Under the pieces are notes generated by a model, which saw only the letters and a list, made by a program, of their open reading frames with translations, was not told the DNA's origin and did not search any database. Position numbers and translations under genes: made by a program. From Ditylenchus dipsaci (lineage: Eukaryota; Nematoda; Chromadorea; Rhabditida; Anguinidae), in assembly GCA_004194705.1 (NCBI GenBank), contig SADC01001378.1, positions 186,001 to 250,000 on the forward strand: 64,000 nt of DNA, written 5' to 3'. Positions 1 to 64,000 of this stretch are shown in pieces; position 1 is the first letter of the stretch; every line of letters begins with the position of its first letter.

Positions 1-21
1 AAGTATTGCTAATTTTTGCAG

Positions 22-108
22 ATGTGTTTGAGCGAGTAGACTGGGAAAGAAGAACGCCCAAAGAATTGCCGGAAGTACCTCAAAGTGAACAACGCCCTGA
101 CTACCCCA
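22..108 (+). other. exon-like segment at window edge, unassigned
   Basis: After a good acceptor (TTTTTGCAG) an open frame runs about 29 codons to a TGA. It reads roughly VFERVDWERR..QRPDYPK. It could be the last exon of a gene entering from the left or an early exon of the transporter that follows. The frame does not join cleanly to the exon at 281. I do not recognise the peptide. The following DNA to 280 shows short open frames but nothing convincing. Confidence 0.25.
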
Positions 109-280
109 AATGAGATTTCCTGTAGATGTGGAAATACCTGGGATTCGAATGCCCTCTCCGGGTTTCAACTGCAGAGTTTCAGACTGGCTAGGCAGAATCC
201 TCAACTCTTCTTGCGCCTTATGAAAACTATTATTGTAGGCTGAGCCAATAAAAAAAACTTGAAAAATGAGCTGTATTATC

Positions 281-3200
281 AGGTAGAAGTGAGTGAAAGA
301 GTAGCTGTGCGTCTAGGAGAAAAACTGGACCCTAGAAACATCGACTTCAGCAAGTTTAGAGATGGTAAGCATTAATCATTTTCTTTAATTTTTAAGTTAG
401 ATAATGAAAGGGGGTCAAAAGATCCAATTATGGCATATACGGCATTTATATATCAGTCGAAAAAAACATGGATATATTAAAATATTTTATTATTAACAAT
501 CAGACCATCACCAAAATTAGAAATTTATCAAATCTGATCAATAATTCATTTGCCTACAAAATGGTCGATTAAAAGCTTCGAATTTGTTTGAACTTTGAGT
601 TAAGACAGTTCCTAAAAATGCTCAAAAAGGTTGGCTCTATATGTGCTGAATTAGCCCGAAGGAACTGCCTTAGTTCGGAAAACATGCTGAACATGCTGAT
701 ATATCGTGCATGCTGAAGCCTGTCCTAAAGTACCAATAGGGTTGGCGACCCATCGAAATTTTCGACTCGATGTGAAAAGTCGAAATCAACTGGTCGAGTC
801 ACCAACACTAGCTACCAACCTTGCATCTAAGCCAGAGATAAAATTTCTAAAAAAATCGAAAAAAAAAATCAACAAGGGACACCAGGGAAATTTTTTTCGG
901 GACCACATCAAGAGACATTAATGTCTTGTTCACGTACTTCCAGTTCGGATCAAGGTGTTCACGTAGCCGAAAATCCTAACTCGAAGTACGTGAACAAGCC
1001 ATAAGACATGTAGAGCAAAAAGGTTGATGCAGTTTTCAGGCTTTAACCTGACTGACATAAATGAAGATGTTGTGCTGCGAGTCAAGGATTACATTCTCAG
1101 AAAAGTGCAGTATGCTCGATTTGAGTACGAAAGGTTTGATGCTGAAGGCAGGAATATTAGTGTTTGGAAGAATGTTACTCTCGATGTAAACTTTACTTTT
1201 TAAAAAACCACTGCCGTCTACGACAACGAGAATTTCGTAATTTTAATTGGCGTGGGACAGCTTTTTACTCCGAAAATGAACAAAATTGTTATTTTTTCAA
1301 ATTAAAAAGGGATTTTTTAATAGTAATTTTTATTCAAAGAAATGATTTCGTGCATTTTTAAAGTAAAGAACTGTACCCCGCTAATTCAAATTACGAAATG
1401 TCGTAAACGGCAATAGTCCTTTAACGAAAATATTAATTATATTATGGTAAAATTTGAAGGACGTGGAGCTGCACAACATTACTTGGAATGGGGTTATCAA
1501 GGGCAGAGTCAGGATATTTGACCAGCCTGCCGACTACCATTTCAGTCCATCCCAAAAAGCTCTTCTCTTTGCTATAGTGGCTGTAGGAGCTTTACTGGCT
1601 ATAGCTTTTGTTAGTTTTTCCATAGAAAAGTTCGGATGCAGGTGAGCTTGTTTTTAAAACTCAATACTCACAAGTGGCTTTTTAATCAAATAAAATTCTT
1701 GTTCCTTTATTTGATTTTACGCCTAAAAGCGCATTCACAATGAGGAATCTGTTTGCGGATGCTGAAACAGACTACTCACTAAGAATGTGCGACGCAGAAT
1801 CCTCGCTTTTTACTGTTTTCCCCAAAATTATTCAGTTGGCGTGGTTTTTTATTTTCCAGTTGCTTAAGTGTCTTCTCACATCATATAGTTGAGGTTTAGG
1901 GCTATCAAACTAGCAATTGACCAAATAAAAATTTCTTCAAAAACTCAGATAAAATTTTAAGATCCGCCAAGAATTCTGACTCAAATTTGAGTGCGGATGC
2001 TTGGGCGGAGTCTTTCTTTTTAAATTCAATTTTTTCAACAGCATCTACTTTATTAATAGCTCATTTGGTAGCCCTGAATCTTAGCTACAAAATGGCACCA
2101 ACAGAATTTTTTTCGAAAATCAAGAAAAAGTTATGGCCATTTCCGTGTGACTTTTCCGTGTTATAAATCTGATTTAGCATCCGCAATCAGCCTCCTCATT
2201 GCGTTTTCGCCTTAAGCATTGTTTTTAGCTTTTTTAAACTCCGAGCCGACCCGAATTTGTAAAAATTTTTAAATTTTTTTAGGGTATGATAAATATTTGG
2301 TAGAAAAGAGATTTAAAGTGATATTTTCGAGATGCCAGCTCACTAAACTTGCCTAATACTTCATAAAACATCGGGACCTATCCTTTATTGGATACTGCTG
2401 TTTTTGTAGTTTTAGGCTAAGGACTTCTTTGGTCACAACAGTTAGTACTACGATGCCTGAATTCATTTGTGACTTTTTTAGGCTCGGACCATTGGTTTGT
2501 GCTCGCAGCAGCATGTCCAAAGTGTGGTAAAGTTCTCTTTCGCATCGTAATCTTTTGAGTTATCGTGAATAACTCGAAAGAATGTAGTAAGAGACGAAGA
2601 ACACTTTCCCGAATTTAGGACGTGCCGCTACGCTTAAATCATGGTTCTTTAAACTGATATTTGACTACGTATTAATATACGCTGGGCAAACCTTGTCTTC
2701 TCTTGCAAATTACAAAAAACAAGGGGGAGGGGGTTGACAAGCTCAAAATAAGTACCCAATAAAAGATATTGCCAAACATTGTTTTATTCAGGAAAACCTT
2801 CACCGTAGTTGGCTTAATATCAGCCCTATCCACAGCTCTATGTCCCCTAGCTGCTTCCATAGGCTTTATACCCTTTGTAATAGCCAGATTGTTCCAAGGA
2901 GTAGGTTTGCAGCATGCTTTCCGGTCATCGGCTCCATCACCAATGCTTGGGCTAAACTCACTGAAAATGGCCTGTTTAATGGAGCTCTGACCAGTTTTAT
3001 ACAGGTATCACCTACTAATAAATATTGTTTAAAAAGTCAACCAAGTAATTTAGCTGGCTCCAGTTATTACAATGCCAATGTCAGGTATTCTGTGCTCCAG
3101 CTGGCTAGGCTGGCCCTCAGTCTATTATTTGCATGCATTGCTCACTGCTGTGTTGATGGCTGTTTGGTGGTTGGTTTACAGGTAAAAGTTTTCTTTTTCC

Positions 3201-6200
3201 CTTTATAGATAGACGACCCAATAGTACTCAATGCACCTCTGAATAAATTGTGTTATACAATTTTCGGGAATTTCAAAAAAATTAATAAAAATTATTTTCA
3301 TACTATCTCTAACGACCATGATAATTTTCCTGAATTTATACGTTTATAGTTTTCATTTTCACAGTAAAATAAAAAATATTGGTTCAGAGACTCGCCGAGT
3401 GAATCCAAACACGTGTCTATCGCAGAGCTACGTAAACTCCAGGCAGGCAAAGTGATTGACGGCAGGAAACGACACAATAGGGTAAAAGTAAGCCAGGAAA
3501 AATGTTTTGCTTATGCTAATCTCAAAACTAATGCTAATAACTGAGACTTGCTTGGACGGGAATGGTAAATGCTAGGGCTAGGATAGAAACAATAAGAATA
3601 AAATTTAAAAAGAAAGTCTTTTGCTCGTCACTAATTAGAATTTGCAGTTTCCTTGAAGGACATCTGCACAAATACCAGTGTTTGGGCTATTTGGGTTGCT
3701 GCGGTCGGCAACATGTATGCCATTCAGATGCTGATATTGTTTTCGCCAACTTATATCCGAGAGGTAAGTCAGTTCAAAGAGCTTTGAAAAACAGGTTTTT
3801 CAAGGATACCGTATTTGCTCTAATAATCGGCCACTCTCTATTAAACGGCCACTCTCTAATAAACGGCCACCCCAGAGACCTATACTAGGGTTGGCCTCCC
3901 CCCCCCCGCTTTTTGGGTGCGGGGGAGATTAGACTAAAAAAATTTGCGGGGGGGAGACGGGGGGGGAGGTGGCCAATTTTTTTTGCGGGGGGGGGAGGGG
4001 GGGGGGGGGAGCTGTGAGCGGGGGGCAGTGGGGGTGCCTGATTAATTTACAAGCCTCGGGACTGAAAATTTTTAAAACAGCAGCCTAGAATGGATCTGAA
4101 GGCTTTTGAAACACTTCTGAAGTCAAAGCTACGATATTGCCACTCCTCTGGTTCGATAAATGTTGATCCTTCTCGGCTGCCGTTCTGAAAATGACCTCAT
4201 CCGAGAATTTTTTTTCGACTGGGATTTTTGCGGGGGGTGACGGGGGTCATTTGGGTGCGGGGGGAGAAACGGGGGGGGGAGGTGGCCGATTTTTTTGCGC
4301 GGGGGGGGCGGGGGGGGTATAAGGAAAATTTGGTCAAAAAGCGGGGGGAGGGGGGGGGAGGGAGGGAGCCCAACCCTAACCTATACCTCAGTCCAGAGTC
4401 AATATTTTTCAAATCTGTCTTATGCATTTTCTTAGTTACCATGAGCCCTCTTGGTTCCACTTTTCAGATTGTGGTTGAGCACCCAAAATCTCAAAATCGA
4501 AATATTTTTTTTCGATTTTTTAGGGTTTGAAAATAAACGGCCATGGCCGATTATTACAGCAATACGGTATATTAGATTTCTTTGATTGCTGATTTCAAAA
4601 ACACAAAAATAGTTAGATTAGTCAGGTCGAAAACACAACAACACAAGTTTTCATAAATGCTTCAAAATAGCTAAAGTGGGAAATGCATGACCATCCTCCG
4701 CCATATTGAAGAACTAGGGACCATAGACGCCTATCGGCGCCTCTATCGCATTTTGAAAAAATACGCGTTTGAGCTTAAAAGAAAGCTAAGATGCTGTATT
4801 TGAGTGTTCAGGTGAGATAACGGACATAGACTTGCAAAACATAGCAGAAAATTGGGCTTGAACACAAAAATTTAGGTTCTTTTCCTTTATCGGCACCCCA
4901 CCATTCCCCCTTATAATAATTACCCTAATAATACTCTAGCAATTATGGTGGGTGCCGATAAAAGAAAAAACCCAAATTTAACCTGAATCCAGGCCAAAAT
5001 TCACCACCTCCAATTTTTGGAGGGCAAGAATTTTTTTAGAAGCATCTTCAATTACACGTGTCTGAGCTCTAAAGAAAGCTGAAATATTGTACTTGAGTGT
5101 TGCAGTGAGATATCGGACATGGGTTCGCAAAACATAGCAGAAAATTGGGCTTGAACACAAAAGTGTGACGGACGGACACAGTCCAAATACTATATAAAGA
5201 TATCCTCTGATTTCTTCTCTTCTTCTTTAAAAAATGTAAATTTTCAAAATGGCTGCTCAAAATGTAGCCTCTAGCTTTTACATTTTCTAATTTTCGAACT
5301 TTTTGTCTGAAAGTGTAGTTGAGATACAGTTCGAGATGTTCGGCTTATAACTTGATAAAAAATGACATACTTCATCAGAAAATAAATACTTAAAAATGAA
5401 TAAAAAAGACTTATTTTTTGCCCCTCTTAAAGGAGGGGTGAAAGCTGTTAAGGAGATAGTCTCGACACGAAAGGATTCACCCAAGTTTGTGTTGTTTAAA
5501 TGTAGTTTTAGAGCCTTATTTTGGCGACAACTTAGTGATGCGATGTCGGACAAAATTGTGCAAAATCAAAAGTTGTATTAGCATCATCAATATCAGAAAT
5601 TTGGAATTCCTTCAAAAAATGCCGTGAAAATTCAAATGGAAAAAGGAAAAAAACCCATCGAAAAAAGATGATAAGTCTTCTATTGCATTTCAATTGTTAG
5701 GGCATTTTTTAGAAGAATTTTTAGTTCTGATATTGCTGATGTTAATCCAACTATAATTTTGCACAAGATTGTCTGGAATCACAACACCGGATTGTCGACA
5801 AAATATGGCTCCAAAACCATATTAAAAAAAAACACAAAACTTGGAATAATCCTTTCGTGTCGAGACTATCTCCTTAACAGCTTTAAACCTCCCTTTAAAA
5901 AGCTAAAATATAGTGCTAGTTCAATATTTCAAAATTACCCTGTAATTATACTTGGGCTGGATTTGGATAATTATCCCATTTTCGGACATGTGAATCTCCA
6001 TTCACCGCAAAAATAGCATTTTTCGTAAAAACGTAAAAAGCAAACATGGGTTTTTACCCACCACTTTCTTCTAAAAATGCAATAAAAAATAAGAGTTACT
6101 CATCAAAAGTGGCAATTAATTTTTTGGACTAAAAAAACAACAGGGGGGACCAAGGCAGTTTTTTTGAATTTTACGCATAATTGGCTTAAAATTCAAAAAA

Positions 6201-7568
6201 CTGCCTTGGTCCCCCTGTTGTTTTTTTAGTCCAAAAAATTAATTGCCACTTTTGATGAGTAACTCTTATTTTTTATTGCATTTTTAGAAGAAAGTGGTGG
6301 GTAAAAACCCATGTTTGCTTTTACGTTTTTACGAAAAATGCTATTTTTGCGGTGAATGGAGATTCACATGTCCGAAAATGGATAATTATCCAAATCCAGC
6401 CCAAGTATACCTGTAATATACCATACTTTAGATCTTGCACTACAGCCTTCTCAATGTGGGCTTCGCTGCAGCTCTGCCTACCCTATTTCAATTTGGCATC
6501 AAAATGTTTGCGGGTATGCTTAGTGACCGCATCCGCCTAGGTGAAACCGCAAAAGTACGCATCTTCAACTCTATTGCTTTTGTGGGCATGGCCACTTTTT
6601 TGGTAGCCTTAGCTATAGTGCCTGTAGAACATCATGTTCTCGCACTATTGTGTATCATAATGTCAGTCAGTGTGCTTGGATTCAACACTGGAGGCTTTTT
6701 CAAGAGTGCCACATTAGTAGGTCGACAGTATGCCTACTTTGTCAACACTAATGTCCAGGTCAATTTTTGATTTATTTCAGAGCGATACTTTTTTTGTCAA
6801 AATTTCCTTTTTTGAGCCAAATTTTCATTTTGCTTAATATTCTTTAACTTTCTGGTCTTTTTTACAAGGTAATAGTGTAGCTATCTGATTCTAGTTTTCA
6901 ACCGGATACAATCTTTTGTGACATATTTTAAAAATTTAGAACGAAAATTGAAGGTATAAACCAAATTATTTTTTGACTTGGTCAATACTGTAAATTTGTT
7001 CTACATTTTCGAAATATGTCACAAAATATTACATCTGGTTAAAAGCTAGAATCGCAGAACTACATGATGTTATTACTTTATTAAAGAGGCCAGAACATTA
7101 AATAGAGCAAGACAAAAAAATAATAATAAAAAAAGGAAATTTTAGCACAAAAAGAGTATTGCCCTTTATTTTAATTTTAAAAGTAAAAATCGCTCAGACA
7201 CGTCAAAATATCCTTTTTTTGGTGTTTGAACAACTGTAACATTAAACTCAAAATATTTTCGTAATTTCAGATAATAATGTGTGTGGCAATGTTAACTGTA
7301 CCATTTGTGGTCTATTCCTTGACTCCAAACAATGCTCCTTCAGAATGGTCGACCGTCTTTGTGTTGCACGCTATTTTGCTAGTGCTCTGCAATAAAATTC
7401 TGCTTGCTAGGCAGTGGTCTGCCAGCGCCATTTACTCAACAGCAAGATGGTCAAAACAACACTCTGCCCCACACTAATTCAGACCAGATGAAACCGATTA
7501 TTAAGGACGGAGCAGTGCAACCATCTGAGACTACTAAACTAGCTACTGAAGATGGGAGGAGGCTGTAG
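281..7568 (+). CDS. SLC17-like (sodium/anion cotransporter, MFS) transporter, nine visible exons
   Basis: A membrane transporter of the major facilitator superfamily, SLC17-like anion/phosphate/vesicular branch. Exons by eye: 281-362, 1040-1185, 1460-1642, 2792-3004, 3064-3181, 3388-3451, 3648-3763, 6432-6759, 7271-7568. Exons 1-2 encode a large hydrophilic loop with N-glycosylation sites (FNLT, HNITW). Exon 3 starts the helices (ALLFAIVAVGALLAIAF). Later hallmarks are ARLFQGVG, FPVIGSITNAWAK, MPMSGILCSSWLGWPSVYY, the loop after helix 6, FGIKMFAGMLSDRIR, and GFFKSATLVGRQYAYFVNTN. The hydrophilic tail ends TKLATEDGRRL. Two frame breaks lie in T runs: near 2908 (GGTTTGC, one T short) and near 7395 (AATTCTG, two T short). 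The true N-terminus was not found and may lie left of the window. Substrate cannot be called. Introns are stuffed with foldback and hAT-type elements. Confidence 0.85.
364..1039. other. intron with a short inverted repeat near its 3' end
   Basis: Non-coding intron of the transporter. At 925-995 a 15-base inverted pair (cttgttcacgtacttc against gaagtacgtgaacaag) could fold, and may be the ends of a very short MITE. No gene is seen. Confidence 0.4.
1725..2225. repeat. foldback element in transporter intron
   Basis: The left side (gcctaaaagcgcattc, then aatgagga and gcggatgctgaa) is mirrored near 2150-2222 (gcggatgctaaatca read inverted, then the gcgttttcgcc end). The arms are about 60-80 bases and imperfect. 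This suggests a diverged non-autonomous DNA transposon. No ORF. Confidence 0.5.
2226..2791. other. intron sequence, nothing recognised
   Basis: Rest of the intron before the exon at 2792. I see no coding region, clear repeat end or RNA gene in it. Confidence 0.4.
3809..4567. mobile_element. TA-flanked MITE, TACCGTAT family
   Basis: Starts TACCGTATTTGCTCTAATAA and ends with the inverse (aataatcggcc.. against ..ggccgattattacagc, then aatacggta). It is flanked by TA, which fits a Tc1/mariner-pogo type duplication. The same ends recur at 8637-10811, 25925-27985, 43905-44038 and 60465-60722. The copy is interrupted by the hAT-type element at 3886-4378. No transposase is seen. Confidence 0.75.
3886..4378. 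mobile_element. G-run-rich hAT-type MITE with 8-bp duplication ACCTATAC
   Basis: Termini are TAGGGTTGG at the left and CCAACCCTA at the right. The exact 8-base duplication ACCTATAC lies at 3878-3885 and 4379-4386. Inside are repeated blocks of 8-12 G separated by short words such as ggtggcc and attttttttgcg. Eight-base duplication plus short inverted ends is the hAT signature. No coding capacity. It is nested inside the MITE at 3809-4567. Confidence 0.85.
4771..5165. repeat. about 95-bp direct repeat flanking a small hairpin element
   Basis: The segments at about 4771-4865 and 5064-5160 share a long direct match (aaagaaagctaa/gaaat, ttgagtgt, gcaaaacatagcagaaaa). Between them, 4867-4985 is a hairpin with arms like ttcctttatcggcacccc and ggtgccgataaaagaa. 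The pattern fits a duplicated repeat with a MITE inserted beside it. Confidence 0.5.
5390..5910. repeat. diverged foldback element
   Basis: Arms at about 5395-5600 and 5720-5905 are inverted copies. Shared words include ctgttaaggagatag against ctatctccttaacag, tctcgacacgaaagga against tcctttcgtgtcgaga, and attttgcaca. Short open frames inside are by-products. No transposase. Confidence 0.6.
5947..6409. mobile_element. near-perfect hairpin hAT-type MITE, duplication CCTGTAAT
   Basis: Two arms of about 225 bases are almost identical in inverted orientation around a short spacer near 6180. Ends are TATACTTGGGCTGG and its inverse. The exact 8-base duplication CCTGTAAT lies at 5939-5946 and 6410-6417. 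The high arm identity suggests a young insertion. It ends only about 20 bases before exon 8 of the transporter, so it sits against that exon's acceptor. Confidence 0.85.
6780..7190. repeat. foldback element in last transporter intron
   Basis: Inverted arms, for example tgtgacatatttta against aaatatgtcaca, agctatctgattctag against ctagaatcgcagaact, and tttccttttttgagc against the mirrored right side. Total about 410 bases. Arms are moderately diverged. Confidence 0.6.
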
Positions 7569-8046
7569 CATAGTCATATTTAGATTAATGTTTCTGTTTT
7601 TATATGCAAAATGTTAGTTGCTGTGGTTTTACACAAATTTGTTTGAATAAATAAGCTTTCAGCTCCAAATCAATAATTTTCCAACCAGACTAAAGTCAAG
7701 ACTGGTGACAATTAACTTCGTGGACATCGTTTAAGCTAATGTTTAAGAACAAACTTTTATTCGGGAAAATACTCTAAAGATATGGGTTTGTAGCCCTTTC
7801 CTTCTCTTTTCATTGTTATATTAACTGTATTGCTATGATAGAAGTTTGTTTTAAAATTTGGACAAAGAATAAAGGGACCGATAAATAGTTTATGCAGAGT
7901 TTGCTTACAGTTTGCTTTGGAACGTCAAAATACGATAAATTTAAAATAAAATTATTGGAATGTCTCTTTAAGTATAAATAATTAAAATGTACATATTTAT
8001 TTCAATAAATTTACACACAAATATATATCCTTGCGTAACATTGATT
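7569..8046. terminator. shared 3' region of two convergent genes with polyadenylation signals
   Basis: Plus-strand AATAAA lies near 7646, about 80 bases past the transporter stop. A minus-strand AATAAA (tttatt at about 7996-8001) serves the convergent cytidylyltransferase. The two 3' ends are therefore about 350 bases apart. No other gene is visible between them. Confidence 0.6.
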
Positions 8047-15000
<6,954 letters not shown>

Positions 15001-16005
15001 TACTTACAAATAAGACTTTTTCTTCCCAGCCAAATAATACTACAAAAATATCTATTAGCAATTAGCAACAAAGAAAGTGTTATTCCAAAGTTTTGCCTTT
15101 GAACTAATTAATAATAAAGATCAAGCTATTTAAATTAAAAAATAACCACCAACGATTCAAACATCCGCAAGACTAACATCAACAAAGTAAAATAAAAGAG
15201 CCACGGATCTGGCTAGTCACTCTAATATCAGCACCACCAAAATTTTGTAAATCAATAACAAGTATGATGTGAAAAGCCTGAGCAAATGGGATTTTTATTT
15301 GAAAAGCACTGCTGCTTATACATGAGACACAGAGAGGCATACAACAATTTTGAAAGAGGTGATCAAGTAAAGTCTTTTTACAGATCTGCAAGAAGAGGAC
15401 GAAAATGAATTTATTTGGTGCATGGGACAGAATAAGTAGTTAATAAAGTGTACAGAATCCAACCAGGCTCGAAGCGTAATTGTTGGGCTTCAAAAAAGTC
15501 GTGAATTTGTCATTTTTGGAAGCAGATACTATACTTACTGCTCTTAGTCTCATTCAGGCATATAAGGTGCACTTTTGGAGTGTCGCTGTAAAAAGTGCTC
15601 GTATGCCATCGTTAGATAGAGTTTCATTATGAACGAGAGAAAAACCCAATCAGAAACAGTGATTGCATCGCAAAAATGTTGAAAAATACAATTTTGGCTC
15701 TGAAACCGAAAAGAAAATTGTCAAATAAAAGGTCATTTATTTATATAAAGAAAAACAGGAAGTCTTTTCACTTTTCGCCTAAAACAAAAATAACGAAAAA
15801 TAGAAAAAAGGTTTACCCTTAGGTAAAAGGTCAACTTTAAACTAACAAAATTTTCTGCAAATAATATTTTTCTACCGAGTTTTAACTACACGCTGCGATA
15901 AAAGGCGCGTGAATATGATCATGATTACAAAAATATTTTTTACAAACAAAATTTTGAACAGTTGAAAATTTAAAGTAACGAAAATTTTTCGCATTTGTTT
16001 AAATA
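15001..16005. promoter_or_regulatory. upstream region of the cytidylyltransferase gene, nothing specific
   Basis: This kilobase lies upstream of the minus-strand start at 15000. It must hold the promoter, but I recognise no defined element. Open frames are short and unconvincing. Confidence 0.25.
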
Positions 16006-16462
16006 CAGGGTGGCGCAATTTTTTTTAAATTTTAGAATGGCTAAAACGAATTTTTTGTTCGCTTATGGTTGCAATCGCTTTTTTGTTTGATAGCCTTTGA
16101 GCGGCCGATTTCTTTGCTACTATACCAGTGTTTTCAAAAATGGAATGGAAAATGGAATATTCCAGATTCCATTATGGAAATGGAATGGAATTCCATTCCA
16201 CCTTCAAAATGGAATGGAATTTAAATTCCATTCCATTTTGGCTCAAAATGGAATGGAATTTAAATTCCATTCCATTTTGAGGGTGGAATGGAATTCCATT
16301 CCATTTCCATAATGGAATATGGAATATTCCATTCCATTTTCAGTGGATGGAACTACTCCACATTCCGTTATATTTTCAATAGAATGGAACCATTTTTTTA
16401 TGATGAATATGCAGTTGTTTATTGGTTGCTGAATTGTCACTGCTCTTTATAGGGCTTTCAAA

Positions 16463-16963
16463 ATGAGTGCGGAAATTCCCCTTGATCAGACTTTAGCAAA
16501 GAAGCGGTCTCAAGTCTGGATCACAGTCGATGAGCTTACAGATGTATTCGGCGAAAAGATCGTAAAATGCAAAGAACATTCAAAAGATTCTAACAACAAG
16601 TGTGTGCTTTTGCTGACTATTATGTTCTATTCTTGCTTTTCAGAAACTCCAAGATTCGATGGGGCTTTAGCTGCAAACGTGGTGATTCCATTAATTTCAA
16701 TAACAGCTTTTCAAATCATTTGGTCTTTTTTCTTTGGTTTTGGCAAGCTTCGTGACATTGTCATCAAGAATGGCCTTGCTTTCGTACTGAGTCCACATTT
16801 TGTTCTATTTTTTGAGTTTTTGAAAATAATTGATTTTGGTGAAATCAATTATCGTCCGAAACTCAGACGATCTTTAAAAATGGCCAAAATTGTTGTTACA
16901 ACCTATATGATAAATACCGAAAGCAAAGAAGACACATTTTTTATTACCCAAACACACATATAA
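16463..16963 (+). CDS. short ORF inside the hAT element, unknown
   Basis: Starts MSAEIPLDQTLAKKRSQVW and continues with ITVDELTDVFGEKIVKCKEHSK. A likely intron (about 16603-16645, ending TTTTCAG) joins to SKIRWGFSCKRGDSINFNNS. The start resembles the region before or within a BED-type zinc finger, where hAT transposases bind DNA. The Cys/His spacing is not canonical, so this is only a guess. It could be a transposase N-terminus remnant or another captured fragment. Confidence 0.4.
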   Translation: MSAEIPLDQTLAKKRSQVWITVDELTDVFGEKIVKCKEHSKDSNNKCVLLLTIMFYSCFSETPRFDGALAANVVIPLISITAFQIIWSFFFGFGKLRDIVIKNGLAFVLSPHFVLFFEFLKIIDFGEINYRPKLRRSLKMAKIVVTTYMINTESKEDTFFITQTHI

Positions 16964-17083
16964 CGACCTACACACTATAACGGAACAGACAACAATAATG
17001 GTTTTCTTAGATCACCCTTCAATTTCTCTTTGCTTCCTGCAGCTCAAAGGAAATGAACCATCTCTCGCAATCAGCCTTGACTT

Positions 17084-17820
17084 TCACGGTTGCCTAGGAA
17101 TAAATGTACGTCGAAAACCATTCAACAAGAATAAAAACCGAAAAAACAAACCCAAATCCCAAATCATGACCATTGTAGCACCACTTCCAACCAAGCTAGA
17201 GCGAAGACCATAAGGAGAGCGGAACAGTGCACCAGCCATTGCAGCAGCAGCGATTGAATTTAAGTCGTCATCAGCTATAGGAAACTTCAGGCCTACATGG
17301 ATAGCCGAGTATAGGAACATGGCGACACCAGCTTGCTGAGCGAATCCACTTCCATGTTTGACAGTAGCACTGGCGAGACGAGTCATGTAAGGTCGAGTAC
17401 GCTGTAAAATCAAGTTGATGAGTGGACCAGAACCACAATGCAGAAAATAACTCACTAGCTTCCTTGTTTCGGCATTAAACATTTCTCCGCCAAGTCCACG
17501 AGCACAATTAACACCAAAGGCACCACCAACAACCACACCGATTTGACCAAGGACCAGCTCGAACTTGCCTCTTCCATGCTCATTGCCTTCCGGGAGAATA
17601 TACTGAGGCTGGGAATCGCGGAATTGACGGATCCATCTAGAAAAAGAAGCGACATGGAAAAGCCGCAGGAAAAAAAACTAGAAATCACCTGTAAGTAGGG
17701 AGTCATCTGAACACGCAATGGCACACCGGAATGCTTCAGCGAATCAAGGGCATAAGTTGGCATTGGCATCAGATCTTGCTCAAAGAGATCGATAGTCTCG
17801 AACAGCTCCGATTTGACCAT
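17084..17820 (-). pseudogene. TIM23-like mitochondrial inner-membrane translocase, copy carried by hAT element
   Basis: TIM23 is the channel subunit importing presequence proteins into the matrix. The start ATG at 17820 gives MVKSELFETIDLFEQDL. Then comes the family signature SGVPLRVQMTPYLQ, a 52-bp intron, MDPS, QYILPEGNEHGRGKFELVLG, GGAFGVNCARGLGGE, a 54-bp intron (GTGAGT..TTTTACAG), FAQQAGVAMFLYSAIHVGL, DDDLNSIAAAAMAGALFRSP, and YGLRSSLVGSGATMVMI. The four-helix Tim17/22/23 domain is present. Introns show capture at DNA level, not by reverse transcription. The frame breaks just after MDP: matching the usual spacing needs two missing bases, and this site is not a homopolymer. The tail after MVMI differs from the family. 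I therefore call it a probable pseudogene; a functional gene with an assembly error is possible. Confidence 0.75.
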
Positions 17821-17904
17821 GTGATTGCCGGCAAAGAAAATGAACAACTAAAAGAATGAAAAATGACCGAATACAAGCAGAACCCAACCAGCTAATATTC
17901 CGAC

Positions 17905-17998
17905 AAGATTCGATTTGAGGGCGTGAATAATAAATTTGAGGGCGTAAATAATTAATTTGAGGGCGTAAATGAGCATTTTGAGGGCGCAAATGAATTTT
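17905..17998. repeat. about 20-bp tandem repeat, four to five units
   Basis: Units near aatttgagggcgtaaataa repeat with small changes just upstream of the TIM23 copy and within the hAT element. Confidence 0.7.
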
Positions 17999-18839
17999 AG
18001 CCCTTAATCATAATCTTTCTAACGAATACGTAGAAAATTATGTATGGATAAGAATAGATTACAGAACAGAATGATGTGGTTCCATTCCATTTTTAAAATA
18101 GGGAAATGGAATGGAATATTCCATTTTCCATTATGGAAATGGAATGGAATATTCCATATTCCATTATGGAAATGGAATGGAATTCCATTCCACCTTCAAA
18201 ATGGAATGGAATTTAAATTCCATTCCATTTTGAGCCAAAATGGAATGGAATTTAAATTCCATTCCATTTTGAGGGTGGAATGGAATGGAATCCATTTTTG
18301 CATGGAATATTCCATTTTCCATTCCATTTTTGAAAACACTGTACTATACTTGTGTTCAAACGTCTGGATTTTTGACAAAAATAATTCTATTTAAGTGAAA
18401 AGATAATTTTCTCGCGCCAACAGAAGGCTTTATGTGTGGTTTTGTAAGCCAAATACGAGTCCAAGTCCACCTGGAATGTTACCGAAATAAATCCAACCGA
18501 AAATGTTAGTGAATTTTCACCAAAATACAATTGAGGAATATTTTTTCTCAGATCTAGTTATTCCTCCGCTCTAGTTAAAAAAAGATGGTTGAATATCTTT
18601 AGCCAGACATTCACACTGCTTTTCCAAGTTCAAAAAGTCAATTTTCTCGAAAGTCAAAACTATATTTTTGCTCAGTTAGAACTATTCGTGTTAAAATTCA
18701 AAACTTATAAAAACAAGTTTGGTACCAAACAAAACGGCCATTCAAGGGCTATAAAATAAAATAAAAAATCGCAACAACAAGAACAAAAAGTTTTGTTTTA
18801 ATCAATCTTAAAATAAACAAAAAAGTTTGAGCCACCCTG

Positions 18840-19797
18840 TGTTTCTGTTCCTCGAAAGGAATTTGGAACTCTACAGTGAATTTTAATTTTTAAGAGCCGT
18901 TTTATAATAAAATCGGCCATGCTAATTACGAATTGAGGGTCAGAATTTCAGTATTCATAGCAAAAAAAACCTTTCGTCAAAATTTTATTTTAATTAATTC
19001 TCTAATTTCTTTTTTCTTTCACTATACATTTTAAAGACCCTTAACTTTTTGTTATTAAAGCATTTCCTTGTGCAGTTTTTCTTGCTCTGTCAAATGGTGT
19101 TCACGGTTAACTAAAAGACGGCCGTATCACACCTAATTTCGCACATTGACTTCTATTGACCTGAGGAGGGGGAAGGGTGATACATTTCGGTACTAAAACT
19201 TGAAAATTCATTTAAAAACATTGAAAAAAGAATTATGAAAAAATTTGATTAGCACCAAACACCATCACAATAAAGAGATTATTGCACCAAATTCATGTCT
19301 GTGACCTGTTGCATGTCTGCATGGGTGCTTATGTTAGCCGCTTAAAAAATTAATTAAACAGTTAATAATGATAAGTGATCTTGCTGAATGTCTATATGTT
19401 TGAAAAATTAAGCAATTTGACCAATCTGTTAGTTGCCATTGCCTCTCGAACGAGAAGTGTTCAAAATCGTGTTCTTATCATTGTACTGAGAAATATAAAA
19501 GTTGCCAGCAAGCAAGTTATCAATCAATTTGTAGCCAATGAGATCAGCTACAAAATAGGATATAACTTGCCCATAAGCCCTGTTCAAAAGTGGGTAAAAC
19601 AAAAGGTGAAAACCACGATTTTCAATTAAGAGGTGTGCCTCTATAAAATAAGTACGGTCTTTTCACTTCTAGAGAATCCTAGCTTGTCTTCTAAGTTTAT
19701 TTTTATAAATAAGAACTGAAACATTGATTATTAAAAAAAATCTAAGCATATACTAACACGCAACCAATCAAATTTCTTAACAAATTCAGCCGCGATT
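18840..19797. other. no gene recognised
   Basis: AT-rich DNA. One plus-strand open frame (19375-19629) lacks any recognisable domain or splice context and is not annotated. Confidence 0.35.
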
Positions 19798-20192
19798 CTA
19801 TTCAGCCGCTTCAGCATAGTTACTGGCATAACCATGCTCAAGCCCTTCTTCTACATTCGCATCCTCCACCTTATTCTCATCTCCTTGCAATTCTGTGGAC
19901 TCTTCAGAACTAGAGGTAGAGTTAGTGCCTATGTGCAGCAATGTGTGGTTTTTGTTAGTGTTATCAGCAGTGTTCAATAGCTTATGGACCATCAAGTCAT
20001 CATCCTGAGCAACACTTCTGTTTCGGGGTGTGGTAGTATTGGCGATAATGTTTGCTATGTGCTGCTGCTTATGCTCTAAATCTCCTTCTTTTAAATGGGG
20101 ATTGTGCATTTGCAAGGTGTGGCTGCCCTGTTGCACGTCTTCTTCACTTTCAATGGCGAGTCCAATGAGGTTTCGTTGAAGATAGCAGCTTT
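19798..20192 (-). CDS. terminal coding exon of an unidentified gene
   Basis: An acceptor (CTTACAG) at 20193 opens a frame of about 130 codons to a TAG. It begins ESCYLQRNLIGLAIESEEDV and runs through a hydrophilic stretch rich in Asn, Thr, His and acidic residues (HNPHLKEGDLEHKQQ, GTNSTSSSEESTELQG). The composition is typical of a disordered C-terminus. Upstream exons should lie to the right on the minus strand, but none are visible before the LACT gene end at 22502. They may be masked by the 20768-21391 repeat. Confidence 0.5.
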
Positions 20193-20767
20193 CTGTAAGT
20201 TTTTATAGTGAATAAGAAAAAAATAGAAGTATTAGGTCGATTAGAAAGTATTGGAAAGACAAATGTTCAAACTCATGTTTTTGCAGTGTTTCCAAAAAAC
20301 AGAATCAGAAATTTAACCGTTTTTGTTTGCGGTTTCTGCTTTTGAAAATTATTTGATACCCTGACTTATGTGGTTAAAAAGTATTAGATTTACCACGTTA
20401 TAGTACCAAAAGAGTAAAAAATTAAAAAGGGGCCCTGTCGCGGTGTATTGCATGTTGTTGTATAAGATGCGTTGAGCCCGGAAAGCCATATCTTCACAAA
20501 AGTGGTACAACACGTAAATCAATTTTATGGTCCAAAGTTAGTTTCAAATTTATGGTGAAAACGAAAATTTTTATTCAATTTCTTCGGTCGACAATATTTT
20601 TTATTTTCAGTATGCATTTAATGTTTAAAATGATTGCTAGAATCTAGCAAATATTTCGATAGTGATAGATAATATAGATAATATTTCGATGAAATAAGTT
20701 AATATGGAAATACGTGACTTAACCTGTTATTACTTGCTTTTGCTTACTCTTAAATTATTTTTGTATA

Positions 20768-21391
20768 CAGTCTACTCTCTATTTAAGGACACCCGGATCC
20801 AAATTTGGTCGGCCAGTATGACCAAAATGACACTCGATACGAGGACACTCGATTTAAGGACAGTATTTTGGCGGGCCCGAATCGTTAAAGAGACACTTTC
20901 GATTTAAGAATAGCAAGCAAATTTTCTACAAAATTCTAAGTTTGTGACACAAATGCAAGGAATTTAGGTGGTCTTTTGACATATCGATAGTATTTTCAAA
21001 TCTTATAAAGAATACATGCTTTTTTATCGTAGCTTGTTTTAAAATTCTAAAGAACTAAACACGATTTTTCGATTGTTCATCCATATCTCGATATTGTAGT
21101 ATCAGAACAAAATAATAACCCTTTAAATAAGGCTTGTAGTTTTTTTTAACTTTTGAGGCTTGAATGACCATTGCGAAGTCCAATTTTTTGCGAGTCACTA
21201 TTTCGAAGCTTTTTTTGTCTTTACTGCAATGATATTATGCACTGTCGATCTATATGAGCCTTTAAAATAAAAACGGTAGATTTAAACAGGAATTTTGGGC
21301 TTACGTAAAGTAGTACTCGGTTTAAGGACACTCTATTTAAAAACAGTGTTTGAGACGATACTTTGAGTGTTCTTAAATCGAGAGTGGACTG
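20768..21391. mobile_element. TA-flanked pogo-like MITE (CAGTCTACTCTC ends)
   Basis: Ends CAGTCTACTCTCTATTTAAG and ..CTTAAATCGAGAGTGGACTG are inverse copies with TA outside. Internal atttaaggacac words recur, including second inverted copies. No coding capacity. It belongs with the copy at 38665-39088. Confidence 0.75.
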
Positions 21392-22501
21392 TAACTTTAT
21401 AGAGTCTTCACTACCAAAATATTCTAGCAATCATTTAGAGTACTAATCGCAGACAACTTGCAGATAAAAATTTTAGAAAAAAAGAAATTGAATGATTTTT
21501 TTTTAAATCCATGACGTCCGTATGATGCACTGGTAATCCATAACTTTGGTAATCCATAACAATGATTTAATTGTTGTACCACCTTTTCTGAAAATATCTC
21601 TTCCAGGATCAGATTTCGATAGGAAGTGATGGTTGCTCAACGAAAATATGCAATATAAGGGTCCAAAAAATTACACTGCGGAAGGGTCCCTTGTGAGTGA
21701 TGGGTGAATTTTGGCTAGAAGAGCCTTGTTGCTGGCTGAAAATTGGGCTTTCGATAGCTTGTGATATTTAAAATTGAAGCAATTCAAATTGACACAAAAT
21801 TAAATTGCAAAAATTGAGATTGAGACCATTCAAATCGAGACAAAGTCAAATTGAGACAATTAAAATTTGATAAATTCGTTTAGCGACAAGAATTTCTAAA
21901 GGTAATTTGAAATTCAAAAGGAGAAGTTTTGTCGCAATCTGATTTCGTCTCAATTTGAAATGTCGCAAACTATGGCTGGCCGAAAATTGATACTTAACCT
22001 TAAAAATGCCTATCTTTAGAAAACAGAGCACTTTTAGTTCTTGCCCCTGAGAACCCAAAAAATATTCTTTAGGCTTTTTAAGAAGATTTCGAAAAGAGAT
22101 TTGATGTGAAAAAACTTACTTTGACCATAAATCTTGCTTCTATGACACAAATTGTGAAACACACAAAATTAAAATAAATTTGTGCAACATCGCAGAATTA
22201 ATTTAAAAATAATAATTTAAAAAATGAAACTTAAATTATATTGCTAAGAAACTCAGTCAATTTCACACACTAATTCAAATTTTGCAGTACAGATATCTCT
22301 ACAACCAACTTTTATCACAAAAGGGGTAAGTAGATTAGAGCGGATATGAGAGGGTAAGTGCCTATTCTGAGTATGGAATTTTTTGTGTTTGTCACCAGAC
22401 ACTCAAATCCGGCGATTAAAACAGCTGCTGTTATTTATAATCAATTCATTATTTACACGCACAAACAACAAAACAAATAAAATTTAAAAAATATAGTCAT
22501 T
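21392..22501. other. no gene recognised; degenerate aattgagaca words
   Basis: Between the MITE and the LACT gene 3' end. Around 21770-21960 the word aattgagacaa/aattcaaattgag recurs in both orientations. No coding signal. The 3' signal for the LACT gene should be near 22450-22500. Confidence 0.3.
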
Positions 22502-25500
22502 TTAGTGGAGTTCTCGGTGGTTAATGCTTTTGTATAGTTGGTTCATGATTCTTTGAAGTGGGTGGCACAGCAGACTAGTCGCGGATTTCAAGCCGTTGGT
22601 CAGATAGACTACAGATAACTGGTTTTCAGGGTCCAAATGCAGGGTTTGGCACCCAAAGCCGGGGTGGCCAAACACATAGGCATTCTGTAAAATTTAAGTT
22701 TAACACAGCGTGTCCAATAAAAAGTGCACCATTTTTTGAATTTCCGCCTTTTTACATTTCCCTATAAGTTTCAACCAATATTTTGTTCACAAATGGTGGG
22801 TGGATTCTCTCTGTTAATTATATACTTTTTAGTCACTTTCGTAAATGTTGTTATTGCTGGCTGAAAATTAAAATTTTTTTTGTAGTTTCACCGGTCTGCG
22901 GAAACCCTTGACAAAAATTTTTATAATGATGCAGTCTTTATTGGACGGCCTGTATATTAGATTGTGGTGTCTATGTGACAACAATAAAAGAAGCATACCG
23001 TATTACCTCTTCTACGGCAGTTTTTACGCTGAACATTTATGTAAATTCAGTTTTTTCAACGAACTGCGAAAGTGTGGTTTTCGAGGGGTTCAAATATTTG
23101 TCGAAACAGAGTTTAGGTCCTTTCACCTAATTGGTAGAAGCCTGTGTTTTCATAATTCACACTGACAGTGACACTGACATTGCACAGGGGCCTAAAATTC
23201 AAATTCATAATCAGTTCAACTTAAACAAAACGCCAAGAATTTTTGAATGAATTTTTTCAATATTTAAAAAAAATCCAAATTATTTATCCAAAAGTTTAAT
23301 TAAATTTTTGCGTGAAATAGGATTTTGAACTTCTGAATACCCATAACACTTTTATCTAATCGAAAAACGGGAATACATATACTGTTAAATAGCAGATGTG
23401 AGAACAATTATTTAATAACTATGTCATGATTCATGAGTATCAAAAACAATTTTGGATATTCGGGCAGGAGAAGAATATGCAAAAGCTGGGTAGTAAAAAC
23501 TGGGAAAACAAGGAAAGCCAGGCTTAACTCAATTATAAAGTCTCCTTATTGTCGAAACAAATCATAAACTTCGAAATTTAACCAACCACATCAAAAACAC
23601 AATTCTGAGGAGGATAACGAGAACGATGTTTAGCTTAAAATACTTTGCGGCTAGATCTCGTTTCTGCCAGCTTCAGCGTGGACCTTTCTGTGATCTTCTG
23701 AGAGCTTCTCCTTCCACTTCTCATTGATGCCTTTTACGTTGCGAGCGCCTTCAATTGCCAGAAGTATGACCTGAAGCAGTTCATGAAAAATTAGGAAGTA
23801 TTGCAACGTACAAATTACACCTTTGAGAGGAGCGACATTAAACTTGTTTTCAGGCAGCGACTTGAGCTCATCAGACTTGCGCGAGATTTGAGTGATGACA
23901 CCGTTGAAATCGACCTTCTTCTCATCACTCTTCTTCGTTGGCTTCACGTCACTGAAGGTCCCATCGGAACTGGCTGAAATGTGATAATATTATCGCAGTG
24001 ACGCACTGAAATGATTACCTTTCTCGGACATTTCAGCATCGTCATCCGTGGAGCCCTCACTTTCCTCAACAAAAGAGCCACCCGAAGAGCCGTAGGCAGC
24101 ATCAGCAAAGTCCTGCGACGAATCGTTGCTTCCAAGAATCGCATTCATAAGATCTAAAGTAGAACAGCGTTTTCCTGGCAATCATGTTTTGAACACAACA
24201 AACCTTCATCATCAGAAGACGAATCGGACCCGGGAGATTTGTCACCCAACTTAGGATCTTCTTCTTTGGTCCAAGATCTCTAGACTTCTGATTGTCTCCG
24301 AAATTGACTTTGAGCATGCTAGACTGCTTGTTCCTAACGGCCAGAGACTGAGACGATGACTTGCCCACTGCGCTTTGCTTTCCAAACTTGCCTTGCTTCA
24401 TTTAGACAAACTCTGAGCTAGCAACAATCAAAACTAAAACTTTAGGCAATTTAACGACAAAAAAGCAGAAGCTTGTGAAGTGAGAGCATATGCTCACTGA
24501 AGCAGAAACGCCTTAAAAATAGGTACAACACGAAGAAATAGCTTACCCAGGCGAGCTTTACGCATCATTCTTGCTTGTTCTTCTGCTTGCTTTTTGGCTT
24601 CTATTTGCGTCTGCTTGTTCAGCCCTTTCTTTTCCCATCTTTTCCTCTCCGAATTTCGGAGAGAGACAGTCCATTTGGCTTAGCGCACATTCTTCTGGTG
24701 GAAACCATCTACAGATCTAAAATTATCTTGAATTTATTTTGTATCGAAAACACCAAATTTTGTATTTTTTTAGCATCTTTATATACCAAAAGAAAGCTGA
24801 CAATCTCTTCTATCAAATTATCAAGATAGAATTTTTCAAAACCAAGAGTTTTACAAATAAGAGACCACTTGAAGCAAACAACTGCCATTTTTCCGAGTAA
24901 AAATAGTGGTTTTTGCGTTTTTTTTCTAACTTTGCATAAAACACTATAAATTTGCATTTTTTGCATACGTCCTTAGTACCAAAATGTAGCAAATTTACTC
25001 CTCTATCAAGCCCTCGGTTTCGTTTGAGAAAAATATGACAAAACACTTTCTAGGATTTCAATAAAGTCAACCAGGTAAAGAAAATTTTTAAACTTTTTTA
25101 ACAGAAATCAATTGTCGTTTTGAAATTCTGCAGGTTTCATGGGCAAGTGATGGCTTATTCGAAAGCCCTTGGTATGAGGAATTTTTCGGTCAACAGCATT
25201 TCACAAAAAATTATAAAAAAATCATATCTGAAACACAAAACAATCATGGTCCAAAATTGACCATTTTTCGAAATTTTTAATTTGGCGCCAATTTCTCCTA
25301 ATGATTATGAATTTAAATTTTGGGCCCCTGTGATTGACACTGACATGTCAGTTTAGCAAACTGACATTTTTTAACAGTGGTCGTAGACATGAAAAAACTT
25401 GTCTTTTCGAAATTCTGTACAGTGCGTTAGAAAGCTGACGAAATTCTGATTGAGAAAGGTGTTATCACATTTTCGACCCACCTATGAAAAAAGCCGGAAA

Positions 25501-28500
25501 AAATAAGTGTCAGTTTCATTTTTAATGTCAGTTTAGTAAAAAAAATGTCAGTGTCAGTTTAGACTTTTTTTACTAAACTGACATTAAAAATGAAACTGAC
25601 ACTTATTTTTTCCGGCTTTTTTCATAGGTGGGTCGAAAATGTGATAACACCTTTCTCAATCAGAATTTCGTCAGCTTTCTAACGCACTTTACAGAATTTC
25701 GAAAAGACAAGTTTTTTCATGTCTACGACCACTGTTAAAAAATGTCAGTTTGCTAAACTGACATGTCAGTGTCAATGTCAGTGTCACTGTCAGTGTGAAT
25801 TATGAAAACACTGGTAGAAGCTCTTCTAGTGAAGAGCAAAGTTTCAAATATTTCAAAAGGTTGCTGATTCCTCTCAAGACAACAAATATTAGAAAGCCCG
25901 TAATATCAGCAACAATTTGGGATGCCGTATGTTCTCTAATAAGCCACACCCTTTCAAAATTTGAATCTTAGTGTAATAGGGAAATTGGCGCCAAACAAAA
26001 AATTATCAAAAATGGTCGATTGGGACACCTTTTTTGTTTCATGCCTCTGATCTGGTTTTTCTTTTCGGTTTTCGCATGCTTATTGCCAAAAGATTCCTCA
26101 CAGTAAGGGCTTTCGAATGAGCCATTATGAGCGAATGAGCCAAATTCTGACTTTACAAAAATCGGTCTGATTATTCTTGTAGCTGAATGTCTGAGCTATC
26201 TTTTGTTGTATGAGAGGTCCTAAAAACGACGACTTTTTCAGATTTTTGACGGAATCAAATTTGGTGTAATTTTCAGGTATGATGAGGACTCGCCATTCAA
26301 GCTATAAAAGAGGCAAGGAGCAGGACAGGGATCAAGAATCAATGAGTCAACCGGTCAAAAAGCAGCAGGTTTCAGCAAGAGAAGCACTAAGCTATGTGGT
26401 GCAGAAGAAAAAGCAAGCGAAAGCAGAGGCTGCAAACCGAGCTAAGGCTGCAGGAAGGGCCCGTCTTCGTAAGTTCTTTCAGCTTGTCTTATATCCCACT
26501 ATAAAATTTCTTAATTTCAGAGAAGCATGATGAGCAAAGGAAAAATTTGCGAAGCCAGCCGAAGGAATGTGCAACAGAAAGGTCTTTGTCAAGAAGTGAG
26601 TTGAAGTTAAAGTACTAACAGCATGACGACAATATTTTAGGTATCAGTGTACCGAAACGGAATATAGCCAGATACGTCTGGGTAAGCTATTTTTCCTTGT
26701 TCTACCTATTTTTGCAGATTTTGTAGCGAAATTGGCCGAAGAGAAGGAACATCAGTTTACCCTCTCAGTTTAGATGCATCGAAGAAGACCGTGACTGGCT
26801 CAGCATTTACCAGGAAATGCCCTACTTCAATCCTACGAATGCTAGTCCTTGGCTGCTGAGACTTGAGTTGGATCGCAAGCGAATGACGGACAAGAAGTTG
26901 AGCATGCATTTGGCTCTGCTGTGTGATGTGATGACTACGAAAGGTAAATTTTTGTTAGATTGTGTGTATCTTTGTAATAATCCACTTCCTTTATCTAGGA
27001 GATTTGATGACAATCACTCGACAAGGGATCAACAGGCAAGAAGTAGGCGCTTGGTCAATTAACTAAAGTCGGAACCGACTGCTCAGATCCGGTGGGTATT
27101 TTTGCAAGTGTAGTGTAGTAGCTTAATCTCTTTCTCAGGTTAACGATCTGTTCGACTGCTTGCTGGATGAATCCGCCACCTGGTCAAGTATGGGGAGACT
27201 CGTACGCTTTCTTCTCGCGAAATCCAGACCTCCGTTCATCTCGTCATGCCTGGAGAGCTGGCCAAGCACGCTATCCTGATGGAACCAAAACTATGTCCAA
27301 GTATAGTGATTCGTTAACTTGAGCCGGAAATTGCTGACCAGCCATCGTCTCCTATTAAAAATCGTCCGTTACTGTCTTATGTTGTTCCCACATTTGTTTT
27401 TTTTCTGACATAAAAATCTCTGCTTGAACTTTCTTTTTCGAATAGAGCGGTGTTGATATAGGGTGTGTGATGAATTGGCTTAAAAAATTTGCTCGACAGA
27501 ATTTTCACGGCACTTTTAGTACATTTATGGACATGATACATAACTAGTTGTGGGATGCCAGAATATTATTTCCGGAATTCATGATACGGACAAACAAGAT
27601 TTTGAAAAAGACATAAGATGCAATTTCTAAACAAAAGATCTTTTGGAGTAAAAGACCGTGTGCTTTTTGCAAAAAAACAGTTCATTTTGGTGAAGAAAAG
27701 ACAAAAAATTTAAAAAGGCGGATAAAAACGCCAATTTAATTCTTGGCGTTTTGTTTAAGTTGAACTACAAGGAAATTTGAATTTTGAAAGGATGTGAAGC
27801 CGACATGTCGGGTTATTTTTCAATCAACCGAAAATATGAAAAATTTAAGGTCGATTTTGAGATTTTCGCGTGAAAATCCTAAAAGCAGAATTGCGAAATA
27901 TTTTTTGTGTGCTGAGATAAGAAGCTCAAATTATAAAGTGTCGGATTATTAGAGACTGTCGGCCTATTGGAGAAAATATGGTATTTGAAACTTTGTTCTG
28001 CACTTCAAAAACAAGACTTTTAACCGATTTGGTGGATGAACCTAAAATTTATTTTGACAAATATTTGAACCACACTTTTGTTTAGTTGAAAAAACTGAAT
28101 TTACAGAATCGATCAGCGTGAAAAACTGCATTAGAAGAGGTACTACGGTGTGCTTCTTTTATTGTTATCGAATAGACACCACAACCTAATATACAGGGTT
28201 CAGCGTGAAAAACAGCGTTAGAATCAGCACATTTTACGACCAGCCATTCTCGTATTAATTCTTGAAATTTCTAATTATAACAAAGTTAAGCAAAAAAAGT
28301 TTGAATATGTTTGAGGCACGAATTTACTGCAGTGAGTGTTTTTTTAGAAGAATTAATTCAAAAACTGCTAAGGAATAACAACTTACTGGCTTATAAGGAT
28401 GGTATTCGTACAAAAACCCTCTGCCTTTCATCAATGGATACAACACAGTCTGCTCCAAATGCCAGCTCTCAAGTGTAGGTCTTGTCAAAGAAGGCAAGGT

Positions 28501-31377
28501 AGTGTTTTGGCTGAACAGCTTCCCCTCCAACATCAAGGAAAAAAGTTTGGCTAGGTCTCGACTATTAGCAATGCCATCATAGAGCCAAGAGGTAGTGCCA
28601 AAATAGCTGGGTCGTTAATAGAATTTAGCTCCTAAATATTTCTATTATCAAGACTTTTACAGTTGATGTATTAAAGTACCGTATCCACCCTGATCCAGTC
28701 TGGGTTTTTCAAGCTTCTGTGCAGAGGCCAGCTCGCAGGTTGTACACCATACAACATGTACATTCCGATTATTCTAGGGTCCACCAAATGTCTCTAACAA
28801 CTTCCCAGGAGTCAGGCAAACTCAAAAAAGACAGTTTGTGAGGCACTTCGGCTGTCTTCAAGCCTATAGAAATGTCCAGACCTGAAGTATATTATAGTTA
28901 ATGATAAGATGCGTGCACTAAAATCTGCAAGATATCCCGAAAAGACGAAATTATCATCTGGGAATCATCAGCAACGTTTGGCTTGAAGTTTGACTAAATT
29001 AAATTTCATTCACTTTACGATTTGTAACGTTTTAATAAGAGCAGGACTACTTGTAAATTTAACTAAGTTTTCAAAAATCTAAACCATTCTTTATTCATCC
29101 CTGCGAATCTTTACATTTCAAGTGGAACAAGATAGCCGATATAGGTTACATCAGACATGGGCACACGCCAAAACTTCAGAGACGGTCTGCAAATTTCTTC
29201 CTAGAGGTTGACCTGGCCACCAGAATTTAAAGATTCAAAAAGCGGGCCTAAGGCTTTTTTTGGTCATGGGAGAGAGGCCAAATAAGTAGCACTGCAGAAA
29301 GAGCCCGTCGATTATAAACTCGGCCAGTTCCTCCAAAAACTCCGCCCGCCTTGTTTATAAATGTGGGTTAGAGATGGAGCTCTATTAATTTGTTAGGGTT
29401 ATTGCTAGTGATGGCCATTCGGGCTATTGCGGGTTTGCGGGGCGGGTTTTGGGTGCTAAAATTTTGCGTGCGGGTTTGCGGGGCGGGTTTTAGAAATTTT
29501 TTAAGTGCGGGGCGCGGGGCGGGTTAAAAAAATTTTTCTTGCGGGTCCCGCGCGGGTCCCGCGTTTAATTGCGGGTAGAACGAAAGAACACTTAAAAAAG
29601 TTAATTATTCAATAGAACAAGTGAAATTTCTTTTATACAACCATAACAACAAATGTGATTAATAACTGTAGTTAATCAACGGGAGAGCCTTGCAAGAATA
29701 ATCAAAATCGGATCCCTCCATCTTCTCAAAAGAGCAAGCTTCCAAACGAGAGCAGACATTCTAAAAATAACAGAGACATAACGAGTACATACACGTATGT
29801 ATATAAAATTCTCTATTATGACTCATGCTCGCAAACTTTAACAATTGGTTTTATCCAGTGTTTGCTGAAAAAAGTAGTGCGGGGCAACCCGCGCGGGTTC
29901 TACCCTCCGCGTGCGGTTTGCGGGGGGTTCAAAAAAATTTCCAACTGCGGGGCGCGGGCGGGTTTTCAAAAATTGCCAAAATCGTGCGGGGCGGGGCGGG
30001 TTACCCGCGCGGGTCCCGCCCCGCGACCATCACTAGTTATTGCTTTATTTTGTTGCTAAAAATACAAAAAAATCTGTGCTCAGTAAAGCCATCTACTATT
30101 CTGGTTTAATATTGCTTTAGATTGCCAGACCATATTCTCGTTTTTTGAAAAACTCGAAAATTCTACCATTAGGTTCGGCGATTTCCTCTTCAAAAAACTG
30201 TTCTAATGATCTCTTTTTATGATCAACTGCTTGAATAAGACCATCTATAAGCCAGCCTGAGTTAACATGTGGTACCTGAAACATAATTTTTTACTGAATC
30301 AAAATTATTTTGTATTATAATTACCCTGTGGCAGTTCCAGGCTCCCATATAGCTTTAGCTGCAGCTAGCTTAGCAAGTAAAGAAGACTTGTTGACCACAT
30401 CGCTGATCAATATCTTTTCGTCAATATAGGGTAAACCACTCTGAAATTGGAAATTAGTACCGTTTGTAAACCACTAAATCCACCTGATGTGATAGAATAT
30501 GCTCGACAGTAGTGTTTTCCTTGCCATTCTGGCCATATTGCTTCCAGTATTTGGTGACTTTGTCGTCCCATCTAAGTTGGCCTCTATCCACCAACAGGGC
30601 TACACACAGAGCGGACACAGACTTAGTGATCGAAAATAGTACTGTCTGTGTATCCTGGTCCACAGCTTGGCTTTGCTGGTATCAGCCATGCCTGCCCACA
30701 AATCAACCACCAAATAGCCTTTGTGATAAACTGACAGATGTGATCCATCCCGTTCAAAACCATCCACGAAGTTTTCTCTAAATAGATAAAAATGGTTGAA
30801 AGTTGTCCAACAAATTATTCAGTTTCAACGTTTCAGTTATTTTTTAATTCATTATTTATAAATGCAATTAATCAGTAATAAAGCACAAATATCAGAGCAC
30901 TTCGTTCTGATTACTATTTTTCTCGAATTTGCTTGCTTTTGCTTCAAGACTCTTTTCAGTATTAGTTGCTGCGGTTCTTTTGAGATGACTGTCTCCGAGC
31001 TTTGCAGTGTCTCCGATTTTCTTGCCTTGATGCCTCCAATAGACGAAGCAAATCTTGATCCATTGTAATAACCAAAAACAGAACAATATAAAGGATCAAA
31101 ATTTCAAAATTTTATGAAGCCGTGCACGGGTAGAATACCTATACTTAAAATTCGCGCTCCTAATTCGCCGGTGATAATAAGCAGTTAGTTTTTTGTGATG
31201 AAAGGCTTAGAAGCTCTCAACTGACCTGAAAATATTGCTCATATCCTTGAACCTTTCATCCACAAATCCATTGACCCTGACATTTGGTTTGCCGTACCAT
31301 CTGGGCATCAACACAGACACAATAGCTGAGAAGGCACTACTATAAGCAAGACCAATATTGCAGCTAACCTTCCGTAG
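22502..31377 (-). CDS. LACT/LACTB-type serine beta-lactamase-fold hydrolase
   Basis: Seven exons in coding order: 31226-31377, 30484-30777, 30325-30440, 30167-30275, 28680-28882, 28387-28606, 22502-22684. The N-terminus has a hydrophobic stretch ([18 protein letters not shown]) then [12 protein letters not shown]. The catalytic SxxK motif is FSITKS, followed by [17 protein letters not shown] and [15 protein letters not shown]. Later come [34 protein letters not shown] and the third active-site motif FGHPGFGCQ. The ends are LTNGLK and NHRELH. C. elegans has a lact gene family of this kind; substrates are mostly unknown. Frame breaks lie in short homopolymers near 30676, 30258 and 28797. An upstream start exon was not found, and the last intron is 5.7 kb of nested transposons. 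Confidence 0.85.
22703..22957. mobile_element. mariner-like MITE with GTCCAATAAA ends
   Basis: Left ACAGCGTGTCCAATAAAAAG and right (inverse) ATACAGGCCGTCCAATAAAG match with few changes. It is about 250 bases, with no ORF, and directly abuts the larger foldback that starts at about 22951. Confidence 0.55.
23651..24401 (-). CDS. acidic protein gene carried by hAT element, unknown
   Basis: Likely exons about 24205-24401, 24019-24150, 23822-23975 and 23651-23770. The protein starts [20 protein letters not shown], then [20 protein letters not shown], an acidic run [59 protein letters not shown] and a basic end [20 protein letters not shown]. The change from basic to acidic frame near 24285 needs a shift, so exon 1 is broken or spliced differently than I see. 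I recognise no domain. By analogy with the TIM23-carrying element it may be a captured host gene, but it could be the transposon's own accessory ORF. Confidence 0.5.
25325..25795. repeat. 470-bp near-perfect palindrome inside the hAT element
   Basis: The left arm (from tgacatgtcagtttagcaaac) and right arm (to gtttgctaaactgacatgtc) match nearly perfectly around a centre near 25562. Inner words aaaaaacttgtcttttcg and ggtgttatcacattttcg are mirrored exactly. It forms the right sub-terminal region of the element. Such a perfect arm pair indicates recent inverted duplication or gene conversion. Confidence 0.8.
25925..27985. mobile_element. TACCGTAT-type element with RPB1-derived cargo
   Basis: Left end GCCGTATGTTCTCTAATAAG and right end inverse (..CTATTGGAGAAAATATGGTA) agree at most positions and resemble the other TACCGTAT-type ends. 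About 2.06 kb. It holds plus-strand exons at 26279-27345 and no recognisable transposase. It fills the loop of the foldback at 22951-28197. Confidence 0.55.
26279..27345 (+). pseudogene. chimeric gene with internally deleted RNA polymerase II largest-subunit (RPB1) fragment
   Basis: The 5' exon (26279-26470) encodes a basic Lys/Ala-rich peptide [20 protein letters not shown].. of unknown origin, followed by short exons near 26521-26598 and 26640-26681. The exon at about 26717-26944 reads [39 protein letters not shown], then jumps to [13 protein letters not shown]. The exon at 26999-27060 gives [18 protein letters not shown] and a stop. SPWLLR..LDRK.MTDK.LTM and HLALLCD.MT..G.LM.ITR.G.NRQ are RPB1 blocks normally about 170 residues apart, so the middle is deleted. 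It cannot be a working polymerase subunit. A later segment near 27145 (DLFDCLLDE) may be another RPB1 piece. Confidence 0.75.
27986..28386. other. right foldback arm and intron remainder
   Basis: Holds the right arm of the foldback (to 28197). Then comes a short stretch beginning acagggttcagcgtgaaaaac, which resembles the ends of mariner-type MITEs. No gene. Confidence 0.4.
28883..29405. other. LACT intron, nothing recognised
   Basis: Between LACT exon 5 and the GC-rich hAT-type element. I see no coding signal or clear repeat. Confidence 0.35.
29406..30035. mobile_element. GC-rich hAT-type MITE, duplication GTTATTGC
   Basis: Ends TAGTGATGG and CCATCACTA are inverse. The exact 8-base duplication GTTATTGC lies at 29398-29405 and 30036-30043. 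Both ends, about 150 bases, are arrays of gcgggtttgcggggcgggtt words, strikingly GC-rich in an AT-rich intron. The middle is AT-rich. No coding capacity; apparent frames over the GC arrays are artefacts. It lies in the LACT gene intron. Confidence 0.88.
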
Positions 31378-31845
31378 CTGCATATTTTAGAAGAAGATGT
31401 CTTAGGTAACAACATTACTAGCACACAGTCTAATTACTCAAACAACAACTGAACAGCTAGCCAGCAATTACATATGTAATGTCCCCACCACCCTCATTGC
31501 TATAGTTCAGGTGTCCTAGGACAAACTGTCCTAATCACTCGCATGTGCCACCACTGATATGGTTATTATTATTACCAATGTTTCAAAAAAGTCAGCTTTT
31601 ATTGTTGTTGTTCGTCCTAAAAGTCTGATAATAAACCAAACCAACTAATTTAAATACGAGCGGTATTTAGTGAACATGTTTTCACAATTTATATAACATG
31701 TAACTATTTCTGAGTTACAAGCACATATAAGGGGTGATCATCTTTTTCCGTCTCTTCAAAATCGAAAAGTTTAGTTAAAAATGCCGATTTTAATTACGGT
31801 CGGACACAATGGGATCAGTGTTGTCAATTTTGGTTACTAACTTAC
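31378..31845. promoter_or_regulatory. region upstream of LACT exon 1, nothing specific
   Basis: Either the promoter or an intron before an unseen first exon. No recognisable element or ORF. Confidence 0.25.
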
Positions 31846-32345
31846 CCTGCTAAAAGCTTTTGGTCATTTTTTAGCGGTTTCTTCAACAAACTTTTTTGGC
31901 ATACTGCTAACAGGAGTTTTCAGGAAAAGCATTTGAAAAAAAAAAGTAAGAAAAGCTTTTTGCAAAAGCTTTTGAGTTCTTTATGCCAAGAAAAGCTTTT
32001 TGCAAAAGCTTTTGGTTCTAAATGCAACAAAAGCTTTTTGTCAAAAGCTTTGAGTCCTTTATGCCAAGAAAAGCTTTTTGCAAAAGCTTTTGGGTCTAAA
32101 TGCCAACAAAGCTTTTTGTCAAAGCTTTTGAGTTCTTTATGCCAAGAAAAGCTTTTTGCAAAAGCTTTTGGTGTACCAATGCCAGGGAAGCTATTTGCCA
32201 AAAGCTTTTGGTTCTAAATACTATGAAAAGCTTTTGCAAAAGCTTTTGGGTACGAATGCAAAGGAAAGCTTTTTGCCAAAAGCTTTTGGGTCTAAATACT
32301 ATGAAAAGCTTTTGCAAAAGCTTTAGGTTCTAAAAACCATGAAAA
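31846..32345. repeat. AAAAGCTTTT-type tandem array, about 10 units
   Basis: The word aaaagctttttgcaaaagctttt recurs every 40-60 bases with linkers such as gggtctaaatgccaac and gagttctttatgccaag. Each unit is palindromic. The open frames over it in several phases (KSFCKSFW-like) are repeat artefacts. It may be the sub-terminal region of an unbounded transposon. Confidence 0.8.
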
Positions 32346-32815
32346 AGCTTTTGGTCTCAAACCATGGTCTAATGGTCTCAAACCATCCAAAACCACTCAA
32401 AAACGCCTTAAACACCCTAATGGTCCAAATCATGCGAAACACCAAAACCACCGAAACAGACCAGATGGTCTCAACCATTTGAAACTGCCTAAAATCACCT
32501 TAAAATCCCAAATCTTCTCAAACCATCCTAAACCACTAAAAACCACATTTAACACCCTGAGTGGTCTAAATAATGCTAATCCGCCCGAAATCACCTCAAT
32601 CCACACTGAACACCCAAATGGTCTCAATTATCCGAAACCACTTTAAATCTTTCCAAACCAAAACAGATAAAAGTACATTAAACGCCAAATTTCAATGGCT
32701 CTAAACACACATGTGCGCCCTAAACCGCTTATAACCACAACCTAAAGCCTAACCACTTCAAACTGTTTAAAACCACTTTAAATACCTCAAATAACTTCAA
32801 CACCTACGGTATCCT
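32346..32815. repeat. degenerate CCACTTAAA-type minisatellite
   Basis: Loose repetition of words like aaaccatccaaaaccact, aaccactttaaa and cctcaaa over about 450 bases. Strongly C/A-biased on the plus strand (few G). No ORF is supported. Confidence 0.55.
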
Positions 32816-32899
32816 GCAATATTTCAGAAGTACAATTTTTGGAATTCAGCAATATGCTACGATTACAATACGAACATCATGACCAAAATTGGGGTAATT

Positions 32900-33780
32900 A
32901 GAAAAGGGACGACAGATGGATAGAGATGGGAGTTAGAAAAGTAGACTTTTTCCTAAGTGGTGCTTTATTAGTGCACCATGGCAAGCCAGGGAACCGGCAA
33001 CCACAGCCTTGTTATCACAATACAAAGACAAAACCGGTACAAGAGATTCTAATGATGGAGATTCCACTTCTTTGGCAACAACAGCTTCTGAAGAGCATCG
33101 GACATCTTTGGAGGAACATGACGACACATCATTGACTAAGTGGTATGAACGGCAGGCTGGTTGCTGATTTCCTTAGCTGGCTGCACAACGGCACGCACCA
33201 CCAGAGGAAAAAATGGGCCAGCCAGTCTTCGCTTGAGAAGAAGCTTCCGTCGTCTGCTGGACCAGAGGCTCAAGAATCCTGTATCCAGACAGCTAAAAAA
33301 TTAGAGGGGCATAAGTCAAATAAATGGGTAACTTACAAAGCTAACGGAAAGATCACTGTCGAGAATGCCGGACAACGTGAAGTTAGCCAGATATCCTGCC
33401 TGATCGCTATGTCGTTCTCTGGAATAACCAACTCGACTCCGACTTTTGCACTCCTGTATTCTTTTTGAGCTTCAGCGTGCTGAAAGATAAAGAGACTTAA
33501 CTCAAATGAAACCAACGAAAAGACACTGACATGATTCGCGAGCTGTCAACTGAAAAAGGCAACTCTCCAACCAACAAGTCACTTGGAAACATCGGAAGGC
33601 ATGGAAGAAAGATCACTCGCACAAGAACCATAGCTCAGCACACTGATCGCAGCAGCCAAGAGTCGAAACTTCGATCCTCAGCCACCAAGCAACCCATACC
33701 ACCTAAAATACAACAGCCATAAATGGAACTGAGACGGAAGACTGCTTTTTTGCAAATTTTTACCGAAAATCGGGCGCCAC
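32900..33780 (-). other. exon-like minus-strand segments, unassigned
   Basis: Minus-strand pieces with plausible splice sites and coding-like composition. Around 33540-33605 there is LPMFPSDLLVGELPFSVDSS, at 33335-33490 HAEAQKEYRSAKVGVEL in one frame and RHSDQAGYLANFTLSGILDS in another, and at 32933-33127 an open frame with LVPVLSLYCDNKAV. A signal-peptide-like FRLLAAAISVLSYGSCAS occurs near 33600-33680. The frames do not join into one protein by eye. This could be a broken or captured gene, or a remnant of a retroelement. Confidence 0.3.
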
Positions 33781-33980
33781 TGTAATAATCCGCCAAAATC
33801 GACCTACTGTCATATACCTGTCATAAAATTTAGTACTGTCATAAAATTTATCGAGAAAGAAAGAACTGCTGGTTCGCGCCTTTTCTCCCATCAAGCACGA
33901 TCATGCCCTTTAAGAGTATTAATAAGAAATCTGACCAAAGTTGAAAGTCCTGATCCTCGAAAACTGTGACAAGAACGCGT

Positions 33981-34235
33981 TCATACAACGTGATCGAGAA
34001 ACTGAACGGTATTATAAAGCACTAGATCACCAAGAAGACATAAATTTGGCACCATGAATTGCATCACATTCGGAACGTCATCGAAGTTGAACTCATCAGC
34101 CTGGCTGTAAACCAACTTTTCGGCATTCTCATATAGCAGATCTCTGTCCAGACTGGACATAATACCTGAAGCTTGCAGTCCGTAGCTTGCAGTTAGAATC
34201 CCAATTTGGGATTCTAACACAACCTTTGAATGCAA
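33981..34235 (-). CDS. open reading frame of 84 codons, unknown
   Basis: Starts MHSKVVLESQIGILTASYGL and includes DRDLLYENAEKLVYSQADEF and DVPNVMQFMVPNLCLLGDLV. Codon use looks protein-like and the frame is clean. I do not recognise it. It may belong with the exon-like pieces at 32900-33780 on the same strand. Confidence 0.35.
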   Translation of the reverse strand: MHSKVVLESQIGILTASYGLQASGIMSSLDRDLLYENAEKLVYSQADEFNFDDVPNVMQFMVPNLCLLGDLVLYNTVQFLDHVV

Positions 34236-34424
34236 ATCTTCTCCTCCATCTCCTTAGTTATCTTCAATTAAAACTTAACTACATATTTCTTGTTATTATT
34301 AAGACGGAAACCTGTGGCGAAGAAATGTTCCGGTAGGACAATAACCCAGACATCATTTGGCGGAAACGTGACTTACGTTTCTGTTAAATGTAGCAGTTTG
34401 TAAGCAGTTTTTAGCTCGCATTTT

Positions 34425-34637
34425 GGTACTTATGTACTTCGGGAGGTCTCTATGTAAGTCTTAGCCCTAGGCGAGGTAGGCCAGCGTATCTTAGGACGGA
34501 CTCAAAAATGTTTAATTACGTCTTTGTAGTTAAGGAAAGACATTTTAGTCCGTCCTAACATACGCTGGTCTACCTTTGCCTAAACGTAATCCTAAGACCT
34601 TACCTAGGTTTCCGTCCCCTCCAAAGTACACAAGTGC
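34425..34637. mobile_element. palindromic MITE, GGTACTTATGTACTTCGGG ends
   Basis: Inverted arms meet near 34530. The core words taggccagcgtat, ttaggacggactcaaa and their inverses are shared with copies at 35358-35568, 43487-43702 and 57403-57602. Confidence 0.7.
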
Positions 34638-35357
34638 CCGCGTTTTGCTTCTTCTGGCTTAGAGAATATATACTCTTTGGTCATTTCGGGGCAGAAACGC
34701 GGTCTACAGGCCCTCATGTAAAAAGAGCATTTTTTAATTTTAAAGCTTATCAAATAGTGATCTAATACATTGGCCTACCAGAATATCTCGTCTCCACAGG
34801 TTCCAGGGGGTGTAAAGCACGTAACATATTTTGTCTTATAGACGAGGGATAGTGAGTGGGGTTAAATTACTTTTTATTGCATTTTTAACATGAAGCAGAA
34901 AAATATATAGTTCGAAAAATAGAAGGGAATTGCCCGTCTATTACAGAGAAGAAGGTATCGAACAATGTTTGAAAAAAACATTTGAGTCAAAACCATTTAT
35001 CTTTATTGGGAAGCTGATTTTACAATATTTGTCGGTTTATTTGTCTAATTACTCTTTGTTTGCGTATTTTGTGCATTTGAAAAATATTTTGCAGAAATAA
35101 AGCTTTTAGTTTATTGAAATATAAATTCTCCTCTATCTCTTACAATGACAAATAGTAAATCCATAAAATATTAATTATAACAATAGCAAATCAAAAAACA
35201 AGATGACAACAACAACGGTGAGATGCAAATGAAAAACGCTACTAGACAAGCAACAAGCAAACTGATCGAGAGATAAATAAAGGCTGGCTGCCCAAATTTC
35301 AAAACTGCCCTAAAACTACACAAAACTGGCTCTCGTGCAGAATGCAGTCCATTTTTT
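34638..35357. other. no gene recognised
   Basis: AT-rich intergenic DNA between two MITEs of the same core family. No coding or RNA signal seen. Confidence 0.35.
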
Positions 35358-35568
35358 TTGTCTTAGTCCGCCTGCTGTTTTTCTGTTTTGTGTTTAGGTG
35401 TAAGGTAGGCCATGGTATGTTAAGACACACTTAAACATATTTTTTTATAATTTTTGTTTGTTCAAAGAATATTTTTAAGTCCATCCTGACGTATGCTGGC
35501 CTACTTTGCGCCTAAGCACAATCTAAAAAAATAGCGAAAAACAACGACAAGGGCAGCAAGGCAAAAAT
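35358..35568. mobile_element. palindromic MITE, same core, different outer ends
   Basis: The core (aggtaggccatggtatgttaagacacactta and its inverse) matches the 34425 copy. The outer ends are ttgtcttagtccgcctgctg and aacgacaagggcagcaaggc, like the 57403 copy. Confidence 0.6.
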
Positions 35569-35639
35569 AGACTGGATTCGGCACTAGAGCCCAAAAACCT
35601 TTTACCAATAAGAAATGAGATAAATAAGCCAGACAAAGA

Positions 35640-36216
35640 AACCTGACAATTATCTGGTGAAAAATTGTTATGCCGAGTAGATGAGCAGAATGACAACATA
35701 GCCAGATCTAATTTAAAAAAGGCTCAAAATTTTATAAAAGGGGTTTTGATTCAACATAAGAATATTCCTGAATTTACATATATACGACCTAAAAGGAATG
35801 TTGGTGAAAACGGGTCAACATTCTTTAGAGAATAGGGCAGTACGTTATTATATATTAAAAAACAAAAATTTACAACAGACTTGTAGCCAAAGCAATAAAG
35901 TGCAGAGATTATGACTTGATGTAAGGGAGAATACAACTTGGAACGGCCACAACAATTTCTTAGTTATCAAACAAAAGAAAAGACACCGGAAGATTGGAAA
36001 AGCATCAAGCAGAAAATAAACAGAGAATTGAGTGAAGCATGTTGAACGAACTCATGAACCTTCCAAGCATTCTTGAACAAAATGACACGTATTCTGGAGA
36101 GGAGATAGCAGCATTAGTGGCAATAGACGGAATAACAGCAAGGATGGACGGAGCTGAGCCCGCTTCAAGAAAGCACAGGAACAAAAGACTTGAAGGAAGA
36201 AAAGCTCATTGACGAT
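35640..36216 (+). other. coding-like segments of an unidentified plus-strand gene or retroelement remnant
   Basis: At 35667-35850 an open frame reads KLLCRVDEQNDNIARS.., QNFIKGVLIQHKNIPEFTYI, then NVGENGSTFFRE and a stop. At 35941-36034 another reads QQFLSYQTKEKTPEDWKSIK, QKINRELSEAC. After a frame change this continues at 36039-36213 as MLNELMNLPSILEQNDTYSG, EEIAALVAIDGITARMDGAE and KHRNKRLEGRKAH. Composition is protein-like. No domain is recognised. They could be remnants of one gag/pol-type ORF or of a small host gene. Confidence 0.3.
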
Positions 36217-36522
36217 CAGTTGATGAATTGGTAGCAATTAGTTGCTTGTTGTGTCATATTGACCTAAATTTGTAATGGTTATTTAAAGAACACCAAACTT
36301 ATTGAATTCAGATTTATGTTTATTTATTAGTATGCTCTATGTAGATATAAGCTTCTTAGTAGATACAAAAATATATTGAAATTTTATTAACAGAAGATAA
36401 CTTTCTGTTATTAGGATGATTTGTTTAATAAAATATATTTTTCAAAATTACCTTTTCTAGTAAAAAAGTAAATTAACTACATATATTCTACGAAAAAAAT
36501 AGGGAAATCATAAACTTGCGAC

Positions 36523-36937
36523 TAGGGTAGCTCACGACCGGTTAATGCATAGTTTCGGTTAACCGGGTCCTGCTCAAAAATTTTGACAGAATTTCAACAA
36601 GCTTTTAGTACCATTAGATGCGCAAGGAATTTTGAGTACCCCATTTAAAAGATCATCGATAACTAAAGAAATTATAATCCACCTAAAATTGAAAAAACAG
36701 CCGAAAAAGACTAAAAAAAACGACCCGGTTAACCGGGTGCAAATTTATGGTCTTTTTCGGCTGTTTTTTCAATTTTTAGGTGGATTATAATTTTCTTTAG
36801 TTATCGATGATCTTTAAATGGGGTACTCAAATTCCTTGCGCATCTAATGGTACTAAAAGCTTGTTGAAATTCTGTCAAAATTTTTGAGCAGGACCGGTTA
36901 ACCGAAACTATGCATTAACCGGTCGTGAGCTACCCTA
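36523..36937. mobile_element. hairpin hAT-type MITE, duplication CTTGCGAC
   Basis: Ends TAGGGTAGCTCACGACCGG and its inverse. Arms of about 200 bases match nearly perfectly around a centre near 36728, and an aaccgggt motif appears at ends and centre. The exact 8-base duplication CTTGCGAC lies at 36515-36522 and 36938-36945. High arm identity suggests recent insertion. Confidence 0.9.
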
Positions 36938-36945
36938 CTTGCGAC

Positions 36946-37544
36946 CATATGAGTTTGCAACGCTTTTTTTTGCTAATTTGTGGAACTTTTAAAAAAGGTC
37001 ATCGCTTTTCTTATATAAAACTAAAATTTGTTCAAAAAAGTTTCCGCTCTGATAATTATGACTAAAATATGGGTTGTGGTCAGGGTTGGCACGGTGTGGC
37101 TTCAAAGCCCGCCAAGAAGCACCACCGTTTTTTGGAGAATATTTATAAATTGTGTTAATTCTTTGTCTTTTCTCAGAAAAATAAGCTCTTTCGAGACTTC
37201 AATAAAAAGATAGGGAAAAGATCTTCACATTGACATATAGAAGTACTAGATATCCTGGCAAAATACGTTAGAATTCAAGTCATGAACACCAAAAAAACGT
37301 TAAAATAAGCCACACTCGGCCAATCCTGGTCATGGTGACGATTTTATCGATAGTTTATTCAAATTAGTCATATTGTAGCAAGCAACAATACTTTTAACTA
37401 GATTTCAACGGATTCAAATACAAAAGGATATTTCGACTCTTGATATTTTTAAATATTTCAGCAATATAGTTGGCCGAAATATATGTTCGCAAGTTAATAC
37501 AGTAGATAAAAATTAAATTTAGACCACAAAATAAGTCAACTAAC
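36946..37544. other. 3' part of the adhesion-receptor locus, last exon not located
   Basis: The final coding exon of the L1-family gene (after FIG of the FIGQY motif) should be downstream of 37545 on the minus strand. I could not place it with confidence here or further left. No other gene is seen. Confidence 0.3.
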
Positions 37545-40500
37545 CGATAAAGCTTCCATCTTCTGTAAACTTCCAGGATCTCCTTCACCGAATTCAGCCA
37601 TTGAGTCTGTTTCACTTTCTCCGGCCGGCTATGTCCTGTAAGCGATTTTTTCTCGTCGTCATCACTACAAAAATATTTTTTTCATGAAAGTAATAAAAAA
37701 TAAATAAAAGATTTCTAACATTTTGCCATACTCATCAAAAGCTCTGTCTTTAGGCAAAATAGGTTCTCTGCCATGCAATCTTTCTTTCTCAGCTACAGGA
37801 TACTTCTGGCCACGTTGCCTAATGCACAAGATGATGCAGCAAAGCAGGATCAGTAGCAGAAGCACTATGATAAGGATCAACAGTATCCAGTACAATTTGG
37901 CTCTTTAGGAGCTGAAATGAAAAGATTTGTAAATGCATAGAAAAAAATTAAGTTTTCGGTATTTTTAATATATAGGTTTGACTTGGAAATCTTTAAAATA
38001 TGACAACTTTGCGTGTTAAAAATATCAATTTCTAGTAAGTTCCAAAAATTGACTTTTGTTTAATATCCTTATATTCATTTGTTCAATTAAAGGGGATGGA
38101 ACTTTATATACGCATCGCTTGAGAGTTCAAATCCCCTAGGTGCACACCTATTTTTTTACTCCACTTTTCAGTAAATTCACTGGCTTCTATGGCCAAAAAC
38201 CATTGAGCAATCGATTGGAATTGCTTTACTATCAGCAAATGCCCTAATTTTGGGATTTCATGCAAATGACAGAATTGTGTAGGATGGCATGGAATTAGAC
38301 ATTGCTCTTTTTTGTGTTTTTAAATTTTAGCTGTAACTAAATATTAGTTTTTTCTGTATGATAGCTTAAATGAAAGCTCAAAATCTTGGCTACATTTTAG
38401 TACAGTCGACGCTCGATATAACGACCCCCGATATAACGTCCGCTCGACATAACGTCCGAAAAAAATCACGAATTTGGTCAGCTTGACTAAAATTTAGTCA
38501 AATGAACGCTCGATATAACGTCCGCTCGATATAACGTCCCATTTTGGCCGGTTTCTTGAGGGACGTTATATCGAGCGTCGACTGTACATGAAACGTGTGA
38601 CTTGTAGAAAAAGTCAGAAATATCGATCAAACCAGTCGCCGAAAAACCTCCGAAATAATCGATACAGTCGACTCTCGATTTAAGGACACCCCAAAAGTTC
38701 GTTCCCCAGCTGGGTCCGACACTTTTTTTAGCTCGATTTTCGAAGCTTTTTTAAATTTCGTTTTGACAGTCTGGTCGCAAATATCGCAAGGATGCCGATT
38801 TTGCCGATCGTTTTTCAAAATCCAGAAACTTTTTCTTCTAAAAAAGCAAAACCTCGATTTAAGGACAGGCTTTTTCTAAAATCCCTGTCCTTAAATCGAG
38901 GGTTTGCTTTTTTAGAAGAAAAGTTTTTGGATTTTGAAAAACGATCGGCAAAATCGACATCCTTGCGATATATGCGACCAGACTGTCAAAACAGAATTTT
39001 AAAAAAGCTTCGAAAATCGAGCTAAAAAAAGTATCGGACCCAGCTGGGGAACGAACTTTTGGGGTGTCCTTAAATCGAGAGTCGACTGTATTCGAAAAGT
39101 AAGCCCATTTTAGCTTGTAAAAAAGCTCCAGTTGATGTGAAACCATGCGCTGATAATTAGTCCCAAAATAATTTTTTCACTAAAGTTGTAAATAAAAGGA
39201 GATGAAAAATAAGGTGTGCACCCAGTGGTATTCAAACCTATGATATAGGCGATGCGTATATAAAGCTCCCTTCCCTTTAATCCATGTGAAATCAACTCAC
39301 AAACTCCAGTGGTAGTAATTTCATGGACTCGGGACTCTGTTTTCCTGACTCTGCCTTGTTCGTCTTTTTGCACAGAGACTGCCATCACATCATACTTAGT
39401 GCCTGGCACTAATCCATCTACCTCCACTTCCAGACTCTCCCCAACAGGTTCTTTTTCCTGCAACAATCTCAATTGATCACCAACGTTCCAATTTCCTGAA
39501 TTATTCACTCACCATCCAATCAGTGTCATCGCTTTCCTTGTACCTGACCACAAAAGAGTTGCCGACAGGGCTTGCTTCTCTGGGTCGAATTTGCCGGGCA
39601 CAAACGACACATTGAAGTGGTCATCTCCAATGCCTTCTTGGTGAAGCTCTGGGGTGGCTGGATCTACTGCAAAGAAATATGGTAGATAAATCAGAAATAG
39701 AAGGAATACTAGTTCCATTTCTGGCTGAGTTTAGCAATTTTAAGTTTGTAAAGCAGTAAAAAAAAGTAAAAAGAACATTTGTTACACCAAAGTTGCCTTG
39801 ATTTATCTTAAACCGAAAGACCAGGACTGGAGTTTACAGCTACTAGATTCCCATATGCATCTAAAAACTCCCCAAATATGTATAAAGTTGCGATTTGAAT
39901 CACTAAGAACATTTTGGATACTAGATGGCTCTCGAAATACGAAAATGTTATCAAAAACATATATATATTTTAAAACGTATAAAACAAGAAAATACCAGGT
40001 TTAAGGGAAAATTGACAGGTTTTTTCTTTTATCAAAAGTCAAAAGTATGCTTAATTTTTTTTATCAAAGTCATTGCATCAGTTTTAATAAGGTATCATTC
40101 ATTCCAATATCTAATAAATATTCCAATAGAAAGGCAAAAAGTGAAAGTATGGGCAAGTTAGAAAAAGATTAGTTTATACTTTTCCCTTTGGTTCTGCACT
40201 TTTGAAGCATCTTGCAAAAAGTGATACCCTGTTAGAAACCAGAATCACATGGCTACCTGATAGTGTTATCAGTCAAAAAATATTGGCGGATTTCGGTCTT
40301 TTGACTTAAAAAAAGACCTGAGCGCTTTCACACAAAAAACTGGGCAAACCCGGGTTAAACAAACCCGGGCGTTTTTTACGTATCGTCCGAAAAATATTCG
40401 AAAAAGATCCATAAATGGAGTAAACCCTAAGAGTTTTCACTCTTCGGAAATTTTTTCAATCATAAAATCAAAAATCAGGTGGATTAGTAATAAATTTCCC

Positions 40501-43500
40501 GTAGTCAGTCAGTCAACCAGCCACCCAGTGTCACTATAATAAAAAAAAGTATGGGTGAACTAGAATAGAAATGAGGGGTTGGATGCACATATATACACTT
40601 TGCAGCAGCAGGGGCAAATGAAAAGGGAATCGCCTCTGACTAGTAAGTGGAGGGCTAATAAAGGGGAGTCAGAGCCTAGCTCATAAACATTGCAGCTAGC
40701 TAAGCCCAGGCCAGCTAGCTAGTAGTAATATTGATGAGAAACAAGGGCGTTTATTTTGGCATTTCAAGGCCAGAATATGAGCTTGGTGCATATTTTTGGC
40801 CTGATTAAATGAGGGGTAGGGTTTATTAGAAGCGTGCCAGATGAGTCCTACACTTTTCGGTTTTGGGCTACTGCTGCTAATTTGTTTTTCTTTTTGGTCT
40901 TCCAGCTAATTTTTGTGGGCTTACTTGCTTGGACAATTAAGTTGGGGCTGTTTTTTATTGCTACGTGTGCAAAAAAGTTTTTTTTAGGTCTCTTTGCTAA
41001 TTTATTGGGGAGAAGAACTGAACTAGTAAAGTGTTCTTTGGAAGAATTTCGAAGGTTTTTAGTCAAATCGAAAATCCGAAATATATATTGAAATTTTTTT
41101 TGCGTGAATGATCGTTTTACTTAAATTTTTTAATCCGTGCTTTTAAAATGTGAAAAACTGCTTTGTTTATAACAAAATTAATTTATAAAATTCTAAATAG
41201 GAGGGCAATTTCTTTAACAAAATGCTTTGAAAGATGTGCTGAGATCTGGTCTAAATCAGGCTTGCTGAGATGTAATCCGAACAAATTTTTTATTTCTTAA
41301 TTTTTTTTCAGTATTTTGCTCAAAATAGCCATAACTCAGCAATAACCATAATTTAGACCAGATTTAATCAGATTTTGATTCATAAAAACATCTGAACAGT
41401 TGCTTTTTAAGTATTTTTTTGTTCCAAAATTGATGGTTTGTCATTAAAAAAAAACCGCAAAAAGATTGACAATATACCATAGCGGTTAACACATTTTGTT
41501 TAATTCCGCCACCCTTACTTTGAGGGTCTGTCGGAGCAGAGTAAATATTTTGCAAAGCTGTTTATTGCGTTTATTAACACCCCGAGCTCTACCGATTCGG
41601 CTATTTAGATTTTGAATTTTATACCGAAAATTGAGAGATGGACCTGAAAATTTTAGGCTAGAATTTTTCCGATTTTCGGAGGGCTAAGTTCCCTGAGGGG
41701 GGGGGGGTGGTGCGGAATTAGAAAAAACACGGTTTGTCTGACCTGGTCTCGAATACCTAATAATACCTACCGTTGAGTTGCATAGCTTCTGGAAGGGTTT
41801 TAGCATCCGCAGAATTGGGTGGTCCCTGTCCAGCCTTGGTGTAAGCATGCACTTTGAAGCGGTAGTCAGAGTCAAAGTCCAGGTCATCTAACCTAAGTTC
41901 AGTCATTCCAATAGGCACTTCTTTCTCCTTTTCACACGAGATTATCTGAAATATTGCTGAATAGAAGCTGTCTTTCAGAGAAACACAAAATAGGGTCACC
42001 TCTCCAGTAGATTCCCTGGTTTTGCATTTGACAACTCCAAAACGGGTCAGTTTGCCGTTAGCACTAAAATTATTAATTGGTTTGAGATAAGTTAGTTTGC
42101 GATTGCTCACTTCCTTGGATCGTCCATTTGAGCACAACCACTCCTCGTTCATCCCCATCTTTATTGTTCATGGATAGGCCTGTAGACCACGCACTTGGGT
42201 CGGTACTGGAAAATTAAAGTACTGTTTAAGTGGTTTTCTAAAAAGTCCGTGTTTAACAGATCATGAAAACAGCTTTTGACTATTTTTTATCATTCATTTT
42301 GCGCTAATTTTTCTGTGTTTTGATAAGTATTTAGAACACGGTTCTCATCCGTCCTTTTTAAAAAGATTTGTCCTTTTTTGGGACTCAAAATCCTTTTTAT
42401 TTTTAAAGTTTTCAGTCAAAATCTTTTTTTTGCTTCAAAATAGCAATAAGCACTGGATATCACTGGATGACTCGAGGAATAAAATAAGTGACGGATTGAT
42501 CAATTATGCTCGAAAAATTTAGTGCCCACAAAATTGTCAAAACCCTAAAATATAGGCCAACCGAAACCAAATAAAGTCAGTCTTGCCGGTGCCCGGCAAG
42601 ACTAGCCCTAACTTCAAAAAATGTTCAAACTTCAGCCTACCTCCTTCCTTAGTCCTAAATGAGATGGGTTCTGTAGGGCGCCTTCATTTTGACCATTCAA
42701 CACTGAGATGATGGCATAGTTCAATGAGTTAGGTTTTAGACCAGCTATAGTTCCTGATGTTGCTGTGGGAGCAAATATCACACTTTTCCTGTTCAAGGCT
42801 GAATTGGAGCTTAAGTGTCTCCTGACCAGCGACCTAGAATAATGCCTCTTTTGCCTAGCCTCCTTGAAGTCCACCTCTTCTTCTAGCTGAGTCTCGTCGT
42901 CATCAAACCAGTAGGTAATCTTGTAGCCAGTAAAGTTGCCTTGCACTTTGGATGGATCTACAGCATCCCAAAAAAAGTCTGCAGTGGTGGCAGTAATGTC
43001 CTTAACCCGGAAGTTGGTTGGAGTGACTCCTACAAAATTCAATACCATATCTCAATACCATATCCATTGTGAATTGTGTTTTTGACCTAATTTTTGCAGA
43101 CTACTCTTAGGCAAGTCACCCCTCATTTTGTAGCTCATCTCACTGACTACAAATAGGTGGTAACTTGCCTGAGAAAAGTCTTTAAAAATGAACCTGGATC
43201 TCCCTCTCCTGTCCTCCCTCCACAGTCTCTGGAGCGACAAGGGACTCGCCCAGCTTATTCTTGGCTCTGACCTGCACCTCATAGGGTTCCCATGGATGTC
43301 GGTCACCAAGGTCTATGGTAAGTTTTTCAGCAAAGGGGTCGTCCACTTGGATGCTCTTCCACTCGCTGTCGTCTTTCTGAAGATGAGCCTATAGTTGTTA
43401 TAGGCTTTTTTAATAGCAGGTTCAACGCTATGTTTCAATAATTGACGCAGAAATAAACAAAATAAAAAATAAAAACCGCAGAGCGGCGGCACTTATGTAC

Positions 43501-46500
43501 TTCGGGTGACCCCTAGGTAAAGTCTTAGGATTAGGCTTAGGCAAACGTAGGCCAGCCTATGTTAAGACGGACTCAAACATGTTTTTCTTATTTTTTTCGT
43601 AGTCAAGGAAACACATCAGATCCATCCTAACATACGCTGGCTTACCCTTGCCTTAGCCTTAGCCTAAGGCTTACCTAGGGGCCCCGAAGTACATAAGTAC
43701 CGAGCGGCCCAGGCATTTGGGTTGAATTCAAATAATTCTTTCAAAATCGTGTTTCTTGTCAAAATTCGACTCTAGAAGAGTAAAATGCACGAAAAAGTAA
43801 AGCGTCGTAGCTAGGTGGATTTGAACCTGAGACCCAAAAACGTTAAAATCCAACACTTTACGACTACACTTTGAAAATCGGACTAGATGCATTAAGTGAG
43901 TTTACCGTATAACTTCTTTTAATTCCCCATGCGGGATTAATTTTCAAACCCCGAAAAATATCGAAATTGTAAATGAAAAATTGCCTTAACTCTGAAATAC
44001 TAGTCAAAAAAATGAGGGGGTTAATAGAGGTTATACGGTACAGTCAAACCCAGATTTAATGCGCCCTCGATTTAGTGCGATCTTGAGGTTGATGGACTTG
44101 GTCAAAAGTCTTTGAAAGTCTCGAAAGTGCAACCCCGATTTAGTGCGACCCTATTTAGTGCGACTTTTTCCGGTCCCCAGGGGTCGCACTGAACCGGGGT
44201 TGATTGTATATATATTTTCGGAATAGGATCAAATTGAATTGTTGCCCCTAAAATCTGAATTCTTGCCCCTTTTTTGCTTTTTTTGGTCGATTTATTACCG
44301 AAAAAAGAAAAAAGAGGCAAGAATTCAGATTTTAGGGGCAAAATTTTAGTTACATCTTTTCGGAATAATACTTATTTCAACAATGTTTACTTACTGGTCT
44401 ATACTGCACTTGGTAAGAAAAATCCTCTCTATTCCACTCTTCTCTAGGCATAGCATTCCAGTAAACGATCAGATTATCTGGCTGAGACCCTTCTACCCTT
44501 ACTCCATTGGGGTTCCTAGTAGGTGCTTTTGGGTCAGTCATACAATCACCCTTGACCGCTTGAGGTGAACTGTCACCAATACTGTTCCTCGCAATGATTT
44601 GGAAGGCGTACTGAACAAAAAAATTAATATTGAATGAGTCTTGCACATAATTTCTTACATTGCCGAAAGGTGCAGGGGAATGGTAATGGATGCCTTGACC
44701 TTTCTTTCTGAGTCACTGACCGTTTCGTAGTCAATGGCTCGGATAGAGGCTGGTGCGTCTTCCATCTTCCACTGTCCTCTTCTGGATCAGCTAAGTAACG
44801 CACCCTGAAAATAGATTTTGAAATTCTTGAAAATAGAGGTAGAAATAGTCGGCCAACTGGCACCTCATTCTGACCCGAATTTTCTGTTGGGATATCCAGA
44901 ATAGACACATATAGCGAGCCGAGGATCGGCCCTGCTCTGTTGCTAGAACTTAAAAAATCAAGTACCTACCAAAACTCTTTCACGGGCACAGTGCCTCCAG
45001 CGGGTTCCAGATGTTCAAATTGAATGGTTGCAGTGTTGCCGACAGTGTCACAGCGAGAAATAAAGGCGGAGTAGACAGGCATAGGCACATCTACAAAGAT
45101 AAAAATGTCATAACTTATAGCCTGCTGCTACCTACCTTCAATGCTAATATACACAGTTTTACTAGCAGCATCTAGTTTGGATGAAGCTATACAGGAGTAG
45201 CTGCCAGAATCTAATTGTGTGGGATTGACCACTAATAAAGTGTTGTCTGCTAGAACTTGGTAGTTGTCTCTGTCCAACTGCTTTTCTGCCACAGATCTGC
45301 CGTTGATTGTCCTAAATTAGAGCATGAGATTAATTATTCAGAAATTTGAAGAAAACTAATTGATAACTTGGTTGGCACAGTGTTTTTGAATGCATCAATA
45401 TCATTAACTTAAATGGTGGCTAAACCTCACAGCTGCATTGTAAGTGAGTTTCAGACATATTTAGTCTGGCCTAAGGGCTCAGATTTTAAAATTTCAGCTC
45501 GCCGGACCATTAGAAAGGGATACAGTACACATGCTTAGTGGTCATAATCTTTTAATCAAATTATCGCAGTCGAAAATAGACTGCTAACAGAAAAGAAACA
45601 TATTAACCATAGTTGATTTTCACATAATCACTAGTTTTCAAAAAACACTCACCACTCATATTTGACTTCCAAGTTTTCGTCGTGTTTAGCCTCACAAGCC
45701 AATTTTAGTGGCAGACCAGCTTGTTTTTCCATTTTAGGCTCAGCAAAAGGCTCCAGTGATGTGGGCTCTAGACAATACAAATGATTAATTTAATCATGAA
45801 GGGGAAAAAACTCACTTCTAACCAACAACTTGACTGTGCCAGACGCAGTTCCATACTTGTTAGCGCCTGTGCATTTGTATTCACCTTCATAGCTGGGCTT
45901 CACTTCTAAATATTTTTTAGTTAGCAAACATTTATTAAAATCAAATAAAGTCTAGTCTTTAGCTATACAAAATTTACATAGTCAAAAACAGAATTCCAGC
46001 AAGACCCTTATTAGAAAAATATTTTTCTAAAAGAAGAATTGTCCAATCTCAACCGAATTCACAAATTCATTATCATGTAGATCATTATGTTTACTGATTC
46101 ATTGTTGGTTTTGTAGACAGTCACAAAAAACTTATGGTGAATAGCCAAGTAAACACCGGAAAGCCGAATTTTTTTTCTAAGCAACAGAAGAGACCGAAGC
46201 GAAATTTTCGGTTTGGGCGGCTTTACAGTTTGAGCGGCTTTCTTGTAAGTGATTATGCAGAAAATACCTTCAAATATTAGCCACCCCACTCCAAATTGAT
46301 CCACACTTGAGCGGTAGTCTACACCCTGCAGCACAGGACTGAGAAATCAATACATTAATGCAATGATAAAATCTGGTTTGCCAACCACTCACCTTTCCAA
46401 GTAACATTCGCCAATGGAGATGCGAAAAATTTGCAGGACATTGTAAATGGTTTTCCTTCAATCGCTTCAGTAATATCTGGCTCCTCCAGTAATTTGGGTT

Positions 46501-49500
46501 GAAAGGCTAATAGGTTGAGGTAAAAGTTAGTCCAGAGGTAGCCGTGTTTGTTTTCCGACTTGCACTGGTAGACCGCATTGTCGCCCTGACCATTAAGACC
46601 CTTCTTCACATCGTAAATTGTCAGTCTCGAGCCTTCGATCACCCAGTTTTCGCCTTGTCTTGGCTTTTGCATTTCTGAAAAAAATTTCGTTTTGCCAGAA
46701 AAGTGTAAAAATAGCTTTCAAAGACTTACCAACTCCATTTTTGTAGAAGGTAACTACTGGAGCTGGATTTCCACTGGTCTAAAAACGTTTACGCATATGT
46801 CATGTTCGACAATTTATTGAATTGATGGATCTACCTTGCAGTCGAACACAACCGTTTCCCCTTCACTGGTATTTGTGTGCGCCGGTGGACCGTCATGCCA
46901 ATAGGGAGCCGCTGAAAATAATTTAGTCAGTCAAATTTTTACCGAACACCAGATTATCATGTTAATTTTATCTAAATAGCAGTCATTGTTATACGAAAAT
47001 TTGAAAAATTAAAAAATTAGAACTGGAGTTGGCTTTTAAGGAGTTCTGGAAATAAGAAATTCAATTAGATAGGATGATATATAGATTATTATGCGATTTA
47101 AAACCTTTGTGTCAGTCAAAAAAAGATTAAAAATAGATCGTACTCTAGATGGGATCGAACCTGAGATGGTGTCATTGATTTTTTGGACATGAAATTGAAT
47201 TTTTCAAAATATGGAGAGCCTATACAGACTTTGTGAAAAAATTAGACATTCAATGCAATTACTATACAGGGTGAGCCAAAAAAATTCTATTATTTTTTGA
47301 AAAATTTTAGTTCTACTATTTTTTAAATTTTCGTTGCTTTTTCTGTGAACAGTTATTTTGGTTTATCTTGTGTTTTCTTAAAATCAGGCAGCTCCCATGG
47401 CTTAAGCACTGTCAAGGATTTTCCTGGGGAATCAATGGGGCAAGGGTTACGTACACCGATTTTTTTTAATGGGATACTGTTTTTGTTTGCCTTGTATTTG
47501 GAACATTTTAAAAACCCCATATCCGACTTTTTTTATTTTCTGCAAATATTTTTCTTTCCATTTGCATTCCTATTTGCTAACATACCCTATATTTGGCTCT
47601 TATACAGCTTTTTATTCTGTTCCCTTAGCCAATTTAGATGGCCTTTGGATGGGGGAATGGGCAATGAGACCATTCTCTTTGTCTCCGTCCAAAAAGGGCA
47701 GGAAGTGGCCAACAGCAAAAATCAATGGCACCCATGCAACTACTGGCTGACACAGGCACCACCAAAGCAATAGGCTATATATTTATGCCCCCCCCTCACT
47801 GGGGAGCGCTTCTTATTTTGACAAAAGAGCCGCTCATAGTATATGCTATAAATCAATGGTAGTTTAGACTACACTCACCATCCACTTTGACGTTGAATAC
47901 CCTGTCCACAGCTGAAGCATGCGACTGGAATTTGCATTCGTACTTGCCCAAATGGTCGGTGGTCACATTAAACACCTAAAAAAAGCTTTCATTAGCTTTT
48001 AAAATCACGTGGTTTTATCAAATATATACCAGAGTTTTGCCGTAGCTTTCAAAAGTAAATCCTTTGGAGTTATTCTGGGTGATCTCGAGGCCATTGTGGT
48101 ACCAGTTGGGGTAAGGGTCCGGACTGAAAATGAATGATGGTAAAATTAAAAAGCAGTATTTGTAATTGTATAATTAAGAAGATTTTTACAAAACATTTTA
48201 TAGGCCAAGATTTTTGGAATTTATAAAACCGAACGTATTTGTGATCCCCGATCCGCCCAGATTTCGTCAAATTTGTTTGAAACGCAGAGACGCAAACATC
48301 TTGAGTAGATTAACAGAATAAATATCTAAGGCAGATGTGTCGCTAATCAGAGCGTCGACTGTAGTCATGGCTTTTTGCAATAAAAAGTCGAGTAAAATAA
48401 AGTCATCAGTAAATCATCCTGAGCTGAACTTTTGTCCATTTCATAGTTTTGCTGTACTTTCAAGGAGGCATAAGGTTTGTTTCGGTATACTTTGTAGGCC
48501 AAAACATACCGAACTTTTAATTTTGCCCACTTTCCTTCACTAACCCTCAATTTGTTAAATAATAAACATTAAGGCATAACCCACATAACAGGTTTGCTTT
48601 TTTAATTAACTGCAATATTTGGAGCAGTCCCTAACTAATCTAATGTAGGAATTTGGCTAAAGGGGCTCTCAGCCATTCTTAAGACCATTGTCAACCACCA
48701 GCTTTAAGACATAACCACTTCCCCACACCCCCAACCATAATTAAATTAATTGGATAATTTGCGGAAACGAGCACCCTTTGTTCTAAAAGACTTAGCAAGA
48801 CCCAGAGCCACTTCAAAAAATTTTCCAAGGACCCAAAAAACGATTTCACTTTTTATTTATGCTTTTTTCTTTCTGTTTTGCAAAACAAAGGATGCCGAAG
48901 CAAAGAAGGGAGGAACACAAGAATACGTCAATTGTTGTGGATTGTGTGGGAAAGCAAGCCAGCAGTAACTATGGGAACACACCAGTATTTCTTCCCCAAA
49001 ATTGATTGCTAGAGAAAGAGAATTTGAACAGCCAGCCATCCCTCCAAATATATATGCAATAAACAAAGTGGATAAGGCTAGCACAACAACAGCACCAAAA
49101 CAAACATCCATCCCTTATTTTCGACAATTCCAAATCGAACGAAAAACGAATCTTGGTGGAAGTGTCCAGCTCCAGCGATTGCTTCCATGCTAGATCCAAA
49201 ATCTTTTTTTAAGTTTGGAACAATATCGGCAAAGTCGGAATAATTTCCATTTTTAGTTCCATTTTGTCGAAAATACAAAATATTTTGAAAATTTGCGCTC
49301 AATTTATTTTCGGTGTAAGCTTTTCGAACATTGTCTATCTAAATCTAGTAGAATGAATCAGCCGCCAGTTTTTGTAACTTTGAGGAAATTAAACATCAAG
49401 ATAGCCAATTTAGGAAAGCTGTTCGATGTTGCTCTAAAAACAGTCAGCGATGTAGTGAAATGTTTTGAAGAAGCCGGGAGCAATGGAAATAAAGCAGGAC

Positions 49501-52500
49501 TTGGTCGGCCTATAAATAACACGTATCCGCAGCACGGGCAATCCCATTTGCATAGTAGCATTTGCCAAACTTTTCAAAAAATCGCCGTGCTTTTTATCAT
49601 TAAAATATACATTTAAATTTATGGAATTAAGTAAAAATTCTGGGATCTTAAGTGGGGTGAAAAGTCAGAGCTGAAAAAAAATTTAGTAGTCTAATTTAAT
49701 CCAAAAAAGTTTTTTTCCCGAGAAGTGACATGGTTCAAGAGAAAAAAGCTTGCAAAATAGCGATTTTCTCGCATTTGTAATTTGCGAGTTTGGAATATCT
49801 CGCAAATTTTCGAAGTCTCGTCTCGCAATCTCGCAATCACCCTCAGTCATCACTAACTCTATCAGAGAAAATGTATGTTCGTTAATATTAAGACCCTTTA
49901 GGAAAACCAGGTGGAATCTCACATAAAATATCTATCACATTCAGATTTAGTTTGAAATTTTTTTGCAAGTTCTTATTTGGCTAAAAAACGTACTATCCGG
50001 AGAAGAAACAGTGCAGTTTGTGGATCTGACCCACCAATGCAATTGGAGACGATTGGTTCACATATTGCTCGGCTGCCGGATCACGGTGTTCACTAAAAAT
50101 TACAACACATTTTACTGCTCAATTAAGATTTTTACTACAACATTGGTGATAAAAATGTAGCAAATACAACTTTTGGTCTGCCATTTTGGGAAATTTATAA
50201 CAAAAAACATCAAAGGGCAATTTTTATGATTTCAATTGAATTCATTCAATTAATTTTCAATTGATCCAATACTAGACGACAAAAGTCCAAATGGAACTCA
50301 CATCTATCCCTCTTGTTCCTCTGGATGGCAAAGTTGAACTGATTGCTGAACTTGTACTCCTTGAGCTCTGAATTGTAGGCGGCACAGGCATAGAAACGAC
50401 TATCCTTGAAATCCGATTCTTGCACATTATGAAAGAATATGGTGCCCTGCAAAGCACACCAATCAACCAAAACAACCTACTTCAATAACCAATAAACAGC
50501 TGAGTAGTATTAGCACCCAACCAAGGTTCGCGCACCTTTGCACCTCGCCCAAATACCACATTAGAGCACTAGTAAATCAACAACCAGTAGGAATATTAGC
50601 AGCAGCAATAGACTAGCAGCTAACTGGCCGACTCAAGGCTAGAGCTGGCAGCAATAGCAGGAAAAGGCGGGTGGGGACACTCTAGCCTCCTCTTCCTCAC
50701 TTCTCACTCTAAAAGAGCAGAAATTGAAAGGGGAAGAGGAAACCACAAACGAGAGACATGCTAGTGTATTGATGGTTACTATTGGGTGGAGCCAGCTAGA
50801 TATATGGGGGATATAGGGAGCACTCCACACCAGCCTAGTAGTGATGCTCTTTTACTTACAAAGAGGGGGTCAAGTCTAACCACAATGTTGTTTCCCCCTC
50901 AAATCTATCTTTTATGGCTGACCATCTAGCAAGAGGGATTTGACTCTTTGCTCAGAGATGAGAGGATGTCGTCTGGACACACTAGGGACTCAAGCAAGGA
51001 TGACAATGTGAGTACGAGCAATCCTATTGAGGATCCAGCTGCTGCATGATATGTATGGGCAATAATAACATTTTTAGCGAGTTTTTTAAAATAAGGTGTG
51101 ATCTAGTAAAATCAAACGTAAGCACATATTTAGTCAGGCACTGTTTCTCTGGCTACCGAGCTTTTAACAGAATTGGGCTTTCTGGGTTAAAGGGGCATGC
51201 CCACGCTAATAAGAGGTGGTGCCCGGGAATTCAAAATTTTTCCTAATCATTGAACTTCCGCACGGATTTTTCAACTGGCTTTCTAACAAAACCATACCTA
51301 AAATTAAATTCTAGGCCTTGGTTTGTTAGAAACCAAGTTAAAAATTCTGTACAGATGTTCAAATATTAGGAAAAAAATTTGAATTCCAGGGCACCACCTC
51401 TTATTAGGGCATGCTCATTTAAAGGGGTAAGGGAACTTTTACGGCCACCTTTTGATATCAACTATTTTTACCTTTTTTCTTAAATTCTGCTTTCTCATCT
51501 CAGATGTTTTTATACCGCTTTGTAGCTGAGATTTTTCTCTATCGATTTAATGGTCAAAGAACCTAATTGAAAATAATGTTTGGGAAAATCACACTAACTT
51601 CACCCTAAAAAACCAAGTCTGAGGCTCAACTTGGAATCTAATATCTGAATTACGCAACGAAATTTTTAAAAATTGCTCACTTGCTGAGATATGGCACAAA
51701 GTACCCAAATTAAAATTTGATTGAAAAACAAAATTTTTTGTCTACTATGCTGCCTCAGAATAATTTTTTTCTTAAAAATAATAAAACACAAAAATCGAAA
51801 AAAAAATATCCTCAACAAGAATAGTCTTTTACAGTTCACATAGTAGATATTATCAAAAAAATATAATAGAAAACGGTGGCAGAAATTAAAACTGGCTCGC
51901 TTATATATTATCAAAAAACCGTAGCTATGTCGTCTAAGCTATGCAAACGAAAATGCAAGAGCTAGAAAAAATCACTCCAGTCAAGCTCTCATTTCTAATA
52001 TAGCAAGTAGCAATGATGACACATCCTCCTTCTTTTTGACAGTTAAGTTTATTTATTTTTTTTCGGCTGTATGTGGAATATAAAATTTCAGCAGTAAGGA
52101 AGAAAACAGAGCCTCCTTCTTTATATGACCCCTCTTTATGGTCCAATTCTGGGGTGGCTGGATGCATGGCAGACAGCAGTAGTCTTAGTCGTTCTAGGCA
52201 AGCAAGTGAAACTTTGCGGTTGCCTTCAATCAGGATGAATTGTTGTGTGTGGTGAAGGAGGGGACAGAGTATGTATAGTTAGGGTGAGTAGGGGGGGCTC
52301 GTTAGAAGTTAGGCAAGGAGGTCTCTGTGGATGGAGGGAGAGGTGTCTGTTGGCGACAATCCGATTTGTAATGCTTGGCTGGACGGGTGGGTAAATAAAC
52401 AGACACACACCTACTTGGGTAGATGCTACTCCAGCTGCATGATGTGTTCTGCTAGTCGAGAATGTGCGGGTTTATAGGCAGGGCAAGAACATGGAGTATG

Positions 52501-55500
52501 GATTAAGAACAGGAAAAGAGCTGCAGTAGGCTTAGCAGCTGAGTTTCTTTGATTGGAGCAAGAAATGGAAGTTAGAAGAGGATCAAGTAAGATGATAAGC
52601 AATCGTGAGGTTGATATAAAAACAATTATATGGGTTTAATATAGATGTTTTAGTTGAATAACGACTTATCGGATTTTTTCAGATTATCTATTTTGTAAAT
52701 AGCTTGCATATTAATCTTAGGCAAATGACCGCATAAAATTTAGCCGATGAAATTAGCTAAAGTCAAAGGGAAACTGGGCTGTGAGTAGTCTGCGAAATTG
52801 GGAAATTAAATGTAGGTGCGATCATTTCATCAAAAAGTATGTTACAGCCGACTTTCCATATAACATCAAACCAAAGAGTTCGTTCCCGCCTAAGCCCGAC
52901 AACTTTTTCACTTGCCTGTCGTCTTTGTCTTTGCAAAGATTACAATTTTTTAGGCTGATTTTTATTAATCTTAATAGTCTTGCCGCAAAAACCCGCGCCT
53001 CCCGATATAACGTCGCCTTTTTTTAAAAAGGCGTTATATCAAGAGTTGCGGCGTTTTTTTTTTGTCAAAACTATTACTTGCCCAAAACGATTGGTAAATT
53101 ATGCTACTTTTTGGATTAGATCAGGGTATCTAAATGTAATCTTTAAAATTGTACTTTCTTGAAACCCTAAATCATTTTTACTTTTGAAGTTTTAAGTCAA
53201 AATCTTTTTTTTTTGGTGCTTGAAAATCAAAAAGCACTGGTTAAAATGGCATTTTTTGACGAAAAATGACCAAATTGACAATTTTTGTTGACCGAATGTA
53301 CTTTTTTCTAACTTTTGAGTTCTCAACCCTGGATTAGATTAAGCAAAGATATCTGGCAAAAGGTTTAAAAATTTAGGTAAAAAAATTTATCAAACCATAG
53401 GAAGAAACGAACTATCGAGAACCAACTGTATAAATACTAAACTATTTAAGGTGCATAGCTGTATAGAGTGTAAAGGTTAAAATATGCTACAAATAGAAAG
53501 TGAAATCTGACACTCTATTACACTTAGCAGAAAACATATTGGCAGGAGAGCATTTTTGAGAAGAGTTTCAGCTGTTGGACTATATAGCTTACCCTGATAT
53601 ACAGGAGCTAAATTAGAGAAGTAAAAAAGCTGCACTTTTTTAGACCCACACTTTCAAATTTATATGAGCTGCAAAAACAAGCAGTGGATAAAACGACGCT
53701 AGCTCAGTTGTTAAGCTGCGTCAGTAGCTAAAAAGTGATTATTGATCAAATCACGCCCTTTCACAGTAGTTAAAAATGGGCAGTAGGTGATTTGTGAACG
53801 GTTCAAATAAATTTTGTGGGAAAGTGAAAAACTCCTCAAATTTGACTAGAAAAGCGGGTCCCAGATTTCAAACGGCTTCTAGTTTTTATAAATCTAACTT
53901 TTTTTAAAAATTCATCTAATTAATTTGAAAGGGGAGGTTCTCAGCTTTCGTTTACCACATAAATACGAAAAAATATTTTCCTATCTTTTCTCTCATATTT
54001 GACGTAAAGTCTAGACTTACAACTGGTCTGAGGATTTTTTTTTGATAGCCAAGAGTGTGAGGATCGTTTTGACAACAAACTTGTAAATAAAAGAAAATAA
54101 AAGATTGTAAGCACCCACTGGGAGTCGAACCCGAGAGTTCAAAATATTCGCTGTGCACCCCCTGCCCCCTTTGAAAAATACCGTTTTTCGTAGCTTAGTG
54201 GCAGAGCTAAACAAACATGATATCCGTGTGATTGCCATTCAGTAGTTTTCATGTTAAATATCATGAATAAGAAATCTTTAAAAAAATTGTTCAGCATTAC
54301 AAGAGTCTAAGAGAATAGAAAATCTAACGAGAATCTAAGCCTTGATGTGTTACAGATGGACAAGTTTTTAGCACAAAAGCTGCCAATAACAACATATGGT
54401 TCATATTATAACAACAAACAGAACAACAAAGACATCAGCAGCATAAAAAACTGATGAAGGTGAAAAGAAAACAAACTGGAAAAAAAAGAAATTGGAATAA
54501 GGAGGAAAAGAACAGAAAAATCTGTGAAAAGACACACACTCTCACCATGCCCAATTTAAATGTCTCTTTTACCCTCCATCAAAGTAGGTAAAGAGATAAA
54601 TGGGCTGCTGTCACAACTCATCAAACTCTCCTCCGTCCACTCACAACTTCATTTTCTGCTGCCACTAAATGGGGAAAGGTGTCGCGCTCTACTCAAATGT
54701 TAGATCACACAGCAGTGTTGCCTTTTTTGATGTTTTAAATATTTTTTTCAAACATAATTAATTTTATTGACAAAACTTTGATGTTATTTTTAAAGTTAAA
54801 AAAATATTTTTCGTAAACTTTATTCATATAATACGCCTCCATTTAAATTTTTTCACACTTTAGGTGGGGCAGGGCGGTTAGACGCTTTTTCGCACCGTTG
54901 CAAGTCAGCCACGCAGCTATAAATTAATATTATTCGCCCTTTACAACATTACGGTAAGCTTGTGTACTTGGTCACCGCATTTTATTTTTGGTCTAGGCTT
55001 GGTGTTTAGGCGCAAGGTAGGATGTTTGATGTTGTGGTTGGATGTTTTCGATCAGGCAACACTTTGATCTGATCTAACGCTTGAGTAGTTTAATTAATAT
55101 ATTTTTCCCAGCAACTTTATTTTCCAAAGAATGATTTACCTGCTCATTAGAAGAGATATGGGAGCTGTTGATAGCCTGCAGAAATTGGTTGTCTTTGGGT
55201 GAGCGAAATAACCAGAACACTAAAAAGCATGTTTCTTCAATAATTTTTTTCAAAACTCTAGATTATAAACACAATGCACCATTTTCGCAAGTCGAAGTAG
55301 GAAAATTTTAGTCGAAGATTGCTCTTTGTGCTTTCAAAACAATTTTAATTCGAGCGAGAAAATTAAATTCAACAGTGCTTTTTCAGGCAATTCTACAATT
55401 TCGCATCTTTTACTTTATTTGATAAAAAAGGCGAAATAAATCAGTAACTTGAAAGATTTTTTGGTGGAGCGGAATTTCTAAAATTTCGATTGGCTGGAGA

Positions 55501-58071
55501 CAGCAGTTCAGGAGACAGTTATTTTTGTCTGACATTATGCAGGGTGAATTTTATAAACGCCCGAGTAAATTTCAGTCATAAATTTTTTGAATTACCGCAA
55601 AATTCGTTAAATATTATTGCTTTTGTTGTCGTTGATATTGTTGGTGATACGACTAAATGTTATTGGGAAGTTCGGTGTCATTTTTTTGCCACAGTGTGTT
55701 CTTTCAAATAAATAAAGAGTCTTGCCAAAAACCTGTGATTCAAAAAGTTATGGCTAAAATTCACTCAGGCGTTTATAAAAATGCGTGCAGGGCATTTCGT
55801 CGAAACGGCCTGCACCCTAAAAAATCCCCTGTACTTTTTTGAGAAATTTTGGAAATTTCCGAAAAAAACGTACGGTACCATATGAAACAGTATTGTCTCA
55901 GCCAATTCAAATTTTGGAAATGCTGTTGCGCGAAAAAAAACATTGCTGTCCATTGACAGCGTGAGATTAATTACCGCCGTTTGAATCGCAAGAGAGCCCC
56001 TCTAAATAAGAAAGTTTACTAACCATGAGCTGGTGGATTGGACTCTGGAGGTGTGCAGTTACGACTGTATGGGTCTCCTAGATACAATAATTTAGTATAT
56101 CATTTTCATCAATGTTATGATGCACCCAACCTAGTTCAACAACCACAGTCTCTGGCTCGTAGTCATCAAATTGGCGAATCCCTGAAAAAGATGAATGATT
56201 TATTATTATTTTGTTCCTTAGAAGCGTCTCTTATTGCAAATAGCAAAAAAAAATTCCAAATATAATTTAATCCTATGCTTATTGCTGGGATGGAAAGTGT
56301 ATTTTTTAAAAAGATTTTGTACTTTTTCGGACCCCAAGCCTTTTTTGTTTTTGAAGTTTTACGTCAACAACACTTTTTCGCCTTAAAATGGCAATAAGCA
56401 TTGGGTAAAAGGACATTTTCCCTCTAAAAGTAGTCAAATTGAATTTTTCGAAAAATCTACTTTTGTAAATTTTCATTCCCGTTTCCGGCTTTTTATCATT
56501 ATTTTGTCACATTACATGCTTCTTGTAGAGTGATGCGCTCCGAAAAAGCTGTGCCATTATCATTCTCAGCCATGCACTGATACACTCCCTGGTCTTCCTC
56601 CGCAAAGTTGCTGAAGGTCAGAGAGCCATTGAGACGGCTCACAGATATACGGTCACGGAACATGTCTGTTTGGAAGGGCACATTGTCTTTGCGCCACTTG
56701 TACCTAATAAATTTTAAGATAGTTAAAACTTAATTAAAATGCTTACATTGGCGGTGGATTTCCATGTGCAGCACACCTGAGGGTCTTTTCTCTGAAATGG
56801 TGGGCCTCACCACCAGCACTTCCTCCATTGGAATGTCCATTGGTTTGTTTTGAGTAGTCGAGCGAAAAGTAGATGACCTGAGGGTTGGGATAGTGAACGA
56901 AGTGAGGAGGTGTTGGAAAATGCTTCCAGTTGATTTTTTCTTTAGTCAAGGCACCTGAAAGTTAGGCTGTGCATTGAAAACTAAAAACCTTTTTACGTGT
57001 GCTCTAGATCAGCCTTTGTCATATTATTTAGCTTTAGTAGACCATGAGCAAGACTTCCAAATGAAATTTATTTTATTTCTGGCTTTAAAATGGGTGAGGA
57101 TACCCATGTTTTTGTTCCATTAACTATATTTGGTCATTCTGACTAGTACTGAGAACCATAGTTGTACTACAAGTACGAAATACGACGAGCGAAAAATTGG
57201 AAACACAAGTAAGAGTACGAGCAAAAACGCTTAATGTGAGATACCAGATGTCTTTGAGTATTATTATATATAATTTTTTGTAATTTGCAAATATTAAATT
57301 CTGTTTTAGTATTCGTGATCAATATACAGGTTTGACCAATTTTTCTAGATTTTCTTTTGGCCATAACGTTTTTAGGTCCTATCACTCAATGGGGGGTTTT
57401 TTTTGCCTTGGCCTCCCCTGTTGTTTTTTTGTGATTGTTTAGCCTTTAGGATTAGGTTAGGGTTGACCAGCGTATTTTAGGACGGACTCAAACGTATTTT
57501 AGACTCATGATTAAGTTCTTCATAAGATATTCTGGCCTACTTTTGCCTGAGTCTTAGCCTAAAAACTCCCAGAAAACAACAAGAGGGGGAACAAGGCAAA
57601 CCCCCCCCCCCCCTTAAGGGATAGGGTCCGTTTTAGATCTTCTTTTTTGAAAAAAAAAAATATATATACCAACTCAGAAGGCATTTTGGAGGGGGGGAGG
57701 ATGTATGCTTTCCAGCAATGTAATGTCAAAATCATAATTTTTGCTTCTTGTAATTTTGGTCTTATGCATAAGCCATTCTGAGTCGATGTGTCTAAAAAGC
57801 ACTTTCTACAAAAAAGTTATGGCCAAAACAAAAGTTCCAGAAAAATTAGTCCACTGATATTTTCCGTAGTAAAGCTCTCAATACTGTACCGCGTTGCTCG
57901 AGAGTAGCTAACTATCTGTACTCAACCTCAAAAGATAACTGTGGAATTTTAAGACCAACCTGGTAAAGAGGCGGTCAAAATGAATAACAGAGGTATTAGT
58001 GGAATGATGGTAGATAATTTATTGGTATTTCTTGGGTGGAATATACTTCCAAGCAAATTACGCCTCCACAT
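37545..58071 (-). CDS. L1CAM/neuroglian/SAX-7-type neural cell adhesion receptor (6 Ig, 5 FN3, TM, ankyrin-binding tail)
   Basis: Single-pass adhesion receptor. Exons: 57960-58071 signal peptide (MWRRNLLG..PLIPLLFILTASLP); Ig1 56747-56954, 56516-56703; Ig2 56131-56181, 56024-56077, 55140-55219, 50302-50447; Ig3 49994-50092, 48030-48123, 47879-47977; Ig4 46835-46911, 46730-46777, 46393-46674; Ig5 end of that exon, 46268-46338, 45816-45905; Ig6 45653-45767, 45136-45311; FN3-1/2 44970-45090, 44864-44942, 44659-44805, 44395-44610, 43194-43388; FN3-3 42641-43029; FN3-4 42111-42205, 42000-42063, 41771-41945; FN3-5 39513-39666, 39301-39495; TM and tail 37720-37911 (YWILLILIIVLLLLILLCC, then QKYPVAEKERLHG), 37545-37664. 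The tail carries MAEFGEGDPGS and EDGSFIG, the start of the ankyrin-binding FIGQY. FN3-3 contains RQKR, a furin-type site. Several frame breaks sit in homopolymers. The last exon was not found. Confidence 0.92.
38088..38165 (+). repeat. tRNA-derived SINE-like sequence
   Basis: ggggatggaact..cgcatcgcttgagagttcaaatcccctaggtgcacacc. The AGTTCAAATCCC word resembles a tRNA B box, and the sequence is related to copies at 39165-39275 and 54070-54235. No full cloverleaf, so not a tRNA gene. Confidence 0.5.
38403..38584. mobile_element. TA-flanked pogo-like MITE
   Basis: Ends CAGTCGACGCTCGATATAAC and the exact inverse, with TA on both sides. The word cgatataacgtcc is repeated inside in both orientations. 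It lies in an intron of the L1-type gene. No ORF. Confidence 0.85.
38665..39088. mobile_element. full-length palindromic pogo-like MITE
   Basis: Ends CAGTCGACTCTCGATTTAAG and exact inverse, TA-flanked. Arms of about 210 bases meet near 38877. Internal cctcgatttaaggaca words are repeated. Closely related in its ends to 20768-21391. Confidence 0.85.
39165..39275 (-). repeat. tRNA-derived SINE-like sequence
   Basis: On the minus strand, a B-box-like GGTTTGAATACC is followed by actgggtgcacacctta and a tttatttac tail. It shares gcatcgc and gtgcacacc words with 38088-38165. Confidence 0.5.
39720..41770. other. intron of the L1-type gene, no gene seen
   Basis: Two kilobases between FN3-4 and FN3-5 exons. 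Notable only for a small inverted pair (aaacccgggttaaacaaacccggg near 40345) and a paired word near 41240-41380 (gatctggtctaaatcaggc against tagaccagatttaatcag). Short plus-strand open frames are not supported. Confidence 0.4.
42325..42460. repeat. dispersed repeat, copy 1
   Basis: Shares ttttaaaaagattttg.., gttttnagtcaa-atctttttt and aatagcaataagcactgg with the copies at 53112-53340 and 56285-56470. Ends are not defined. Confidence 0.5.
43487..43702. mobile_element. palindromic MITE, CGGCACTTATGTACTTCGGG ends, 5-bp duplication AGCGG
   Basis: Arms meet near 43590. AGCGG flanks both sides (43482-43486, 43703-43707). The core matches the copies at 34425, 35358 and 57403. Confidence 0.75.
43905..44038. 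mobile_element. TACCGTAT-type MITE
   Basis: Ends CCGTATAACTTCTTTTAATT and inverse ..GGTTAATAGAGGTTATACGG with TA outside. Its right-hand TA (44039-44040) is also the left TA of the next MITE. Confidence 0.75.
44041..44206. mobile_element. CAGTCAAACCC-type MITE adjoining the previous one
   Basis: Ends CAGTCAAACCCAGATTTAAT and inverse-like ..GAACCGGGGTTGATTG, TA-flanked. Repeated atttagtgcgac words. It directly abuts the 43905-44038 element at a single TA. Confidence 0.7.
47000..47870. other. intron of the L1-type gene, no gene supported
   Basis: Contains a solitary mariner-like end (acagggtgagccaaaaa at 47275) and a B-box-like word near 47153 on the minus strand. The overlapping plus-strand open frames at 47345-47773 are Phe/Leu-rich from T-rich DNA and are not called. 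Confidence 0.4.
48130..49990. other. intron of the L1-type gene, no gene supported
   Basis: Between two Ig3 exons. Open frames on both strands at 48857-49302 and 49293-49616 overlap each other and lack recognisable domains. Confidence 0.4.
51185..51425. repeat. hairpin element
   Basis: Inverted arms: gctaataagaggtggtgccc at the left, gggcaccacctcttatta at the right. TTAAAGGG occurs at both outer edges, which may be an 8-base duplication, but the ends are not exact inverses. Confidence 0.5.
53112..53340. repeat. dispersed repeat, copy 2
   Basis: Shares aatctttaaaattgtac, cttttgaagttttaagtcaa and aaaaagcactgg with copies at 42325 and 56285. Confidence 0.5.
54070..54235 (-). repeat. tRNA-derived SINE-like sequence
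   Basis: The minus strand has a good B box (GGGTTCGACTCCC), then agtgggtgcttacaatc and a ttttatttac tail, as in the copy at 39165. A tRNA-like word tagcttagtggcagagc lies on the opposite strand at 54191-54209, so a whole tRNA is not present. Confidence 0.5.
56285..56470. repeat. dispersed repeat, copy 3
   Basis: Shares ttttaaaaagattttgtac, tttttgaagttttacgtcaa and aatggcaataagcattgg with copies at 42325 and 53112. Confidence 0.5.
57403..57602. mobile_element. palindromic MITE, GCCTTGG..CCCCTGTTGTTTT ends
   Basis: Inverted ends (gccttggcctcccctgttgt against acaacaagagggggaacaag). The core gaccagcgtattttaggacg and its inverse match the 34425/43487 family. Confidence 0.65.
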
Positions 58072-59018
58072 GGCGTCTGAAAAACACAACCCTTTAACAA
58101 TATTCATAAAAAAATCATAAATTTTATTCGAAGCAATACAAAATATGCAAACAAACAACTAAACAATACACTCAAAAGCCAACTTCGAACTAATCTCTAA
58201 CAAAAGAAACTGATTCAAGCGGCATTTTTGTGTTGCTTAACCTAAGGCTGAAACAAACAATAGCAAGGCTAAAAAACATCGTCATCATTTCAAAATTAAC
58301 AAAAGAGTAAATAGTAGAAGATGTTGCGGAGGCATGCCGCCCCAAAAATAAGCCTAAAGAAGGAGTCAAGGAGCATGTGCCACCACTTCACAACTAATCT
58401 ATTTTTGAGGGGCCAAGCTCACACAATGCTTTGAAAAGGAAGAGGCACATAGAAAAGCACAAGTGAAAATTAGTAGAAAAGGCATTTTAAGCAGCTTCCT
58501 TTTTTAAAAACACACACAAAAGTGGGCTGTGTACATGTTCGGAAAAAATCTCCGACAAAATTCACCACTTTAATAGTTACAGTCAAACCTGTATATAATT
58601 AAATTTTTAGTTCGAAACATTTAGTTCTAAATTTTTAAATTTTAAAGATTTCTTTTATTTTAAAAAGTATAAAAAATCGAGACTATTTTTGACCCAAAAC
58701 TAGCTGGATTGAAAATATCTTGAAGTTGAACAGCACCACCCCTAAGTGACTGACAATAAGAACAATTTTTGGTATCCAAAAAGTTTTTTCTGCTTGTTGT
58801 TTTTCCCATCTCCTTTTACATATTCCAATTTAAGGTGATGAATCCTCCAACCCGCCAAGGCCACAAACCAATAGCTGTGTGGTGGGATGGGCAAGTTAAA
58901 AAAGTGATTCGTCCCTATCTGCCACATAAATGTTAGTGGCTGGTCATCGATGCAAAAAGGGCTCAAAAAAGAGGCACTCTCCCTTACTCACCCATACTCT
59001 TACCCTTACTCATTCACA

Positions 59019-59346
59019 GGGTGCTCATCAAATTCAGGGAAACTTTGATCCAGCTCTTTTTCGACATGCCTTTTTAGAGTAATCAATCAAAAAGATGGCC
59101 TTGATCTGCCTACTAAGTTACCAGAAGAGGTGCTCCAGTGGCCAAAAATACGGTAGAATATCTTTATAACAAGCATTGGCCTTGGTACCGTAAAAGGTCA
59201 AAAAAATTAAAATAAAGTGCCTGCCGCCAACTAAAACATGCTTTCTACATGTTTTATGCTTTGAAACAATAAAAGACGTCTTTCAGGAATGTTCGGAAAA
59301 GACGCCGGGTAAAGCACCTCAACCGACTTTGCTGAACACCCTGTAT
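59019..59346. mobile_element. mariner-like MITE
   Basis: Left CACAGGGTGCTCATCAAATT and right inverse-like ..TTTGCTGAACACCCTGTATA. About 330 bases, no ORF. End type matches 16006-18839. Confidence 0.5.
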
Positions 59347-59731
59347 ATGCTATCACTCACATATAAATAACCACTAGTTAGGGGTATACACCAACAGGCC
59401 AGAGCCTGCTTCTGCTGTTGAATGAATCACTGCCCTTTTAGTTAGGGCACAACAAAAAAACAGTTGGTTTGAGTGCAGCAACTTCTTTTCATAATAACAA
59501 CAAACCCAATAGCAACTTGTTTTCATCTTCCATTGCCAACCTTTTTGTACTTGGATGGGAACAAGTATTAATATAAAGAAATGCCGCCGATATTTGTGCT
59601 TTTTGCTATTGATTTATGGCAAACATAGAAACAACTATAAAGAACATCCAAAAACAGGTATTATTGCATTAAAAGTAAAGACTGTTTATCGAAACAAAAA
59701 AATCTATAAAAAGTCAATTTTTTTAAAAATA

Positions 59732-59816
59732 CAGTTTCCTCTCTATATAACAAACACCGATGTAACGGACCCTTAAGGCTAACTTCCAGGGCGTCTCTTG
59801 TATTGAGAGGCGACTG
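59732..59816. mobile_element. 85-bp pogo-like MITE
   Basis: CAGTTTCCTCTCTATATAAC at the left, ..TTGTATTGAGAGGCGACTG at the right, flanked by TA. Among the shortest copies of the CAGT..CTCTATATAAC type. Confidence 0.65.
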
Positions 59817-60464
59817 TAGTGCAAGTCTGATAACTCTCTTTTCATAAATTCACGTTTTTGTTTTTTAAGTATGGAAAATATATTTTTACCAAAAACCCCA
59901 AACTGACTTGTTTTTGATAGGTTTACAAAAAAAATCGAGAGGGGGTTCAGAGCACTACGACGAAAAAAAAAGAAGAGTGGAATATTGATGGTGGTCTTAA
60001 GAATGAATAAAAAATAGTCTGAGTGCAATTCACTGAAAATTAGGAGGGCCACTGGAGAGGACTTGGCCTGCAGGGAGACTGGCATCCCCACAACAATGTA
60101 TTTTCTATTTCTTATTCTTAAGGCAATTTCGAAGCAGGAGGCCAGGGTGCAGCACAAATCTAGTGTACTTAATTAGGGGTGGGGTGGATTTATGATTGGA
60201 AGTTTAAAGATTTTTTAAAATCGCAACATTTTTAAAGAGTTATGCCTTTGAAAGTTTGTTAAAATGATGCTGACTAAAGTTTTTTAAAAAGTTCAATACT
60301 TTTTAATAAAATCACAGTACCAATGGCTGCAGGGATTATATGAAAATTATCGCCGAAAAAAAATTAGGCATAAAAATTGTTACAGAATGTCTAGTTTGTT
60401 GATATTTGATTAAAACTTGGCCCTTCTGCAACTTTGGGCTACATTTTTAAATCTATTTTGGCTA

Positions 60465-60722
60465 CCGTAAATACTCTATTAAACGGCCCGGGCCGTTTAT
60501 TTTTCAACCCCTGAAAATCGAACAAAAAATATTTTGATTTTGATATTTTTGGGTGCTCAACCAAAATCTGAAAAGTGGAATCAGGTAAACTCGAGGTAAC
60601 TAAGAAAACGCGAAAAACAGATTTGCAAAATTGTTTTTCTAAGCTGAGATATAGGTCCTTAAGGGGGCCGTTTATTAGAGGGGGCCGTTAATTGAGGGGG
60701 CAGTTTAATAGAGTATTTACGG
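60465..60722. mobile_element. TACCGTAA-type MITE
   Basis: Ends CCGTAAATACTCTATTAAAC and inverse ..GTTTAATAGAGTATTTACGG with TA on both sides. Internal ggccgtttattagagg words resemble those in 3809-4567. Confidence 0.85.
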
Positions 60723-60936
60723 TATTTGATGCAAACATGTAAATGCTTTTTCACAGATGAATAAGCTAATTTCTGTAATTTCTGAATTACACGTCATTTA
60801 CAAAATTGAAAGTGAGTGGCGAAAAGTTCGGAACATCTCGAAATCTTTTAAGCTTTGTTCTCTCTTTTCTAACCTTTGTTTCTGATTTGAGAAATGACAA
60901 CTGCTGTTGTAACTGGCTATATCATATATTGTTTTA

Positions 60937-61115
60937 CAGTGGCGTACGCAGGAATTTCTGACGGGGTGGGGGGCACCAGGCCATTTTCAGGCCATTTTAC
61001 CTACACCGTTTTTCAAATTTTCGAGGCCATTTTACCTACACCGTTTTTCGGAAAAATCTGACGGGGGGGGGGGCACGTGCCCCCCTGCCCCCCCCCAACC
61101 CTGCGTACGCCCCTG
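60937..61115. mobile_element. 179-bp hAT-type MITE, duplication TTGTTTTA
   Basis: Ends CAGTGGCGTACGCAGG and CCTGCGTACGCCCCTG, the CAGGGGCGTACGC-type ends familiar from animal hAT MITEs. The exact 8-base duplication TTGTTTTA lies at 60929-60936 and 61116-61123. Inside is a direct repeat gccattttacctacaccg and long G and C runs. Confidence 0.93.
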
Positions 61116-64000
61116 TTGTTTTATGAAAAACTCAAACAAAATAGGTTCATCCTCAACTGCAGCAGTGCCCTATCGGAATTTTAGTGATTTTTCGTAATAG
61201 ACTAACAGATCAGACATGTGGGTAAAAATATAGACGGGGCTTAGGCGGAAACGTACTTGGGTTGTGGGATACCAAAATAAAAAATTTCAAGAAAAAAATT
61301 GCGTTTCACAGAGTCGCAAAAAGATTTTAAAATCACTGCAATAGTAGCTTACATCATTATTGCTGTGTGTCCTTAACAAAAAGATAAAAATAGGTAATAA
61401 GAGTCTAGCTAGCTGGGTTACAGAAGCAAAAGGCAAAGACTAGCCATCATTAATGGTTGCCATATATTAGCTGGCTGTCCAGTAGTCAATCCACTACCTA
61501 CCCTTTGCCCACACTTAGCCAAATCAAAAACAGAAGGATAAGAGCTAGCAAGAAACACCACCACCCTGCCCCCTGCATAATGAAGGGCACAAAAAGAATA
61601 AATTAAATCAAATTAATGGCACTCTTCCGGCCTCGTTAGGTCTAAATAAAGGCGCCTCTTACACCACCACTAAAACAATGGGCCTTTAGTGAAATAATTA
61701 AGAAGGATGAGATGGCGGTCCATTTCAAAGCACTTCCCAAAATACTTGACATATTCTTTGTTGTTACAAAAAGGGTGCGAAACAAGACACAAGGGACATT
61801 ACCAGCATTACCAATTAGTAACCGAGGCCAAATTGGCCGTGTTAAACCCACCCAAAACACAAGTAGCAATACAAAACAAGGCTGGCTCTAACGACCATGA
61901 AATATTTTAATTAAAGTTGGCAGGGGATCACGAAATAATGATGCATGGCGCCTGCCCCCACCCAATTGTCACCCCAATCCGAGAGGTCTCTCTTGTTTTA
62001 GGAGTAATTTTTGGAGGGAGGTGTCAAAGTGGGTGGGTGCTTCCACGCCATTTGGCTGCCTCTTGATGGGCAAAAGGGGAGATGACCACCCCCAAAGATT
62101 CCACCCTAAAGGGAGAGAAATGACCATCATCACCACCAAACAATAATAGTCGAAGAGATAGATAATTGCCCAAATCAATTTCCCTAGAAGGGGCGTGACT
62201 GCTGATTTTGCACAAGCATCTGAAAGTATTTTTTTGAAAGTAGTTTTCTGCAGGCTTGTTGCTTCTAATGCTGCAATCTTTAGTCTTTTAAAAAAATGAA
62301 TAGACGAAATAAAAAAAAAGAGTGGACTAACAAAGAAACCAAATGAAATTTGGGGATCTTTTTATTTTAAGCCTTTGAAGGATTTTACACACAAATTTTT
62401 TATGCAACACTTAGACTTTTTAAACTTTTTATTTTCAAAAATTTTTTTGAGCTCATTACAGGCGTAATGTTGGTAGAAGTTCACAAAAAACATTCATAAA
62501 AAATGTTGCCAAACTTTTTTGTCCATAATCAAAAAGGCAGTTGTAAGCTCTTCTTGCATCTAATCTTTCACTTGAAATTTGATCTATAGACCTCAGAAAA
62601 ATAGTGGTTATGTTTATGATAGATAATCATAAAAGTATCTACTAATTTTTCAATGTCTGTATATCAAAAGTGAACAATATGTCCCAGGTGTCCCAGATGA
62701 CTTAGCGAAACCTTTTTATTGTGGATATAGTTTGGATAAAAGAAATAAGAAATCAAAGTTCAAACAGCCTTAAGTTATTGTCTACAGATTCACGTACTCA
62801 ATAAACTCTACGGTATAACCTAAATATATAGAAGGTAATAGCAATCCAAGACTCATTTCGACTACAACAACAATAATTGTTGTTTTGCTTGTGGTTGTGG
62901 TAGAGCTGGGGTTAGTCTCGGGGACACACATACTCTGGCCTCCCGGCCTCCTTGACGTCCAAAAAGATAATGCTATTTGGCTGGGTAGAGGACCACTTTT
63001 TTATACTCCACCTTTTAGGCTTGAAGAAAAGTGTTTTTTATATGTCTTATTCTCTCTTTTGTAAGTGGATCAATAAAATTTGGGGGACGCAAATTAGGTT
63101 CTTGTTTGCAGGCAAGACTTTAAGATCGATTCAGAGATATTATCTAAAGGCTCGATGACATAAACAAAGAGTAAAAAGGCCTATAAACCAATTTTCCCAT
63201 CATCACCCCTGCGACAGCTTAAAAGGGCAATTAAAGTTGAAAAGAAAACAGGGTAATAAATGATCCATTTACACAGCAACTTTTAAAACCATGCGTTTGT
63301 ATATTCTAGTTTTGAACAATACCAATAAAAGTTTGAAAAATAATAATTATCGTATTACCTCTGATAAAGCCAGCCCATTCACTTTAAGGGTCTATATCTC
63401 TGAGCATGGTATATAATTTTAACTTAAACAAGGACCACCGATTCTGGCTAGTTCTCTTCGAATTTTGGCCTTTCACTCAAAAATATCGTTTGGAAAACCG
63501 AAAATAAAAGATGAAGCCACTGGTGGCTTTTCTCTATTAGAGGAAATATGATACAGCCTTGAAAAATAATAAAACTTGAATAAATCCAAGAAATCCATGA
63601 ATGGAATGAAGTATGGGTGACTAAAGCAGTCGATAAGCAAACGGGGTAGAATTAATCGTGGTTCGATCACTTAGGTGTGAGTATGATGGTCGTAGGAAAC
63701 AGTATCTCTAAAAAATAACTATTGAAAGCGTGCATGTTATAATAAAAAACCGTAATTAAGTGGCAGCGCAGCAGTGTTGAGGAGTTTGAAAACTGCAGAC
63801 TTTTAGGGCTGTTGGTCTGATGATGAAATAATTTTCGGTCTTCGGTTAGGTCCGATTAACCAAATTTTCGGCTGACTGACATCCCTACAGGTTTGGTTTG
63901 CGCATAAAGACATGCCTCTTATGCTCAAACTTTCATTTGGAATTCAAGCAACATTTATTGATCAATAAAGAAAAAACGAGAACAAATTTAGATAGAAAAT

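Follow-up and report, generated by a model that had tools for sequence, protein, structure and literature searches.

In the stem nematode Ditylenchus dipsaci, most of TIM23, a gene for mitochondrial import, appears to have been captured together with its introns by a likely Mutator-type transposon which then inserted into a hAT element, and both elements have spread the cargo, which is now found at some dozen genomic sites; the probability given to this reading is roughly 0.9. The copy from which the analysis started lies in a window of 64,000 nucleotides (the whole stretch of DNA analysed, to which the coordinates below refer), and its features are collected in Table 1; its relatives were found by searching the genome (227.0 Mb, 1359 contigs).

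Table 1. Features of the TIM23-carrying hAT element and of the Mutator-like fragment inside it
Feature	Position	Strand	Remark
Target site duplication TACTATAC, left copy	16118–16125		8 bp
Non-autonomous hAT element with TIM23 block	16126–18341		2216 bp
Terminal inverted repeat, left arm	16126–16164	+	perfect, 39 bp
hAT interior left of the cargo	16470–16796	+	also in copies without TIM23
Left junction, hAT to Mutator-like interior	16796–16808		joint left by a deletion; placed to within about 10 bp
Right-hand fragment of Mutator-like element with TIM23	16806–18002	-	complete element 1.85 kb
TIM23-derived stretch	16932–17774	-	part of exon 1 to end of 3′ untranslated region; three introns
Exon 4, start	17075–17093	-	after third intron
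Exon 3	17152–17401	-	Tim17/22/23 domain
Exon 2	17456–17636	-	with two-base loss
Exon 1	17689–17820	-	16 transposon-derived codons (17773–17820) fused in frame to TIM23 from LMPMPTYA
Mutator-like terminal repeat	17913–18002	-	21-bp units; ends TAGCC at 18002
hAT right part	18003–18341	+	adjoins the Mutator-like end
Terminal inverted repeat, right arm	18303–18341	-	perfect, 39 bp
Target site duplication TACTATAC, right copy	18342–18349		8 bp

The outer hAT element

The short terminal inverted repeats of hAT elements begin with CA(G).., and the ends of the outer element, CAGTGTTTTCA...TGAAAACACTG, fit this start; they form a 39-bp inverted pair without mismatch, behind which lies a subterminal inverted repeat of 153 nt (98% complementary), and TACTATAC stands exactly outside both of them. 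The hAT interior to the left of the cargo, for which a Pfam search of 16470–16796 gave no match of its own, probably represents what is left of the 5′ portion of the gene belonging to the hAT itself. Longer relatives have positions 1–459, 461–599 and 1878–2216 of the window element in common with it and a different interior; a piece of one of them (C854) contains the hAT dimerisation domain PF05699 (28.9 bits, cut-off 21.4), a motif that recurs in further relatives of the family, and other pieces matched Pfam weakly (DUF4371, 17 bits at a cut-off of 32.1) or not at all. Exact 8-bp duplications flank six of the 15 TIM23-less relatives that were fetched (L021, L026, L027, L035, L036, L038), and no 8-bp pair was seen within the stretch examined around the others. 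By its 8-bp duplication, its inverted ends and the hAT domain in the longer members of its family the outer element is a hAT, which agrees with the initial annotation, made on the strength of exact inverted ends and a perfect 8-base duplication.

That annotation had left it to a search of the assembly whether other copies have the same ends; they do. Five additional contigs (C1355, C270, C1046, C1299 and C73) carry the hAT–TIM23 element from one end to the other, with internal deletions in the copies on C1299 and C73; C1344 has it in shortened or truncated form, and C1274 carries a part of the hAT without TIM23. The copy on C1355 is the same insertion as that in the window, seen on a second contig: the two are 99.85% identical over 6.5 kb including the flanks, with TACTATAC in both. 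Such second contigs are to be expected, since the published assembly (227,234,012 bp in 1,394 scaffolds, built from PacBio reads with CANU) is larger than the haploid genome of 160–170 Mb determined by flow cytometry (PMC6929663). The hAT–TIM23 loci number five full and one truncated; at the full ones the target duplication is exact over 8 bp in four of five cases (GCTATATC at C270, CTCGAATT at C1299 and GCTGCTTC at C73 in addition to that of the window) and over 7 bp at C1046. Because the other copies bear their own, different duplications, the match of TACTATAC on both sides is not a product of chance, the objection that the annotation had itself raised.

The inner Mutator-like element

Positions 681–1880 of the window element recur on seven contigs (C624, C530, C311, C782, C1250, C291 and C499), and in these copies nothing matching the remainder of the hAT was found. 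There, the sequence belongs to a unit of 1.85 kb which carries TIM23, starts with GGCTA, ends with TAGCC, and has inverted arms made of 21-bp units; in C624 the arms are 91 nt long and 95% complementary. Five of the seven copies are flanked by duplications of 9–10 bp, that is, GATAAATTT at C624, ATTTTGAAAC at C530, GTTCAATAC at C311, CAAATAAAT at C782 and TTATTTGTT at C1250; the copy on C291 is without its left end, and C499 and C1250 have one flank in common (97.5% over 2 kb) and not the other.

The same ends, together with transposase relics, are found in relatives that have no TIM23 (L041–L047), six of which (6/7) show 9-bp duplications as detected by a script; that of L043 could not be fixed, the flank itself being repetitive. 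A further TIM23-less case, on C1248, has the duplication GAACCAAAT and a right end resembling that of the fragment in the window. As the transposase relics match the FAR1 and SWIM domains below the curated cut-offs (15.6 bits at 28.1 and 17.3 bits at 19.6, respectively), the assignment to the Mutator superfamily rests mainly on the 9-bp duplications and the long composite ends; on these grounds the inner element is likely of Mutator type (Mutator/Foldback-like, a “Pack-MULE”). Among the 115 matches to the MULE transposase domain PF10551 listed for the genome, none could be linked to the inner family when compared by eye.

Ten TIM23-less relatives of the inner element (L041–L047 and L053–L055) have their interior in common among themselves, with an extra HTH-bearing stretch in L045, and no other host gene was seen as cargo in these ten, a sample for which 40 of 3139 candidates were scored.

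The TIM23 cargo and its likely source

Sequence alignable to TIM23 extends over about 843 bp (approximately 16932–17774). It begins at codon 40, takes in the 3′ untranslated region to its end, and includes a motif resembling a poly(A) signal at 16933–16945; its GC content is 45%, that of the window 37%. The Pfam family Tim17/22/23 (PF02466) matches the window locus directly and above its cut-off (38 bits), and the named best matches of a protein search were nematode TIM23 proteins; among solved structures, nothing matched at E 0.001.

A TIM23 locus outside any transposon, the second thing that the initial annotation would have looked for in the assembly, exists on contig C360. Exon 1 there still has its start (MLSYLGFG...), absent from the transposon copies, and within the 5 kb fetched around it the match to the element is limited to the TIM23 part. 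Where the two can be compared the locus is identical to UniProt A0A915D9V7 of D. dipsaci (the search listing gives 97% for 47% of the query), and it matches PF02466 with an E-value of 1.9e-12 when the query translation is read through one frame break. This one-base break, which puts a stop at residue 134 in the assembly, is likely an assembly error, and the gene is assumed to be intact.

A search of the genome with the TIM23 protein yielded matches on 14 contigs: C360, plus 13 on which TIM23 is borne by a transposon. The 14 matches listed in a search with PF02466 comprise C360, eleven of the transposon-borne copies and two others, C469 and C352, which lie outside the TIM23 set. The three introns of the cargo stand at the same positions as those of the C360 gene, and GT..AG is intact in 41 of the 42 introns of the 14 sequences, intron 3 of C291 being the exception. 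Since introns were retained, capture took place at the DNA level, as had been argued in the initial annotation, which had also correctly recognised an intron-bearing TIM23 homologue on the minus strand. Its description of the gene as nearly whole has to be revised, for the transposon-borne copies lack codons 1–39 of the C360 gene and have transposon-derived codons in their place (16 in the window, 17 in most other copies), and the window copy has a frame break in exon 2; its estimate of nearly 740 bp is superseded by the length given above.

In a tree, the hAT copies, which differ among themselves by 0–3.2%, form a single clade (support 0.96) with C360 outside. The Mutator-like clade is weakly supported (0.775); the pairs of Mutator-like copies listed diverge by 1.7–9.4%, and the hAT copy of C270 diverges from the seven Mutator-like ones by 6.1–8.5%. 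The C360 gene is the likely source of the transposon-borne TIM23.

A second donor gene for the stretch fused at the 5′ side (17773–17912) was considered and rejected. Outside the 13 TIM23 carriers this stretch occurs solely at C1274 and C393 (all 15 candidates scored), and because it there adjoins an end of the inner element without TIM23, it is taken as subterminal sequence of that element.

Reading frames and the fate of the cargo

Every one of the 13 aligned copies borne by transposons lacks two bases of exon 2 (in C311 within a larger gap), a loss that is derived when judged against nematode TIM23 proteins. With the splicing pattern of the gene applied, 11 of the 13 run into a stop no later than residue 108 (residue 63 in the window copy), and three of the 13 have lost the ATG. 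C624 is open for 186 codons up to a stop at residue 187, and C270 alone among the 13 is open to the natural end of TIM23 (204 codons), owing to a further single-base difference, with a stretch of exon 2 rewritten. Each of these frame calls is uncertain, the assembly being a PacBio draft with single-base indels scattered over the copies, and the true number of open copies may accordingly be higher or lower. In exon 3, changes among the transposon copies fall on codon positions 1/2/3 in numbers of 19/16/23, and differences of the hAT consensus from the gene number 4/3/10.

These data bear on the possibility that the transposon-borne TIM23 works, or worked at the time of its spread, as a chimeric gene whose N-terminus comes from the transposon, with one hAT copy that may still be expressed. 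In its favour, the transposon codons are fused in frame to TIM23, splice sites are intact in 38 of the 39 transposon-borne introns, the motif resembling a poly(A) signal is present, and C270 and C624 have long open frames; against it stand the early stops and missing start codons, the two-base loss common to all copies and the near-even distribution of changes over codon positions, which together make such a gene unlikely. Because the frames are mostly broken and the exon-3 changes near-even by codon position, the transposon-borne copies are most likely passengers without TIM23 function; the window copy, judged by its sequence, is a passenger pseudogene.

Junctions and the order of nesting

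On the right side of the cargo, the terminus of the inner element, TTTTAGCC, which ends at 18002, abuts directly on CTTAATCATAA of the hAT; at the corresponding site of cargo-free hAT relatives TATTCCTACTTAATCATAA is uninterrupted in three and differs by one base in a fourth. On the left side, hAT sequence passes into the interior of the inner element within about ten bases around 16800. In the hAT copies, TIM23 is flanked by inner-element sequence on both sides, and both the left third of the inner element and the central part of the hAT are absent from the window element. The order is TIM23 within a Mutator-like fragment within a hAT, and it is hard to reverse because the copies of the inner element contain no hAT sequence. 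The expected intermediate, in which a hAT would hold the entire inner element, was not seen.

It follows that the initial annotation, which had placed TIM23 inside a hAT and regarded the hAT as the captor, was right in the former respect and most likely not in the latter, since the cargo sits in the Mutator-like fragment (16806–18002). Had the hAT taken TIM23 directly from the gene, the Mutator-like copies would be secondary; the hAT copies are indeed genuine transposed units containing TIM23, but Mutator-like copies without any match to the hAT, and a cargo bounded on both sides by Mutator-like sequence and on one by the exact terminus of the inner element, render this course very improbable, and it was rejected.

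Target sites and transposition after capture

For three insertions the flanks were joined with a single copy of the duplication, and the resulting 300 bases were searched in the genome; in all three, the joined flanks match empty target sites. For C270, 40 of 48 matches cover essentially all 300 bases at 88–89% identity, and for C624, 28 of 45 cover at least bases 13–300, the best at 98%. For C73, several matches run contiguously across the joint at 80–81% (for instance over bases 1–236), and none beyond its own locus covers all 300 bases. Where joints were read, the empty copy of the C624 site on C86 has one GATAAATTT, and the empty copies on C1339 and C20 have diverged at the duplication. 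Differing duplications and flanks together with the empty sites establish that the cargo transposed after its capture.

The same observations weigh on whether the nesting is an artefact of misassembly or of collapsed repeats. The draft is oversized (227 Mb compared with 160–170 Mb; PMC6929663) and single-base indels are scattered among the copies, which would suit an artefact, but identical joints are found again on several contigs whose flanks and duplications differ, and empty sites are present, so that very little credence remains for it. Two independent captures, one by each superfamily, would equally account for TIM23 in both, but with breakpoints, fused transposon codons and the two-base loss of exon 2 identical in the two sets the chance of this is close to nil.

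Proposed course of capture and relay

Capture by the Mutator-type element and its later insertion into a hAT may be pictured as follows. TIM23 from C360 would have been copied into the Mutator-type element by gap filling linked to replication, or by template switching, in such a way that part of the internal region was replaced and both ends were retained. The TIM23-carrying element would then have inserted into a hAT, whereupon an internal deletion presumably removed the left part of the inner element along with the middle of the hAT, and the hAT so shortened could spread with its cargo. Both elements, being non-autonomous, would have been mobilised by transposases encoded elsewhere.

Comparison with known systems

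The following comparisons draw on parts of the cited sources.

In animals, Tan et al. (2021) counted 370 Pack-TIRs in 100 genomes, 208 of them in hAT elements and four of them multicopy; Pack-MULEs were absent from the reference genomes, and Ssk-FB4 is a Pack-MULE in Drosophila populations (PMC8277862). According to the same source, the known cut-and-paste captures in animals are mostly single-copy and occur without transposition, multicopy Pack-MULEs being a plant phenomenon, which bears out the view of the initial annotation that such a capture is unusual for an animal: Pack-type elements are known, and few are multicopy. Like Pack-hAT-N8_XT of Xenopus and Ssk-FB4, the elements of D. dipsaci hold a host gene between their ends, the source gene being distant, and have several copies with distinct target duplications and a cargo richer in GC; they differ in that each cargo described there belongs to one superfamily, whereas TIM23 occurs here on seven contigs in one superfamily and at six loci in another, and in the four exons and three introns of the cargo (PMC8277862).

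Among nematodes, Tm1 of root-knot nematodes, a Mutator/Foldback element, is similar in its plant-parasitic host, its composite inverted ends with short tandem repeats, its 9-bp duplications and its non-autonomous derivatives, which may contain host sequence (a histone hairpin); its terminal units, however, are of 14 bp with other motifs, as compared with 21 bp here, and that host sequence is a short hairpin motif, with no hand-over to a hAT described in the part of the source used, rather than a multi-exon gene (PMC3169594). Turmoil-1 of Caenorhabditis elegans is likewise a nematode transposon which took up pieces of two protein-coding genes, but these sit in its inverted repeats and no second superfamily is involved, as far as the portion of that source goes (PMC2572040). 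With plant Pack-MULE and Pack-TYPE elements the D. dipsaci elements have in common that gene fragments copied at the DNA level lie between the ends and are amplified by transposition; small plant elements of one kind also become fused and re-mobilised, yet passage of a cargo between superfamilies is not described in the sections of that source considered (PMC8903248; see also Jiang et al. 2004).

In a survey of plant-parasitic nematodes, hAT and MULE-MuDR are named as two of the predominant groups of DNA transposons and the transposon content of D. dipsaci is put at 55.7%; the term “captur” is absent from the main text (PMC11118728). Two other sources contain, in the parts available, nothing on cargo relays (PMC10015627, PMC3903597), and the open-licence literature, represented mostly by titles and the openings of abstracts, yielded no TIM23 capture and no cargo passing between superfamilies in an animal. 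Among animals, in which few captures of genes by transposons are multicopy, a multicopy Pack-MULE-like element with its cargo relayed to a hAT would be a rarity.

Significance

One could suppose that the cargo helps both superfamilies, a host-like TIM23 shielding them from small-RNA silencing, and that the hand-over was selected; this is regarded as doubtful, at much the same low level as a working chimeric gene or slightly below it. If it were true, silencing of TIM23-bearing transposons would risk silencing an essential gene, and the cargo would amount to a portable licence. In any event the elements offer a natural test of whether a host-gene cargo alters the treatment of a transposon by small RNAs.

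On the reading preferred here, capture by a Mutator-type element followed by insertion into a hAT, a single capture can be traced from the likely source gene to a first and then to a second carrier, with joints at or near base resolution and with empty sites. A captured gene need not remain with its captor, for nesting and deletion can pass it to an unrelated superfamily, and such a relay is a concrete route to exon shuffling and chimeric genes in animals.

TIM23 reading frames

When the spliced frames of the 13 aligned transposon-borne TIM23 copies were compared, only one was found open to the natural end of the gene, namely that of the hAT copy in contig C270 (fetched stretch L031), which runs for 204 codons. 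At C360, the locus outside both transposons which is the likely source gene, intron 2 (at L017 2436-2593) comprises 186 bp, whereas its length in the transposon-borne copies is 54-56 bp; the surplus looks like a later insertion. The public model of the C360 locus, UniProt A0A915D9V7 (P0006), leaves out exon 2 together with part of exon 1, and the frame break in the assembly is the apparent cause.

Further transposon sequences

In contig C1299, an additional CAGTGTTTTCA-type end lies at L033 4276, about 50 bp past the hAT copy there, and its subterminal sequence differs. Approximately 2 kb from the hAT of the window, a 97-bp stretch (14322-14418) matches the Mutator-like family's terminal repeat at 75% identity, which places a further relic, probably an older one, near the hAT. 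In L045, a TIM23-less relative of the family, Brinker/CENP-B-like HTH matches (PF09607, 24.1 bits; cut-off 23.4) are located at 879-1253 inside the Mutator-like copy, and the stretch bearing them is probably a different transposon nested within it.

Other open frames in the window

The minus-strand open frames between 41757 and 43051 possibly represent an L1CAM/neuroglian-type gene; they are listed below together with a repetitive frame.

Additional open frames and their domain matches
Feature	Position	Strand	Evidence
Fibronectin type III match in open frame	42632-43051	minus	PF00041, 34.8 bits, over cut-off
Fibronectin type III match in open frame	41757-42167	minus	PF00041, 21.4 bits, under cut-off of 25
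Open frame of tandem SLCQEKLFAKAFGS-like units	31738-32217
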